From Pedobacter sp. (GTDB taxonomy: Bacteria > Bacteroidota > Bacteroidia > Sphingobacteriales > Sphingobacteriaceae): 64,000 nucleotides of DNA. A program made the translations under genes and the position numbers. Under the pieces are notes generated by a model. It had not been told where the DNA came from. It ran no database searches and saw only the letters and a program-made list of their open reading frames with translations. The stretch spans positions 124,001-188,000 of the forward strand of contig JAVHXV010000006.1 of the NCBI GenBank assembly GCA_031119475.1, in the 5' to 3' direction. Shown one piece after another: positions 1-64,000 of this stretch; positions within the stretch are counted from its first letter, which is position 1; the number at the start of each line of letters is the position of its first letter.

Positions 1-1230
1 GACAGCCTGTTTGATCAGCTGGAAGCCAACAACAAATGGATGGGCAGTGCTGCGCTCAGCAAAGATGGCAATCCGATCTATAGCCGTACCGTCGGACTGG
101 CGGATGAGGGAAAGAGAGCAGGTGCAAGTTCTAATTATCGGATCGGTTCGATTACTAAAATGTTCGTGGCCACTTTGACGGTGCTTGCCATTGAGGAAAA
201 AAAATTGGCATTCGAAGACAAGTTGGCGAAATATTTCCCTTCAGTTGCCAACGCCGACCAGATCACGATTTCCCATCTGTTGAACCACCATAGCGGCATT
301 GCCAATTTCACCAATAGCCCCACTTACTTGAGCTGGCGGACGGAAAAGAAGACCCATAAGGAAATCCTTGGTATCATCAGTGCCAATCCGAGCGATTTTG
401 AGCCAGGAAGCAAAGCGGCCTATAGCAATTCAAATTATGTACTGTTGGGCTATATCTTGGAGAAGCTTTACGACAAGCCCTTACAAAAGATTGTTGCCGA
501 AAAAATAACCAAGCCTTTGGGACTAAAGCAGACCTACATTGGCGAGGCCATTGACGTGGCACGTGATGAGGTCAACTCCTACTTTTACCTAAACGGATGG
601 CAGAAACAGCCTGAGACCGACCTATCCATTGCGGCAGGTGCAGGTGCGATGGTTTCCAACCCGATAGACCTGAACCGTTTCATTACCGCCCTGTTCAGCG
701 GCAAGCTTGTTTCAATGGCCAGTTTAGCTAAGATGAAAGCCCTCCAGGACCAATACGGCTATGGAATGCGACAGTTTGCGTTCGACAAAAAAATTGGATA
801 TGGGCATAATGGCGGGATTGACGGCTTTAGTTCCATGCTATATCTACTGCCAGAGGATGGGCTGAGCGTAGCGATTACCAGCAATGGAAATGCGTACGAC
901 AACAATAAGATTTTGATTGCCCTCTTCAATGCCTACTATGGCAAACCGTTTACGGTGCCCGATTTCAAACTGATGAGCCTAAGACCGGAAGACCTTGACC
1001 AATACCTAGGCGTGTATAGCGCACCTAACTTTCCCCTAAAGATTACCATTAGCAAAAAAAGCAATGTAATGGTTACCCAGGCTACCGGCCAATCCCCAAT
1101 TACCATGGAAGCCACGGCAAAAGATCGCTTTGAATATAGTCCTGCGGGAATTGTGCTCGATTTTAAGCCTGCAGAAAAGCAGCTGATCTTATCTCAGGGT
1201 GGCGGCAGGTATGTTTTAACTAAAGAATAA
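1..1230 (+). CDS. serine hydrolase, beta-lactamase class C family (5' partial)
   Basis: Open frame runs back to base 1 (DSLFDQLEANNKWMGS...); penicillin-binding/beta-lactamase-like sequence (SITKMF SxxK, YSNSNY YxN-type motif). Confidence 0.85.
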   Translation, partial: DSLFDQLEANNKWMGSAALSKDGNPIYSRTVGLADEGKRAGASSNYRIGSITKMFVATLTVLAIEEKKLAFEDKLAKYFPSVANADQITISHLLNHHSGIANFTNSPTYLSWRTEKKTHKEILGIISANPSDFEPGSKAAYSNSNYVLLGYILEKLYDKPLQKIVAEKITKPLGLKQTYIGEAIDVARDEVNSYFYLNGWQKQPETDLSIAAGAGAMVSNPIDLNRFITALFSGKLVSMASLAKMKALQDQYGYGMRQFAFDKKIGYGHNGGIDGFSSMLYLLPEDGLSVAITSNGNAYDNNKILIALFNAYYGKPFTVPDFKLMSLRPEDLDQYLGVYSAPNFPLKITISKKSNVMVTQATGQSPITMEATAKDRFEYSPAGIVLDFKPAEKQLILSQGGGRYVLTKE

Positions 1231-1304
1231 TTGCTTCATTGTTATATGGTACTATTGTTAGATTGTTATATGGCTTGATTGTTATATGACCTGATTGTTA
1301 TCTT
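1231..1304. repeat. short imperfect tandem repeat, ATTGTTATATGGNNTG
   Basis: Three to four imperfect copies immediately 3' of the first CDS. Confidence 0.8.
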
Positions 1305-1340
1305 CACATCTTATTCGTTGTTTAAACTTAGATTTACTAC

Positions 1341-1772
1341 ATGAAAACAGATCCATTAATCATTGAAAGAATGTATGAGGTAAGCCCAGACAAAATCTGG
1401 CGGGCGTTGACCGTTAATGACGAACTCCAAAAGTGGTATTTTAAACTTAAGGAATTCCATCCCAAAGTAGGCTTCAAATTTGATTTTATTGGAGGTCCGG
1501 AAGAAGGGCCGCAATATCTCCACCTCTGTGAAATAACCGAAATTGTTGAAGGAAAAAAAATAGCCTACACCTGGCGCTACGACAATTACCCGGGTAACTC
1601 TACAATCACCTGGGAGCTTTTCGATCAGGGCGGGCAAACGTTGCTGAGGTTAACACATGAAGACATCCATACCTTTGAAGAAAACGGCCCAAACTTTACC
1701 AAAGAAAGCTTTAAAGGTGGCTGGACCTATTTTGTACATACCGCTTTGAAGGAATATTTAGAAAATGTTTAG
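1341..1772 (+). CDS. SRPBCC / AHSA1-family protein
   Basis: 143 aa; IERMYEVSPDKIWRALT...WELFDQGGQTLLRLTHE typical of AHSA1-like START-fold proteins. Confidence 0.8.
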   Translation: MKTDPLIIERMYEVSPDKIWRALTVNDELQKWYFKLKEFHPKVGFKFDFIGGPEEGPQYLHLCEITEIVEGKKIAYTWRYDNYPGNSTITWELFDQGGQTLLRLTHEDIHTFEENGPNFTKESFKGGWTYFVHTALKEYLENV

Positions 1773-1845
1773 TTGTTGGTTGCTTAGGTGGTTAGTTGGT
1801 TGTTTAGTTTTTTAGGTGTTTAGGTGTTTAGGTGTTTAGGTATAG
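1770..1845. repeat. TTTAGGTG / GTTGTTTAG repeat module
   Basis: ggtgtttaggtgtttaggtgtttagg, begins at the stop of 1341..1772. Confidence 0.85.
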
Positions 1846-1892
1846 GAACAACACAAAGAGTTCATAGATACATTTTAACCACACCATCTTTC

Positions 1893-1960
1893 TACTTGAT
1901 ACCTGATACTTGATACCTGATACTTGATACCTGATACTTGATACTTGATACTTGATACTT
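1893..1960. repeat. GATACTTGATACCTGATAC repeat module
   Basis: Seven or so GATAC[CT]T units upstream of 1981. Confidence 0.9.
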
Positions 1961-1980
1961 TTAATCTTAAACTCAATCAA

Positions 1981-2334
1981 ATGTCAGCTAAAACCATAGA
2001 CGAATACATAGCAGGTTTTCCTGAAGAGGTCAGGGAACGCTTGGGCCAGGTAAGGAATACCATTGTCAAGGCCGTACCAGCTGCAGAAGAAGCGATCAGT
2101 TACGGTATGCCAGCCTTTAAGCTCAACAAAAAACCCTTGATCTACTTTGCTGCCTTTAAAAATCATATCGGCGTATATGCTACTCCTACCGGGCATGAAG
2201 CCTTTAAGGCAGAACTCGCAAAATACAAACAGGGAAAAGGCTCTGTCCAATTTCCATTCGACCAGGTGTTGCCTTTAGATCTCATAGCGAGGATGAGCAA
2301 GTTCAGGGCCGAAGAGCAGGGAAAGAAAAGGTAA
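1981..2334 (+). CDS. DUF1801 / YdhG-like iron chaperone family protein
   Basis: MSAKTIDEYIAGFPEEVRERLGQVRNTIVKAVPAAEEAISYGMPAFK; ATG at 1981 preferred over upstream non-ATG start. Confidence 0.8.
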   Translation: MSAKTIDEYIAGFPEEVRERLGQVRNTIVKAVPAAEEAISYGMPAFKLNKKPLIYFAAFKNHIGVYATPTGHEAFKAELAKYKQGKGSVQFPFDQVLPLDLIARMSKFRAEEQGKKR

Positions 2335-2425
2335 GATGAAAAAAGGAAGATGGAAAAGGTAAGATGGAAGAAGGGAAAGGTAAAAGGTAAGATGGAAGAT
2401 GGAAGAAGGAATATGGAAGGTTAAC
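2333..2425. repeat. GGTAAGATGGAAGATGGAAG module
   Basis: Purine-rich imperfect repeats starting at the stop codon. Confidence 0.85.
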
Positions 2426-2465
2426 TATCAACTATTAACTAGAACTATTAACTAGGAACTAATAT

Positions 2466-3500
2466 CTACCGACTAACCAACGCCCTGCATATTCTTTTGA
2501 TCAGGCCTGGTCCTTCGTAGATAAAGCCGGTATAGAGCTGGACAAGTGAAGCTCCGGCATCGATCTTATCTTGCGCATCTTTTGCCGAATGGATTCCGCC
2601 CACCCCAATGATCGGAAAAGAATGGCCAGATTTTTCGGCTAAATAACGGATTACAGCCGTCGATTTTTCTGTCAAGGGCCTACCGCTCAGTCCGCCCATT
2701 TCATTTTTTACTTTTTCTACCGCATATAGTCCCTCGCGATCGATTGTTGTATTGGTCGCAATTACGCCCGCAATATTGGTTTCCTTTACAATTTCTACAA
2801 TATCGTCTAATTGCTCATTAGTTAAATCTGGTGCAATTTTTAGAAGGATAGGGCGCGTGGCCGCATGGGTTTGGTTTCTTTGTTGCAAAGTATGGAGCAG
2901 TGTTTTGAGTGGCTCCTTTTCCTGTAGGGCCCTAAGCCCGGGCGTATTGGGCGAGCTCACATTAACAACAAAGTAATCGACCACATCAAAGAGGCAATCA
3001 AAGCATTTGACATAATCGCTGACTGCGTCTTCGTTCGGAGTGTTCTTATTTTTACCGATATTGCCGCCGATCACGATGGTAGGATCTTTTTCTTTTAAAA
3101 TGCGCAAGCGCTGGGCCATCACATCGACCCCTTTATTATTGAAGCCCATCCTATTGATAATGGCTTCATCTTCCTGTAACCTGAACATCCGTGGCTTATC
3201 ATTCCCGGGTTGGGGCAATGGCGTAACCGTTCCCACTTCGATAAAGCCAAACCCAAGATTGCTCAGGGCCTCCACATATTCGCCATTCTTATCAAATCCG
3301 GCAGCAAGTCCGACAGGGTTCTTAAACTTGATCCCAAATACTTCCCTTTCAAGTCCCTTAATGTGCACATCATAACTGCTGCGCAGGATGGTCTTGCCCA
3401 GTGGAAAATAATCATTGAACCATTTCAAACGTTTCACCACAAAGTGATGGACATCTTCTGGATCAAACTTGAAAAAAATAGGCTTGACGAGGCGATACAT
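2466..3500 (-). CDS. pyrD: dihydroorotate dehydrogenase (quinone), class 2
   Basis: [20 protein letters not shown]...[13 protein letters not shown]...[11 protein letters not shown]...[30 protein letters not shown] at 3500, upstream extension is repeat-derived. Confidence 0.95.
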
Positions 3501-3514
3501 GATGCGAAGATAGG

Positions 3515-3802
3515 GAAAAGAGTCCAGAAGTCCGAAGTTGGAGTCCAGAAGTCCAGAGTCCAAGAGTCCATGGTTAAGTCCGAGGTCAAGGAAGTTGGGA
3601 AGTCCGAAGTGGAGTCCAGAAGTCCAGAGTCCAAAAGTCCATGATTTAAGTCGGAAAGTCTGAGGTCGGAAAGTCTGAATTCTAAAGCGCTATGCAATCT
3701 GGACTTCTGGACTCTTCGACTTCTGGACTCTTAGACTACAAATCTTCCGACTTCGGACTTCCCGACTTTCTGACTTACCGACTTCCCGACTTCCAGACTT
3801 TT
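3515..3802. repeat. GAGTCCAGAAGTCC module with inverted GGACTTCTGGACTC counterpart
   Basis: GAGTCCAGAAGTCCAG at 3541-3556 and 3612-3627; exact reverse complement at 3699-3714. Confidence 0.92.
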
Positions 3803-3805
3803 TAG

Positions 3806-3813
3806 TAATTTTG
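3806..3813 (+). promoter_or_regulatory. Bacteroidota -7 element TAATTTTG
   Basis: Matches TAnnTTTG, 8 nt before ATG 3822. Confidence 0.55.
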
Positions 3814-3821
3814 CACCTACA

Positions 3822-5732
3822 ATGATTTCAATAAACGATTTAACTTTCCTGATCGGCTCAAGGGCCCTATATGACGAAGCGAACTGGCACATTAAACCTG
3901 GTGATCGAGTAGGACTGATTGGTGCCAATGGTACTGGAAAGTCGACCTTGCTCAAACTGATCGTGGGCGAATATGCACCATCTTCTGGCAGCATCTCGAT
4001 GGCGAAAGACCTGAAAATAGGCTATTTGAACCAAGATCTGCTTTCTTACGACTCGCACCACAGCATTTTACATGTGGCCATGGAAGCCTTTGAACGCCAG
4101 AACCAGCTTCATGATGAGATTGAGGAACTGTTGAAAAAGATCGAAACCGACTACAGCGAAGAAACGCTGAATAAGCTGAGCGATAAACAGCAGGAGTTTG
4201 AAGCACTGGACGGTTACAATATCGAATATCGTGCAAATGAAATCTTGGCCGGTCTGGGATTTAGTACGGAAGATCAGGTAAGGCCCTTGAATACTTTTTC
4301 TGGAGGTTGGCGGATGCGGGTAATGTTGGCTAAAATCCTATTGCAGGATCCTGACATCCTCTTGTTGGATGAGCCGACCAACCACATGGACCTTCCTTCC
4401 ATCAAATGGCTGGAAACCTATTTGGGTGCCTTTGAAGGAGCCATCGTCATTGTATCGCACGACCGTTATTTCTTGGATAAGATCGTGCGCAAAACAGTAG
4501 AATCCCGCAAGGGGAAACTTACCGTGTATGCCGGTAACTATTCTTTCTATCTGGAGGAAAAGGCCCTTCGTAGCGAAATCCAACGTGGTGAATTTAAGAA
4601 CCAACAGGCCAAGATCAAACAGGAAGAAAGGCTCATTGAAAGGTTTAAGGCCAAGGCCAGCAAGGCCAAAATGGCACAGTCGAGAATGAAAGCTCTGGAC
4701 AAGATGGAGCGCGTAGAAGATGTAGACGATGATAACCCAACCGTAAACTTCAGCTTCAAATTTTCAAAACCATCTGGAAGGCATGTGGTCAAGCTGGAGC
4801 ACGTTAGCAAAAGCTATCCACAGGTAGACATCCTGCACGATGCAGAAGCGCTTATTGAAAAAGGCGATAAAATTGCGCTGATCGGTGCCAATGGCAAGGG
4901 AAAATCTACTTTGCTGAGGATCATTGCGGGCACAGAGAAATTTGTAGGCCAATGCGAGACTGGCCATAATGTAACCACCACTTTCTTTGCGCAACATCAA
5001 CTGGAATCGCTCCACTTGGAAAATACGATCTTGGAAGAACTTCAGGCGTTTGCACCAAAACATACCGATACCGAACTGCGTTCCATTTTGGGCTGTTTCC
5101 TGTTTACTGGCGATGATGTTTTCAAAAAGATCAAGGTGCTATCTGGGGGCGAGAAATCGAGGGTAGCCTTGGCCAAATCGCTCACCACCGATTCGAACTT
5201 CCTGATCTTGGATGAGCCGACCAACCACTTGGACATCCAGTCGGTGAACATCCTGATCCAGGCCCTGCAACAATATGAAGGAACATTCATTACCGTTTCC
5301 CACGATCGTTATTTTTTAGATCATGTGGCCAATAAGATCTGGTTTATCGAAGAAGAAAAGATCAAGGCCTATCCTGGAACCTACGAAGAATACGAGGAAT
5401 GGAACAGTAAAAGGGTTATTCCGGCCCCAAAACCGATCCCTGTTAAACCAACTGGCGAAGAAAAGAAAAAACCTATCGTCCAAGCCGACGAAAATGCGCA
5501 GCAACGTTTAAAAAAATTAAATGAGAAACTGAAACGTGTTGAGGAGGAAGTTGCGGCATTTGAATTGAGCGTTGCAGCCGCGGAAGCAGAATTGGCCAAA
5601 GAAGAAGTTTTCACCAGTCAACATAAGTTGGATGACGCCAATAAACGCTATATGGCAGAAAAAACCATGCTTGATGAGGCCCAGCATCGATGGGAAGCAT
5701 TGGCAGCAGAAATCATGGAACTCGAAGCCTAA
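3822..5732 (+). CDS. ABC-F family ATP-binding cassette protein
   Basis: Two Walker A motifs (GANGTGKST, GANGKGKST), two LLLDEPTNH/LILDEPTNH motifs, no TM domain. Confidence 0.95.
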   Translation: MISINDLTFLIGSRALYDEANWHIKPGDRVGLIGANGTGKSTLLKLIVGEYAPSSGSISMAKDLKIGYLNQDLLSYDSHHSILHVAMEAFERQNQLHDEIEELLKKIETDYSEETLNKLSDKQQEFEALDGYNIEYRANEILAGLGFSTEDQVRPLNTFSGGWRMRVMLAKILLQDPDILLLDEPTNHMDLPSIKWLETYLGAFEGAIVIVSHDRYFLDKIVRKTVESRKGKLTVYAGNYSFYLEEKALRSEIQRGEFKNQQAKIKQEERLIERFKAKASKAKMAQSRMKALDKMERVEDVDDDNPTVNFSFKFSKPSGRHVVKLEHVSKSYPQVDILHDAEALIEKGDKIALIGANGKGKSTLLRIIAGTEKFVGQCETGHNVTTTFFAQHQLESLHLENTILEELQAFAPKHTDTELRSILGCFLFTGDDVFKKIKVLSGGEKSRVALAKSLTTDSNFLILDEPTNHLDIQSVNILIQALQQYEGTFITVSHDRYFLDHVANKIWFIEEEKIKAYPGTYEEYEEWNSKRVIPAPKPIPVKPTGEEKKKPIVQADENAQQRLKKLNEKLKRVEEEVAAFELSVAAAEAELAKEEVFTSQHKLDDANKRYMAEKTMLDEAQHRWEALAAEIMELEA

Positions 5733-6991
5733 TGAAAAGATCACTGCTGTTGCTATGGATGATGGTTTGGCTCCTGCCAGCATTTGGACAATCGGAGGGC
5801 ATGTCATATGAGAACAGGATTTATCATCCCGCTATCAAGACTGTAGAATGTTATAACTCGAAAAAAGAGCAATCTTTCCCCATCATTGCGCTCAACACCG
5901 GCGAAACCATCACTTTTGCATTCGATGACCTGCGGGGTGGCAATAAAAACTACAGCTATAGCATTGAGCATTGTACCTACGATTGGAAACCATCACGCCT
6001 CAACCAGCTTGATTATGTAGAGTCTTTCCGCGAAGACATTATTTTCAATACGCGTTTTTCATTCAATACACTACAGCAATTTACGCATTATCAGCTCAGC
6101 CTGCCCAACGAACAGGTCAAGCCAAAAATTGCCGGCAACTACCTGTTGCGTGTATTTGAAAAAAATGATCCGAAGAAAACCATCATCACCCAGCGTTTTT
6201 ACATCGTAAACAATACTGTAGGCGTAGGTGCCGAAGTGGTACCGAGTAACCAGGTGCAATACCGCAGTACCAAGCAGAAGGTCAATTTTACCATCTTCCA
6301 TCAACAGCCTATCCAAAACCCCTATCAGACCTTAAAAGCCATCGTCATGCAAAATGGCGTTCCGCAGACAGCTGTGTTGAATACCAATCCGGCCTTTATC
6401 AAACAGGGTGCCCTGCAATATAATGATGTGGCTTCAAATGATTTTTGGGGAGGCAATGAGTTCAGGAAATTCGATTTCAGGAATTTCAGGTATAAGGCCG
6501 AGCATGTGCAGGAACTGTATAAAGATACCGCCAATACGATCATCTTGTTTGCCGATCAGCCCAACGGCACGGCAAAATACAGCAACCAGGTTGATGAAAA
6601 TGGCAGCTTTTTCATCCGTAACCAGGATGGGCGCGACAACATTACCGATAGTGATTATGCCAAGGTGCTCTTTACGCTAAACGCACAGCCTCCCAGTTTG
6701 AACGGAAATGCCTACGTAGTTGGCAGATTTAACAACTATACGCTAAATGAAGATAGCAAGCTGACATTTGAGCCTTCAAGGAAAAGATTTTATGCCAGCA
6801 TTAAGCTGAAACAGGGTCTTTACGACTTTAAATATGTTTGGGTTGACGCACAGGGCAAGTTTGACGATACCATATTTGAAGGTTCATTTTTTGAAACCGA
6901 TAACAGCTATCAGGTCTTGGTCTATTACCGCAGGCCAGCTAGCCGATACGATGAACTGGTGGGTTTTGCGACCGCTGCTACTGGGAAATAG
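5732..6991 (+). CDS. DUF5103 / type IX secretion system plug-type protein
   Basis: Signal peptide then IYHPAIKTVECYNSKKEQSFPIIALNTGETITFAFDDL...YSYSIEHCTYDWKPSRL; ATG overlaps upstream TAA by 1 nt. Confidence 0.8.
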   Translation: MKRSLLLLWMMVWLLPAFGQSEGMSYENRIYHPAIKTVECYNSKKEQSFPIIALNTGETITFAFDDLRGGNKNYSYSIEHCTYDWKPSRLNQLDYVESFREDIIFNTRFSFNTLQQFTHYQLSLPNEQVKPKIAGNYLLRVFEKNDPKKTIITQRFYIVNNTVGVGAEVVPSNQVQYRSTKQKVNFTIFHQQPIQNPYQTLKAIVMQNGVPQTAVLNTNPAFIKQGALQYNDVASNDFWGGNEFRKFDFRNFRYKAEHVQELYKDTANTIILFADQPNGTAKYSNQVDENGSFFIRNQDGRDNITDSDYAKVLFTLNAQPPSLNGNAYVVGRFNNYTLNEDSKLTFEPSRKRFYASIKLKQGLYDFKYVWVDAQGKFDDTIFEGSFFETDNSYQVLVYYRRPASRYDELVGFATAATGK

Positions 6992-6999
6992 GTGGATTG

Positions 7000-7085
7000 G
7001 GAGTATCAGGTAGCAATTATCAAGTAGCAAGTATCAGGTATCAAGTATCAAGTATCAGGTAGCAAGTTGCGGGTTGCAGGTTGCG
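7000..7085. repeat. GTATCAAGTATCAGGTAGC module
   Basis: Reverse complement family of 1893..1960, here 3' of a + gene. Confidence 0.88.
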
Positions 7086-7116
7086 GACTGCAGGGCATGA
7101 CTAAGCTCAGACTCTT

Positions 7117-7172
7117 CAACCTAAACAACTAAACAACCAAAAACTAAACAGCCAACAACTAAACAACCAACC
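7117..7172. repeat. AACAACTAAACAACC module
   Basis: Upstream of + gene 7197. Confidence 0.85.
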
Positions 7173-7183
7173 ACAATTTTCCT

Positions 7184-7191
7184 TACTTTTG
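7184..7191 (+). promoter_or_regulatory. Bacteroidota -7 element TACTTTTG
   Basis: TAnnTTTG, 5 nt before ATG 7197. Confidence 0.6.
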
Positions 7192-7196
7192 CGCCC

Positions 7197-7715
7197 ATGA
7201 GTATAAAAGCGAAGCGACCGAAGGATTCTTTTACGGTAATGAACGAATTGGTATTACCCAATGATACCAACACCTTGAACAATTTAATGGGGGGCCGGTT
7301 ATTGCATTGGATGGATATTGCGGCTGCCATTTCGGCCCAAAAACATTGCAATCGGATTGTGGTTACGGCATCGGTAGACAACGTATCTTTCAAGCAGGCG
7401 ATTAAATTGGGCGATGTGATTACCATAGAGGCCAAGGTTACGCGCTCCTTCCATACATCGGTAGAAGTTAGGCTGGATGTATGGGCAGAAAACATTCCTT
7501 CTGGGACCCGTTCCAAATCAAACGAAGCCTACTATACTTTTGTGGCGGTAGATCAGAGCGGCAGAACAATTCCAGTTCCAGAGCTCAAGCCAGAAACCGA
7601 AGAAGAAACCGAACTTTACAATGGTGCGCTGCGCCGGAGGCAGTTACGCCTGATCCTTGCGGGCAAAATGGCTCCAGATGATGCCAGTGAATTGAAGGCA
7701 TTGTTTTTTAAGTAA
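7197..7715 (+). CDS. acyl-CoA thioesterase (hotdog fold)
   Basis: MNELVLPNDTNTLNNLMGGRLLHWMDIAAAISAQKHC typical of YciA/BFIT-like thioesterases. Confidence 0.9.
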   Translation: MSIKAKRPKDSFTVMNELVLPNDTNTLNNLMGGRLLHWMDIAAAISAQKHCNRIVVTASVDNVSFKQAIKLGDVITIEAKVTRSFHTSVEVRLDVWAENIPSGTRSKSNEAYYTFVAVDQSGRTIPVPELKPETEEETELYNGALRRRQLRLILAGKMAPDDASELKALFFK

Positions 7716-7734
7716 TTTGGTCGGGAAGTCGGTG

Positions 7735-7887
7735 ACTGAGTCCAAGAGACCAAGAGTCCAGAAGTCCATGTAAAGTCGGAAAGTCCGAAGTCTGAGGTCT
7801 GGAGATGGAGTCCAGAAGTCTATAAAGTCGGAAGTCTGAAGTCCGGAGATGGAGTCCAGAAGTCCAGAAGTCCAAGAGTCCAGATTT
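7735..7887. repeat. GAGTCCAGAAGTCC module
   Basis: Contains GAGTCCAGAAGTCCAG at 7852-7867, identical to 3541-3556. Confidence 0.9.
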
Positions 7888-7934
7888 AATTTGTACAGGA
7901 AGAAATTCTCAGTCGGGGTATAGTGTCTAGGTAT

Positions 7935-8014
7935 CAACTAAACAACTCAACAATTAAACAACTCAACAATTAAACAATTAACCAATTAAACAATTAACCA
8001 GTTAACCAGTTAAC
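7935..8014. repeat. AACAATTAAACAATTAACC module
   Basis: Tandem imperfect units 3' of the minus-strand EVE gene. Confidence 0.88.
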
Positions 8015-8016
8015 CC

Positions 8017-8421
8017 TTACTCGCCCATCTCGAGGATCTTGTCAAATTCTGCCGCCTTCAACGGCATGACCGATAAACGGCCTTGTCTGACCAGAGAAAT
8101 ATCTTTTAAGGTGGGCTCTGCCTTGATCTGTTCCAGTGTAACTGGATTTTTGAGGGCCTGTACAGGAGCCAGATCTACCACTACCCAGTTCGGATCACTC
8201 GTAGTTGGATCCTGGTAGGCTTCTTTGACCACCTTGGCAATGCCAACGATGTGTTTCCCTTCGTTGCTGTGATAAAAAAGCACCAGGTCGCCTGCTCTCA
8301 TTTCCCGTAGGTTATTACGCGCCTGAAAATTGCGTACACCATCCCAGAACGTGCGTCCGTCCTGGTTGAATTTTTCCCAACTGTATTTAAAAGGTTCCGA
8401 TTTGACTAGCCAATGGTTCAT
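8017..8421 (-). CDS. EVE domain-containing protein
   Basis: MNHWLVKSEPFKYSWEKF...WDGVRNFQARNNLREMRAGDLVLFYHS. Confidence 0.92.
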   Translation of the reverse strand: MNHWLVKSEPFKYSWEKFNQDGRTFWDGVRNFQARNNLREMRAGDLVLFYHSNEGKHIVGIAKVVKEAYQDPTTSDPNWVVVDLAPVQALKNPVTLEQIKAEPTLKDISLVRQGRLSVMPLKAAEFDKILEMGE

Positions 8422-8522
8422 GATCATGTTAAGTTCTAATGGCCGAATTTACGATAAAAAATAATCTTCTGGGCTTTTATCTAATGTGTAAAAAGTCTAT
8501 TCATAACATTAGCCACAAAAAA

Positions 8523-8544
8523 AGCGCCCCATAAAAGGGGCGCT
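8523..8544 (-). terminator. intrinsic terminator downstream of the 8570..11140 metalloprotease
   Basis: AGCGCCCC-ATAAAA-GGGGCGCT stem followed on the minus strand by a T run. Confidence 0.85.
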
Positions 8545-8569
8545 CTTGATACTTTCAATCTATTGCAGA

Positions 8570-11140
8570 CTAGTCTTTCTTGTCTAAAGCATTGTCAATA
8601 CGATCGGTAAGATCTTGCAAGTGATATTTGCTCAATGAATCGCCTTGTGATGAAGATGCCGATTTTAATTTTGCATCCAGTTCACGCAATTGGCCTTTCA
8701 CTACAGAAAGTACATCACTCTGTGAAGCAGTTAAGCTTGTAGAACCACCGTCGCCGCGACCGCCCCTTCCACCGAAGGTAATGGCAGTTTGGGTAACAGG
8801 AGCAGGTTTAACGATGCTGATCAATTTCTCAACATACGCCTTTTGCAGGTTACGACGGTATACATCGATCGTTGCATTTGATTTCAATTCCGTAAAGATC
8901 GAATTGTTAAGGTCATTGAACAGGTCGGTGATCTTGTAGGCTGTAGCCCCGTCAGTTGCTTCGGCAGCTACCAATTTGCTCAATGTGCTGTTGCTCAACA
9001 ACCTGTTCAAGGTAGAGCCCTGTAACCTAGAAACCACTTCTAAAGGATTGGTGTCAATGTTATCCAAAATCTGTTGGTTCAACATCCAGGTTGGCGTGGT
9101 AAACAATTGCCTGTTCAAGAAATCCATGGCTTCTTTTTGTGTAGCCGCAGGTGTACGTTCGTAAACAACGCCGGCTTGCTCAACCATTTTAGGATTCTCA
9201 TACACACCGCCGACATTTTTGGCCACATGGCCCATGTAACGACCAAATTGTGAAGTCAACTGTCCGTACATATTGGCCAGGTTATCATAGCCTTCATTCG
9301 ATTCTTTTGTCCACTCTGGCAATTTAGGCAAGATCACTTTTAGGTTTTTGATACCGTATTCACTGGCTTTCATGGCATTATCGCCAAGATCCTCGTTCTG
9401 TGAGTGTGGATCATCTGGATTTTGCTCTGTACCAAACCATAGGCGCCTGTTTTTTGCAGATTCGATGACAGCCTTATTCAGTCTGGCCACTTCTTCGCCT
9501 GGTGATTTGGTATCTGGGAAATATTTATATCCCCATTCGATGGCCCATTTATCATAGTCACCGATACGTGGATACAATCCTTTTTTGGTAATGTTATCTT
9601 CAGGCTGTGCCACGTAGTTGAAACGGGCATAATCCATGATCGATGGGGTATGTCCATTTTCTTCTACCCATTTCTTGTTCCTCAAGTTTTCAACTGGCAC
9701 AGAAGAACTTGATCCATAGTTATGGAGCAAGCCTAAAGTATGGCCAACCTCGTGCGAAGAAACGAAACGGATCAGGTCGCCCATCAGTTCATCGCTAAAT
9801 ACCATTTGACGGGCCCTGGGATCAACAGCTGCAGTTTGGATCATGTACCAATCGTGCACCAGTTTTTGAACATTGTGGAACCAGTTGATGTGGCTTTCCA
9901 TGATTTCTCCACTACGTGGATCTGCAATACTTGGACCGCTTGCATTCGCAATTTCTGATGGTTTGTAAACGATGGCCGAGTGGCGGGCATCGTCGATGCT
10001 CCAAGTTGAATCCTGTGCTGCAGTAGGTGCTTCCTTCGCTACGATGGCGTTTTTGAAACCTGCTTTTTCGAAAGCTTTTGCCCAGTCGTTCACGCCTGCA
10101 ATTAGGTAAGGAACCCATTTTTTCGGTGTTGCCGGATCAATGTAATAAACGATCTGTTTTTTAGGTTCAACGAGTTCTCCGCGTTTATATTTGGCCAAAT
10201 CTTCTGGTTTTGGCTCTAGGCGCCAACGCTTGATGAGTTCGATTTCTTTCACTCCTTGTGGATTAAGGTCGAAATCCGTGTAGCCTACCGTAAAGAAGCC
10301 TACGCGTGGATCGGCATAACGGGCTTTCATTGGCACCTTAGGTAAGATGACCATGGAAGTGTTGAGCTCGATGGTTGCAGATCCAACTGAACCACCGCCG
10401 CCGCCAAATGATGGAGCTGCAGGTGCGCCAGGAATGGTCTGTGCAGTTAAGGCATAGGTTTTGACCGTGCTGATCTCCACATTCAATGGGAAACTCCTCA
10501 CATTCTGGATGTAGCTGCGATCAGCCAATTGCGCGCCCAAACGGAAACGTGTTTTGGCCTGTGGCGAGCTGAAATAAAAGATGTCGTTATCGCTGTTGAT
10601 GTAATCTGTTACATCGATTACGCTTCCTTTTTTATCGTTGGTATAGGCGGCGATGTTGAATGCTGCCGCTATAGCCTGGATATTAGAATTTCTTAGCGAT
10701 TGGTACATCGATGTAGTGCTATCGGCACTGTAGGTCCTAAAGCTTACCTTGCGCATAAAGATGCGGTTGTTTGGTCCTTTTTCAAAACGGATCACCGTGC
10801 TGCCGATCACATCCCCGGCATAACCTTGGGCTGCCCGTACATCGGCACCAGATTTAGAAATACGGCTCACCACCAGGATGTCTCTGCCCAATGTCGTATC
10901 TGCAATTTCGAAGTAGAATTTATCATCAACCTTGTGGCTGGTGATCATTCCCCTTCTCGTTAATGCTTTGTCTGTAATTACCGTACCGTATGGCCTAGGG
11001 TTGGCCCTCACAGCTGCACCAGGAAAACCGCCAGCTCTTCTGGTCGTATCTGTTGCTCCCCCAGTTTGAGGTCTTACCTGTGCATTTGCAAAGGTAAGCG
11101 CACCTAAAACAAGTGAGATTGTTAGTAGATTTTTTTTCAT
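8570..11140 (-). CDS. zinc-dependent metalloprotease (DUF5117/DUF5118 type, metzincin-like)
   Basis: 856 aa, signal peptide, SSHEVGHTLGLLHNYG zinc-binding motif. Confidence 0.88.
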   Translation of the reverse strand: MKKNLLTISLVLGALTFANAQVRPQTGGATDTTRRAGGFPGAAVRANPRPYGTVITDKALTRRGMITSHKVDDKFYFEIADTTLGRDILVVSRISKSGADVRAAQGYAGDVIGSTVIRFEKGPNNRIFMRKVSFRTYSADSTTSMYQSLRNSNIQAIAAAFNIAAYTNDKKGSVIDVTDYINSDNDIFYFSSPQAKTRFRLGAQLADRSYIQNVRSFPLNVEISTVKTYALTAQTIPGAPAAPSFGGGGGSVGSATIELNTSMVILPKVPMKARYADPRVGFFTVGYTDFDLNPQGVKEIELIKRWRLEPKPEDLAKYKRGELVEPKKQIVYYIDPATPKKWVPYLIAGVNDWAKAFEKAGFKNAIVAKEAPTAAQDSTWSIDDARHSAIVYKPSEIANASGPSIADPRSGEIMESHINWFHNVQKLVHDWYMIQTAAVDPRARQMVFSDELMGDLIRFVSSHEVGHTLGLLHNYGSSSSVPVENLRNKKWVEENGHTPSIMDYARFNYVAQPEDNITKKGLYPRIGDYDKWAIEWGYKYFPDTKSPGEEVARLNKAVIESAKNRRLWFGTEQNPDDPHSQNEDLGDNAMKASEYGIKNLKVILPKLPEWTKESNEGYDNLANMYGQLTSQFGRYMGHVAKNVGGVYENPKMVEQAGVVYERTPAATQKEAMDFLNRQLFTTPTWMLNQQILDNIDTNPLEVVSRLQGSTLNRLLSNSTLSKLVAAEATDGATAYKITDLFNDLNNSIFTELKSNATIDVYRRNLQKAYVEKLISIVKPAPVTQTAITFGGRGGRGDGGSTSLTASQSDVLSVVKGQLRELDAKLKSASSSQGDSLSKYHLQDLTDRIDNALDKKD

Positions 11141-11248
11141 AAATTAATAATAAGTTAATATGGTAAATATAGCCTCAATCGCCCCACTATGCATATAAAT
11201 GGTATAACTTTATAGTTACATAGGGCAAATGGTGATTTTCGCATATTT

Positions 11249-11608
11249 TTAAGCACCAAATTCAGGATTTTCGATCAGCCCGATCACATTCCCAAAAGGA
11301 TCGTAAAAGCTACAGACCCAAATTGGTCCCCCAACATTTTTAGGCGCTTCGTGCACGGCCACGCCCAAATCATTTAGCCTTTCAAAACTGGCCTTCACAT
11401 CGGCAACGCCCCAATAGGCGAAGCTGCTCTGACCACTCGTATAAGTTGTTGGATCGGGATCCAGACCCAATTCATATCCCCCAACATTATAGCCCACATA
11501 AAAAGGTTCATCAAAATAAGGTGAGATATCAAATACTTTCTTATACCATTCTTTTGCAACCGAGAGGTCGGCAACATGGTAAACAACGGTTCTTAATCCT
11601 TGTAGCAT
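11249..11608 (-). CDS. VOC family (glyoxalase-like) protein
   Basis: LRTVVYHVADLSVAKEWYKKVFDISPYFDEPFYVGYNVGGYELGL. Confidence 0.88.
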   Translation of the reverse strand: MLQGLRTVVYHVADLSVAKEWYKKVFDISPYFDEPFYVGYNVGGYELGLDPDPTTYTSGQSSFAYWGVADVKASFERLNDLGVAVHEAPKNVGGPIWVCSFYDPFGNVIGLIENPEFGA

Positions 11609-11795
11609 AGTGGTTGTTTGGTTAATTGTTTAATTGGTTAATTGTTTGATTGTTTAATTGATTAATTGGTTAATTGTTATGGGTGAGTTAACTGAAAACT
11701 GTCAACTGAAAACTGTTAACTATTATTGGTTAATTGTTTAACTGGTTAATTGGTTAATTGTTATAGGTGAACTAACTGTTAACTGAAAACTGTTA
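11609..11795. repeat. GGTTAATTGTTTAATTGG / GTTAACTGAAAACTG composite module
   Basis: Two repeat families alternating between holA and the VOC gene. Confidence 0.88.
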
Positions 11796-11801
11796 ACTGA
11801 T

Positions 11802-12827
11802 TCAGTGTATCACCTTAAAGATCATTTCTTTTAACAGTGCTCCATCTGAGATATTTCCGGTGCTATCTAGTCCTTTGCTTTTAAGATCATATTCACGAAG
11901 GGTGCTGATAATATCAAATGTTTTGGACAGGTTAAAACTTCTGGCGGCCATCTCATAATCTTTAATGAAATAAGGGCTTACGCCCAGTTCTTTGGCGGCA
12001 TCATTTTTATTGGGGAGGTAATGGAACTTGAGTATCTTGGTGAAATAACTGTTCAGGTTAGCCATCACCATGATCATGGGATTAGATTTTGGATTATCGG
12101 CAAAATAATTGATGATCCGGTTACATTTGAGCACGTCGCGCATGGCCAGGGCCTTTTGCAATTCAAAAACATTGTATTCTTTACTGATTCCAATGTTCTT
12201 TTGGATATGGTCTGTACCGATCAGGGTTTCCTTGCTGATATTCAGACATAACTTTTCGACCTCATTGGCAATTTTCGAAAGATCTGTACCCAGGTATTCT
12301 GCCATTAATGCCGCCGCTTGTGGGGCGATCCGATAGCCTTTCTCCTTTACGTGATCTTCTATCCAGGGCATCAGTTTGTAGTCGCGCACCGGGTCTGACT
12401 GGAAAACCAGTCCGTTCTGGTTAATGGCCTTATAAATCTTCTTGCGCTTATCGAAATTGCCATATTTATAGGCAAATACGAGGATGGTACTGGGCAAGGG
12501 TTTCTCAAAATAGCTCAATATCACTTCCGCTTCCTTGCTGCTACCTTCTGTTTCCTTGCTCCATTTGAGATCCTGGGCTTCTTTCACAATAATGAGCTGG
12601 TAATCTGACATCATCGGATAACGTTTGGCTGCATTTAAAATCGTCGCCATGTCTGTATCCTTGCCATACAGAATGGTCTGGTTAAAGCCTTTTTCAGCGT
12701 CTCCCAATACATGGTTCTCCATATATTCAACAACCTGATCGATATAATAAGACTCTTCTCCCTGCAAGAGGTACAGGGGCTTAAATTTTCTGGCCTTTAG
12801 TTCCTTGATGATTTCAACAGCACTCAT
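11802..12827 (-). CDS. holA: DNA polymerase III subunit delta
   Basis: KPLYLLQGEESYYIDQVVEYM...; domain layout of HolA. Confidence 0.88.
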   Translation of the reverse strand: MSAVEIIKELKARKFKPLYLLQGEESYYIDQVVEYMENHVLGDAEKGFNQTILYGKDTDMATILNAAKRYPMMSDYQLIIVKEAQDLKWSKETEGSSKEAEVILSYFEKPLPSTILVFAYKYGNFDKRKKIYKAINQNGLVFQSDPVRDYKLMPWIEDHVKEKGYRIAPQAAALMAEYLGTDLSKIANEVEKLCLNISKETLIGTDHIQKNIGISKEYNVFELQKALAMRDVLKCNRIINYFADNPKSNPMIMVMANLNSYFTKILKFHYLPNKNDAAKELGVSPYFIKDYEMAARSFNLSKTFDIISTLREYDLKSKGLDSTGNISDGALLKEMIFKVIH

Positions 12828-12948
12828 TGCAGGTAAAATTACGATTTACGATTTACGATTTGCGATTTTTCCCGGGAGTTTATCCACAAATATTAACTTT
12901 GGAAATCGCAAGCGAAAAATACCCTACCGAAAAGAAAAGCGCGTTAGT

Positions 12949-13407
12949 ATGTTCAACCCGACACCTTTAAATCTCCCAAACTATCCTTTTAGGGTTTCAC
13001 AGCGTGATGGGCTATATTTTATTTTTGATGAGATCAGAAAGAAGCACCTGTTGCTTACACCTGAAGAATGGGTCCGCCAACATTTTGTCCGCTACCTTAC
13101 TGCCGATAAAAATTTTCCTTCAAGTTTATTAAAATTGGAGGGAGGGCTTCAGCTCAACCAAACCAAAAAAAGAAGCGATATCCTTGTCTACAACAGATTG
13201 GGCGAAAAGATCATGGTCATCGAATGCAAGGCACCAAGTGTACAGATTTCGCAAGCCACCTTCGATCAGGCCGCACGCTATAATTCGGTCTATAAAGCAA
13301 AATGGCTGGCCGTAACCAACGGGATACAACATTATTATGCACAAATCGACCATCGGGAAAAGAAATTCCGTTTTGTAGCCGAATTGCCGGTTTATGGGGA
13401 GTTGTAA
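12949..13407 (+). CDS. type I restriction enzyme R N-terminal (HSDR_N-like) domain protein
   Basis: 152 aa from ATG 12949; RSDILVYNRLGEKIMVIECKAPSVQIS (D...ECK, PD-(D/E)XK-type). Confidence 0.82.
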   Translation: MFNPTPLNLPNYPFRVSQRDGLYFIFDEIRKKHLLLTPEEWVRQHFVRYLTADKNFPSSLLKLEGGLQLNQTKKRSDILVYNRLGEKIMVIECKAPSVQISQATFDQAARYNSVYKAKWLAVTNGIQHYYAQIDHREKKFRFVAELPVYGEL

Positions 13408-13410
13408 GAT

Positions 13411-13506
<96 letters not shown>

Positions 13507-13513
13507 ATGGGGA

Positions 13514-13546
13514 TTTGTCATTCCTCGCTACGCTCGGAATGACAAA
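13514..13546. repeat. TTTGTCATTCC-TCGCTACGCTC-GGAATGACAAA palindrome
   Basis: 11-bp perfect inverted repeat; left half recurs at 24042-24058. Confidence 0.85.
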
Positions 13547-13584
13547 CCATTCAACCTTTAACCTTTAACTTTTAACTTTTAACT

Positions 13585-14769
13585 TTAGTCATATTCTTCT
13601 TTCCAGCTCATCCTTTTACCGGTATAAATCGCTTCATTGCACATCGCCACACAAATGGAAGCCTGTGTACCGGTTTTGATGTTGGAAACTGGCGTTTTTC
13701 CTGTGGTTACAGAAGTATAAAATTCTTCGAGGGCATAAATGGTTCCATCTTTAGTGGGTGCCGGGAGGATGGGTATCCCACCATCGGTATTGAAGGTTAT
13801 TTTGGTTGCACCGCTTACACCGTCTACAATCCCCATTTCTTTTGCCTTGCTTTTCTCAGGATAAAAAAGTCCGGTATCTGGCAAGAGGGCCACTGTACCT
13901 TTTGTTCCTTTGATCTTAAACAGGTATCCATCGCGTGCATTGCCGCAGGTTGCCCCAAAATTACCGATCATCCCAGATTTGCTGTAACGCAGGGTCGCCT
14001 GGATATTGTCGTAGGTCTCCCTCCCATCTTTAAAGATATCAATGCCACCTGTTCCTATGATCTCATCGGGATGGGTTTCAAATGCCCAATTGATGAAATC
14101 AATCTGGTGCGACAGCAGTTCTGCCGCCAATCCGCCAGAATAGGCTTTGTACATCCGCCAATTGATCTGTTTTTCTAGCTTAGGATCGGGAACGGCCCTG
14201 CGCCAGTTGCCATTGCGGTCCCATCTGCAATCAATCTGTGACACCTTGCCGATATAACCGCTTTGGATCATTTCCTTTACCTTAAAATACAAAGGGGAAT
14301 ATCGGTATTGGTAGCCCACCTGAAAGATCTGTGTTGGATGCTGGGCAACCAATTTGCGCAGCGCAAGTGCCTGTGGAATATCGTATGTCATTGTTTTTTC
14401 AGTGTATACATGCTTTCCAGCTAGCACGGCATCTTTGGCAATATGGAAGTGCTCGCTCAACGGTGTAGCGATGAACACGGCATCGATCTCCTTATTGGCG
14501 AGAATCTCCCGATAGTCTTTGGTAAATTTTACATCACCCAACAGTTTTTTAGTCTCGGCCAACCTAAAATCTAGCACATCACAGTAGGCTGCAATGGTGA
14601 ATTTGGAAGGCATTTTCTGGATTACTGTTAGCACGCCCTTACCACGGTCGCCACAACCGATCATCGCGATGCGGATCGGACCCTGTTCCAATTGCGCCAT
14701 CAATTGATGGCTCAACAGCAGACCAGAACCTAATAATGCTGATTTTTTAACAAATGAACGACGGTGCAT
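13585..14769 (-). CDS. Gfo/Idh/MocA family oxidoreductase
   Basis: RIAMIGCGDRGKGVLTV; Tat-like signal MHRRSFVKKSALLGSG; GKHVYTEKTM. Confidence 0.93.
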   Translation of the reverse strand: MHRRSFVKKSALLGSGLLLSHQLMAQLEQGPIRIAMIGCGDRGKGVLTVIQKMPSKFTIAAYCDVLDFRLAETKKLLGDVKFTKDYREILANKEIDAVFIATPLSEHFHIAKDAVLAGKHVYTEKTMTYDIPQALALRKLVAQHPTQIFQVGYQYRYSPLYFKVKEMIQSGYIGKVSQIDCRWDRNGNWRRAVPDPKLEKQINWRMYKAYSGGLAAELLSHQIDFINWAFETHPDEIIGTGGIDIFKDGRETYDNIQATLRYSKSGMIGNFGATCGNARDGYLFKIKGTKGTVALLPDTGLFYPEKSKAKEMGIVDGVSGATKITFNTDGGIPILPAPTKDGTIYALEEFYTSVTTGKTPVSNIKTGTQASICVAMCNEAIYTGKRMSWKEEYD

Positions 14770-16139
14770 TACAATTTCTTGATTTTGATGGTCCGATAAC
14801 TTACCCTATTCCCATGATCCTGTAAAAGGATATGGCCTTTTATGGCTTCGCCAAAGTTTTTCCAGTTTTTATATTTGCTGATGGCCACCAGTTTCCTAAA
14901 ATCTTCACTGCCCCGATGGTAGGTAAGAACTTTTACACCATTTAAGTAATGTTCTACTGTATTGTTGGGATAGACCACGATCCTTCCCCTGTTCCAAGCA
15001 CCAATTGGCCTTAAACTGCCCAAGCCCTTATCGGCGGTGATAAGGTCATAGAGCGAAGCCAATGTCCTGTTCCCATCCCTGCCCAATTTGGCATCCGGAT
15101 GCTTTTCGTCATCGAGCACCTGATATTCCAGGCCAATGGCCGAGCCGGCATTTTGTTCTGTTAGCGTAACAAAATACTTGACGCCACTATTTGCACCTTC
15201 TGTAAGTTTGAACTCGAAAGAAAGGTCAAAGGCAACAAACTCTTCCCTGGTCACAATATCGCCACCATTGGTCGATTCTCCTCCATCAGCTGGAAGTACA
15301 CTCAGTATACCATCCTGAATTTGCCATCCTTTAGCTGGGAAGGCATTTTTATAGGCGCCCACCCATCCAGTATTACTTTTCCCATCAAATAGCAAGCGGT
15401 AGCCATTTGCTTTTTCGGCAGGCGCCAATGCATTTGGGCTCAGGTTTACGATGTAGATCGCCTTTGGAAACACGCCGGGCCTTAGGTTTTCGGTCTGGAT
15501 CGTGATATTTTTGAAATAGACTTTTTTTCCTTCCAGATGTGTTTTATTGCCAATTCCATGCACCTGGAGGCCAATAAAACCTCGTTGGTCCAGGGTATCG
15601 ATCACATAGGCAACAGGCACGCCATTTACCCAGGTTTTGGTCTCATTTCCAATGCACTCTATCTTGTAATGGTTATATTGTTCGCTCTTGTACAGTGTTT
15701 TGGCAGCAGGATTTAGTTCCAGTGGATAGAGCCACAATCTTCTGGCTTCATCATAAATCCCCCCTGTCCATGCCCTGGGGGTAGGATCTACTTCGACTTG
15801 CCTCCCATATACCAATCCTGCACCTTTATTGCCATTGGCATCAAAGTGGCTTCTGGTCTGTATCCCAGAATTTGTTTCCTGTCCTTCGAGCTTAATGTCG
15901 AGTTCCAATACAAAATCGCCATATTCCTTTTCGGTGACCAGAAACGAGTTGGGCGAGTTTTTAGTCATCGTGCCCACAATTGCACCATTTTCTATCGCAT
16001 AGGGAGCTCCGCCAACAATCTTTTTCCACCCGTTTAAGGTCTTGCCATCAAACAACGGCCGCTTTTGGGCATTCGCCGATGTGAGCAGACATAAGCAGTA
16101 AAGGGCAAGTAAACTATATTTTTTGATTTCGCTAAACAT
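14769..16139 (-). CDS. two-domain DUF1080 (3-keto-glycoside hydrolase-like) secreted protein
   Basis: Two copies: RPLFDGKTLNGWKK... and YRLLFDGKSNTGWVGA...; 1-nt overlap with the downstream Gfo/Idh gene. Confidence 0.88.
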   Translation of the reverse strand: MFSEIKKYSLLALYCLCLLTSANAQKRPLFDGKTLNGWKKIVGGAPYAIENGAIVGTMTKNSPNSFLVTEKEYGDFVLELDIKLEGQETNSGIQTRSHFDANGNKGAGLVYGRQVEVDPTPRAWTGGIYDEARRLWLYPLELNPAAKTLYKSEQYNHYKIECIGNETKTWVNGVPVAYVIDTLDQRGFIGLQVHGIGNKTHLEGKKVYFKNITIQTENLRPGVFPKAIYIVNLSPNALAPAEKANGYRLLFDGKSNTGWVGAYKNAFPAKGWQIQDGILSVLPADGGESTNGGDIVTREEFVAFDLSFEFKLTEGANSGVKYFVTLTEQNAGSAIGLEYQVLDDEKHPDAKLGRDGNRTLASLYDLITADKGLGSLRPIGAWNRGRIVVYPNNTVEHYLNGVKVLTYHRGSEDFRKLVAISKYKNWKNFGEAIKGHILLQDHGNRVSYRTIKIKKL

Positions 16140-16183
16140 ATTCTTTTATCAATATTTATAAATGCCATTCGCTATGCGCAAGG

Positions 16184-17539
16184 CTAATATTTGAACACCT
16201 TTCCGTCTGCCATCACCTCCTGGCGTTGTTCATCATAAGTGGCCTTGGCGCCGGTACGAATGGCCGCATTGGTCATGATGTTGGCAATAGAATGGTTGAA
16301 ACCCGCTTCTACCGGTGCATTTGGTGTCTTTCTGCTCCTCACGCATTCCATCCAATTGCGCATGTGGGCCGAGGTCAAAGGATCACCGCCCGTATTGGCT
16401 CCGGTTTCGACCTTGGCCCCAGTGCTTGAAAGGTCGAATTCGGCCAACAAGTTTGGTTTCATGCCCATTGCGGCAGCTTCCTTTTGTTTCAGTCCGCCTT
16501 TGGGCGAAACCTTATTGGTGATCAGGTTCAGTTCACCACCATTGGCGTAATAAACTTCTCCAACATCGCCAACGCTGTTCTGCATCCTCGACGTAAAGGT
16601 CACCTGGAAGCCATCGCTCATGTCGGGCTGGCCATAATCAAATACGGCAACCAAGGTATCCCAATTTTTTCTTCCGTCTTTCCAGGTATAGATGCCTCCG
16701 TTTGCCACTACACTCCTTGGGTGGTTGAGTTTGGTAAACCAATGCACGGTATCGATCTGGTGCGACATCCATTGGCCCGGCATGCCCGATGAATAGGGCC
16801 AGAATAAACGGTACTCCAAGTATTTTCGGGGATCCCAGGTATCTGATGGCCGATTGAGCAGAAAGCGTTTCCAATCTGTATCTTCTTGTTTGAGCTTGGC
16901 CACCAGTTCTGGCCTTCGCCATCTTCCAGGCTGGTTCACGTTCCATACCAGATCTACTGCAGTAATTGGTCCGAATTTGCCCTCCTGAATGTATTTTGCT
17001 GCTGCGGTATAATTTTCGCCACTTCTTCTTTGTGAACCGATCTGTACAATCTTTTTAGAAGCCTTAACTGCCTTATAGGCAGCCCTTGCATCAGCCATAG
17101 TCTCTGCAAAAGGTTTTTCTACGTAGGCATCACAACCAGCGGTAACTGCCTCGATGGCGTGGAGGGCATGCTGGAAATCAGCTGTGCTGATAATGACCGC
17201 ATCCAAATCCTTCGTCGCATACAGCTCATCATTATTTCGGCAGGACCTGATGTCATGGCCCATCTTTTCTTTGAGGTGTGCCGTACCCAGATCCCTACGA
17301 TAGCTCCAGAGATCAGATAGGCCTACAATATCAAAATTCAGTTCCTTCTGGTGGTTGAGGAAGGCTGGCAGCAGTGAATCTTTAAAACGGTCTGAAAATC
17401 CGGCAATGCCGACCCTTACACGGTCGTTGGCCCCAATAATGCGGCTGTAGCTTTTGGCACTTGAGGTCAGCGTACCCGCATAGGCAGCCGCAGCAAGCAC
17501 GGTGGATTGCTTGATAAATTTTCTTCTATTGTTCTCCAT
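16184..17539 (-). CDS. Gfo/Idh/MocA family oxidoreductase
   Basis: MENNRRKFIKQSTVLAAAAYAGTL Tat-like leader; RVRVGIAGF; CDAYVEKPFAETM. Confidence 0.92.
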   Translation of the reverse strand: MENNRRKFIKQSTVLAAAAYAGTLTSSAKSYSRIIGANDRVRVGIAGFSDRFKDSLLPAFLNHQKELNFDIVGLSDLWSYRRDLGTAHLKEKMGHDIRSCRNNDELYATKDLDAVIISTADFQHALHAIEAVTAGCDAYVEKPFAETMADARAAYKAVKASKKIVQIGSQRRSGENYTAAAKYIQEGKFGPITAVDLVWNVNQPGRWRRPELVAKLKQEDTDWKRFLLNRPSDTWDPRKYLEYRLFWPYSSGMPGQWMSHQIDTVHWFTKLNHPRSVVANGGIYTWKDGRKNWDTLVAVFDYGQPDMSDGFQVTFTSRMQNSVGDVGEVYYANGGELNLITNKVSPKGGLKQKEAAAMGMKPNLLAEFDLSSTGAKVETGANTGGDPLTSAHMRNWMECVRSRKTPNAPVEAGFNHSIANIMTNAAIRTGAKATYDEQRQEVMADGKVFKY

Positions 17540-17643
17540 GATCAATTGTTTTAAGGGATTGATGCCTTTAACGATCAAACCTTTAGCGAATATTGAAAAT
17601 TAAATCGATAGATTCCCAGTCGTGAGGAAAAATCCTGCCAATA

Positions 17644-18171
17644 CTATTTCAAAGGTTTTACCTTCATGTTCCAAAAAGTATATCTGCCCAAAGCATAGAT
17701 CGGACTTTCTTGGTTGATGAATTTCACATCTCCCCTTTTCCCTTGTTTATAGACAATGCCCTGAAGCGTATATTTTTGGTCGATGTTCAGTCCGGAGACC
17801 TGGTCTACCGACATCATCCCCCTAATTTCCAATTCCAATTGGTTGAGGAGCGATTCCTTTGGCCTTGTTTCATCCTTAAAGTCCTTGAAAATGGCGAGTT
17901 TGATATCCTGTCCGCTAACCGTCGTATCCAATATCGCTTTCAGCTGCAAGGGAAAATCGGTCAGGAAATTAGGATCATTGCTCAGGTTGATCATTTTGTG
18001 CTTAAATTTCTCCGTGATCTCGGCTTCTTTGGCCGGGTCATCCCATTGCGGGTTGAGCCTGATGAAATCGCTCACTTCTTTTTCGGTAAAAATTTTGGAG
18101 TCAAATCCCTTTGGTTTTTCAGTGCATGAAATCAACAGCACTGCCATCATCCATAAAATTAGTCTGTTCAT
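17644..18171 (-). CDS. hypothetical lipoprotein
   Basis: MNRLILWMMAVLLISCTEKPKG lipobox. Confidence 0.7.
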   Translation of the reverse strand: MNRLILWMMAVLLISCTEKPKGFDSKIFTEKEVSDFIRLNPQWDDPAKEAEITEKFKHKMINLSNDPNFLTDFPLQLKAILDTTVSGQDIKLAIFKDFKDETRPKESLLNQLELEIRGMMSVDQVSGLNIDQKYTLQGIVYKQGKRGDVKFINQESPIYALGRYTFWNMKVKPLK

Positions 18172-18312
18172 AACTTAAACATAGTAAATAAATTTTAAAG
18201 ATGGGAAGCGCTGAGCGCAGGGCGTAGAGCGCAGGGCGGGAAGTAAATTCATGCTGGATGGGAACTTTCGCCAATCGCCAAACACATCGCCATAACTTTT
18301 AACTACAACATC

Positions 18313-21012
18313 TTATAAGGCCCCAAGGCTCTCGGTAATGATCCTGATCTTCGATTCTGCATCGGCCTTTTTGTTGCGCTCGTTGGCAATGACCTCTGGT
18401 TTCGCATTTTGAACAAAGCGCTCATTGCCCAATTTGGCATCGACAGATTTCAAAAATCCCTGTAGATAGGCAAGTTCTTTCGTCAGTCGCTCTTTTTCGG
18501 CGTCGAGATCAACATTTTCGTTGAGCTCAACGAAAAACTCATCTTTTCCTACCATAAAGCCTGCTGCTCCTGGAATTTTATCCTGTACAAGATTAATTTG
18601 ACTGATGTTTCCCAATTTATAGATTACGCTGAACCACTTTTCGTAATCGATTTCGGTATTGACCTTAATGTTCAGCGGCAAAGCTTCCTTTGGAGAAATC
18701 TGACGTATATTCCTAATGTTCCTGATTTCGGCAATCAGTTCTTTGAGCTGCTGCCCTTCCCTCAAAAGTTTTTCGTTGGCCTGCCCAATCGTCGGATAAT
18801 CGGCTACGATACAGCAATCCGTTTCGTCACGCTGACCGAACAGTTCATCGTGGTAAAGCTCTTCGGTAATGAACGGCATAAAAGGATGCAACAGGCGAAG
18901 GATCGACTCGAAATATTGGATGCTGATCTTTTTGGTTTCGGCATCAACAGGTTGCTGATAGGCGGGCTTGACCATTTCTAGGTACCAGGCACAAAAATCA
19001 TCCCATACCAATTTATAGGAAGCCATTAGGGCCTCAGAAAGCCTGTACTGCTTAAAGTTAGATTCGATTTCGGCCAAAGCCTCATTGAAACGGCTTTCGA
19101 ACCAGGCTATGGCCTGACCGTTCGGATTTGCCAGTGCTTCATCTACTTCCCATCCTTTTACCAATTTAAAGGCGTTCCATATCTTGCTGCCAAAGTTCCG
19201 CCCCTGCTCACAATAAGCTTCATCAAACATGAGGTCGTTTCCTGCCGGTGACGACATCAGCATGCCCACGCGTACCCCATCTGCACTGTATTTTTCGATC
19301 AGTCCGATCGGGTCGGGAGAATTACCCAAAGATTTGGACATTTTTCTGCCCAGTTTATCGCGAACTATTCCTGTAAGGTAAACATTGGTAAATGGTTTTT
19401 TGCCTGCAAATTCATGTCCGGCCATGATCATCCTGGCCACCCAGAAGAACAAGATCTCTGGTGCGGTGACCAAATCGTTTGTAGGATAGTAGTATTTGAA
19501 ATCTTTATTATTGGGATCCTTAAATCCGTCAAAAACAGAAATCGGCCACAACCATGAGGAGAACCAGGTGTCCATCACATCTTCATCCTGTGTAATGAAT
19601 GCAGCGCACTGGGCCCTAAAGCCTGCTTTTTCTTCTTCCGAAAATCTGCTGCGCTCAGGATGGCGGTTGATCAGCTCTTCGATGGCCTCTGCCTTGGTCT
19701 TGGCCACAACGGGTTCCTCATGCTGGAAATACCAGGCAGGGATTCGCTGGCCCCACCACAGTTGCCTGCTGATGCACCAATCTTTCACATTTTCCATCCA
19801 ATGGCGATAGGTATTGATGAATTTTTCGGGGATCAATTTGACCTCCCCATTCAATACATCCGCTAAGGCGGGCTTGGCCAATTGGTCCATTTTGGAAAAC
19901 CACTGCAGGGATAGTTTGGGTTCGATTACGGCATCGGTACGCTCAGAAAAGCCAACCTGCGACTTGTAATCTTCCACTTTTTCGAGGTGCCCGCTTTCTT
20001 CGAGCATTTTGGCAATTTTTTTCCTGGCGATAAATCGGTCCTCACCGATCAGAATTTCTGCCTTATCATTTAAGGTACCATCATCGTTTAGGATGTCGAT
20101 AACCGGTAACTTGTGCTTAATGCCGAGTTCATAATCGTTCAGATCGTGCGCAGGCGTTACCTTTAAACAGCCCGTCCCAAAGTCCATCGTCACATATTCA
20201 TCCTGGATAATCGGGATTTCACGGTTGATCAACGGTACATATACTTTCTTGCCCTTTAGATGAGCATAACGCTCGTCGTTCGGATTAACACAGATGGCAC
20301 TATCGGCCATAATGGTTTCCGGACGTGTAGTCGCAATAATCAGCGCGTTTTGGGTCGTTGGTCGTGGGCTATGGGTTGCAAGTGGACTGTCTGTTTCAAC
20401 AAGCCAATACTTGATGTAGTACAACTTTGAGTTGACTTCTTTTCGGATCACCTCTTCATCAGAAACGGCAGATTTTGCTGCAGGATCCCAATTTACCATC
20501 CGTACGCCTCGGTAGATGTTACCTTTTTTGTACAAATGGATAAAGCTGTCGATCACTGCATCAGAAAGGTCTTCTTCCATGGTAAACCTCGTCCTGTCCC
20601 AATCGCAGCTTGCCCCTAATTTCTTGAGCTGCTCAAGTATAATGCCTCCATATTTTTCCTTCCATTCCCAGGCGTGCTTCAAAAATTCCTCACGGCTAAT
20701 GTCTTTTTTGGCAATCCCCTTTTCCTTTAACATGGCTACAACCTTGGCCTCAGTAGCAATAGATGCGTGGTCGGTTCCCGGCACCCAACAGGCATTTTTG
20801 CCCTGCATGCGTGCCTTGCGGATCAATACATCCTGAATGGTATTGTTGAGCATGTGGCCCATGTGCAATACGCCCGTCACATTTGGCGGCGGGATAACGA
20901 TGGTATACGGTTCACGATGGTCAGGTTCTGAATGAAAAAATCGCTTTGACAGCCAATAGCTGTACCATTTGTCTTCGGCTTCGGCAGGATTATATTTTGT
21001 AGCTGTACTCAT
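18313..21012 (-). CDS. valS: valine--tRNA ligase
   Basis: PPPNVTGVLHMGHMLNNT, GRKMSKSLGNSPDP, C-terminal coiled coil; ATG 21012. Confidence 0.97.
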   Translation of the reverse strand: MSTATKYNPAEAEDKWYSYWLSKRFFHSEPDHREPYTIVIPPPNVTGVLHMGHMLNNTIQDVLIRKARMQGKNACWVPGTDHASIATEAKVVAMLKEKGIAKKDISREEFLKHAWEWKEKYGGIILEQLKKLGASCDWDRTRFTMEEDLSDAVIDSFIHLYKKGNIYRGVRMVNWDPAAKSAVSDEEVIRKEVNSKLYYIKYWLVETDSPLATHSPRPTTQNALIIATTRPETIMADSAICVNPNDERYAHLKGKKVYVPLINREIPIIQDEYVTMDFGTGCLKVTPAHDLNDYELGIKHKLPVIDILNDDGTLNDKAEILIGEDRFIARKKIAKMLEESGHLEKVEDYKSQVGFSERTDAVIEPKLSLQWFSKMDQLAKPALADVLNGEVKLIPEKFINTYRHWMENVKDWCISRQLWWGQRIPAWYFQHEEPVVAKTKAEAIEELINRHPERSRFSEEEKAGFRAQCAAFITQDEDVMDTWFSSWLWPISVFDGFKDPNNKDFKYYYPTNDLVTAPEILFFWVARMIMAGHEFAGKKPFTNVYLTGIVRDKLGRKMSKSLGNSPDPIGLIEKYSADGVRVGMLMSSPAGNDLMFDEAYCEQGRNFGSKIWNAFKLVKGWEVDEALANPNGQAIAWFESRFNEALAEIESNFKQYRLSEALMASYKLVWDDFCAWYLEMVKPAYQQPVDAETKKISIQYFESILRLLHPFMPFITEELYHDELFGQRDETDCCIVADYPTIGQANEKLLREGQQLKELIAEIRNIRNIRQISPKEALPLNIKVNTEIDYEKWFSVIYKLGNISQINLVQDKIPGAAGFMVGKDEFFVELNENVDLDAEKERLTKELAYLQGFLKSVDAKLGNERFVQNAKPEVIANERNKKADAESKIRIITESLGAL

Positions 21013-21029
21013 GTAAATTGGAAAAAGCA

Positions 21030-21037
21030 CAAAAATA
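21030..21037 (-). promoter_or_regulatory. Bacteroidota -7 element TATTTTTG
   Basis: TAnnTTTG on the minus strand, 17 nt before valS ATG. Confidence 0.6.
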
Positions 21038-21054
21038 GCGAATTGGGCGGAGAA

Positions 21055-21165
21055 AGTTAAAAGTTGAAGGTTGAAAGTTCAAGGTTCAAGGTTAAAGGTT
21101 GAAGGTTATGCCGAAGGCTCCGCAGGAGTTCCTTGGGAACATCACTGCGGGAAAGGTTGAACGCT
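21055..21165. repeat. AAGGTTGAAAGTTC module containing a GC-rich GCCGAAGGC...CTGCGGGAAAGGTTG insert
   Basis: Upstream of minus-strand valS. Confidence 0.85.
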
Positions 21166-21500
21166 ATGCCCTATGCACTATGCGCTCTTGTCTTTGCCTA
21201 TGCGCCACGCACGAAACATTTTTACGCCACTGCACAATAAAAAATGTTAAAATATGTTAATACTGTATAAAATCTCAATGATGAAATCCTTTAGGCTAAC
21301 CGTATTCAACGGTGATTTCTTCCGGAAAATCGGATTGACCAAAATCTACTATTGGTTCAACAAGTAATATTTCTATTAAAATAATTGGGTTTAATAGGGA
21401 ATTTCTTACATTCAGCCTTAATTAACTTAAGGATGGATGCGCTACGATGATCAATGGCCAAGCGTAAAAAAGCTTCATCTTACTATAAAACTTATTGCTA

Positions 21501-23543
21501 ATGAAACTAAATCAACTCAAAAATTATTTTGCAGTGATGGGACTGGTAGCGGCCAGTGTTGCTGCAGATGCCCAAAACGCGCCCAAAAGGAAATTTATCG
21601 ATCCTGCAAATATGGACCTCAGTGTAAAGCCTGGCGATGATTTTTATCAATATGCCAGCGGCACCTGGATCAAGAGCAATCCGGTTCCAGCCAAGGAAAC
21701 CAGATGGGGATCGTTCAATGAACTGCGCGAATTTAATGCACAGGCTGTAAAAGGACTTCTGGAAGCGGCAGCGGCCGATAAAAATGCACCGGCAGGTTCC
21801 GTGACACGACGCGTAGGTGATTTCTATGCCGCAGCCATGGACAGCGCGGCGATCGAAAAATTAGGGTACACCCCGATCAAGGGAGACCTGGAAAAAATCA
21901 AACAGCTTAAGTCTATCGACGATGTACTGAACCACATCGCCTATATGCGTACTGCAGGAGTTGGCGGCGGCATGTTCGGACTAGGTGTTGCGCAGGACAG
22001 AAAGAATGTAACCAAATACGTAGTCAATATTTCGCAGGGCGGAACAACCCTGGGCGATCGTGATTACTACCTGAAAGATGATCCGCAGAGCACGCGCATC
22101 AGGGCCGCCTACCATGTGTATATGGTCAAATTGTTTACATTGATCGGTTATAGCGAAGCTGAAGCACAGCAAAAAGCGGCCACGGTATTCAACCTGGAAA
22201 AATCGCTAGCCGAGAAACAAATGAGCCGCATCGAGATGCGCGATCAGTATAAGACCTACAACAAGCTTACCGTTGCCGAATTCAACAAGGTTACCCCGCA
22301 CATCAACTGGGCGACCATGATGCCTAAATATGGCATCAACGGACAGGATACGGTTTTGGTCAATTCGCCATCCTTCTTTAAATCACTTGATGGCATGCTG
22401 ACCAGTGTTCCATTATCAGATTGGAAAACCTATTTGGAATGGAACGTGCTCAAAGGCGCGGCCAATAGCCTGAGTTCTCCTTTTGTAAATGCCAGCTTTG
22501 CATTTACACAGGCACAAACTGGACAAAAAGTAGCTACACCGCGCTGGCAGCGCATGAGTGCGCTTACCGATGGTACCATTGGCGAATTATTGGGCCAATT
22601 GTATGTGGCCAAATATTTCAAGCCAGATGCCAAGGTACGTATGGACCAGATGATCGAAAACTTGCGCAAAGCATTCGAAATCAGGATCAATGGACTGGAG
22701 TGGATGAGTGCAACAACAAAAAAGCGAGCCCTGGAAAAATTACATGCATTTACACCAAAAGTTGGATATACCACCAAATGGCAAACGTATACAGGTCTTG
22801 ACATCAATAGGAACAGCTATTTCCAGAACCTCCGCAATGCGAGCATCTGGGGCTATAAAGAAAACATTAGTCGTTTGGGCAAACCTGTTGACCGTACCAG
22901 ATTTGGCATGACCCCTCCTACCGTAAACGCATCTTACAGTCCGACCATGAACGAAATTGTATTCCCTGCAGGGATTCTCCAATTTCCTTTCTTTGACCCG
23001 AACGCAGACGATGCCGTGAATTATGGTGGCATTGGCGCGGTAATCGGACATGAAATGAGCCATGGTTTCGATGATACTGGTAGCCAATATGACAAAGATG
23101 GCAACCTTAAAAATTGGTGGACAGATGAAGATCGTGCCAAATTCAATGAAAAGACCAAAGCTTTGGGCGATCAGTTCAGCAGCTATACCGTTGTTGATAC
23201 GATCCATGTGCTGGGCAAACTGACCATGGGCGAAAATATTGGAGATTTGGGCGGATTGAATGCTGCATATACTGCATTTAAGATGACAAAACAAGGCCAG
23301 AGCAACGAAAAGATTGATGGGTTTACACCTGATCAACGTTTCTTCCTTGCATGGGCGCAGGTTTGGAGAGGAAATATCCTTCCTGAAGCAGCAGCCCAAT
23401 TGATCAAGACCGATCCACATTCACCAGGCCCATACAGGACCATTGGTGCACCCGTAAACATGGATGCATGGTATAAGGCATTCGATGTACAACCTGGCGA
23501 CAAACTCTATAAAAAACCAGAAGATCGCATCCGATTGTGGTAA
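21501..23543 (+). CDS. M13 family metallopeptidase (neprilysin/PepO-like)
   Basis: VIGHEMSHGFDDTG HExxH, GENIGDLGGL, signal peptide; ATG at 21501. Confidence 0.95.
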   Translation: MKLNQLKNYFAVMGLVAASVAADAQNAPKRKFIDPANMDLSVKPGDDFYQYASGTWIKSNPVPAKETRWGSFNELREFNAQAVKGLLEAAAADKNAPAGSVTRRVGDFYAAAMDSAAIEKLGYTPIKGDLEKIKQLKSIDDVLNHIAYMRTAGVGGGMFGLGVAQDRKNVTKYVVNISQGGTTLGDRDYYLKDDPQSTRIRAAYHVYMVKLFTLIGYSEAEAQQKAATVFNLEKSLAEKQMSRIEMRDQYKTYNKLTVAEFNKVTPHINWATMMPKYGINGQDTVLVNSPSFFKSLDGMLTSVPLSDWKTYLEWNVLKGAANSLSSPFVNASFAFTQAQTGQKVATPRWQRMSALTDGTIGELLGQLYVAKYFKPDAKVRMDQMIENLRKAFEIRINGLEWMSATTKKRALEKLHAFTPKVGYTTKWQTYTGLDINRNSYFQNLRNASIWGYKENISRLGKPVDRTRFGMTPPTVNASYSPTMNEIVFPAGILQFPFFDPNADDAVNYGGIGAVIGHEMSHGFDDTGSQYDKDGNLKNWWTDEDRAKFNEKTKALGDQFSSYTVVDTIHVLGKLTMGENIGDLGGLNAAYTAFKMTKQGQSNEKIDGFTPDQRFFLAWAQVWRGNILPEAAAQLIKTDPHSPGPYRTIGAPVNMDAWYKAFDVQPGDKLYKKPEDRIRLW

Positions 23544-23582
23544 AACAATAACGATTAGCTAATTAGCCACAGTGCTGATTAG

Positions 23583-23921
23583 CTAATTATATTTTTGCTG
23601 AAGCTTTTTGGACAACTTGGACAGGACAAGCTCCCTTGATGTCTTGACGCGATGCTTCAGTTCTTCCCTTCCCAAAACTTCCAAGTTCTCGATATAGACC
23701 CATTGTTTTTTGGCCATGTGGGGTGCCTGCCTAATGCCATCTCTGGCCACCAGTTCGTCGAACTCCTCAGGTGTACATTTTGTAGAAAAACTGTTTCCTT
23801 CGTCGATGGCGATAATTACAAAAATCTTTTCTTCTATCATAAAGCAAAGATGCTCCCATTTCATGCCCTCAGTCGTGCCCGGCAAACTGAGGCAAAAATC
23901 CCTAAATTCTTCTATGTTCAT
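23583..23921 (-). CDS. MmcQ/YjbR family DNA-binding protein
   Basis: MNIEEFRDFCLSLPGTTEGMKWEHLCFMIEEKIF. Confidence 0.88.
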   Translation of the reverse strand: MNIEEFRDFCLSLPGTTEGMKWEHLCFMIEEKIFVIIAIDEGNSFSTKCTPEEFDELVARDGIRQAPHMAKKQWVYIENLEVLGREELKHRVKTSRELVLSKLSKKLQQKYN

Positions 23922-23929
23922 GTGGTAAA

Positions 23930-24035
23930 GATAAAGGTTAAAAGTTCAAAGTTGAAGGTTGAAGGTTGAAGGTTGAAGGTTCAAAGTTGAAGGTTGTGCC
24001 GAAGGCATCCCTGCGGGAAAGGTTGTAGGGTTGTA
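23930..24035. repeat. GAAGGTTGAAGGTT module plus GCCGAAGGCATCCCTGCGGGAAAGGTTG insert
   Basis: Upstream of minus-strand MmcQ gene. Confidence 0.88.
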
Positions 24036-24112
24036 AGGTTTTCATTCCTCGCTACGCTAGGATCAGATTGCCCCAAGGATGCATATGGCAAATCGGATGA
24101 CAATTCTCGTCT

Positions 24113-24148
24113 TGATACTTGATACCTGATACCTGATACCTGATACCA
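24113..24148. repeat. GATACCTGATACC module
   Basis: Upstream of mnmD, same orientation as 1893..1960. Confidence 0.9.
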
Positions 24149-24166
24149 TCTAACCCAAATAAATCC

Positions 24167-24174
24167 TATTTTTG
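24167..24174 (+). promoter_or_regulatory. Bacteroidota -7 element TATTTTTG
   Basis: TAnnTTTG, 4 nt before mnmD ATG 24179. Confidence 0.6.
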
Positions 24175-24178
24175 CCAC

Positions 24179-24856
24179 ATGAATATCCTCGCGCCGACCA
24201 ACGACGGGTCAAATACCTTGTTTAACGAAATGATCGGTGAACATTACCATTCAGCTCATGGGGCTTTACAGGAAAGTAAACATGTGTTTATCGATGCTGG
24301 ACTTAAGTACGCCCATCAACTTTATCCTGCGCAAGACCTGAGTATTTTAGAAGTGGGATTTGGGACCGGACTAAATTTTATATTAAGTTTTGCCGCCTGT
24401 AGCGAATGGTCCGTCCCCCTAAATTACACCGGCATCGAAGCCTTCCCCCTTTCTAAAGAAACCATCCAACAGTTGGATTATGAAAAATTTGTTCCAAACA
24501 AAATCTGGGAAAGCTTTATTTATAATTACGAGAATTCATTAATCGATAAACAAAAGTTGATAGAAGGCACCGAATTGGCCATCATCCACCAGAAACTACT
24601 TGATTACAAAAGCAATGAAAAATTTGACATCATCTATTACGACGCGTTTTCGGTAAGGCACCAGCCTGAAATGTGGACGGACGAAGTGATTGCCCATGCC
24701 TGCAGTTTTTTAAAGGATGGTGGAATATTTGTGAGCTATGCCATTACGGGCAACCTAAAAAGAGCGCTTAAAAAATGTGGCCTCCAGATCGAAAAATTAC
24801 CAGGGGCCCCAGGAAAACGAGAAATGATCAGGGGACAGTTGATAGTTTATAGTTGA
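24179..24856 (+). CDS. mnmD: tRNA 5-methylaminomethyl-2-thiouridine methyltransferase domain protein (MnmD)
   Basis: TNDGSNTLFNEMIGEHYHSAHGALQESKHVFI...LEVGFGTGLNF...YYDAFSVRHQPEMW. Confidence 0.9.
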   Translation: MNILAPTNDGSNTLFNEMIGEHYHSAHGALQESKHVFIDAGLKYAHQLYPAQDLSILEVGFGTGLNFILSFAACSEWSVPLNYTGIEAFPLSKETIQQLDYEKFVPNKIWESFIYNYENSLIDKQKLIEGTELAIIHQKLLDYKSNEKFDIIYYDAFSVRHQPEMWTDEVIAHACSFLKDGGIFVSYAITGNLKRALKKCGLQIEKLPGAPGKREMIRGQLIVYS

Positions 24857-24922
24857 CAGTTCTCAGTTCTCAGTTTACAATCAAACTAAACAACCAAAAA
24901 ACCAAACAACCAAAAAACCACA
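24839..24922. repeat. GTTGATAGTTTATAGTTGACAG then AAACAACCAAAAAACC modules
   Basis: First module 3' of mnmD, second 5' of the aldo/keto reductase. Confidence 0.85.
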
Positions 24923-24923
24923 T

Positions 24924-25865
24924 ATGAAAAGAATACTGGGCAATACCGATTTAGAGATTACACCAATCGCATTTGGCGGTAATGTTTTTGGCTGGACAAT
25001 AGATGAAGCACAGTCGTTCAGGATTTTGGACCAATTTACGGCCGATGGATTTAATTTCATTGACACCGCAAATTCTTACTCTCATTGGAAACCAGGGAAT
25101 AAGGGAGGGGAGTCAGAGACCATCATCGGGAATTGGCTGCAAAAGCACCGCCGACGAAATGATGTCATGATCGCCACCAAGGTAGGTTCGGCAATTGGGG
25201 GCTCGGGAACACGTTTGCAAAAAGACTACATCATCAATGAGGCCGAAAAATCACTCAAACGTCTCCAGACGGATTACATTGACCTTTACTTTTCACACTA
25301 CGATGACGAGACTTTGACCGTAGAGGAACCCTTGCTGGCTTATGAACAGCTGATCAAGGACGGGAAAGTGCGTTGGATCGGTGCTTCAAATTTCACGGCT
25401 CCACGATTAAGGGAGTCTTTGGTTGCGGCAAGCGCCAATAACCTTCCGCAATATCAGGTTTATCAGCCTGGCTATAACCTGTACGACCGTGAGGGATTTG
25501 AAGCTGAACACCAACAGCTCTGCTTAGATTTTAAATTGGGTGTTATCCCCTATTATTCATTGGCCAGCGGATTTCTAACCGGCAAATATAGGGACAACGA
25601 TGACCTGTCTAAAAGCCCGAGGGGCGCAGGTGTAAGCAAATACCTGAACAATAAAGGCTTTAACATCTTAGCTGCATTGGATCAAGTTGCCACAAAGCAC
25701 CAGGTTGAACCTGCCGCAATTGCCTTGGCCTGGCTGCTGCACCAGCCTTCCATATCAGCTCCGATTGCGAGTGTTACCGACTTGCAACAGCTTGGGTCTT
25801 TCCGTGCCGCTGTACAGGTTAAACTTGATCAGGAAGACCTAGATCAGTTGAAAGTTAAAAGTTGA
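24924..25865 (+). CDS. aldo/keto reductase
   Basis: FNFIDTANSYS...TKVG...DYIDLYFSHYDD...GKVRWIGASNF. Confidence 0.95.
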   Translation: MKRILGNTDLEITPIAFGGNVFGWTIDEAQSFRILDQFTADGFNFIDTANSYSHWKPGNKGGESETIIGNWLQKHRRRNDVMIATKVGSAIGGSGTRLQKDYIINEAEKSLKRLQTDYIDLYFSHYDDETLTVEEPLLAYEQLIKDGKVRWIGASNFTAPRLRESLVAASANNLPQYQVYQPGYNLYDREGFEAEHQQLCLDFKLGVIPYYSLASGFLTGKYRDNDDLSKSPRGAGVSKYLNNKGFNILAALDQVATKHQVEPAAIALAWLLHQPSISAPIASVTDLQQLGSFRAAVQVKLDQEDLDQLKVKS

Positions 25866-25960
25866 AGGTTAAATGTTGTGTCGAAGGCCTCCCTGCGGGA
25901 AAGGTTGAAGGTGCCTAATGTTCCAAGAGGGCCATTTGGAACACCCCAGTGGGAAGCAGA
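25850..25960. repeat. AAAGTTAAAAGTTGAAGG module plus GTCGAAGGCCTCCCTGCGGGAAAGGTTG insert
   Basis: Contains the aldo/keto reductase stop codon. Confidence 0.88.
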
Positions 25961-26015
25961 TGAATAAGCAAGCTAAAATCTTCATTTTCTTTACTATTTC
26001 TTACCTTTAAGCAGT

Positions 26016-26321
26016 ATGCACAAAGACAGAGAAAACAGAAGCCCACATATTTTAAATACATCTGCCAACTTACTGGGCTTCTGCTTTATTGTATTAACTT
26101 CAGTAAAGATATCAAAGCTGGAGGAATCGTCTTTCATTGATGAAGGCGCGGCGCTGGCCATCATTATTTTCATGAGCAGTTGCCTCCTCTCTTTTCTTGC
26201 TATGCGAAGCCAGGCTAAAAATGCGCTTAAAATGGAACGAAGTGCAGATATTTTGTTTCTTTGTGGGCTGATTATCCTATTTATTACCACGGTACTGATC
26301 GGCTTCAACCTAATTCATTAA
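26016..26321 (+). CDS. hypothetical small membrane protein (two predicted TM helices)
   Basis: 101 aa with two hydrophobic segments (AALAIIIFMSSCLLSFLAM, ILFLCGLIILFITTVLIGF). Confidence 0.65.
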   Translation: MHKDRENRSPHILNTSANLLGFCFIVLTSVKISKLEESSFIDEGAALAIIIFMSSCLLSFLAMRSQAKNALKMERSADILFLCGLIILFITTVLIGFNLIH

Positions 26322-26326
26322 TTCAT

Positions 26327-27133
26327 ATGCCCGCCAATATTCCACCAGCAGTTGCACAAACGCCAGATAAAGCCTTTCTACGTCTATTAACAGTGCTAGA
26401 CACCTTGCGCACCCAATGCCCTTGGGATAAGAAACAGACCATGGAGACCTTGCGCCACCTGACGATTGAGGAGACCTATGAACTTTCTGATGCCATTTTG
26501 GATGGCGATATGGCCGAAATCAGGAAAGAACTGGGCGATCTGATGATGCACCTGGTATTTTATGCCCGCATCGGATCGGAAACGAAAGATTTTACGGTTA
26601 CCGATGTCCTGAACGGCGTGTGCGATAAGCTGATCAACCGCCACCCCCATATCTATGGCGATGTAGAAGTGAACAATGATGAAGACGTGAAACGGAATTG
26701 GGAACAGCTCAAACTGAAAGAAGGCAACAAGTCTGTGCTTGGTGGCGTTCCAGCTTCTCTGCCCGCATTGGTCAAGGCCGGAAGAATCCAGGAAAAAGCA
26801 AGGGGCGTAGGTTTCGACTGGGAAGAAAAAGCACAGGTTTGGGCCAAGGTCGAAGAGGAATTGCAGGAATTTAAGGCGGAGTTTAACGTAGCCGAAAACG
26901 AAAACATCGACCGGGAGAAAGCCGAAGGGGAATTTGGCGACCTACTTTTTTCTTTGGTCAATTATGCCAGGTTTATTGACATCAATCCGGAAAACGCGCT
27001 GGAAAAAACAAATAGAAAATTTATCAAGCGTTTCCAATACCTTGAGCAGAAGGCAGCGGAAAACGGAAAGGCGCTTCGCGATATGACATTGGCCGAAATG
27101 GACGTTTATTGGAATGAAGCTAAAAAACATTGA
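26327..27133 (+). CDS. mazG: nucleoside triphosphate pyrophosphohydrolase MazG
   Basis: LRTQCPWDKKQTMETLRHLTIEETYELSDAI...GDLMMHLVF; second MazG repeat EGEFGDLLFSLVNYAR. Confidence 0.95.
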   Translation: MPANIPPAVAQTPDKAFLRLLTVLDTLRTQCPWDKKQTMETLRHLTIEETYELSDAILDGDMAEIRKELGDLMMHLVFYARIGSETKDFTVTDVLNGVCDKLINRHPHIYGDVEVNNDEDVKRNWEQLKLKEGNKSVLGGVPASLPALVKAGRIQEKARGVGFDWEEKAQVWAKVEEELQEFKAEFNVAENENIDREKAEGEFGDLLFSLVNYARFIDINPENALEKTNRKFIKRFQYLEQKAAENGKALRDMTLAEMDVYWNEAKKH

Positions 27134-27767
27134 TCAGCCGATGTTGAGTTCAGTGGATTTTGACAAGCCTGTAAAAGTAATCCAGATTTTCAGGAACATC
27201 TATACCTACGGCAAGGATGAAAGATCTTTCTCGTCAAGAAAGGATAAGCTGGCGTGGAAGCCCATCCCATCTACGTCTGGGCATGTGGCCGATCAAGTCC
27301 TCTACCTACCCCCATCGCTCAAAAATATGCCTGCAATCGGTAAATCTGTGCTCATCTTCCTATTGGATGATCAATTTCCTATACCAGAACACAGTGTATT
27401 CGAGCAGGAAAAAGTACAATTTGCCAGTACCAACCAACATTTTAAATTAAACAGCTTCAGGATATGGGTACAAGATGTACCAGAACTCCATTTTAAATAT
27501 GAGGCCTCCGAAGTCGGGATGCCGGCCAGGGCCGATTTCAAGATCGCAGAGCTTAAGCCATCCCATCCAATTTGCGTAAAGGTTAACGGAAAATTCGATT
27601 TCTCACTGACCGGTAGAAGGGCGCGGACCTATATAGACCAAACTTATATTTTTGAGCACTTGGGTGAGGTCAGCTCGTATGCTTTTTTGAAAGAACCCCT
27701 TATCCCCTTACTCAAAACCGTTCCTACAGCCTACAAGCTGATCGACCTTAACAAAACGCTTTTTTAA
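27114..27767 (+). CDS. hypothetical protein
   Basis: 217 aa ORF in a tight + strand run; no family recognised; alternative ATG at 27141 avoids overlap with mazG. Confidence 0.6.
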   Translation: MKLKNIDQPMLSSVDFDKPVKVIQIFRNIYTYGKDERSFSSRKDKLAWKPIPSTSGHVADQVLYLPPSLKNMPAIGKSVLIFLLDDQFPIPEHSVFEQEKVQFASTNQHFKLNSFRIWVQDVPELHFKYEASEVGMPARADFKIAELKPSHPICVKVNGKFDFSLTGRRARTYIDQTYIFEHLGEVSSYAFLKEPLIPLLKTVPTAYKLIDLNKTLF

Positions 27768-27845
27768 AATTTCGGTTAACCTGATCAATTATTATCTTTA
27801 GTAGCGAAGGATTTTTATACATCCATCGTCTAAACCATATAGCTA

Positions 27846-28409
27846 TTGGAAGAAGAAGGTTTAATTGAACAATTAAGGGAAAGAAACGAATCGGCCTATC
27901 GTTACCTGGTCGATACGTATCGGAGTGGCGTGTTCAATACTATCCTCAACATGTTACAGGACGAAGATGAAGCCGATGACTGTGCGCAGGAAGTGTTTAT
28001 CCAGGTATATCATTCGATAGCCAAGTTTAGGCAGGACAGTTCACTGCCTACCTGGCTCTATCGCATCGCGGTACGCAAAGCCCTAGACAAATTGCGGCAG
28101 CGAAAGAATAGGGCAAGGCTACAAAGCCTGATTCCTTGGTGGATGCCAAATGAGGAGCGGCCGCAGCAGGCAGATTTTAATCATCCAGGGGTTGCGCTCG
28201 AACATAAGGAAAAGGCGGCGGCATTGTTTAAGGCCATCGATCAGTTGCCGACCAACCAAAAAATTGCCTTTAACCTGATCAAGGTCCAGGGCATGAAATA
28301 TGAGGAAGTCTGTGAAATTATGCAGCAAAGTACAAAAGCCATCGAATCTTTAGTGATGAGGGCAAAGAAAAACCTACAGCAAAAACTGGTTCAACATCAA
28401 GATTTTTAA
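27846..28409 (+). CDS. RNA polymerase sigma-70 family (ECF-type) factor
   Basis: ESAYRYLVDTYRSGVFN...EDEADDCAQEVFIQVYHSIAKFRQDSSLPTWLYRIAVRKALDKLRQRK; TTG start at 27846. Confidence 0.92.
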   Translation: MEEEGLIEQLRERNESAYRYLVDTYRSGVFNTILNMLQDEDEADDCAQEVFIQVYHSIAKFRQDSSLPTWLYRIAVRKALDKLRQRKNRARLQSLIPWWMPNEERPQQADFNHPGVALEHKEKAAALFKAIDQLPTNQKIAFNLIKVQGMKYEEVCEIMQQSTKAIESLVMRAKKNLQQKLVQHQDF

Positions 28410-28411
28410 CC

Positions 28412-28711
28412 ATGAAGAAAATTGCAAATTCCCAAATTACCGATCAATACCTGGAAAGCCTGGATGGCATCAGGCCAGCAGAGCCAAAAGCCTTTTTTTA
28501 TGATCGGCTGATCGACCGTTTGGCAAATGAACAGCAAGAGGATCAATGGTCTTTCCCGCTCAGGCCAACCTGGATGATTGCTTCCCTCACCATTCTGCTG
28601 ATTGTAAATACGTTGATCCTGCTCAGGAAAGACCACCGCACGACCGATCGTAGCCAGGCAACCATCGAGAGTTTTGCCAATGCCTACGACCTTCAAATCT
28701 CAACCTATTAA
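28412..28711 (+). CDS. small single-TM protein, candidate anti-sigma factor (CnrY-like position)
   Basis: 99 aa; ~50 aa cytosolic N-terminus, one TM (WMIASLTILLIVNTLILL); starts 3 nt after the sigma gene stop. Confidence 0.65.
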   Translation: MKKIANSQITDQYLESLDGIRPAEPKAFFYDRLIDRLANEQQEDQWSFPLRPTWMIASLTILLIVNTLILLRKDHRTTDRSQATIESFANAYDLQISTY

Positions 28712-28715
28712 AGAC

Positions 28716-29222
28716 ATGGCACCAAACTCTTCACCAAAATTACTGACCATATTGGTGGTATTTTTATTTGTCGCAAATGCAGTGACCATTGCATCATTTT
28801 GGCTAACAAAAAAAGACCATCAGCCGATAGATGGCGGCGGTCCGGCCAGGTTTGTAATTGCCACGCTGGGTTTTGATCAAAATCAGCAGGACGAATATCT
28901 GGCGCTGGCCCACGAACATCAAAGCCAGATTAGGCCAATCAGGGATGACATTAAACAGGCAAAAGACGATTTGTATACCCTATTGTCACAGCCAAATGTA
29001 AGCGACAGCACAAAAGCCGCAGCCATTCGCGCCATTAGCGTGCAGACCGAAAAAATAGATCTTATTACATTTGATCATTTTGCAAAGGTCCGTCAGCTCT
29101 GTACGGAGCAGCAGCGTAAAAAATTCGACGAGATCATTAAAAAAGTGATCCAAATGATGGGCATGCCCCACCAGGGTGGACCACCTCCTGAACCGCCGCC
29201 ACATCATGGACCACCATTATAG
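28716..29222 (+). CDS. membrane-anchored periplasmic CpxP/CnrX-like (Metal_resist-type) protein
   Basis: N-terminal TM, helical FDQNQQDEYLALAHEHQSQIRPIRDDIKQAKDDLYTLL, C-terminal MMGMPHQGGPPPEPPPHHGPPL. Confidence 0.7.
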   Translation: MAPNSSPKLLTILVVFLFVANAVTIASFWLTKKDHQPIDGGGPARFVIATLGFDQNQQDEYLALAHEHQSQIRPIRDDIKQAKDDLYTLLSQPNVSDSTKAAAIRAISVQTEKIDLITFDHFAKVRQLCTEQQRKKFDEIIKKVIQMMGMPHQGGPPPEPPPHHGPPL

Positions 29223-29383
29223 AAACGCATAGGGCATGGCGCATAGGGCAAAGCGTATATCTATGTCCGCTAAGCGCCTTTCGCTGCACCCACTGCGAAG
29301 CTCATAAAAAAATAATCGCTTTGCGAAGGATTAATGTGGATGGTACGTCTAACCATTAAATCAACGTTAAAAACATTTAATTT

Positions 29384-30169
29384 ATGAGAAACGCTCAATT
29401 CCGTCCGATCCTTGTCCTTATGATGATTGCGGTCATCGCGGCATGCAAAAAATCATCAAAAGATAGTACAGAAGCTACTGTAACCAATCCTGTGATTGTA
29501 ACCACCGTTGGCGCTGGTGTGCCCGATGTCTATAAAAAAATATATGGCGCATCGAGCATTACTTCAGACGGTACTTACCTCACCATTAAGACCAATGGTT
29601 TGCCAGACCACAAAAGCGCTTATTATGCAACAAATAATACTTTATACGAAAATTTTGTAGGTGTAACATTTGGCGGCTATACGTTCAACAAAAATCCGAA
29701 TAGCATGGCGAGCCAAAATTACACGTTTAAAATCCCATTGAACCCAACGGTAGCGGCTACCCATGCCAGCACGCCAATGGGGCCAATTGGTGTGGCCATT
29801 AATGGGGTACCACTCTATAATCAGTATGCTGGAGGCGGAGCTGCACTGAGCGGCGAAATCGTGAGTTTTGATCAAGGCTATGGCCATCCCGACCCTGGAT
29901 CCCACTATCATTATCATGTTGAACCGATTAAATTGACCGCCACAAAAGGTAGTGAAGCCTTAATGGGCTTTTTATTGGATGGTTTTCCGGTATATGGGCC
30001 TAAAGAAAATGGTGCAACTGTGCCCACAGCAAGCCTAGATGCCTACCATGGCCATACCAGCGCAACAGCAGATTTCCCGGGTGGCATTTACCATTACCAT
30101 TTTTCTACCGATGCTCCATATTTAAATGGAAGTGGATTTTATGGGACTTCTGGAACAGTGAGTTATTAA
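29384..30169 (+). CDS. YHYH domain lipoprotein
   Basis: MIAVIAACKKS lipobox; SHYHYHVEP and GIYHYHFSTDAPYLNGSGFYG. Confidence 0.88.
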   Translation: MRNAQFRPILVLMMIAVIAACKKSSKDSTEATVTNPVIVTTVGAGVPDVYKKIYGASSITSDGTYLTIKTNGLPDHKSAYYATNNTLYENFVGVTFGGYTFNKNPNSMASQNYTFKIPLNPTVAATHASTPMGPIGVAINGVPLYNQYAGGGAALSGEIVSFDQGYGHPDPGSHYHYHVEPIKLTATKGSEALMGFLLDGFPVYGPKENGATVPTASLDAYHGHTSATADFPGGIYHYHFSTDAPYLNGSGFYGTSGTVSY

Positions 30170-30771
30170 TGCAGAACAGGTTTTCCATTATTTTTCTGCT
30201 GGCAGCCGCCACCATGTTGTTTTCCTGCCGACCAGAAAAAACGGGTCAAAGAAAGATGGCTAAGCATTTTGCCCGAAATGCCAAAAATGAACTTGACCCT
30301 GGTTTCTCTGTTCGTGTAGATACGGTTTACTATGGCAAGCACCCCTTTACCGGAGTTAAATTCTCCTTATATGCCAATGGCGATACAGCGGCCATTAGCC
30401 CTTATTACGAAGGCTTGGCAGAAGGATGGACAAGGCAATGGCATCCGAACAGGAAATTGGCACTTGAACGTTTTTATATTGGGGGGAGAAAAGAGGGCAT
30501 CCATAGGGCATGGTGGCCAAACGGAAAACCCAAATTCCGATACACCTTTGACAATGATGAGTTCAATGGAGAAAATCGGGAATGGTATGAAAATGGGGCA
30601 CCTTTCAAAGTTTTCCACTATGCCCAGGGGCATGAAGAAGGTAGCCAAAAAATGTACTGGATAAATGGTAAGGTCAGGGCAAATTACATCATCAAAAACA
30701 AAAGAAGATATGGTCTCTTGGGAACCAAAAACTGTGTTAACGTGGCAGATAGCGTTTTTATTGAGCGCTAG
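30169..30771 (+). CDS. YwqK/MORN-variant repeat lipoprotein
   Basis: ATMLFSCRPEK lipobox; repeated GxxxExxxxxWxxNGKxxxxxxF units. Confidence 0.8.
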   Translation: MQNRFSIIFLLAAATMLFSCRPEKTGQRKMAKHFARNAKNELDPGFSVRVDTVYYGKHPFTGVKFSLYANGDTAAISPYYEGLAEGWTRQWHPNRKLALERFYIGGRKEGIHRAWWPNGKPKFRYTFDNDEFNGENREWYENGAPFKVFHYAQGHEEGSQKMYWINGKVRANYIIKNKRRYGLLGTKNCVNVADSVFIER

Positions 30772-31378
30772 CCTGCTTTTTTCTTGTCGCGAGGCTACAA
30801 AAGAGCGCCTGCCCTATTACAACACACCAGATTTCAATCCGCTGTTTATTTCCAATGCAAACGAATTGAACACAAAAGTAAGGCATCATATCGCCGATTT
30901 TTCGTTCACCGACCAGCACAACCAAACCATTACCCAAGCAGATGTTGAGGGCAAGATCCATGTGGCCGATTTCTTTTTTACCAGTTGTGGCAGCATCTGT
31001 CCGGTAATGACCGATCACATGAAGATCATCGACTCTGCCTATAGGGATGACCCGGATGTGGCCCTACTTTCGTACAGTGTAACGCCCTGGATAGATCGCG
31101 TGGCTGTTTTGGATAGCTATGCCAAACGCAATCAGATTACGAACAAAAATTGGCATCTACTTACTGGCAGCAAAGCTGAAATCTACCAACTGGCCCGCCA
31201 ATCTTATTTCGCTGAAGAAGACCTTGGCTTTACCAAAGACAGCACCAATTTTTTACATACCGAACATTTTATCCTGATCGACCGGAACAAACGGATCCGT
31301 GGGATATACAATGGCACTTTAGAATTGGAAATCAGGCAATTGGTAAAAGATATCGCAACGCTGAAGGATGAGGAATGA
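30710..31378 (+). CDS. SCO family protein (SCO1/SenC/PrrC)
   Basis: FFFTSCGSICPVMTDHMK CxxxCP motif, LHTEHFILID, lipobox LLFSC; overlaps preceding gene. Confidence 0.93.
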   Translation: MVSWEPKTVLTWQIAFLLSASLLFSCREATKERLPYYNTPDFNPLFISNANELNTKVRHHIADFSFTDQHNQTITQADVEGKIHVADFFFTSCGSICPVMTDHMKIIDSAYRDDPDVALLSYSVTPWIDRVAVLDSYAKRNQITNKNWHLLTGSKAEIYQLARQSYFAEEDLGFTKDSTNFLHTEHFILIDRNKRIRGIYNGTLELEIRQLVKDIATLKDEE

Positions 31379-31605
31379 CAAGTAAGAAGTAAGAGGGAAA
31401 AAGGTAAGATGGAAGATGGAATGGGATACTTGAAGGATTGTCATATCGAGCACAGCGAGATATCTTTGTTTAAGCTTAGGGCTTTAGTCTCCCGTCTTCC
31501 GGACTTCCCGACTTCTGATAAATTCCCTCTAGCAAGAAGTCTTGGACTCTTCGACTTTGGACTCTTCGACTCTAATCCCCCAGACTTCCAGACTTTCTAC
31601 TATCT
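31379..31605. repeat. GGTAAGATGGAAG module then GGACTTCCCGACTT / GGACTCTTCGAC module
   Basis: First part 3' of SCO gene, second part 5' of gene 31612. Confidence 0.85.
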
Positions 31606-31608
31606 TTG
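31601..31608 (+). promoter_or_regulatory. Bacteroidota -7 element TATCTTTG
   Basis: TAnnTTTG, 3 nt before ATG 31612. Confidence 0.6.
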
Positions 31609-31611
31609 GGC

Positions 31612-32313
31612 ATGAAAAGATTCATTGTGCTCATCGCCTGTTGTTTTTTGATTGGAAAGGCAAATGCCCAAAAAGACTCGACGGGCTTCCATATTATCAG
31701 CAAAGCCGAAACTGACGCATTTTTCTCTGCCAGCTTCAAAAAGAAAAACCTGATCAATTATCCCATATTTAGGGCCTATACTTATACCGATAAAAGCGGC
31801 AACTACTATGTTGCGCTTACCGAAAGTGCCGATACTACCAATACAGAGAAAGATACTGTAAACTTCACGATCAAAGCCTTCAATTTTAAGGCTGATCAAA
31901 GTCCTATTGTCAAGAAATGGGAGATCAATGATTTTAGGCTACCCAATGTGAAGAACGAAGTAAAGGAAACTTCTATCTGGTTCTGGACCAAATACTGCTC
32001 TTTTACTGACCTTGATGGCGATGGACTGGCAGATCCGGTTATTGTTTATGGAACTTTCGGGCACGATGGTTATTCTGATGGCAGGGTAAAGATCCTAACC
32101 TTTTACAAAGGCCAGAAAGTGGCCATCAGGCACCAGAACAGCACACTGGACCCCATGCGTAAAATGCAGGTCGATGCCACATTTTATGCCCTGCCGAAAA
32201 AAATACAAGATCATACCAAACAGCTGATGGCGACCATGATGGAAAAGAAACATGCGCTGTTCCCTTCCTCCTATCTCGAAAAAATGGAAAAAAAGATAGC
32301 TTTGATCAATTAG
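31612..32313 (+). CDS. hypothetical secreted protein (possibly the M949_RS01915 surface polysaccharide biosynthesis family)
   Basis: Signal peptide MKRFIVLIACCFLIGKANAQ; FTDLDGDGLADPVIVYGT; family name from memory only. Confidence 0.65.
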   Translation: MKRFIVLIACCFLIGKANAQKDSTGFHIISKAETDAFFSASFKKKNLINYPIFRAYTYTDKSGNYYVALTESADTTNTEKDTVNFTIKAFNFKADQSPIVKKWEINDFRLPNVKNEVKETSIWFWTKYCSFTDLDGDGLADPVIVYGTFGHDGYSDGRVKILTFYKGQKVAIRHQNSTLDPMRKMQVDATFYALPKKIQDHTKQLMATMMEKKHALFPSSYLEKMEKKIALIN

Positions 32314-33587
32314 TGCTTTCTTTTCTTGTTCATCACCGCTTTCTTACCGATCCCATAATTTGTAGTCTTGGCATTGCTGGCCTTTTTTTGATGGAAAGCA
32401 GCGCCATAAGGTGATTCCTCTTCTGCCTGCCTACCCTTTGTTTTGGTGGTTTTTTGCTCGACCAATAGTTCTTCAGGGAGCGCTGCGAGCTCAATCTTGC
32501 CGCCCATGGCCTGTTCAATTTTTCGCAGTTCCGGAAGTTCGAGATCAGTTACAAAAGTTAATGCAACCACTTCATCACCTTCTTTTTTGATTACCCTGTT
32601 CAAATAGATCTCTTTATGCGGAGGCAGTTCAAAATGGAAGATAAATGGAATATTGCCCAAATCTGCGGTATCACCAATTTCGTTGGCGATGATCAGCACT
32701 CGTGCCTCCACGTCTGCCACAAAATCTTCAAGGTTATCAAAACCAGCTTCATCAAAAAAAAGCGGCTTGTACACAAATATGTCTTTCGCCTTCCCATCAA
32801 AGAGATCTTTAGATAGCGTTTGTGCAGTAAGCCGTGTATTGACAAAAACAATCACCTTATCAAATACCTCCGAATCTTTCAATAGGATATTCAGCAGGTT
32901 TAACTTGGTACGGAAATTTGGGACATGATACAGGAGTTGGGTATGGGTTTCTACCATTGCTTCACCCATTTCCTCGACCTCAATTGTGGCCGGCATTTTC
33001 ATGAAAGGCTCGATCATCTGCTCCAAACGATCGTGCATCACGTCGGTAAAAATTAGGTGCTGGCTTTTCTGCACGCTATTGGCCAATTCATTGATCGGCA
33101 ATTGCATGCCCAAACGCACCATCTCTGCGGCGTCATCCACCACAAAAAGCTGGATCTTATTTGTATTTAGGCCCAACTTAAGGTAAACTGCCCTAGCTCT
33201 AGCCGGCACGGCCACCACAATATCTACGCCGTCTGTCAGTTCGTTTACCTGTGCTTCCATACTCCCATCAGCATGTATGCCAACGATGCGAAAAGTCGAA
33301 TTCCGATTGAGCAGTTCGAACCTTTCGATCACTTCTAGCACCTTTTCTTTGGTCGGAACCAAGATCAATGCACGCGGTGCTTCTTCAAACCCATATTTTA
33401 AGCGCATCAAACTGGCCAGTACGTAGGTGGTCGTTTTGCCACATCCCTCTGGGCCAACAGCGATGAGATCTTGTCCGCCTAAAATACGCGACATCGATCT
33501 AGACTGAATTTCTTTTGGTGCAAGATACCCAGCGGCAGTCATGGCCGATACCAAAGGCTTACTTAGTTTTAATTTTTCTAAAGACAC
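32310..33587 (-). CDS. divergent DEAD/DEAH-box helicase-like protein (degenerate motifs)
   Basis: GPEGCGKTTTYVLASLMRL Walker A, VVDDAAEM at the DEAD position; GTG at 33587 preferred because TAAATTTG promoter element lies at 33612-33619. Confidence 0.78.
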   Translation of the reverse strand: MSLEKLKLSKPLVSAMTAAGYLAPKEIQSRSMSRILGGQDLIAVGPEGCGKTTTYVLASLMRLKYGFEEAPRALILVPTKEKVLEVIERFELLNRNSTFRIVGIHADGSMEAQVNELTDGVDIVVAVPARARAVYLKLGLNTNKIQLFVVDDAAEMVRLGMQLPINELANSVQKSQHLIFTDVMHDRLEQMIEPFMKMPATIEVEEMGEAMVETHTQLLYHVPNFRTKLNLLNILLKDSEVFDKVIVFVNTRLTAQTLSKDLFDGKAKDIFVYKPLFFDEAGFDNLEDFVADVEARVLIIANEIGDTADLGNIPFIFHFELPPHKEIYLNRVIKKEGDEVVALTFVTDLELPELRKIEQAMGGKIELAALPEELLVEQKTTKTKGRQAEEESPYGAAFHQKKASNAKTTNYGIGKKAVMNKKRKH

Positions 33588-33611
33588 TTTTCTAGGATAA
33601 ATGATGATCGG

Positions 33612-33619
33612 CAAATTTA
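33612..33619 (-). promoter_or_regulatory. Bacteroidota -7 element TAAATTTG
   Basis: TAnnTTTG on the minus strand upstream of GTG 33587. Confidence 0.5.
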
Positions 33620-33723
33620 CGCAAAATAAAGGAGCTTGATGAGGCCAAACAACAATCCTCATATTTTTATAATCTGGACTGTAGCGTTTGGACATGGGCA
33701 TGCGTATGAGCGTAAAACTGACA

Positions 33724-34119
33724 ATGAAAAAGCTACCCTATATTTTGGCCTTGCTGCTGTTCATCACAGCGTGTAAAAAAGAAAACAATGCGATTACTTT
33801 TAGTGGAAATTACCAAGGGCAACAGATTATCTATAGTAATCACTCCTTAGAGACACATGAATCTGAGATCAACCTTTCCAGTCCGAATTTCAGTGTACTA
33901 AAGGGCATCAAGAAAGGAAGCGGTACTTTTGCAGTAACCAATAAAATGGAGGTTGTTTTCACGGATACCAATGTATGGACTGCAGATTTTAATTGGCACA
34001 TTTTGTTGAACGGCAGCTATAAATATGAAGCTTTAGGCGATAGTTTGATTTTAACTAAATATATTGGCGAAAACAAAGAGAACTATTACCAATATCGACT
34101 AAAGCGCGTAGACGAATAG
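33724..34119 (+). CDS. hypothetical lipoprotein
   Basis: MKKLPYILALLLFITACKKENNA lipobox; abuts the sigma gene. Confidence 0.7.
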   Translation: MKKLPYILALLLFITACKKENNAITFSGNYQGQQIIYSNHSLETHESEINLSSPNFSVLKGIKKGSGTFAVTNKMEVVFTDTNVWTADFNWHILLNGSYKYEALGDSLILTKYIGENKENYYQYRLKRVDE

Positions 34120-34671
34120 ATGCCGCAATCCATCCCACAATTATCCCAATTGGTTTCCGATTGTAAAACCGGCAATCTACAAGCTCAGGAACGGCTTTAC
34201 AAGCATTTTTATGGGTATGGCTTGGGCATTGCCATGCGGTACCTGATGAACAGGGACGATGCGATGGAGGTAGTGAACGATTCTTTTATCAAGGCCTTTA
34301 AAGCTTTGGGCACATTTAAGGAAGACGCAGATTTTAAGCCCTGGTTCAGAAAGATCTTGGTCAATACGGCTCTCGACCACAAGCGCAAGAACATGCGGTT
34401 TAACCAGGCCATCGAGATGGTAGATACCGAGATACAGACAACTTATACCTCTGGTGTAGAAAACCTGCAGGCAAAAGATATTTTAGACCTATTGAAGCAT
34501 TTAAATGAAACACAACACTTGGTTTTTAACCTTTACGAAATAGATGGATATTCCCATAAGGAAATATCCACCCTGCTAAATATGCCGGAAAGCTCATCGA
34601 GGACTTATTTGAGCAGGGCAAAACAGGTACTGCAAAGTTTATTGATCAAGCACTCAATTTATACAAGATGA
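34120..34671 (+). CDS. RNA polymerase sigma-70 family (ECF-type) factor
   Basis: MNRDDAMEVVNDSFIKAFKALGTFKEDADFKPWFRKILVNTALDHKRK; region 4 EIDGYSHKEISTLLNMPESSSRTYLSRAKQVL. Confidence 0.93.
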   Translation: MPQSIPQLSQLVSDCKTGNLQAQERLYKHFYGYGLGIAMRYLMNRDDAMEVVNDSFIKAFKALGTFKEDADFKPWFRKILVNTALDHKRKNMRFNQAIEMVDTEIQTTYTSGVENLQAKDILDLLKHLNETQHLVFNLYEIDGYSHKEISTLLNMPESSSRTYLSRAKQVLQSLLIKHSIYTR

Positions 34672-35981
34672 TGGATTTAGATGAAGAATTAAAGTCAAGG
34701 ATCAAAGCCGTCTTCGATAATCTCGACGATGGGGAAAGCGATAAGGGCTGGGCAGAATTGCGCACTAAATATCCTGATCCGAAGCGAAAGCTACCGCTAT
34801 ATTGGATCACTGGCATTGCTGCGACCTTGGCACTGGTGTGCGGACTATGGCTGCTCAGAAAGCCTGCTATTGTGCCGAAAAACAATGAAAACAGTGTGCA
34901 TGTTAACAGCAAGGCCAATAAAAAAGCTGATCCATCTTCAGCACCTGCCGATTCGTCAATTTCAGTGGCACAGGAAAGACCAACTGCACAGCAGATTGTT
35001 CCAGTTCCATTTACCCATAAACAACAACATTCACCAGTAAATACGTCTTTGCAACAGGTTACGGTTATTTTACCTCAACCCCTATTTGAAGAAAAACGGC
35101 CTGAACAAATATCTACAGAAAAACCGATGCTTACGGCTACATTGGGTCCAAAAACAGATCAGATACACATTGGAACAACCGGTTTGCCGCTGATTGGTCT
35201 ACAACCCTCGCCTCCCTTGCCCCAGCAGCAGACAACCACACTTGAATTCCTCAAATCGGAGTCGCAACTTGCCGCAACAAATGCCGATCAACACAAAAAG
35301 TCAAATTCGGCGCAAAAAAGAACCTACGAAGTATTTACAGGGACCTTTCTGAATTATTATGGCGAAAACCAATCGAAGGTAAACGCAGGCTTTGGGCTCA
35401 ATACCAATGTAAAACTGGCCAGTAAGTTGTATGTGAGCATTGGTGCGGGATTTAGCAAGAATAACATTTCCTTTAACCATAACGCCGTTTCCACTGAGTC
35501 GCCAAACGCCCTATCGACCGTTGCGCCTACCCAAGGCTTTGCGGCAAGCAACTCCCTTTCGTTCGTTAAATCGACCGATGTTTCCCTTGCAAAGCTCCAG
35601 GCGCAACTGCTCAGCTTAGACTTTCCGGTGGTGATGAAGTTCTATCCAGCTAAAAAACAGCATTTTTATATCGCTGCAGGTTTTAATTCCAACTCCTACT
35701 TCGCCCAAAAATATGCCTATACCTATGCTGTAGTTACCCGATCGGCTTTTGCTACCTCGAGCTATAACCGCGAAGAGATTGAAAAAAAGGATTTTAGCAG
35801 TTTTGAATTTGCCAATAGTGCCATTTTTGCCATCGGTGTAACCCAAAAAGTAGGACAGCAGAACCACCTTATTTTTGAGCCTTATTTTAAACCTGCACTC
35901 AGTCAGATGGGCGACAAAAACCTGAAGATCAATACCATCGGATTAAATCTACGTTTCAGTTTTACCCCAAATCGAAACTAA
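34668..35981 (+). CDS. single-TM protein with C-terminal outer-membrane beta-barrel (candidate dual-membrane anti-sigma factor)
   Basis: ATGA overlap with sigma gene; ~43 aa cytosolic N-term, TM LYWITGIAATLALVCGLWLL, P/Q/T-rich linker, barrel-like C-term ending LNLRFSFTPNRN. Confidence 0.75.
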   Translation: MMDLDEELKSRIKAVFDNLDDGESDKGWAELRTKYPDPKRKLPLYWITGIAATLALVCGLWLLRKPAIVPKNNENSVHVNSKANKKADPSSAPADSSISVAQERPTAQQIVPVPFTHKQQHSPVNTSLQQVTVILPQPLFEEKRPEQISTEKPMLTATLGPKTDQIHIGTTGLPLIGLQPSPPLPQQQTTTLEFLKSESQLAATNADQHKKSNSAQKRTYEVFTGTFLNYYGENQSKVNAGFGLNTNVKLASKLYVSIGAGFSKNNISFNHNAVSTESPNALSTVAPTQGFAASNSLSFVKSTDVSLAKLQAQLLSLDFPVVMKFYPAKKQHFYIAAGFNSNSYFAQKYAYTYAVVTRSAFATSSYNREEIEKKDFSSFEFANSAIFAIGVTQKVGQQNHLIFEPYFKPALSQMGDKNLKINTIGLNLRFSFTPNRN

Positions 35982-35982
35982 C

Positions 35983-36399
35983 ATGAAAAAATCGATCTAT
36001 CTGCTCGTGGTTTGCAGTTCCATTCTTTTTTTGGGATGCAAAAAAAATCCGGACGACAACCTATCTGGAACCTATAGTTTAAAATTGGACGAATCCAGAA
36101 ACATGCCTGAAAATGGGAAAGCTGGCTTGCTTTCTCTTGTTGAACTTCAGGACAATCGTTGCCCAGAAAACATTTTCTGCCTAACCAGCGGTATGTCTTT
36201 TCTCAAGATCAAGCTTATAGACCAAAAAAAACAACAAGTACTACAATTCTGTTTTGATGTGTGCGATCGAAGAGATCAGGTGGTACGGCTGAATGGAACA
36301 TACTATACTATACGTTTAGAAAATGTGCTTCCTTTGCCTCCAGGCGGATCAGCAACACATCGGCCAACTGCTACCTTTACTATTTCAAAGATAGAGTGA
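35983..36399 (+). CDS. hypothetical lipoprotein
   Basis: MKKSIYLLVVCSSILFLGCKKNPDD lipobox; directly follows 34668..35981. Confidence 0.7.
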   Translation: MKKSIYLLVVCSSILFLGCKKNPDDNLSGTYSLKLDESRNMPENGKAGLLSLVELQDNRCPENIFCLTSGMSFLKIKLIDQKKQQVLQFCFDVCDRRDQVVRLNGTYYTIRLENVLPLPPGGSATHRPTATFTISKIE

Positions 36400-36483
36400 C
36401 AAATTATCAAATTTTTGATACATAAGGTCGATTTGTTCCAACAATGTGTAAGTTAGCCTATCGGAAAACTTATACCTGAACAA

Positions 36484-38910
36484 ATGAAGAAGATCATTTT
36501 AAATTTTTTTCTTGCGGCCCTATGCGTTCCAGCATTGGCACAAGATGCCATCAACTATCAGACACCGCCAAAAGCGATAACAGACTTGCTCCTGGCCAAA
36601 CCAACGCCAAGTGTAAGCATTGATAGCAAAGCGGAATGGATGTTATTGAGCGAAAGAAATTCCTATCCTTCGATAGAAGAATTGGCCATGCCAGAATACC
36701 GCATAGCGGGGATGCGCATCAACCCGAACAACTACTCGCCAAGCCGTCAGACTTTTATCAACAATTTCAGTCTAAAAAACATCAAGACTGGTAAGGTCTC
36801 TGCTGTGGTAGGGCTGCCTAGCCCCCTATATGCTGGAAATGTAAGCTGGAGCCCAAATGAGACCAAGATTGCCTTTACCAATACCACACAGAACAGGGTA
36901 GATCTATACCTGATCGATGTAGCAACCGCAAAGGCTACCAAAATTAACAAACAGCCGCTAAATGCCATTTTGGGCAACGGTGGCGCAACCTGGATCGATG
37001 AAGGCACCGTGCTTTACCGCGTGGCCGCTAAACCAGCAAACTTGGCACCAACACGTCCACTGGCTCCAAAAGGACCAACTATCCAACAAAATTTAGGAAA
37101 GGCTGCCCCTAGTGCAACTTTACAGGATCTGATCAAGTCGCCATTTGATGAGCAATTGTTTGAATTTTTTGCGACCTCGCAATTGGTGCAGAACAAGAAT
37201 GGAGTGGAAACGCTGATCGGCAAACCAGCCATCTACAGCAGCATTGCGCTATCGCCAGACAAAAACTACATGATGGTAAGGACAATCAAAAAGCCGTTCT
37301 CCTATCTGGTGTCCGCTTTCGGCTTTCCATCGGTACTGACCATTAACGATCGTAACGGAAAAGTTGTCAAGCTGCTGGCCGACCTTCCGTCTTCAGAGGT
37401 CCGTCCGTCGGGCTATGACAACGTTCAGAATATTCCACGTGGCTATGATTGGCGCGATGATGTTGCGGCCTCTGTGGTGTGGGCCCAACCTTTGGACAGC
37501 GGATTGATCAAAAAGAATGTAGAATACCATGATGCCATCTTGGAATTGGCGGCTCCATTTAACGGCACGGCCAAAGAACTTTTCAAAACCAAAATGCGCT
37601 ACAGTGGGACCAGCTGGGGCAACGCCACCCTGGCCTTGGTAAGAGAAAACTCTAGGACCAAACAAATGTCGAGGTTAAGCCGATACAATCCGGCAACTGG
37701 TGCACTGGAGACCCTGTATGAGCTCAGCACCAATGATGCCTATAACAACCCTGGATTTCCAGTTACTGAAAAGAATAAGTTCGGCCGTCAGGTTATCCTC
37801 ACAACCGATAATGGCACCAAGCTTTTGCTGAACAATACTACAGGTGCCTCAGACAAGGGAGATCTTCCTTTTATCGCCAAATTTGACCTGAACACTAAAA
37901 AATCGGAAATACTTTGGAGAGCACAACCAGGTTCCTTTGAAATGGTGACCGATGTGATCGATCCGCAAAAATTAGTCTTGCTTACCCGCAGGGAAAGCCA
38001 AAAAGATGCACCAAATTACTTCATCAAAAATTTGATGATGAAAGTGGCCGATCGCCAGATTACTACCTTTACCAATCCATATGCACAATTAGAAGGTGTT
38101 ACCAAACAAAAGATTTCCTACAAACGTGCCGATGGAATTGATCTGACGGGAGACCTGTACCTGCCAAAAGGCTACAACAAAGAAAAAGACGGGCCGTTGC
38201 CGGTATTGATCTGGGCCTATCCTAGAGAATTCAATTCGGCTGCAGATGCCGCACAGATCAGGGGCTCACAAGATAAGTTTACACAGATCAGTTCTGGTGG
38301 ACCATTGTTCTTTGTCACCCAAGGTTATGCGATCTTAGATAATGCCGAAATGCCGATTGTTGCCAAAGACGGTAAAAAGCCCAATGATACTTTTGTAGAG
38401 CAGCTGAAGCTCAATGCCGAAGCTGCCATTAATAAACTAAGTGATATGGGCGTTGGCGACCGCAACAGGATGGCCGTTGGCGGACATAGCTATGGTGCCT
38501 TCATGACGGCCAACCTATTGGCCCATACCAATTTATTCAAAGCTGGTATTGCCAGAAGTGGTGCCTATAACAGAACATTGACCCCATTCGGTTTCCAAAA
38601 TGAAGACCGTACCTATTGGGATGCACCGCAGCTGTACTATGAAATGAGCCCTTTTAGCTATGCGAACAAAATCAAGACCCCAATCTTGTTGATCCATGGC
38701 GAAATGGACGATAACCAAGGTACGTTCCCGATCAACAGCGAACGGCTGTTCAATGCCATTAAAGGCTTTGGAGGAACGACACGCTTTGTTTATCTGCCTT
38801 ACGAGGCGCATGGCTACCGTGCAAAAGAAAATCTGCTGCACATGCTTTGGGAAATGAATACATGGCTTGATACCTATGTTAAAAATGCCAATGTAAAAAG
38901 CGCGAAGTAA
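36484..38910 (+). CDS. S9 family prolyl oligopeptidase-like peptidase
   Basis: GGHSYGAFMTANLLAHTNLFKAGIARSGAYNRTLTPFGFQNE; signal peptide. Confidence 0.92.
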   Translation: MKKIILNFFLAALCVPALAQDAINYQTPPKAITDLLLAKPTPSVSIDSKAEWMLLSERNSYPSIEELAMPEYRIAGMRINPNNYSPSRQTFINNFSLKNIKTGKVSAVVGLPSPLYAGNVSWSPNETKIAFTNTTQNRVDLYLIDVATAKATKINKQPLNAILGNGGATWIDEGTVLYRVAAKPANLAPTRPLAPKGPTIQQNLGKAAPSATLQDLIKSPFDEQLFEFFATSQLVQNKNGVETLIGKPAIYSSIALSPDKNYMMVRTIKKPFSYLVSAFGFPSVLTINDRNGKVVKLLADLPSSEVRPSGYDNVQNIPRGYDWRDDVAASVVWAQPLDSGLIKKNVEYHDAILELAAPFNGTAKELFKTKMRYSGTSWGNATLALVRENSRTKQMSRLSRYNPATGALETLYELSTNDAYNNPGFPVTEKNKFGRQVILTTDNGTKLLLNNTTGASDKGDLPFIAKFDLNTKKSEILWRAQPGSFEMVTDVIDPQKLVLLTRRESQKDAPNYFIKNLMMKVADRQITTFTNPYAQLEGVTKQKISYKRADGIDLTGDLYLPKGYNKEKDGPLPVLIWAYPREFNSAADAAQIRGSQDKFTQISSGGPLFFVTQGYAILDNAEMPIVAKDGKKPNDTFVEQLKLNAEAAINKLSDMGVGDRNRMAVGGHSYGAFMTANLLAHTNLFKAGIARSGAYNRTLTPFGFQNEDRTYWDAPQLYYEMSPFSYANKIKTPILLIHGEMDDNQGTFPINSERLFNAIKGFGGTTRFVYLPYEAHGYRAKENLLHMLWEMNTWLDTYVKNANVKSAK

Positions 38911-38934
38911 AAAGAATTGGCGCACACTAATTTG

Positions 38935-38981
38935 AAGTGAACAATGTATTTGTGTATTATTGCACCCTACATTGTTCACTT
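38935..38981. terminator. 14-bp inverted repeat with T tract; terminator or operator
   Basis: AAGTGAACAATGTA (38935-38948) / TACATTGTTCACTT (38968-38981), 19-nt loop, followed by T tract. Confidence 0.55.
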
Positions 38982-39002
38982 TTTTTATTGGAAACAACAA
39001 GC

Positions 39003-39485
39003 ATGGATAAGATATTAGAAACCATCAAGGCATCAAGAAAGAAATTATTAAGCTTGGTCGAAGATTTGACCACAGCACAGCTTAACTACATACCAAAAGG
39101 ATTTAACAATAACCTGGTATGGCAGATCGGGCACTTGGTGGTAACAGAACAGATCTTATGCTACAAATTGTCTGGCCAAAAATATATCATTGAAGAAGAA
39201 TTGATCGACCTGTACAGAAATGGCTCCAAACCTGAACGGCCCCGCTCTGAAGCAGAGATAGCACAGTTGAAAGGCTACCTGTTGAGCACCATTGACCAGT
39301 TGGAAATCGATCTTAAGAACAACCATTTTACGAATTTTACACCATATACCATCTCAACCTACGCCAATTACGAGCTAAAGAACATTAATGATGTGCTCAC
39401 CTTTATGGTATCACATGATGGACTGCATTACGGCTGCAGCCTCGGACTGAAGAGGTTGGTCAAGATCAATGATGGGATGTTATAG
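39003..39485 (+). CDS. DinB family protein
   Basis: MDKILETIKASRKKLLSLVEDLTTAQLNYIPKGFNNNLVWQIGHLVVTEQ. Confidence 0.85.
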   Translation: MDKILETIKASRKKLLSLVEDLTTAQLNYIPKGFNNNLVWQIGHLVVTEQILCYKLSGQKYIIEEELIDLYRNGSKPERPRSEAEIAQLKGYLLSTIDQLEIDLKNNHFTNFTPYTISTYANYELKNINDVLTFMVSHDGLHYGCSLGLKRLVKINDGML

Positions 39486-39531
39486 GTCGAGACGTTGTAA
39501 CGTTAAAGCATTGAAGCGTTAAACGATCAGA

Positions 39532-40335
39532 ATGAGGTATTTCTTCCATATCGGATACTTGGGCCGCAGCTTTAACGGGTGGCAGAAACATCCAAAAGTC
39601 TATAGCATCCAAGAAGTGATCGAGCAAAAGCTGAGCGAGGTTTTTAAAACACCGCTGACCATTAATGGCTGTGGCAGGACAGACTCTGGCGTAAACGCCA
39701 GCCAGTTCTTTTTTCATGTCGATCTGGAACGCGAGTGGGATTTTGACCTTAAGTTTAGGCTCAACAAATTATTGCCACATAGTATCGCAATCTTTGACAT
39801 TATACCAGTTGGCGAGAAGGCACATGCCCGCTTTGATGCCGTTCAGCGCAGGTACGATTATTTTATACATACGAAAAAAGACCCTTTTCTGGGACAGCTG
39901 AGCTCCTACTACGATTTGAAAGAACTGAATGTGAAAGAAATGAGAAAAGCGGTCGACCTGTTGCCACAATATCACGACTATCGAGCATTCTGTACTAGTC
40001 CGGATAAGAACGAACATACGCTGTGCTATGTGAAAGAAGCTAAGTTGTACTCGAGCAACAATGGAAACCAGCTTCGGTTCCAGATTTCTTCTAACCGCTT
40101 TTTGGGGAAAATGATCAGGATCATTACCGGAAAATTGTTAAAAATTGGACAAGGCGCCATGACCGTAGCAGAATTTGAGGCACTGCTCATCACCAAAACC
40201 ATACCTCCCGCTCTTGAACCGGCATTTCCTACCGGATTGTACCTATCAAAAGTAACCTATCCCTACCTTGACCTTCCACCAGTACCGGATTTCGGCGGAC
40301 TGCACCATGCCGCTTGGGAAGAAGTGGTTCTTTAG
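39532..40335 (+). CDS. truA: tRNA pseudouridine(38-40) synthase
   Basis: NGCGRTDSGVNASQFFFHVD catalytic Asp motif. Confidence 0.95.
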   Translation: MRYFFHIGYLGRSFNGWQKHPKVYSIQEVIEQKLSEVFKTPLTINGCGRTDSGVNASQFFFHVDLEREWDFDLKFRLNKLLPHSIAIFDIIPVGEKAHARFDAVQRRYDYFIHTKKDPFLGQLSSYYDLKELNVKEMRKAVDLLPQYHDYRAFCTSPDKNEHTLCYVKEAKLYSSNNGNQLRFQISSNRFLGKMIRIITGKLLKIGQGAMTVAEFEALLITKTIPPALEPAFPTGLYLSKVTYPYLDLPPVPDFGGLHHAAWEEVVL

Positions 40336-40452
40336 AGCTTAGTTGTTTAGGTGGTTAGCGATTGTCATCCTAAACGAAGCGACTCTTTGAACCAACACTA
40401 AATAATTTCTAGGGAGATTACGTTGCTATACTTGCAAACACATTGGGGATTC

Positions 40453-41667
40453 CTATTTAAACCGAATTGCCTTTAACGGACTGATCCTGCTGACCAACAG
40501 TGATGGGATGATGAGCACGAGGGAACAGATGACCAGCGTTGCGAGGTTAAGCAGCAATACGTCTATAAAATGTACTTCGATAGGTACATAGGCGAGGTAA
40601 TAGTTGGTCTGTTCCAAAGAAACCAGATGGGTAGATTGCTGCACAAATGCAATTCCGAGTCCGAGGATATTGCCCAGAACAAGTCCGATCCCAACGAGGT
40701 ACATTGCATTGTAAAGGAAGATCTTCATGACGCTGAAATTGGAAATGCCCATCGATTTTAACAGTCCGATCATGGTTGTCCGCTCCAAAATCATGATGAG
40801 CAATGCCGTAATCATGTTGATCACGCCAACGATCATCATCAGCACCAGCAAAACTTTTGTATTCACATCGAGCAGCGAGAGCCAGGTAAAAATCTCAGGT
40901 GTGCTTTCCTTTACTGACCTCGACCGCAGCATCAGTTCCAAATTGTTATAGATTTGGAGCGCCTGGATGTCAAGCGCGGAAAAATTTTTGATGCGCACCT
41001 CAATACCGCCCATTTCATTGGAATTCCAATTATTTACACTTCGAATGACGTTGATATCGCCTATCACAAAGCTTTTATCGATGTTTTCAATGCCTACCGA
41101 ATAAATACCGACAATCTTGAACTTTCTGCGCTTCGGTGGATTTTGTACAAAATGCATCAGAAAGCTATCACCTACTTTTAGCTGCAGCCGTTTGGCCGTA
41201 AAATCAGAGATGAGGATCTGGTTATTTCCCTCAGCATCAAAATTGAGGGTCGAGCCCTGGATGAGGTGCTTTTTGATAAAAGTCCAGTCATAGGTGCGGT
41301 CTATCCCTTTGAAATTGATCCCTTCCACCTCGCCATTTGCGCTGATGATGGCTGGTTTGGTCGCAAAAGGATAATAAGACTGGATGGCGGCATTGGTCTT
41401 TAGGTAATGAAGCGTAGTGTCGTTTGGAACGAAAGGTGCCTTTTCAAATGAACCATTCAGATCGAAACGGTAAATCTGTACATCGCCGATGAAGCCACGA
41501 ACCTTATCTTGTATTTCGGTCTTGAACCCCTTGATAATGGCTACAGAAAGGATCATCACAGCCAGGCTGAGCATTACCCCTGCTATGGCGATGCGTACGA
41601 TCAGCTTCGAAAAGGTTCGGCTAGATTTAACTGCAATCCGCTTGGCGATGAAATATTCCGTGTTCAA
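40453..41667 (-). CDS. FtsX-like ABC transporter permease (LolC/E type)
   Basis: FIAKRIAVKSSRTFSKLIVRIAIAGVMLSLAVMILSVAIIKGF; TTG start. Confidence 0.88.
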   Translation of the reverse strand: MNTEYFIAKRIAVKSSRTFSKLIVRIAIAGVMLSLAVMILSVAIIKGFKTEIQDKVRGFIGDVQIYRFDLNGSFEKAPFVPNDTTLHYLKTNAAIQSYYPFATKPAIISANGEVEGINFKGIDRTYDWTFIKKHLIQGSTLNFDAEGNNQILISDFTAKRLQLKVGDSFLMHFVQNPPKRRKFKIVGIYSVGIENIDKSFVIGDINVIRSVNNWNSNEMGGIEVRIKNFSALDIQALQIYNNLELMLRSRSVKESTPEIFTWLSLLDVNTKVLLVLMMIVGVINMITALLIMILERTTMIGLLKSMGISNFSVMKIFLYNAMYLVGIGLVLGNILGLGIAFVQQSTHLVSLEQTNYYLAYVPIEVHFIDVLLLNLATLVICSLVLIIPSLLVSRISPLKAIRFK

Positions 41668-41746
41668 GTTTTATAATAAATTGTAACTTAGCAAAAATGC
41701 TGATTCGAATTCAAAATCACGTTACGAATCCTTTAAAAAACTCGAT

Positions 41747-43024
41747 ATGAACAAAATTACTTCCGTTTTTACGATCGTCCTGACCAGTGTTTCCATCATC
41801 GCCTGTGGGCAGGGACCAAAAGTGAAGATCAATTCAAATGTTCCCAATCCCTACAAAGTAAAAGCGGAAGATATCGACAGGCCAAAGAACAGAACGGTAA
41901 AGTTCCAGACAGGAGCTGAACAGACCGATAAATATTTCCCCTTGTTAAAGGGAAGAAGGGTAGCCATCTTAGCCAATCAATCTTCCATTATTGGTAAGGA
42001 GACCACGGTAGATGTGATGTTAAAGCATAAGATCAACGTGGTAAAAATATTTGGTCCGGAACATGGATTTAGAGGAAATGCGAGTGCCGGTGTACATGTA
42101 GATGATGCGGTAGATGCGAAAACAGGCATTAAGGAAATTTCTTTATACGGCAAGCACAATGCCCCGACCAAAGAGGAATTGGCAGATGTAGATGTCGTTA
42201 TTTTTGATATTCAGGATGTTGGTGTGCGTTTTTATACCTATATCAACTCGTTACAGCGTTTAATGGAATCATGTGCGGCAAATGGCAAGGAAGTCATGAT
42301 TTTGGACCGCCCCAATCCGAACGGCTTTTATGTAGATGGCCCTGTTTTAGACCTTCAGTTCAAATCTGGCATTGGCATGCAGCCCATTCCCATCGTCCAT
42401 GGTCTAACCGTTGGTGAATATGCGCAGATGCTCAACGGCGAAGGCTGGCTAAAAGATAAGCTGAAATGTAAGATCACCATCATCAAAAATGCAGGTTATA
42501 CCCACGACATGCCCTATGTGCTGCCCGTAAAGCCATCGCCGAACCTCAATACGGCCCAATCAATTTTGTTGTATCCCACCACCTGTCTTTTCGAAGGCAC
42601 GTACCTCAACCATGGCAGGGGCACCCAATTTCCCTTCACCATCGTTGGCGCTCCTTACCTAAAGGGGAAATTCGACTTCTCCTATACACCTACCAGCATC
42701 AAGGGCATGGCCGAAACACCATTGTTCATGAACCAGGTATGTTACGGACTTGATTTGAGAAAATACGATACCTCAAACTTTCGCAAGACTAAAATGTTAA
42801 ACTTAAGCTGGTTGATCGAATTGTACCAGGCATCTCCCGAAAAAGAGAATTTCTTCAATTCTAAGTTATCGAAGGAAATGGGCACGATCGAAAAGTTAAT
42901 CGGCGTAGCGGATTTTAGGCAACAGGTCATCGATGGAAAATCTGAAAAGGAAATCCGCGCAAGTTGGGAACCAGGATTGAGCAGGTACAAGGAAATGCGA
43001 AAAAAATACCTGCTCTATCCATAA
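41747..43024 (+). CDS. DUF1343 / NamZ-type exo-beta-N-acetylmuramidase
   Basis: LANQSSIIGKETTVDVMLKHKINVVKIFGPEHGFRGNASAG; lipobox-like IIACG. Confidence 0.9.
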   Translation: MNKITSVFTIVLTSVSIIACGQGPKVKINSNVPNPYKVKAEDIDRPKNRTVKFQTGAEQTDKYFPLLKGRRVAILANQSSIIGKETTVDVMLKHKINVVKIFGPEHGFRGNASAGVHVDDAVDAKTGIKEISLYGKHNAPTKEELADVDVVIFDIQDVGVRFYTYINSLQRLMESCAANGKEVMILDRPNPNGFYVDGPVLDLQFKSGIGMQPIPIVHGLTVGEYAQMLNGEGWLKDKLKCKITIIKNAGYTHDMPYVLPVKPSPNLNTAQSILLYPTTCLFEGTYLNHGRGTQFPFTIVGAPYLKGKFDFSYTPTSIKGMAETPLFMNQVCYGLDLRKYDTSNFRKTKMLNLSWLIELYQASPEKENFFNSKLSKEMGTIEKLIGVADFRQQVIDGKSEKEIRASWEPGLSRYKEMRKKYLLYP

Positions 43025-43035
43025 CATTTTTTGCA

Positions 43036-43245
43036 ATGAACAATGAGGTAAAAAAGAAGAACGAAAAAACTTCGAGCAATTTTTTAGAACCACAGCCAAA
43101 AGGAAAGGTTGATCAAGGAAATAAGGCGGTCAAAAAAACTGAAGACCAGATCTATCAGGAAAAGCCGGCCGAAGCCAAAACAAAAAATCCCGCCAAGGCG
43201 AAAGAACGGAGCGAACAGCCAGTTCATCCTATTCAGAAAGCGTAA
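43036..43245 (+). CDS. hypothetical small disordered K/E/Q-rich protein
   Basis: 69 aa low-complexity ORF following NamZ; no family recognised. Confidence 0.45.
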   Translation: MNNEVKKKNEKTSSNFLEPQPKGKVDQGNKAVKKTEDQIYQEKPAEAKTKNPAKAKERSEQPVHPIQKA

Positions 43246-43432
43246 AGCGGAAAGATAAGGGACAATAGATTAAAGATTAAAGACAAAAGATCAAAGACAA
43301 AAGATCAAAGACAAAAGATCAAAAAAAATAGATTAAAGATTAAAGACAAAAGATTAAGGATCATAGACAATAGATTAGAAATAATAGATTAAAGATCAAA
43401 GACAATAGATTAAAGACAAAAGACTTAAGTCA
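43246..43432. repeat. purine-rich GATTAAAGACAAAAGATCAAAGAC tandem module
   Basis: ~185 nt dominated by A/G on the + strand with repeated 11-13 nt units. Confidence 0.9.
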
Positions 43433-43496
43433 ACCGGTCAAAGGGTCAATATGCTCATCATTCCCTTTCTTTTTCATATATCCTAATCGTCAATCT

Positions 43497-43620
43497 TTTT
43501 ACTTTATACTTGCTACTTTATACTTTCTACTTTCTACTCTATACTTTCTACTCTATACTTTATACTTTAAAAGCTTTACTTTTCGCTTTAAGCTTTGTTC
43601 CTTTCGCATTGCGCTTTGTG
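43497..43620. repeat. TACTTTATACTTTCTACTTTC then GCTTTACTTTTCGCTTTAAGC module overlapping the topoisomerase IB 3' end
   Basis: Tandem repeats extending into the last ~20 codons of the ORF. Confidence 0.85.
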
Positions 43621-44678
43621 CTGCCCAATTCCAGCTTTTGTTTCTCTGCCTTTTTCAAGAACGCCAATAATACCTTTTCGTCATTTTCCATAGCTGTTTT
43701 GCTTTCGGGTTTTGCCGTATTGATTTTTTTGAGAAATTTTTCAAGTCCATCATTTTCATAGACCTCGAGCAGTAGCGGATAAACATAGGAACTTTTGCAC
43801 ACGGCACGGGTATTCCCCAATTTGCTGGCCACACAATCCAACACCTCGTTGATCACTTTTTTCTTGCTCAGGTCTGGATATTCGGTACTGCAGCAGGCCA
43901 ACTGCCTAAGGGCCTCCAATGTTCCGCCCCATGTCCTAAAATCTTTGGCGGTAAAATCACTCCCGGTTATCTCCCTGATGTAATTGTTGATCATTCCCGA
44001 ATCAACCGCCTTGTGCGCATGATCTTTGGTATAGAATTGAAAAAGTTCCTGGCCGGGAATATCCTTACATTTTTTGACCAGTTTGGCCAGGTTCCTGTCG
44101 CTCAGCACTACATCATGCTTCACTCCTTTCTTCCCAACAAAACTGAGCGTAAACTGATCGCCTTTTTGCTTAAAATGCTGGTCTTTTAACGTACTTAGTC
44201 CGTAGCTTCCATATAACTTCTTATAACTCTCATTTCCGATACGGATCAAGGTCTTCTGCATCACCTGCAAACAAATGGCCAATACCTTTTTCTCGTCCAT
44301 TGTTTTTCTTCTCAGGTCTTTCGCCAGCTGCTTGCGCGCATGCGGCAATGCCTTGCCAAACTCTAAGAGCCTAAAATATTTATGGTCAGATCGTCTTGCC
44401 GTCCAATCGGGATGGTACCTATACTGTTTCCTGCCTGCCGCATCAATGCCCACGGCCTGGAGATAACCATTTTTTTTGGGCGAAATCCAAACGTCGGTCC
44501 ATGCAGGGGGCAAGACCAGTTTCCTAATCCGCTCCAAGTCTGCCTCATTGCTGATGCGTTCGCCCTTTTTGTTTACATAATGGAACTTGCCAGGCTTGCC
44601 TTTCCGATAAATACCGGATTGTGCCGGATGAACATACACTAAGCTACTCGAATCAAGTACTTCAGCAGTTGAAACCAT
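43560..44678 (-). CDS. DNA topoisomerase IB
   Basis: YRYHPDWTARRSDHKYFRLLEFGKALP; KDFRTWGGTLEAL. Confidence 0.93.
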   Translation of the reverse strand: MVSTAEVLDSSSLVYVHPAQSGIYRKGKPGKFHYVNKKGERISNEADLERIRKLVLPPAWTDVWISPKKNGYLQAVGIDAAGRKQYRYHPDWTARRSDHKYFRLLEFGKALPHARKQLAKDLRRKTMDEKKVLAICLQVMQKTLIRIGNESYKKLYGSYGLSTLKDQHFKQKGDQFTLSFVGKKGVKHDVVLSDRNLAKLVKKCKDIPGQELFQFYTKDHAHKAVDSGMINNYIREITGSDFTAKDFRTWGGTLEALRQLACCSTEYPDLSKKKVINEVLDCVASKLGNTRAVCKSSYVYPLLLEVYENDGLEKFLKKINTAKPESKTAMENDEKVLLAFLKKAEKQKLELGSTKRNAKGTKLKAKSKAFKV

Positions 44679-44829
44679 GGAATTGAAAAAATGTAAATGA
44701 AATTTTTAGTTATTTTGTAAACAAATCCAATGAAAATATCTTTTTCGAAGATGTTTCCTTGTCGCACAAAAAACCAATGATGAAACTACACCAGTCGCTT
44801 CGTCACGGCTTGAACTTTAACAAAATACG

Positions 44830-45738
44830 ATGAAAATAGTTTTTATGGGTACGCCCGACTTTGCCGTTGCCGCCTTAGCCGCCTTAAAATCTGCAGGCTT
44901 TTCTATTGCTGCCGTGGTAACCGCGCCAGACAAGCCAGCTGGAAGGGGACAAAAGCTAAACGAAAGCGCGGTCAAAAAGTATGCAACAGCGCAGGGCTTA
45001 AACATTTTACAGCCAACTAAGCTTAAGGATCCCGAATTTATCGAAGCATTGGGTTTGTTAAAAGCTGATCTTTTCGTAGTGGTTGCCTTTAGGATGTTGC
45101 CCGAAATGGTCTGGCAGATGCCGCCAAAAGGTACAATTAACCTTCATGGATCATTATTGCCACAATACCGCGGCGCAGCGCCGATCAACCATGCCATCAT
45201 CAATGGGGAAAAAGAAACTGGCGTAACTACCTTTTTTCTTAAACAGGAAATCGATACCGGCGACATTATCTTTTCTGATGCGATTGCCATTGGCGATGAC
45301 GAAACCGCAGGAAGCCTGCACGATAAGCTTATGGTACTAGGGGCAGACCTCGTAGTAAAGACCGTAACTGCCATAGCCGACAACAATTATAACGAAGTTC
45401 CCCAGCCAGAAAGTGAGGCACTGAAGAGCGCTCCAAAGATTTTTAAGGATTTCTGTAAGATCGATTGGAACCAATCCAATGAAAAGGTGTATAACCTGAT
45501 CCGTGGCTTAAGTCCCTACCCTACTGCCTTTACTATTTTGAACGACAAGACATTAAAAATCTTCAATGCACAACCTGAAGATAAAGAACCAGGTATTTCT
45601 ACGGGTGCTTTTTTAACAGATGGCAAGACCTACCTCAAATTTGCCACAAAAGATGGCTTCATTAAACTTACCGACGTACAGTTTGAAGGTAAAAGGAGAA
45701 TGCTGATCGACGAGTTCTTAAGAGGAATGAGGATGTAG
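44830..45738 (+). CDS. fmt: methionyl-tRNA formyltransferase
   Basis: KIVFMGTPDFAVAALAAL, NLHGSLLPQYRGAAPINHAI. Confidence 0.97.
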   Translation: MKIVFMGTPDFAVAALAALKSAGFSIAAVVTAPDKPAGRGQKLNESAVKKYATAQGLNILQPTKLKDPEFIEALGLLKADLFVVVAFRMLPEMVWQMPPKGTINLHGSLLPQYRGAAPINHAIINGEKETGVTTFFLKQEIDTGDIIFSDAIAIGDDETAGSLHDKLMVLGADLVVKTVTAIADNNYNEVPQPESEALKSAPKIFKDFCKIDWNQSNEKVYNLIRGLSPYPTAFTILNDKTLKIFNAQPEDKEPGISTGAFLTDGKTYLKFATKDGFIKLTDVQFEGKRRMLIDEFLRGMRM

Positions 45739-45814
45739 ATGAAGGAAAAGGGAACAAGGAAGAAGTAAGAAGGTATGATGTGAGAGGTATTTTACTTCTA
45801 TGCCATAGATAACT

Positions 45815-45893
45815 TTAAGGCTTTGTGCTTTCCGCTTTTCACTTTCTGCTTTCAGCTTTGCGCTTTCTGCTTTCCACTTTCAACTTTGAACTT
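45815..45893. repeat. GCTTTCTGCTTTCCGC module
   Basis: ctttccgcttttcactttctgctttcagctttgcgctttctgctttcc. Confidence 0.88.
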
Positions 45894-46733
45894 CTATACC
45901 AGTTCATTCAATTTCGCGCTGAGCAATTTGGCTACTTCATTGAAATAACGCTTCCTGCCATAGCCCATTACCCACCTGATGCCGCTACTGGCGTTGGTGA
46001 CGAAGACTTCTTCGGCCTCATTTAAAATTTCTGGACTGATCTGGGCTTCTATCAAGGGGATGCCATGTGTTTTGGTCAGTTGCAAGATTACCGTACGCAT
46101 TACACCTGCAACACAGCCTTCTGAAAGGGCTGGCGTGTAAATCTGTTTTTGGTAGACCACAAATACGTTAGAGGTTGTACTCTCGCACAAAAAGCCGTTC
46201 TGGTTCAGGATCATTGCTTCATCCAGCCGATGCTGTTTCTGATACAGACCAGCCATAACGTACAATAGCGCATTGTTGGTCTTAAAGTTGGAAAGTTTGT
46301 TGATGGGCTTGGTCAACTCATCGTAAACGGAAATAATGAGCCCTTTCTGGTTAAGTTCATAACCCTTTTGCGCCATTTCCATTCCCTCCAAAACATACCC
46401 AACTTTATTTTGTTGGGGAGTATACAGCCCTTCACCATCCCGATAGATGGTCAGGCGAAAACGTACATCACCTTTGAATTTATTTTTTTTGAGGAGTTCC
46501 GATACTTTTTGTTTTAGGAAATAATCGTCCATCAACGCATATCCATCCATTTTGAGCGCTTTCATTCCTGCTTTCAATCGATCCGCATGGTGCACTGCAA
46601 ACTGCAATTTCCCATTGCAATAGCGCATCGATTCAAAAATCCCATCTCCAAATTTAAACCCACGGTTATTGGCTGCCACTACTGCCGCAGTCGACTCATA
46701 AAAATTATCGTTATGTAGGATATAGCTTACCAT
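45894..46733 (-). CDS. class IV aminotransferase (PabC/Ilv-like)
   Basis: ANNRGFKFGDGIFESMRYCNGKLQFAVHHADRL; FLCESTTSNVFVV. Confidence 0.88.
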   Translation of the reverse strand: MVSYILHNDNFYESTAAVVAANNRGFKFGDGIFESMRYCNGKLQFAVHHADRLKAGMKALKMDGYALMDDYFLKQKVSELLKKNKFKGDVRFRLTIYRDGEGLYTPQQNKVGYVLEGMEMAQKGYELNQKGLIISVYDELTKPINKLSNFKTNNALLYVMAGLYQKQHRLDEAMILNQNGFLCESTTSNVFVVYQKQIYTPALSEGCVAGVMRTVILQLTKTHGIPLIEAQISPEILNEAEEVFVTNASSGIRWVMGYGRKRYFNEVAKLLSAKLNELV

Positions 46734-46734
46734 G

Positions 46735-46825
46735 GTTTCCTTTTTTGGGCTTCCGCCCTTATCTCTATAATTTTCGCCCTATGCACTCTCCTGCGCTTTG
46801 TGCTTGCCGCTTTTAGCTTTAGCCT
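46735..46825. repeat. GCTTTTAGCTTT / CGCCCTATGC module
   Basis: 3' of minus-strand rluD. Confidence 0.75.
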
Positions 46826-47857
46826 CTACGCCCCACCTTGCATCGCATAATTGCGCCACTTGGTCAGCACCGCTTCAAAATCCTGTGGCAGCGGCGCTTC
46901 AAATTCCATGTATTGCTGTGTGGTGGGATGAATGAAGCCCAATGTTTGCGCATGCAGGGCCTGCCTGGGCATGAGCGCAAAGCAATTGTCTACAAATTGC
47001 CTGTATTTATTAAATGTTGTCCCTTTTAAAATCTTATCCCCGCCATAATTTGCATCACTGAACAGAGGATGCCCAATGTGTTTCATGTGCGCCCTGATCT
47101 GATGGGTACGGCCGGTTTCGAGCTCACAGCTGATGAGGGTTACGTACCCCAGCCGTTCCAGAACGGTATAGTTCGTGGCCGACCATTTACCTTTCTCCTC
47201 ATCACTGTACACATCCATTACAATCCTGTTTTTCAGGCTCCGGCCGATGTAGCCTTCAATTCTGCCATCCTGCTCAATATCGCCCCAGGCCAGTGCAAGA
47301 TACCTGCGTGTGATGGAATGGTCGAAAAATTGCTTCGCCAGTTTGGTCATCGTCAGTTCGTTCTTGCTGATGAGCAATAACCCTGATGTATCCTTGTCGA
47401 TGCGATGCACAAGGCCAGGCCGGCCATCGTTGCCCGGCAAGGTAGGCAACTGTTCAAAATGGTAGGCCAATGCATTGACCAGGGTACCCGTATAATTGTT
47501 AAAGCCCGGATGCACCACCATCCCGGCAGCTTTGTTGACCACCAAAAGATCGGCATCTTCATATACGATTGTTAAAGGTATATTTTCGGGATAGACTTCG
47601 GTATCACGTGGAGGATGAGCGAAAACGATGGAAATCTCATCAAAGGGCTTTACCTTATAACTTGATTTTACGGTTGCCTTGTTCACCAGTACATTCCCCG
47701 CGTCGATGGCATTTTGGATGCGGTTACGCGAAGCATTTTCGATCCGGTGCATCAAAAACTTGTCAATCCGCAACAGCGACTGTCCTTTATCAACAACAAT
47801 ATTGAAATGTTCAAATAAATCCTGCTCTTCTTCCTGTTCAATATTGTAGTTTTCCAT
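46826..47857 (-). CDS. rluD: RluA family pseudouridine synthase (RluD-like)
   Basis: S4 domain, GLVHRIDKDTSGLLLISKN; ATG 47857. Confidence 0.9.
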   Translation of the reverse strand: MENYNIEQEEEQDLFEHFNIVVDKGQSLLRIDKFLMHRIENASRNRIQNAIDAGNVLVNKATVKSSYKVKPFDEISIVFAHPPRDTEVYPENIPLTIVYEDADLLVVNKAAGMVVHPGFNNYTGTLVNALAYHFEQLPTLPGNDGRPGLVHRIDKDTSGLLLISKNELTMTKLAKQFFDHSITRRYLALAWGDIEQDGRIEGYIGRSLKNRIVMDVYSDEEKGKWSATNYTVLERLGYVTLISCELETGRTHQIRAHMKHIGHPLFSDANYGGDKILKGTTFNKYRQFVDNCFALMPRQALHAQTLGFIHPTTQQYMEFEAPLPQDFEAVLTKWRNYAMQGGA

Positions 47858-47861
47858 GCCG

Positions 47862-47869
47862 CAAAAATA
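47862..47869 (-). promoter_or_regulatory. Bacteroidota -7 element TATTTTTG
   Basis: 4 nt before rluD ATG 47857. Confidence 0.6.
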
Positions 47870-48048
47870 GATTAACAATTTGATAATTTCCAAAAAACCT
47901 TATTGGCTTGTTTTTTGTTATCATCATTGCCTTATTGGCTCAGTCTATGAAAAACTTTTCCGAAAATTTTAAAATTGTGATCAACTTTTTTCCTTATCTG
48001 CTCAGAAAGATATACTTTCGCCCCTGAAAACCAAACAGATAAAAAAAA

Positions 48049-49071
48049 ATGAAAACAAATTTTTCAGCACTCAGGTCAATTGTGATTGTGGGCGCACTCC
48101 TATTTCCATTAAATCTTTTGGCGCAAAACGATGTTGGCGATCTCTTTAAGTCATCACCACAGAATGCTACCAAATTGGTAGATGCCTATTTTAAGCCATT
48201 GTTCAAGGGTACGGGCCAAGGCTTTGCCACTGGATGGAACAACTCAGCCAAGGCACAGGGCCTATTGCGCTTTGAACTTCGCGTAACTGGTACACTTGCT
48301 CTTGTACCAGACGAGGATAAATTTTATAATACCAACACATTGGGCCTTTCCAACATCAGGCCTGCAGCTGGTTCAAATGGCATTGGCCCATCGGTATTTG
48401 GTGGAAGCGGTAGCGGTTCAAAAATGGAGTTTTATACTTCTGGTGGAACGGCAACAGGCAAAACCTTTAACCTTCCTAATGCATCGGGCTTTAGGCCAGC
48501 CCCTGCTGCTCAGCTCCAACTTACAGTTGGCTTGCCAAAGCACATTGACGTAAGCCTACGTGCCATCCCAAGCGTTACCTTTGGCGATCATACCATCGGC
48601 CAGTTTGGTGTAGGTGCCAAAATAGAATTGTTGCCATTGTTTATGGGCAAGGTAGAAAAAGTAATGCCGATCGATATTGCTGTAGCGGGCGGGTTTACCA
48701 ATACCAACTACAAGATCAAGCTGGATGTGAACAATGGAAAATACACAGATCAGCGCGCAGAACTCAAATTCAAAGGATTTAGTACAGAAGCCATCATTTC
48801 AAAGAAGATTGCCTTCTTTACCCCATTTGCCAGTGTAGGTTACATTTCTTCTAATTCAGGTTTAAATGCCTATGGCACTTACGAATTTGAAACAGAGGGA
48901 GCGAGCACCACACTAACTGACCCGATCGCCATTAAGCACGACGATGTGAGCGCTTTCCAGGGATCCATTGGATTTCAGGTCAAGCTTGGCTTCCTAAGGG
49001 TTTATGGTGCCTATACACAATCTAAATACAGTAGCTTCAATGGCGGTCTTGGCGTTGGCTTCGGTAAATAA
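48049..49071 (+). CDS. DUF6588-like outer-membrane family protein
   Basis: Signal peptide; AYFKPLFKGTGQGFATGWNNSAKAQGLLRFELRVT; C-terminal barrel-like strands. Confidence 0.7.
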   Translation: MKTNFSALRSIVIVGALLFPLNLLAQNDVGDLFKSSPQNATKLVDAYFKPLFKGTGQGFATGWNNSAKAQGLLRFELRVTGTLALVPDEDKFYNTNTLGLSNIRPAAGSNGIGPSVFGGSGSGSKMEFYTSGGTATGKTFNLPNASGFRPAPAAQLQLTVGLPKHIDVSLRAIPSVTFGDHTIGQFGVGAKIELLPLFMGKVEKVMPIDIAVAGGFTNTNYKIKLDVNNGKYTDQRAELKFKGFSTEAIISKKIAFFTPFASVGYISSNSGLNAYGTYEFETEGASTTLTDPIAIKHDDVSAFQGSIGFQVKLGFLRVYGAYTQSKYSSFNGGLGVGFGK

Positions 49072-49089
49072 TATTTTCAAACCTCAGGT

Positions 49090-49116
49090 AAAAAGCTTCT
49101 CTTTGGGAAGCTTTTT
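49090..49116 (+). terminator. intrinsic terminator
   Basis: AAAAAGCTTC-TCTTTGG-GAAGCTTTTT 10-bp perfect stem. Confidence 0.8.
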
Positions 49117-49122
49117 ACATTT

Positions 49123-50001
49123 ATGGAGGTTTTTAGTCCGATACAACAGGTCACTCTGCCCACGCAGCACCAAATTTGGGTGAAACGTGACGACCTGATC
49201 GATCCGTATATTTCGGGCAATAAGTGGCGGAAGCTGAAATATATCTTGGCAACTGCCATCCAGACCAAGAGAACACACTTGGTAACCTTTGGGGGTGCGT
49301 ACTCCAATCATTTGGTCGCTACAGCCGCTGCAGCCGCACGACATCATCTAACAGCTACTGCTTTTGTACGGGGCGAGGAAGTGGAGAATGAAATGCTTTT
49401 GCTCTGCAGGCTATTTGGCATGGAGCTCAGGTTCGTAGACCGTGATTGCTATAGAGATAAGAGATCACTTTTCAGTAAGCATTTTGGAGACCATGGCTCA
49501 GCTTATTTTATTGATGAAGGCGGCGCAAGCGAACAGGCCGTAGAGGGCTGTAGGGAAATCATAACCGAACTTCCCATGCATTTCGACCATATTTTTTGTG
49601 CTGCAGGAACCGGCACCACTGCCGCAGGCCTGCTCAGGGAAATCAATGCGCAAAAGCTCCAATCCAAACTTCATGTTATTCCGGTATTAAAAGGTGCCGC
49701 ATTCATTGAAAAGGAAATTGCCGCCTATGAAAAAAATATAGATCAGCTGGTGCTGCATCTCGACTACCATTTTGGGGGATATGCGAAAACAAACCCTGAA
49801 CTGATCAGCTACATCAAAGGTTTTACGGCAGCTACCGGCATACTGATCGATCCGGTCTATACCGCTAAAATGTGCTATGCGATCAAAGACCTGTTCGAAA
49901 AAGGACTGCTCAAAAAAGAGGAAAAAGTATTGGCCATCCATACCGGTGGGCTGCTCGGCCTGTTGGGGATGAGGGAGAAGTTTGCGGGAGGCAAGGCATA
50001 A
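49123..50001 (+). CDS. ACC deaminase / D-cysteine desulfhydrase family PLP enzyme
   Basis: VKRDDLIDPYISGNKWRKLKYIL; TFGGAYSNHLVATAAAA. Confidence 0.9.
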   Translation: MEVFSPIQQVTLPTQHQIWVKRDDLIDPYISGNKWRKLKYILATAIQTKRTHLVTFGGAYSNHLVATAAAAARHHLTATAFVRGEEVENEMLLLCRLFGMELRFVDRDCYRDKRSLFSKHFGDHGSAYFIDEGGASEQAVEGCREIITELPMHFDHIFCAAGTGTTAAGLLREINAQKLQSKLHVIPVLKGAAFIEKEIAAYEKNIDQLVLHLDYHFGGYAKTNPELISYIKGFTAATGILIDPVYTAKMCYAIKDLFEKGLLKKEEKVLAIHTGGLLGLLGMREKFAGGKA

Positions 50002-50179
50002 AGCGGAAAGCGTAAAGTTAAATCAAAGACATCTTTCCGGTCAACATAGGGATGATTTTTGGCGCTGCGATCAAAAATAATTTTCCACAGCTTTTGAGAA
50101 TTCAACAACTTTTTATCAAAAACTAACTTTAAATCGTTTAAAGCTACTTTTTCGCATTTTGGTTCAAATAGTGCCCAAA

Positions 50180-50210
50180 TTTGATTATTTGGCCGATTTC
50201 ATTACTTTTG
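50180..50210 (+). promoter_or_regulatory. Bacteroidota promoter TTTG-N19-TACTTTTG
   Basis: -33 TTTG at 50180-50183 and -7 TACTTTTG at 50203-50210, 14 nt before lat ATG 50225. Confidence 0.65.
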
Positions 50211-50224
50211 GAACATCAAATTAG

Positions 50225-51562
50225 ATGACCATGTACCAATTAAGTATCGCACCTGATCAGGTGAACCAAACATTGCAGCAACATATCTTAGCCGATGGTT
50301 TTGACCTGACCTACGATATGGAGAAAAGCAATGGAGCCTATATCTATGATTCAAAGTATGACCGTAGTCTGTTAGACTTTTTTACCTGCTTTGCATCGGT
50401 TCCCTTGGGCTATAACCACCCAAAAATGGTGAATGACGAAAGCTTTAAACACCATTTGTTATTGGCAGCTATCGCTAACCCATCCAATTCTGATGTATAT
50501 ACCCAACAATATGCAGAATTTGTGAACACATTTTCAAAAGTGGGCATCCCATCCTACCTTCCACATGCATTTTTTGTTGCCGGTGGAGCACTTGCCGTAG
50601 AAAATGCCATTAAAGTAGCCATGGACTGGAAAGTTCAGAAGAATTTCGCCAAGGGCTATCAGGAAGAAAAAGGATTTAAAGTGCTGCATTTCGAAAAAGC
50701 TTTCCATGGCCGAAGTGGCTATACCCTGAGCCTGACCAATACCTTGCCCGACAAGACCAAATGGTTTGCCAAGTTCGACTGGCCAAGAGTAAGCGTTCCA
50801 CAGGTGAAGTTTCCATTGACTGGTGAAAACCTACAAACGGCCATTGATACGGAAGCTGTTTCAATTGAACAGGTCAAACAGGCATTTGCCGATCATAAAG
50901 ACGACATCTGCGCCATTATCATCGAACCCATCCAGTCTGAAGGTGGAGACAATCACCTAAGGGAAGAATTTTTGATCCAACTTCGCCAACTGGCGGATGA
51001 AAATGAAGCGTTTCTGATCTATGACGAGGTACAGACCGGTGTAGGACTGACCGGAAAGTTCTGGTGCCACGAGCATTTCAGTGAACAGGCGCGGCCAGAT
51101 ATCGTTGCCTTTGGCAAAAAAATGCAGGTCTGCGGCATATTGGTTGGCAAAAAGGTTGATGAAATTAGTACCAATGTATTCAACGTGCCTTCGCGCATCA
51201 ATTCTACCTGGGGAGGCAATTTGGTAGATATGGTACGATCAACGCAGATCCTGAACATCATACATGAAGACCAACTTTGCCAAAATGCGACCACAGTTGG
51301 CAGCTACCTTCAACAACAACTGCATAATTTGGCTTCCAAATACGATAAGATGAGCAATGTTCGTGGAAAAGGCCTACTGTGTGGATTTGATTTTCCGACC
51401 AAGGAAATGAGGAATGATTTTATCCAGAAAGGGCTCGAAAACAATGTAATGTTCTTAGGTTGTGGAAACCAGACCATCCGTTTCCGTCCGGCTTTGTGCA
51501 TCGAGAAAAAACACATCGACCAGGGAATGGATGTGATGGAAAAGATTTTGCCATCACTTTAA
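50225..51562 (+). CDS. lat: L-lysine 6-transaminase (class III aminotransferase)
   Basis: GGALAVENAIKVAMDWK, KAFHGRSGYTLSLTNT, LIYDEVQTGVGLTGKFWCHEHF, AFGKKMQVCG. Confidence 0.88.
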   Translation: MTMYQLSIAPDQVNQTLQQHILADGFDLTYDMEKSNGAYIYDSKYDRSLLDFFTCFASVPLGYNHPKMVNDESFKHHLLLAAIANPSNSDVYTQQYAEFVNTFSKVGIPSYLPHAFFVAGGALAVENAIKVAMDWKVQKNFAKGYQEEKGFKVLHFEKAFHGRSGYTLSLTNTLPDKTKWFAKFDWPRVSVPQVKFPLTGENLQTAIDTEAVSIEQVKQAFADHKDDICAIIIEPIQSEGGDNHLREEFLIQLRQLADENEAFLIYDEVQTGVGLTGKFWCHEHFSEQARPDIVAFGKKMQVCGILVGKKVDEISTNVFNVPSRINSTWGGNLVDMVRSTQILNIIHEDQLCQNATTVGSYLQQQLHNLASKYDKMSNVRGKGLLCGFDFPTKEMRNDFIQKGLENNVMFLGCGNQTIRFRPALCIEKKHIDQGMDVMEKILPSL

Positions 51563-51571
51563 ACCTACAGT

Positions 51572-51609
51572 GGCAACCTCGCAGGTTCTTCAGAACCTGC
51601 GAGGTTGCC
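51572..51609. terminator. bidirectional terminator between convergent lat and bshB1
   Basis: GGCAACCTCGCAGGTTCT / AGAACCTGCGAGGTTGCC, 18-bp perfect stem, 2-nt spacer, T-rich flank. Confidence 0.88.
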
Positions 51610-51613
51610 TATT

Positions 51614-52330
51614 TTATTTTAGCTCGAAAAGGTCATCAACACCCAACAGCTTCCGTGAAGTAAAACCTTCGCCATATTCACCACCAACACTCTTTCCAAA
51701 TTCCCTTGCCCTACCGATGACCGCATCGAAAAATTGTGGCGTAGAAATGTAGGTCTGGGGCTCATCAGTACTACTGCTATTAAATTGGGTTTTAAATGCC
51801 TTGATCGCCTCGATCTTTTGATCCATAAAATCGCTGATATCTACAATTATATCTGGTTTGATGTATTGATCTTGGATATATTGCAGCACCAACCGGGGCC
51901 GCCATTCTTGTTGTGCCACTCCATCAAGCTGGGTAGCGATACGTCTTAGCCCCGACAAAAAGATGGCATCATTGGCCAGATCTCCCGCCCTGCCGTGATC
52001 TGGATGCCGATCATGTAAAGCATTGGTCAAAATAATTTCAGGTTGGTATTTACGCACCATCTTGATCAGTTCAAGCTGGTGTGCTTCATCGTTTTTAAAA
52101 AAACCATCCCTAAAACCCAAATTTTCCCTGGCATGCAGCCCCATAATCTTGGCAGAGTCCGCTGCTTCCTGGTCACGTGTTTCGGCAGTGCCACGGGTAC
52201 CCAATTCGCCCCTTGTAAAATCTACAAGGCCCACGCGCTTTCCTTGGGCAATGTGTTTCAAGATTGTTCCCGAACAGCCCAATTCGGCATCATCAGGATG
52301 TACGGCAAAAACGAGTAGGTCTAATTTCAT
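51614..52330 (-). CDS. bshB1: bacillithiol biosynthesis deacetylase BshB1
   Basis: VHPDDAELGCSGTI; RHPDHGRAG; TRGELGTRGTAETRDQEA. Confidence 0.95.
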   Translation of the reverse strand: MKLDLLVFAVHPDDAELGCSGTILKHIAQGKRVGLVDFTRGELGTRGTAETRDQEAADSAKIMGLHARENLGFRDGFFKNDEAHQLELIKMVRKYQPEIILTNALHDRHPDHGRAGDLANDAIFLSGLRRIATQLDGVAQQEWRPRLVLQYIQDQYIKPDIIVDISDFMDQKIEAIKAFKTQFNSSSTDEPQTYISTPQFFDAVIGRAREFGKSVGGEYGEGFTSRKLLGVDDLFELK

Positions 52331-52439
52331 CATATGATTGCACAGATTATTAAGTGATTACACCGATTGTTTGATTGTAGATTTATCATCAGAAAGCCTT
52401 ATCAATTTATTTAATTTATGAAGCTCGACATCCAGCCTT

Positions 52440-52508
52440 AGGCATTGCCCTTTTTGCTTTAAGCTTTTTTCTTTCCGCTTTGGTCTTTCCCCTTTAAGCT
52501 TTGGGCTT
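52440..52508. repeat. GCTTTAAGCTTTTTTCTTTCCGC module
   Basis: 3' of minus-strand glutathione peroxidase gene. Confidence 0.85.
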
Positions 52509-52510
52509 GC

Positions 52511-53014
52511 CTACTCACTTTCCAATAACCGTTGAATCTTCTTTTTTACTTTTGAAGAGCTTGGCTTGGTAAAAGAGTAGAAAAAGTCGACCACTTCTCC
52601 ATTCTTATTGATGAGGTATTTATGGAAATTCCATTTTGGAATGGAATTGAGGTGGCCATTTAATTTCTTTGAACTCAGAAACTGGAACAGTGGATGTGCT
52701 TCCTTGCCCCTTACCATCATCTTTTCGAAGATGGGGAATTGGACCCCATAGTTTACCTCGCAAAATGTATTGATGGCTTCTCCTTCTAAAGGCTCCTGTC
52801 CTCCGAAATCATTCGAGGGGAAACCCAGCACCTCAAAGCCTTGGGCGGCAAATTCATTCCTTAAATCCTGAAGTTCCTGCAATTGCGGGGTAAAGCCACA
52901 GCCAGAAGCGGTATTAACGATCAATAGGACCTGTCCTTTATAATCGGATAAGACCTTTTCTTTTCCATTTAAAAGCTTGAGCTTAAATGGATAAATGGTT
53001 GGATTGGCATTCAT
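52511..53014 (-). CDS. glutathione peroxidase family protein (Cys type)
   Basis: NTASGCGFTPQLQELQDL; GFPSNDFGGQEP; WNFHKYLI. Confidence 0.93.
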   Translation of the reverse strand: MNANPTIYPFKLKLLNGKEKVLSDYKGQVLLIVNTASGCGFTPQLQELQDLRNEFAAQGFEVLGFPSNDFGGQEPLEGEAINTFCEVNYGVQFPIFEKMMVRGKEAHPLFQFLSSKKLNGHLNSIPKWNFHKYLINKNGEVVDFFYSFTKPSSSKVKKKIQRLLESE

Positions 53015-53019
53015 GCTTA

Positions 53020-53637
53020 TTATTGGTAATAACCAGAATTAACGATAATCGATTCGATGTCCCGATCTTCGGTGGCATTGTAGGTAGCTTTTAGGTTATG
53101 CCCAACCACCCTGGCGATCAACTGATAGGAAAAAGCGGCAAATCCGCCCTTGGTCTGTTTAACGATATCGTATGTGGTACGCCCAACTTCACGATCGATG
53201 AGCTTGGTCAGGATCTGCCCCTGGGTAATGGTCAGTTCCTTTACTTCGGTATTGAACATGCGCTTGATTTCGGCATCACAATCTTTGACCAGTTTCTTTT
53301 GGGCCTTCTTATCTGGCGTCACGGCCAAATCGCGCTCCAATTGCTCATATCTTCTTTTGGCATACAGCGCATAGGGCATGACTTTTAAGACATTGTATTT
53401 GAGCCTGTTGAAGGCAGCCTGTTCTTCTTGAGATTTCCAAACGCGTTTTCCCCAGATGACCACTTCCTGTAGGCCTATCCAAGGGATCATATAGCCATTA
53501 TCATTGGTAGCGGCTACACGGATGGTGTCATTTTTACCTTTTTCTGGCCAAATTACATTCGCACTTGTCTGTTGGGCCTTAGCGCCCACACTAACAAGTA
53601 TGACAATAAACAGAATAAAGAGACGAGAATATTTCAT
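53020..53637 (-). CDS. DUF4294 domain protein
   Basis: Signal peptide; QEEQAAFNRLKYNVLKVMPYALYAKRRYEQLERDL. Confidence 0.82.
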   Translation of the reverse strand: MKYSRLFILFIVILVSVGAKAQQTSANVIWPEKGKNDTIRVAATNDNGYMIPWIGLQEVVIWGKRVWKSQEEQAAFNRLKYNVLKVMPYALYAKRRYEQLERDLAVTPDKKAQKKLVKDCDAEIKRMFNTEVKELTITQGQILTKLIDREVGRTTYDIVKQTKGGFAAFSYQLIARVVGHNLKATYNATEDRDIESIIVNSGYYQ

Positions 53638-53747
53638 AAATTTATGCCTGTACAAAGGTACAGCTAATTTTATATATTCGTTTCAACCACACTCGAATAT
53701 AAGCTTTTAAAGTTAAAATGCAATTAATTTTTACCTAGAAAAAACAA

Positions 53748-55961
53748 ATGAAGAGCACTTTAGTGATTGATATAGAAGCAGAAAAGCAGGAAATCCTCAA
53801 AAGATATCGGGCACTGCTGCGTGCTTCTAAATCTACATTACAAAAAGGAGATAAAAAAGAAATCAGGAAAGCCTTCGAAATGGCCCTTGAGAGCCATCAG
53901 GACATGCGGAGGAAATCGGGCGAACCTTATATCTACCACCCCATTGCCGTGGCGCAGATCGCCGCCGAAGAGATAGGCCTCGGTACCACATCAATTGTAT
54001 GTGCACTGTTGCACGATGTGGTTGAAGATACGGACATTACGCTCGACGACATTGAACGTGAATTTGGCAAGAAAACCGCCAAAATTATCGACGGACTGAC
54101 CAAAATATCTGGCGTATTCGATTATAACAGCTCCCTACAGGCCGAAAACTTCAGGAAAATGCTGCTTACCTTGGCTGATGATGTGCGGGTAATTTTGATC
54201 AAGTTGGCCGATCGCCTGCACAACATGCGGACCATGGATTTCATGCCGAGGCAAAAACAGTTGAAGATTGCATCAGAAACCATTTATCTCTATGCACCGC
54301 TTGCCCATCGCCTAGGTTTATATGCCATTAAATCAGAGCTCGAAGACCTTTCCATGAAATACCTCGAGCCAGATACCTACAAATACATTGCAACGCAGCT
54401 GAATGAAAAAAAGGCCGAAAGAAATCAATTCATCAAGGCGTTTGTCGAACCGGTCAATGAAATATTGGCCGAGCAAGGGCTGGTCGCAAATATTTTTGGG
54501 CGGCCAAAATCAATCCATTCCATCTGGAACAAGATGAAAAAAAAGAACATACCCTTTGAAGAAGTGTATGACCTTTTTGCCATCCGCATCATTCTTGACA
54601 GCGCGCCAGAGCATGAAAAAGCCGATTGTTGGAAGGCCTATTCTATCGTAACCGACCTATATAGGCCAAATCCGGATCGTTTGCGCGATTGGGTATCCTC
54701 ACCAAAAGGAAATGGCTATGAATCCTTGCACACTACCGTGATGGGACCAAAAGGCCAATGGGTCGAGGTACAGATCCGTACCCAGCGGATGAATGAAATT
54801 GCCGAAAAGGGTTTTGCTGCGCATTGGAAGTACAAAGAATCGACAAATGACAATGGACTGGACCAATGGATCCAGAAGGTACGTGAGATGTTGAGTAATC
54901 CGGAAGCCAATGCTTTTGATTTCTTGGACGACTTTAAGATGAACCTCTTTTCTGATGAGATTTTCATTTTCACACCAAAAGGCGCCCTGCTCCAATTGCC
55001 ATTGGGCGCCACGGCATTAGATTTTGCCTTCGAAATCCATACCGATGTTGGTGCCAGGTGCATTGGTGCCAAAGTTAACCATAAGCTTGTTCCACTTTCG
55101 CACAAGTTACAGAATGGCGACCAAGTAGAAATTATTACCTCAGGAAAGCAGGTTCCAAAAGAAGATTGGCTCAACATTGTGGTTACCGCAAAAGCGAAGT
55201 CAAAAATCAAGTCATCGCTAAAGGAAGAAAAGCGCAAAGTTGCTGAAAATGGAAAAGAGACCTTGGAACGCAAATTAAAATCGCTTAAAATTACCTATAA
55301 CACCGATAACCTCAATAAACTGACCTATTTCTTTAAGCTCCAATCTACACAAGACCTGTTCATTGCAGTAGCCAATGGTAAGGTTGAGCTCAAAGACCTG
55401 AAGGAATACCTGAACAGCGAAAAAGAGATCGAGAACCGTGGAAACGATTTTAAGAACGATGGCAAACACGTAGAGGCCCTGCTCAACAAGGTGAAAGGCC
55501 CAGAATCAGATACTTTGTTGATCGGCGAAGACCTGCAGAAAATCGATTATACCCTGGCCAATTGTTGCAACCCCATTCCGGGCGACGATGTTTTTGGCTT
55601 CGTAACCGTAAGCGAAGGCATTAAAATCCACCGTACCAATTGCCCGAACGCAGCACAGTTAATGGCCAATTATGGCTATCGGGTAGTGAAGGCCAAATGG
55701 AACGGCCAACAGGAACTGACTTTCCTTACCGGACTTCATATTGTTGGGATCGACGACGTAGGCCTGATCAATAACATCACAAAAGTAATTTCCAACGATT
55801 TCAAGGTGAATATGCGCTCGATTACCGTAGACACCAATGATGGTATCTTTGATGGGTCTATTATGATCTTTGTGAATGACAAGGACCACTTGGACAACCT
55901 GATCAAGAATTTGCTGGAAGTAAAAGGTGTTACGGGCGTCACCAGGTTTGATGCACAATAG
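53748..55961 (+). CDS. RelA/SpoT family (p)ppGpp synthetase/hydrolase
   Basis: HD motif HDVVEDTD, synthetase YESLHTTVMGP, TGS and ACT domains. Confidence 0.97.
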   Translation: MKSTLVIDIEAEKQEILKRYRALLRASKSTLQKGDKKEIRKAFEMALESHQDMRRKSGEPYIYHPIAVAQIAAEEIGLGTTSIVCALLHDVVEDTDITLDDIEREFGKKTAKIIDGLTKISGVFDYNSSLQAENFRKMLLTLADDVRVILIKLADRLHNMRTMDFMPRQKQLKIASETIYLYAPLAHRLGLYAIKSELEDLSMKYLEPDTYKYIATQLNEKKAERNQFIKAFVEPVNEILAEQGLVANIFGRPKSIHSIWNKMKKKNIPFEEVYDLFAIRIILDSAPEHEKADCWKAYSIVTDLYRPNPDRLRDWVSSPKGNGYESLHTTVMGPKGQWVEVQIRTQRMNEIAEKGFAAHWKYKESTNDNGLDQWIQKVREMLSNPEANAFDFLDDFKMNLFSDEIFIFTPKGALLQLPLGATALDFAFEIHTDVGARCIGAKVNHKLVPLSHKLQNGDQVEIITSGKQVPKEDWLNIVVTAKAKSKIKSSLKEEKRKVAENGKETLERKLKSLKITYNTDNLNKLTYFFKLQSTQDLFIAVANGKVELKDLKEYLNSEKEIENRGNDFKNDGKHVEALLNKVKGPESDTLLIGEDLQKIDYTLANCCNPIPGDDVFGFVTVSEGIKIHRTNCPNAAQLMANYGYRVVKAKWNGQQELTFLTGLHIVGIDDVGLINNITKVISNDFKVNMRSITVDTNDGIFDGSIMIFVNDKDHLDNLIKNLLEVKGVTGVTRFDAQ

Positions 55962-56071
55962 TTATGAGTTGACAGTTGAACAATCGCTGTGAGCGATTGA
56001 CTAGTTAACAATTTTGACGACATGTTAACTATTAATCGGTGTAATCATTTTAATCAGTGTAATCATTTGAC

Positions 56072-56079
56072 TACCTTTG
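56072..56079 (+). promoter_or_regulatory. Bacteroidota -7 element TACCTTTG
   Basis: TAnnTTTG, 17 nt before fur ATG 56097. Confidence 0.6.
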
Positions 56080-56096
56080 GAGAGGAGTTTAAAATT

Positions 56097-56591
56097 ATGT
56101 CGACACAGAACACAAATGAGTTGGTCAGAAAGATCTTTGAAGCCTATCTCGAAAACAAGAACTTAAGAAAAACCCCTGAGCGTTTTGCCATTCTGGAAGA
56201 AATCTATTCTAGAAATGACCATTTTGATGTGGAAACGCTCTATATCCACATGAAAAACCAAAAGTACCGTGTAAGTAGGGCTACAGTCTACAACACCTTG
56301 GAACTGTTGGTTTCCTGCGACCTGGTTACCAAGCACCAGTTTGGTAAAAACATGGCGCAGTTTGAAAAGTCTTATGGCTATCACCAGCATGACCATGTCA
56401 TCTGTATCGATTGCGGCAAAGTGGTCGAATTCTGTGACCCACGCATCCATCAAATACAGAGCATGGTCGGTGACCTGCTCAAATTTGACATCAAGCACCA
56501 CTCGCTGAACTTATATGGCGTATGTTTCGATTGCAGCGCCGCTGCCGCAATCAAATCTGCCGCTTCCCTAAAACAACCAGTAACCAATTAA
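56097..56591 (+). CDS. fur: Fur family transcriptional regulator
   Basis: RKTPERFAILEEIYSRNDHFDVETLY...HQHDHVICIDCGKVVEF; CxxC motifs. Confidence 0.93.
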   Translation: MSTQNTNELVRKIFEAYLENKNLRKTPERFAILEEIYSRNDHFDVETLYIHMKNQKYRVSRATVYNTLELLVSCDLVTKHQFGKNMAQFEKSYGYHQHDHVICIDCGKVVEFCDPRIHQIQSMVGDLLKFDIKHHSLNLYGVCFDCSAAAAIKSAASLKQPVTN

Positions 56592-56622
56592 ATCCAATTT
56601 ATAATTTCTCTAATTTAAAATA

Positions 56623-57900
56623 ATGACGCAAGTAGATGTACTACTAGGCCTACAATGGGGCGATGAGGGTAAAGGTAAGATTGTTGATGTTTTAAGTCCA
56701 CAATATGATATGATTGCCCGTTTTCAGGGCGGCCCAAATGCTGGCCATACCTTAGAATTTGACGGCAAAAAATTTGTACTTAATACCATTCCTTCGGGAA
56801 TTTTCAATAATGGGATCATGAACCTCATTGGAAATGGTGTAGTGATCGACCCCATCATTTTAAAAAGAGAATTGGATAACCTAAAAAATGCCGGCCATGA
56901 TCCTGTAGCCGACGGAAAATTGGTCATCGCCCGCAAGGCACACCTTATTCTGCCTACACACCAGTTGCTCGATGCAGCAAATGAGCAGAAAATGGGTGCC
57001 GGCAAAATCGGATCGACCCTAAAAGGGATTGGCCCAACCTATATGGACAAGACTGGTCGTAATGGCCTTCGGGTTGGAGATACCACCTTGCCCGACTTTA
57101 GGGAACGCTATAATAGATTGGTAGAAAAGCATAAGGAAATCCTATCACATTATGCATTTGAATATGATCTGGCCGAAAAAGAGGCCGCATTTTTCGAAGC
57201 GATCGACTTCATCAAGAATATTCCGCATGTAGATAGCGAGCATTTTGTAAACGGTTACCTCAAGGCGGGCAAAAAGGTCTTGGCAGAAGGTGCACAGGGC
57301 ACCTTATTGGATGTAGATTTTGGATCCTATCCTTTTGTAACCTCATCGAACACCACTACAGCAGGTGCCTGCACCGGTCTGGGCATTGCCCCAAATAAAG
57401 TAGGTGATGTTTTTGGCATCTTTAAAGCCTATTGCACACGCGTAGGCGGAGGACCATTTCCTACCGAATTGGATAACGCAGTTGGCGAAAACCTGCGCCA
57501 GATCGGACATGAATTCGGTGCTACTACAGGCAGGGCCCGCAGGTGCGGATGGATAGACCTGCCTGCGCTCAAATATGCCATTATGCTCAACGGCGTTACC
57601 GAACTGATCATGATGAAAGCCGATGTGCTGGATACCTTTGACACCATCTATGTCTGCACGCATTACGAACACAATGGCGAAACCATCGATTATATGCCAT
57701 ATGACATTATTTCGGTGCAACCAAAGCCGGTGCTTAAAGCGATCAAAGGCTGGCAGACCGACCTTACCCAGATTACCCACATCGATCAGGTACCACAGGA
57801 ACTGAAAGATTACATCAGCTATCTTGAAAAGGAACTCGAAGTGCCGATAAAATACCTCTCTGTTGGTCCTGACCGTAAACAGACCTTAAGCTTATCCTAA
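56623..57900 (+). CDS. purA: adenylosuccinate synthase
   Basis: VDVLLGLQWGDEGKGKIVDVLSPQYDMIARFQGGPNAGHT. Confidence 0.98.
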   Translation: MTQVDVLLGLQWGDEGKGKIVDVLSPQYDMIARFQGGPNAGHTLEFDGKKFVLNTIPSGIFNNGIMNLIGNGVVIDPIILKRELDNLKNAGHDPVADGKLVIARKAHLILPTHQLLDAANEQKMGAGKIGSTLKGIGPTYMDKTGRNGLRVGDTTLPDFRERYNRLVEKHKEILSHYAFEYDLAEKEAAFFEAIDFIKNIPHVDSEHFVNGYLKAGKKVLAEGAQGTLLDVDFGSYPFVTSSNTTTAGACTGLGIAPNKVGDVFGIFKAYCTRVGGGPFPTELDNAVGENLRQIGHEFGATTGRARRCGWIDLPALKYAIMLNGVTELIMMKADVLDTFDTIYVCTHYEHNGETIDYMPYDIISVQPKPVLKAIKGWQTDLTQITHIDQVPQELKDYISYLEKELEVPIKYLSVGPDRKQTLSLS

Positions 57901-57936
57901 AAAAAAAGCCTGCGAGACAAACTCGCAGGCTTTTTT
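57901..57936. terminator. bidirectional terminator downstream of purA
   Basis: A7-GCCTGCGAG-ACAAA-CTCGCAGGC-T6. Confidence 0.92.
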
Positions 57937-58525
57937 ATTCGTCATCCAACAACGTTACACAGTTTACTGCCAATTTTTTGAGGCGTTCGGCAACACTGGC
58001 ATCGGTTTCACCGGTCTTTATACTTTTGTGCAGCGACATGATGATGGCCAGCGTATCCTCATCTGGATCACAAGCCTGGTATTTTTCGAAATGTGGTAGT
58101 GCCTTTAGCACAAGCGACTTGTATTTTGCGTAAACGCGCGCCCGTTTTTCTGTATCCCGGTCGGCGATAGCACCCATTTCTGCAGTAACAACTTTTGTTC
58201 GCTCCAGATAAATAAAGCCAAGGGCCCGATGGATTACTTCATAATTTGGCTCCCCTGCCAAAGCCTTCACATAATAAATTTCTGCACTATCGGGCAATTC
58301 CAATTCTTCAAACAGCCTGCCAATGTGGTAGCTGATGTTGGTGACCTGTTTGGGCTTAAGATGGGCCGAATCGGCTAATAACACTTTCATTTTGCCAATC
58401 GCCTCTGGCTTATCTTCGGCCGTGTTCCGGTACATCTTGAAATCTTCGTAGGTATTTCCATCCTGTGCGCTTGAACTGAGCCCAATTGACAACATCATGG
58501 CGACGATACACAAAAATCTGTTCAT
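57935..58525 (-). CDS. hypothetical secreted protein with TPR-like region
   Basis: Signal peptide MNRFLCIVAMMLSIGLSSSAQ; helical LEEL PDSAEIYYVKAL segment. Confidence 0.65.
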   Translation of the reverse strand: MNRFLCIVAMMLSIGLSSSAQDGNTYEDFKMYRNTAEDKPEAIGKMKVLLADSAHLKPKQVTNISYHIGRLFEELELPDSAEIYYVKALAGEPNYEVIHRALGFIYLERTKVVTAEMGAIADRDTEKRARVYAKYKSLVLKALPHFEKYQACDPDEDTLAIIMSLHKSIKTGETDASVAERLKKLAVNCVTLLDDE

Positions 58526-58597
58526 AAATAAGAGTTTGGGCGTAAGATAGTACAATTCATAAAGTAAAAACAATTTCATTTCATAACTTTACAACTC

Positions 58598-59872
58598 ATG
58601 GAAATAACCGCAATTGAAGCCTTTAAAAAGAAAGCCCTGCGCTGGTCTGCATCTTTTGAAGTCTGTTGCTGCCTAGATTCCAACCAATATCCAGATCCCT
58701 ATGCACAATATGACCTGCTCATTGCGGCTGGCGCGAAGCATTCGCTAAATGCTGGGATAGGAAATGCATTTGAACAGCTCAAAACGTTCTACCAACATCA
58801 CCAGGATTGGATGTTCGGTCTGCTGAGCTATGAACTTAAAAACGAAGTTGAACAGCTCCAGACGCTCCATACCGACAAACTTGATTTTCCTGCGCTCTAT
58901 TTTTTTGTTCCAGAATATTTGATTGCCATAAAAGACAACCACGCTTCGCTCCTAAAAGGTGATGAAAACGTGTGGGAGAAAATCGAGAATTTCTGTCCTG
59001 ATACCACAGCCCAAACTGGACCATTGGTGATCAACCGCAGGTTCGATAGGCAAGATTACATCCATACAGTAGAGCAGCTGAAGGAGCACATCAAACGTGG
59101 CGATTGTTATGAAATCAATTTCTGTCAGGAATTTTTTGCAGAAAATGCCCATATTGACCCTGTTGCCACTTATCAGGATTTGAATGCGCTCTCGCCAACG
59201 CCATTTTCAGGTTTCTTTAAAATTGGTGAAAGATACATTCTTTCGGCAACACCGGAGCGCTTTTTATGCAAGCGTGGAAATCGTTTGATCTCACAGCCCA
59301 TTAAGGGTACTGCCAAGAGAAGTAAGGATCCGATATTGGATGCAGAAATCAAACTTGGCCTAAAGTCGAGCATCAAGGAACAGGCAGAAAATGTAATGAT
59401 CGTAGACCTGGTCAGGAACGACCTCACCAAAAGTGCCGTCAGCGGAAGCGTAAAGGTAGATGAGCTTTTCGGCATTTATACCTTCCCCCAGGTGCACCAG
59501 ATGATCTCGACCATAAGTTGTACGTTAAATCCTACCATCCATTTTGTGGATGCGATCAAAAATACTTTTCCCATGGGCTCCATGACAGGCGCACCAAAAA
59601 TCAGGGCCATGGAACTGATCGACACCTATGAAAAATCTAAAAGAGGCGCCTTTTCTGGCTCCTTTGGCTGTATCAGCCCAACTGGAGATTTTGATTTCAA
59701 TGTGATCATCAGAAGCATCCTATACCATGCAGAAAACCGCTATCTCTCTTTTCAGGTGGGCGGCGCTATTACGTATGTGGCGAATGCCGAAGAGGAATAC
59801 GAGGAATGCCTCCTCAAAGCCTCGGCCATTTTGAAAGTGCTTGAATCAAAAAACCGAAAGCTTAAAGGCTAA
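58598..59872 (+). CDS. pabB: anthranilate/aminodeoxychorismate synthase component I
   Basis: HIKRGDCYEINFCQEF; IKGTAKRSKDP; FPMGSMTGAPKIRAMELID. Confidence 0.9.
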   Translation: MEITAIEAFKKKALRWSASFEVCCCLDSNQYPDPYAQYDLLIAAGAKHSLNAGIGNAFEQLKTFYQHHQDWMFGLLSYELKNEVEQLQTLHTDKLDFPALYFFVPEYLIAIKDNHASLLKGDENVWEKIENFCPDTTAQTGPLVINRRFDRQDYIHTVEQLKEHIKRGDCYEINFCQEFFAENAHIDPVATYQDLNALSPTPFSGFFKIGERYILSATPERFLCKRGNRLISQPIKGTAKRSKDPILDAEIKLGLKSSIKEQAENVMIVDLVRNDLTKSAVSGSVKVDELFGIYTFPQVHQMISTISCTLNPTIHFVDAIKNTFPMGSMTGAPKIRAMELIDTYEKSKRGAFSGSFGCISPTGDFDFNVIIRSILYHAENRYLSFQVGGAITYVANAEEEYEECLLKASAILKVLESKNRKLKG

Positions 59873-59937
59873 AGCCTAGTTATCGAGAACTAACAAATGG
59901 ACTAAGAATTGAGCTTAAGACATGATCTTGAACCATT

Positions 59938-60018
59938 CTTTTTTGGCTTTTGGTTTTTGGCTTTCCGCTTTTGGCTTTTAGCTTTTGACTTTCAACCTTC
60001 AACTTTAAACCTTCAACT
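59938..60018. repeat. GGCTTTTGGTTTTTGGC / CTTTCAACCTTCAAC module
   Basis: 3' of minus-strand M48 gene. Confidence 0.88.
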
Positions 60019-60021
60019 TAC

Positions 60022-60843
60022 CTATGGCTTATAGTACTTCATCGCCTCTGGTAGATCCCTTTGAATTTGGGCGATACGCGACTGGTCAGTAGGGTGCGTG
60101 CTCAAAAATACAGGTGGTTTTGATCCGCTTGAACTAGCCTGTGCCATCCTTTGCCAGAAAGACACGGCATTGTTTGGATTGTAGCCGGCCATGGCCATAA
60201 AAGACAGTCCCATTTTATCAGCTTCCAATTCTTGTTTACGCGAATTGGGTAGAATGTAGGCAGTTTGTGCACCAATGCCAAATAATTCGTTGATTACCGC
60301 TTGTGAGCCTTCTGACCTTCCGCTTGCGGCAACGCCAACACCTGCACCAATCAATTGGGCCTTCATCATGTCTGATGCCCTTTCTACAGAATGTTGGGCT
60401 ATGGCATGCGCAATCTCGTGTCCCATTACGGTAGCCAATCCAGCCTCGTCTTTGGTAACCGGCAAGATTCCCGTGTAAACCGCAACTTTACCGCCAGGCA
60501 TACACCACGCATTGATTTCCTTGCTATCAATCAGGTTAAATTCCCATTTGTAGTTCTTGATCTGTTCGCCAAAGCCATTTGCATTCATGTACTGGGTTAC
60601 CGCAGCCTGGATCCTCGCTCCCACACGTTTCACCATCTGAGCCTGTGATGTATTGGAAGAAACCACTTTGGTACTTGGATCGCTCAGCAATTGCGCATAG
60701 CCGATAGCGGCCTGCTGTTCCAATTGTGCGGCACTTACGCCAAATGTAGAAACCTTTCGGCCAGTTAGGGGCACTGTAGTAGTGGTGCAGGAAGATATGG
60801 CGAACAAACCGGCGGCCATACCCAAAATCATTAATTTTTTCAT
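60022..60843 (-). CDS. M48 family metallopeptidase (lipoprotein)
   Basis: VMGHEIAHAIAQHSVERASD; lipobox FAISSC. Confidence 0.93.
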   Translation of the reverse strand: MKKLMILGMAAGLFAISSCTTTTVPLTGRKVSTFGVSAAQLEQQAAIGYAQLLSDPSTKVVSSNTSQAQMVKRVGARIQAAVTQYMNANGFGEQIKNYKWEFNLIDSKEINAWCMPGGKVAVYTGILPVTKDEAGLATVMGHEIAHAIAQHSVERASDMMKAQLIGAGVGVAASGRSEGSQAVINELFGIGAQTAYILPNSRKQELEADKMGLSFMAMAGYNPNNAVSFWQRMAQASSSGSKPPVFLSTHPTDQSRIAQIQRDLPEAMKYYKP

Positions 60844-60948
60844 CTATATAAAATTGTATCAATAGTGGCTATAAATTCCTCTGCGGCATAGCTTTCCTAT
60901 GCAGCCGCTTGATTAACAAATAGCAGGGCTCGATGGTTTGAAAATAAG

Positions 60949-61599
60949 TTATTGAATTTGTTTCTTTCTGAAGAGGTAAACTTTCGACTCCTTGCCCTTT
61001 AGTAGGCGTTCCAGATTTTTTTGGTGGGTAACCAGGATCAGTACACACACACAGATGCCATAGAGCACTTCAGATTTGACAGACGATTGCAGGACAAATA
61101 CAATCCCGATAGGAAAGGTAAAACCAGCACAGATAGAACTCAAGGAGACATATTTGGTGCTCAACAGCACGGTCACAAATACGATTACACAGAGCAGGGC
61201 GGCAGCCGGATTGACCGCCAAAACCATTCCAAATAATGTAGCTACACCTTTCCCGCCCCTAAACCCCGCAAAAACAGGAAACAGATGGCCCATAACGGCG
61301 ATGACGCCCAATGCCAGTTCGTAGTTTACAAATTGGGCTGAAAAACGTGGCCCTGTAACTGATAATCCGATAAAATAGGCCAATTTAGTAGCCGTGTAGC
61401 CTTTTGCAATATCAATGACCATGACCGCAATACCAGCTTTTTTGCCCAGTACCCTGAAAGTATTGGTGGCACCGGCATTGCCACTTCCATATTCTCTTAC
61501 GTCGACACCATAAAATGCCTGACCTAACCAAACGGCAGTCGGTATCGAACCAAGAAGGTAGGCAGCAATCAGCGCTGAAATGGAATAGATCGAAATCAT
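60949..61599 (-). CDS. plsY: glycerol-3-phosphate 1-O-acyltransferase
   Basis: YLLGSIPTAVWLGQAFYGVDVREYGSGNAGATNTFRVLGKKAG; GFRGGKGVAT. Confidence 0.96.
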   Translation of the reverse strand: MISIYSISALIAAYLLGSIPTAVWLGQAFYGVDVREYGSGNAGATNTFRVLGKKAGIAVMVIDIAKGYTATKLAYFIGLSVTGPRFSAQFVNYELALGVIAVMGHLFPVFAGFRGGKGVATLFGMVLAVNPAAALLCVIVFVTVLLSTKYVSLSSICAGFTFPIGIVFVLQSSVKSEVLYGICVCVLILVTHQKNLERLLKGKESKVYLFRKKQIQ

Positions 61600-61652
61600 G
61601 ACCTACAATAATACTAAAAAAATCAGATTCACGAAGTGAGTATTTTGGAGAT

Positions 61653-62495
61653 TTAGCAGGCCTTTAAGCTGAGATCTAAACTTTTTACAGAGTGCGTCAG
61701 TGCGCCCATCGAAATAAAATCGACCCCAGTTTGTGCATATTTTAGCACATTTTCTTCAGTTATACCACCAGATGCTTCCGTTACATACTGGCCATCGATC
61801 AGGGCAACAGCATCCCTTAACAGGGGCAGCTCAAAATTATCGAGCAAAATGCGATCTACATTCCCTTTGGCCAATACCTGTTTCAGTTCATCCATGTTCC
61901 TGACCTCGATCTCTATAGCCAGTTGCTTATGGTTTTTTTGGAGATATTGATGTGCCGCAGCGATGGCATTGGCAATTCCGCCTGCATAATCTACATGGTT
62001 ATCCTTGATCAAGATCATATCGTACAAGCCAATTCGATGGTTTACCCCACCCCCGATCTTAACCGACCACTTCTCGAGGTACCGTAATCCGGGCGTAGTT
62101 TTTCTGGTATCCAATACCTGGGTATGATAAGGCTTCAAGAGAGCTACGATGCGACTGGTTTTGGTGGCAATTCCGCTCATGCGCTGCATGCAGTTGAGCA
62201 CAAGACGCTCGGCCAGCAAGATGCCATGTGTACTTCCGGTAACGGTCAGCGCAATATCGCCTACCTTTACTTTTTCGCCATCCTTGATCAGCACATTGAC
62301 CTGAAGTTCGGGATCAACCTGATGAAAAATCTCTAGGGCAAGTTCCACACCGGCCAAAACTCCATTTTCCTTTACGATCAGTTGGGCCCTGCCCTTGGTA
62401 CCAGCAGGAATGGTCGACAATGAAGTATGGTCTCCATCACCGACATCTTCGGCAATGGCGTTTTTTATAAACTGACTGACTAATTTTTTATCCAA
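61653..62495 (-). CDS. nadC: nicotinate-nucleotide pyrophosphorylase (carboxylating)
   Basis: EDVGDGDHTSLS; VLDTRKTTPGLR; LLDNFELPLL; VTEASGGI; TTG start. Confidence 0.96.
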   Translation of the reverse strand: MDKKLVSQFIKNAIAEDVGDGDHTSLSTIPAGTKGRAQLIVKENGVLAGVELALEIFHQVDPELQVNVLIKDGEKVKVGDIALTVTGSTHGILLAERLVLNCMQRMSGIATKTSRIVALLKPYHTQVLDTRKTTPGLRYLEKWSVKIGGGVNHRIGLYDMILIKDNHVDYAGGIANAIAAAHQYLQKNHKQLAIEIEVRNMDELKQVLAKGNVDRILLDNFELPLLRDAVALIDGQYVTEASGGITEENVLKYAQTGVDFISMGALTHSVKSLDLSLKAC

Positions 62496-62499
62496 AACA

Positions 62500-62507
62500 C
62501 AAAAATA
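62500..62507 (-). promoter_or_regulatory. Bacteroidota -7 element TATTTTTG
   Basis: 4 nt before nadC TTG start 62495. Confidence 0.55.
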
Positions 62508-62542
62508 ATAGGCTGCAAAATTAGCAATAAACTGCTAAAAAG

Positions 62543-62941
62543 CTATTCTTTATCTTGCTCGATGCGCAATTCGGTGATTAAGAAAATGTTACCGGGCTTT
62601 TTGTTCAGGGTTACGGTTACCCTAAACTTCCCATTTTTGGTACTTAAAGAAAAGATGCCCAGCCTGTAGTTCTGGCTGGTGCTGAGCCTGTGGATGATCG
62701 AAATTTTCCCTGGCGGATTTTTAACAAAAAAATCTTTAAGGATTTGTTCAGACTGTGCTTTACTGTAGACATCTTCCTGATCAATGATGATCAGTTCTAC
62801 GGACGATGCAAAATTTTTGGCGATTTCTTTCGCATTCCCAGCCCTGAACTGCGCAGCTAGGTCATCAATAATATCTGCCTGAAAGGCATGATTTGATGAT
62901 ATATTGAAAAATAGGAGTAGCGATATCAATAGTGGTCTCAT
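62543..62941 (-). CDS. DUF4783 domain protein
   Basis: Signal peptide; DIIDDLAAQFRAGNAKEIAKNFASSVELIIIDQEDVYSKAQSEQILKDFF. Confidence 0.82.
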   Translation of the reverse strand: MRPLLISLLLFFNISSNHAFQADIIDDLAAQFRAGNAKEIAKNFASSVELIIIDQEDVYSKAQSEQILKDFFVKNPPGKISIIHRLSTSQNYRLGIFSLSTKNGKFRVTVTLNKKPGNIFLITELRIEQDKE

Positions 62942-63032
62942 CGGTTGCGTTAAAAAACACCTTACTTGCAGCCAAAATTATGCCACTATAAATCTTTGGG
63001 CACAAAAACTTTCTGTTAAAGCCCCAAAAACT

Positions 63033-63040
63033 TATATTTG
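63033..63040 (+). promoter_or_regulatory. Bacteroidota -7 element TATATTTG
   Basis: TAnnTTTG ~100 nt before gpmI ATG 63142. Confidence 0.5.
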
Positions 63041-63141
63041 CGATGAAACAAACGATAAAAATCTCATAACAATTCCAATCCTGATTTGTTTTGAATATTC
63101 CTAGATCACAGACCTTGTTGCAAGGTTCCGAACATAAAAAA

Positions 63142-64000
63142 ATGAAAGCAAAAAAACTGGTACTCCTCATTCTCGATGGCTGGGGCTATGGAAAAAAAGA
63201 TCAATCTGATGCTGCCTACCAAGCCAACACCCCTTTTTTCGATTCCCTACTCCAAACCTACCCCAACTCCAAGCTCGAAGCTTCTGGTGAAGCAGTAGGC
63301 CTCCCGGCAGGACAGATGGGCAATTCTGAAGTTGGCCATATGAATTTGGGCGCAGGCAGGATTGTTTACCAGGAACTGGGAAGGATCAACAAGGCCATTT
63401 CAGATCGGACCCTGCACAGCAATGAAGTATTGGTCAATGCCTTCAATTATGCCAAGCAAAACCAGAAAGCTGTCCATTTGATCGGATTGGTTTCTGATGG
63501 CGGCGTACATGCACACATCAACCACCTGAAAGCCCTTTGCGACGCTGCCCACGGGCAGGGACTGAAAGATGTATTTATCCATGGTTTTTTAGACGGAAGG
63601 GATACGGATCCGAATGCAGGATTGGGCTATATCAAAAGCCTGGAAGACCATCTAAAGGCCTCGACCGGAAAGATTGCAAGCCTGATCGGCCGTTATTATG
63701 CAATGGACCGCGATAACCGTTGGGAACGCGTTAAACTCGCGTACGACCTCATGGTAAAAGGAATTGGCCTAAAGGCAACAAATGCGGAAGAAGCCATTCA
63801 GATTTCTTATGATGCAGGTGTAACGGATGAATTCGTTAAACCGATTGTCATTACCGATGGGCATGGAAACCCCACCGCAACCATTCGGCCAGATGATGTG
63901 GTGATCTGTTTCAATTACCGGACCGACCGGGGACGGGAAATTACCACGGCATTGAGCCAAGCGGATTTCCCAGATTTCGACATGAAGAAATTGCCGCTGC
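63142..64000 (+). CDS. gpmI: 2,3-bisphosphoglycerate-independent phosphoglycerate mutase (3' partial)
   Basis: MKAKKLVLLILDGWGYGKK...GQMGNSEVGHMNLGAGRIVYQ; runs off the window end, so absent from the ORF track. Confidence 0.97.
   Translation, partial: MKAKKLVLLILDGWGYGKKDQSDAAYQANTPFFDSLLQTYPNSKLEASGEAVGLPAGQMGNSEVGHMNLGAGRIVYQELGRINKAISDRTLHSNEVLVNAFNYAKQNQKAVHLIGLVSDGGVHAHINHLKALCDAAHGQGLKDVFIHGFLDGRDTDPNAGLGYIKSLEDHLKASTGKIASLIGRYYAMDRDNRWERVKLAYDLMVKGIGLKATNAEEAIQISYDAGVTDEFVKPIVITDGHGNPTATIRPDDVVICFNYRTDRGREITTALSQADFPDFDMKKLPL

Follow-up and report, generated by a model that had tools for sequence, protein, structure and literature searches.

A putative Dma-type sigma/anti-sigma operon of Pedobacter and a conserved predicted promoter associated with lipoprotein genes

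The sigma/anti-sigma locus and its orthologs

The window, by which we mean the whole 64,000-nucleotide stretch of Pedobacter sp. DNA analysed here, carries a sigma gene and an anti-sigma gene with a lipoprotein gene on either side. All four open reading frames of the initial annotation were found at their coordinates, including the ATGA overlap of the sigma and anti-sigma genes. The features of the locus are as follows.

33680..33707, + strand: promoter TGTAGCGTTT-N13-CGTAT, predicted target of the window sigma factor and autoregulated promoter of the operon
33724..34119, + strand: lipo1, lipoprotein of 131 aa, predicted output, at the head of the operon
34120..34671, + strand: sigma gene, Das-like ECF sigma factor of 183 aa
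34668..35981, + strand: anti-sigma gene, 437 aa, overlapping the sigma gene by ATGA
34668..34796, + strand: putative cytosolic anti-sigma domain, residues 1-43, two predicted helices, 61% mean pairwise identity
34800..34856, + strand: predicted inner-membrane helix, residues 45-63, hydropathy peak and AlphaFold helix
34857..35318, + strand: low-complexity, predicted periplasmic tether, residues 64-217, containing a short, conserved helix (191-206)
35319..35960, + strand: predicted 8-stranded outer-membrane beta-barrel, residues 218-431, from AlphaFold, Foldseek and PF13568 in relatives
35983..36399, + strand: lipo2, lipoprotein of 138 aa with a D-x-R-C-P-x4-C motif, predicted output

In the open reading frame list lipo1 starts at a TTG codon at 33688. 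The ATG at 33724 yields a signal peptide and a lipobox, and since these and the spacing to the promoter fit, it was taken as the start. The DEAD-box helicase gene upstream, as listed (32310-33701, - strand), runs over the promoter at 33680-33707; its true start is probably near 33593, because its homologs begin about 36 codons later. No terminator was found on the + strand between the anti-sigma gene and lipo2 in a terminator scan, a kind of scan that, like that for consensus sigma-70 promoters, performed no better than on shuffled sequences.

The window sigma factor is an ECF sigma factor (Pfam Sigma70_r2, 3e-12; Sigma70_r4_2, 9e-14), 60-77% identical to the sigma factors of the orthologous operons and 28-30% identical to das2 gene products (E 3e-23 to 3e-25). 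Proteins of the Dma family are encoded beside a cognate sigma factor of group ECF21; the neighbour here is an ECF sigma factor homologous to das2. The source genome (assembly of 3.72 Mb, 89% complete) also encodes a second, diverged sigma/Dma-like pair (G000:C15:82138-82644, L187) with an anti-sigma protein of 383 aa, and a third sigma gene (C5:68543, L186) whose partner has 253 aa.

A scan of named genomes for orthologs returned 20 loci, which gave a set of 19 operons from Pedobacter and Nubsella when a duplicate on one contig was counted once, a locus cut by a contig end was omitted and the window was added. The anti-sigma gene comes after the ECF sigma gene in all 19, and the flanks are mostly kept, with a divergent DEAD helicase gene upstream and an S9 peptidase gene downstream. 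The arrangement is thus not a product of chance, as the 19 operons keep the pair together and their conservation matches the claimed domains. A single contig of P. panaciterrae O48 holds two oppositely directed copies of the lipo1-sigma-anti-sigma operon (L113, L114), possibly an assembly artefact, and Pedobacter sp. ASV12 carries a tandem duplication of lipo2 (L102, 6342-7252).

Domain plan and kinship of the anti-sigma protein

The anti-sigma protein found no relative in Pfam, NCBIfam or PDB sequence searches, and none of the known anti-sigma domain models matched its N-terminus. Its anatomy was therefore read from a full-length AlphaFold model built with a 20-sequence alignment, from hydropathy and from conservation by domain, all of which agree with the N-terminus of about 43 aa, single helix and P/Q/T-rich linker proposed in the initial annotation. 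Helices were predicted at residues 4-17, 23-34, 45-63 and 191-206, with disorder from 64 to 190, and the hydrophobic peak spans residues 44-63. The tether (residues 64-217, 154 aa) consists to 55% of P/Q/T/S/N/A, is modelled with pLDDT below 50 and is responsible for the low mean pLDDT of the whole model (51). Mean pairwise identity among the ortholog operons is 61% for the N-terminus, 63% for the transmembrane helix, 19% for the tether (residues 64-190) and 60% for the barrel, and tether length varies between 105 and 155 residues. Such a high-low-high course of identity would be expected of a protein whose two ends are functional and whose middle merely spans a distance.

The C-terminal barrel that had been proposed was recovered in the model as eight strands between residues 218 and 431, with pLDDT of about 70-82 in the better parts. 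The best PDB matches in Foldseek were Legionella machine porin III, the OmpA transmembrane domain and Ail (E 3e-5 to 8e-4), with OmpX at E 5e-3. As TM-scores were low (0.2 by query, 0.3-0.5 by target), we limit the claim to strand count and fold class. The outer membrane beta-barrel family PF13568 (OMP_b-brl_2) was found in one ortholog at 5e-4 and in five paralogs at 3e-7 to 3e-3. The model thus gives a single transmembrane helix, a long disordered tether and, with moderate confidence, a C-terminal beta-barrel, the features by which the Dma family is recognized, and one polypeptide seems to extend all the way from cytoplasm to outer membrane.

These features recall Dma1/Das1 and Dma2/Das2 of Bacteroides thetaiotaomicron, in which an N-terminal sigma-binding domain (predicted in our protein), a transmembrane helix, a disordered tether and a C-terminal barrel likewise accompany an adjacent ECF sigma factor (PMC13088901). 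In that species dma2, das2 and a DUF4943 gene form one operon, with DUF4858 and BT_1555 genes next to it, and on deletion of dma2 the neighbouring DUF4943 gene and das2 are among the most induced genes (PMC13088901). A search with DUF4943 led to two Bacteroides-like genomes with exactly the B. thetaiotaomicron dma2 gene order, in both of which the DUF4943 protein adjoining dma2 is a lipoprotein. The dma2 proteins of these genomes aligned end to end with two paralog families of Pedobacter (profile match probabilities of 96%, E 3e-9, and 91%, E 9e-7), and the window anti-sigma family matched the same paralog families at 98-99.6%. The direct profile match between the dma2 proteins and the window family was weak (35% probability, E 4e-4), near the detection limit, so that homology to Dma is supported by a chain, through paralog families that match both. 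The conserved helical N-terminus of 43 aa (61% identity) aligns with the dma2 N-terminus. Architecture, neighbouring sigma factor, barrel model and transitive homology thus agree with the initial assignment, and support the window protein as an anti-sigma factor of the Dma/EcfO-Reo type, linked to dma2 through intermediate families. It differs from the Bacteroides proteins in its host, Pedobacter, and the window lipoproteins are neither NigD nor DUF4943 proteins by Pfam. A further mark of the Dma family is that loss of the anti-sigma protein frees the sigma factor and increases vesiculation.

Within the genus, DUF4397-sigma-anti-sigma paralog operons of other Pedobacter genomes (L035, L036, L038, L174, L203, L208) have the same domain plan, a homologous barrel (hhalign 99.6%), a lipoprotein gene before the sigma gene and the same promoter class, and differ in that the lipoprotein is DUF4397 (PF14344), the -10 element is mostly CGTTT and the sigma factor is about 42-45% identical. 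Anti-sigma factors of the FecR type, which work with SusC/TonB receptors, also convey an outer-membrane signal to an ECF sigma factor, but there sensor and anti-sigma factor are separate proteins; the window has one polypeptide and no SusC/SusD neighbour.

A promoter motif and the genes that follow it

Alignment of the regions upstream of the ortholog operons revealed the motif TGTAGCGTTT-N13-CGTAT, which precedes 19/19 operons exactly or with one mismatch and with an invariant spacer of 13 bases. It lies before lipo1 where this gene is present and otherwise 61-129 bases before the sigma gene, and the site at 33680-33707 is its sole exact copy in the 3.72 Mb genome. Among 99 genomes, exact copies of the CGTWT form were found in 56 of 60 from the same genus versus 1 of 39 from other genera, and the reversed motif, used as a control, had no exact copy within the genus. 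Sites with at most one mismatch numbered 40 in eight relatives, versus one for the control. When up to three mismatches were allowed, the motif was no commoner in the window's own genome than its reversed control, and we therefore used only sites with zero to two mismatches that had outside support, namely the exact site, one with a single mismatch and one useful site with two. Within the window, lipo2 has no motif of its own.

The form of the -10 element follows the type of sigma factor. CGTAT was found at 18/18 sites in genomes that have only the window sigma type and at 18/123 in the rest (Fisher 4e-13), in a hand tally of the 99-genome site list that ignores phylogenetic kinship. Upstream of das2 in the two Bacteroides-like dma2 operons (L228, L229) we observed a TGCAGCATTC-N12-CGTCT-like sequence, whose resemblance to the Pedobacter promoter, at two loci, is only suggestive; a site before nigD in another locus (L241) was excluded as a copy of the motif because its spacing differs.

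We inspected 56 motif loci, in which 52 sites had a following gene. This gene encodes a lipoprotein in 45/52 (40 by a fixed rule and 5 by eye) and is a sigma gene in three, on a background of about 14% lipoprotein-like ORFs (binomial about 2e-31, kinship ignored). Because the binomial ignores relatedness, the family count is the safer figure: the motif-bearing genes represent 19 unrelated lipoprotein families among 22 non-sigma families. In the window's genome, the one-mismatch site precedes a gene for a lipoprotein of 121 aa (C1:230772) and the two-mismatch site one for the lipoprotein C7:43648; two other genomes encode relatives of the latter (38% and 36% identity), which have the site too. 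A DUF4397 target was expected, and none of the DUF4397 genes of the window's genome carries the motif; in genomes with only the window sigma type, the DUF4397 gene lies away from the sigma gene and has kept the promoter.

Three loci (L199, L200, L201, at 1501-1735) show a different arrangement, in which an exact promoter of the CGTTT form leads into some 190 nt of conserved non-coding sequence that ends in a strong terminator hairpin, with a convergent transporter-like gene opposite in two of the three. The element matched nothing in Rfam and no tRNA or tmRNA, has a fold z-score of -2.15, and is a candidate for a sigma-dependent small RNA.

The flanking lipoproteins and a proposed envelope-sensing switch

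Both lipoproteins have clear lipoboxes (LFITAC-KK and LFLGC-KK) and belong to no family in Pfam, NCBIfam or PDB sequence searches; Pfam scans found no NigD domain in either, and no PF12667 in the window's genome. For lipo1, AlphaFold predicted a small all-beta, lipocalin-like barrel of eight strands (pLDDT 79.5) with weak Foldseek matches to GrlR, potempin E and FABP (E 0.007-0.07).

The initial annotation had proposed that the two lipoproteins may be part of the signalling unit. Were one or both of them parts of the sensor, binding barrel or tether and tuning sigma release, their place in the same operon would serve feedback, which would suit an autoregulated operon, and their positions are indeed tight: lipo1 lies 0-4 bp from the sigma gene in every operon where it is intact, and lipo2 begins 1 bp past the anti-sigma gene. 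Their distribution speaks for another role. Intact lipo1 was found in 10/19 operons (the window and nine others); it is absent from 8/19 and broken in one, that of P. helvus, by an early stop codon. Lipo2 is present in 5/19 and missing from 14/19, and the pair is nonetheless retained. Of the synteny that was to be checked, the adjacency of intact lipo1 to the sigma gene thus held and general conservation of the two lipoproteins did not. Conversely, lipo1 and lipo2 stand side by side without the pair in about ten genomes of the genus, in one case at the same site of the chromosome (L084), in several genomes next to truA. Other pairs have an unrelated lipoprotein upstream, DUF4397 in the lipo1 position of the Pedobacter paralogs and, in a Bacteroidales genome, NigD in that position with a one-base overlap with the sigma gene, and from this alternation of lipo1, DUF4397 and NigD it is the lipoprotein beside the pair, not one protein, that recurs. 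A role within the sensor is thus unlikely. Since the promoter precedes lipo1 or the sigma gene, and lipoprotein genes of 19 unrelated families, the flanking lipoproteins are most probably outputs, the part that NigD plays for EcfO-Reo in Phocaeicola vulgatus, and lipo1 and lipo2 themselves carry or follow a promoter of this type.

A related sigma gene is present in every same-genus genome examined, and in most of them there are several; the paralogous pairs have sites of this class as well, so the motif could belong to another sigma factor of the genus, the window operon being just one target of that regulator. We regard this as quite improbable, given that the -10 variant tracks sigma type as described above and that a site stands before the sigma operon at all 19 ortholog loci, the usual sign of ECF autoregulation; the motif may, for its part, be read by more than one sigma factor of the genus. 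The barrel end of the protein is open to a similar doubt, in that the moderate confidence and low TM-scores of the model would also suit a periplasmic sandwich or barrel in a protein that spans the inner membrane only, an ordinary anti-sigma factor cut by proteases. Eight amphipathic strands, best matches that are outer-membrane barrels only, PF13568 in one ortholog and five paralogs, and barrel profile homology across three subfamilies make such a protein very unlikely.

The gene order, domain anatomy, conservation, promoter and promoter-lipoprotein association found by computation are, taken as a whole, probably best explained by an envelope-sensing switch of the Dma (EcfO-Reo) kind, whose sigma factor would read the motif and drive its own operon together with scattered lipoprotein genes. 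Residues 1-43 would keep the ECF sigma factor bound at the inner membrane and the C-terminal barrel would sit in the outer membrane, the disordered tether joining both ends. A disturbance of the outer membrane, or a ligand, would be sensed by the barrel and relayed via the tether, and the sigma factor would be freed. It would then read TGTAGCGTTT-N13-CGTAT promoters, one of which would drive lipo1-sigma-anti-sigma-lipo2 and others the scattered lipoprotein genes, and the outcome would be a changed set of envelope lipoproteins.

A switch with lipoprotein products agrees with the induction seen on dma2 deletion and with the NigD data of P. vulgatus (PMC13088901, PMC9308784, PMC13114119). EcfO-Reo of P. 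vulgatus and Bacteroides fragilis likewise has an anti-sigma factor with a predicted outer-membrane barrel and is induced by envelope-damaging toxins (PMC9308784, PMC13114119). Its P. vulgatus regulon includes three NigD surface lipoproteins (PMC13114119), and NigD appears only on loss of the anti-sigma factor, under envelope stress or in the gut; one nigD gene adjoins ecfO-reo by locus tag, and a lipoprotein beside such a pair is therefore not new (PMC9308784, PMC13114119). The window lipoprotein families are, unlike these, unrelated to NigD by Pfam, and the accessible text of the two sources was not found to describe a sigma-promoter motif or the signal (PMC9308784, PMC13114119).

The system is therefore of a known kind in a new genus, and what is new is the promoter and the wide range of lipoproteins in its regulon. 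In a limited literature search we found no earlier description of the Pedobacter promoter and lipoprotein regulon, nor any account of the targets of Dma-type sensors outside gut Bacteroides. The defined promoter and its lipoprotein-rich regulon, in a non-gut genus, allow the output of a Dma-type sensor to be tested directly. They also suggest a broader rule, of which the NigD link of gut species would be one case.
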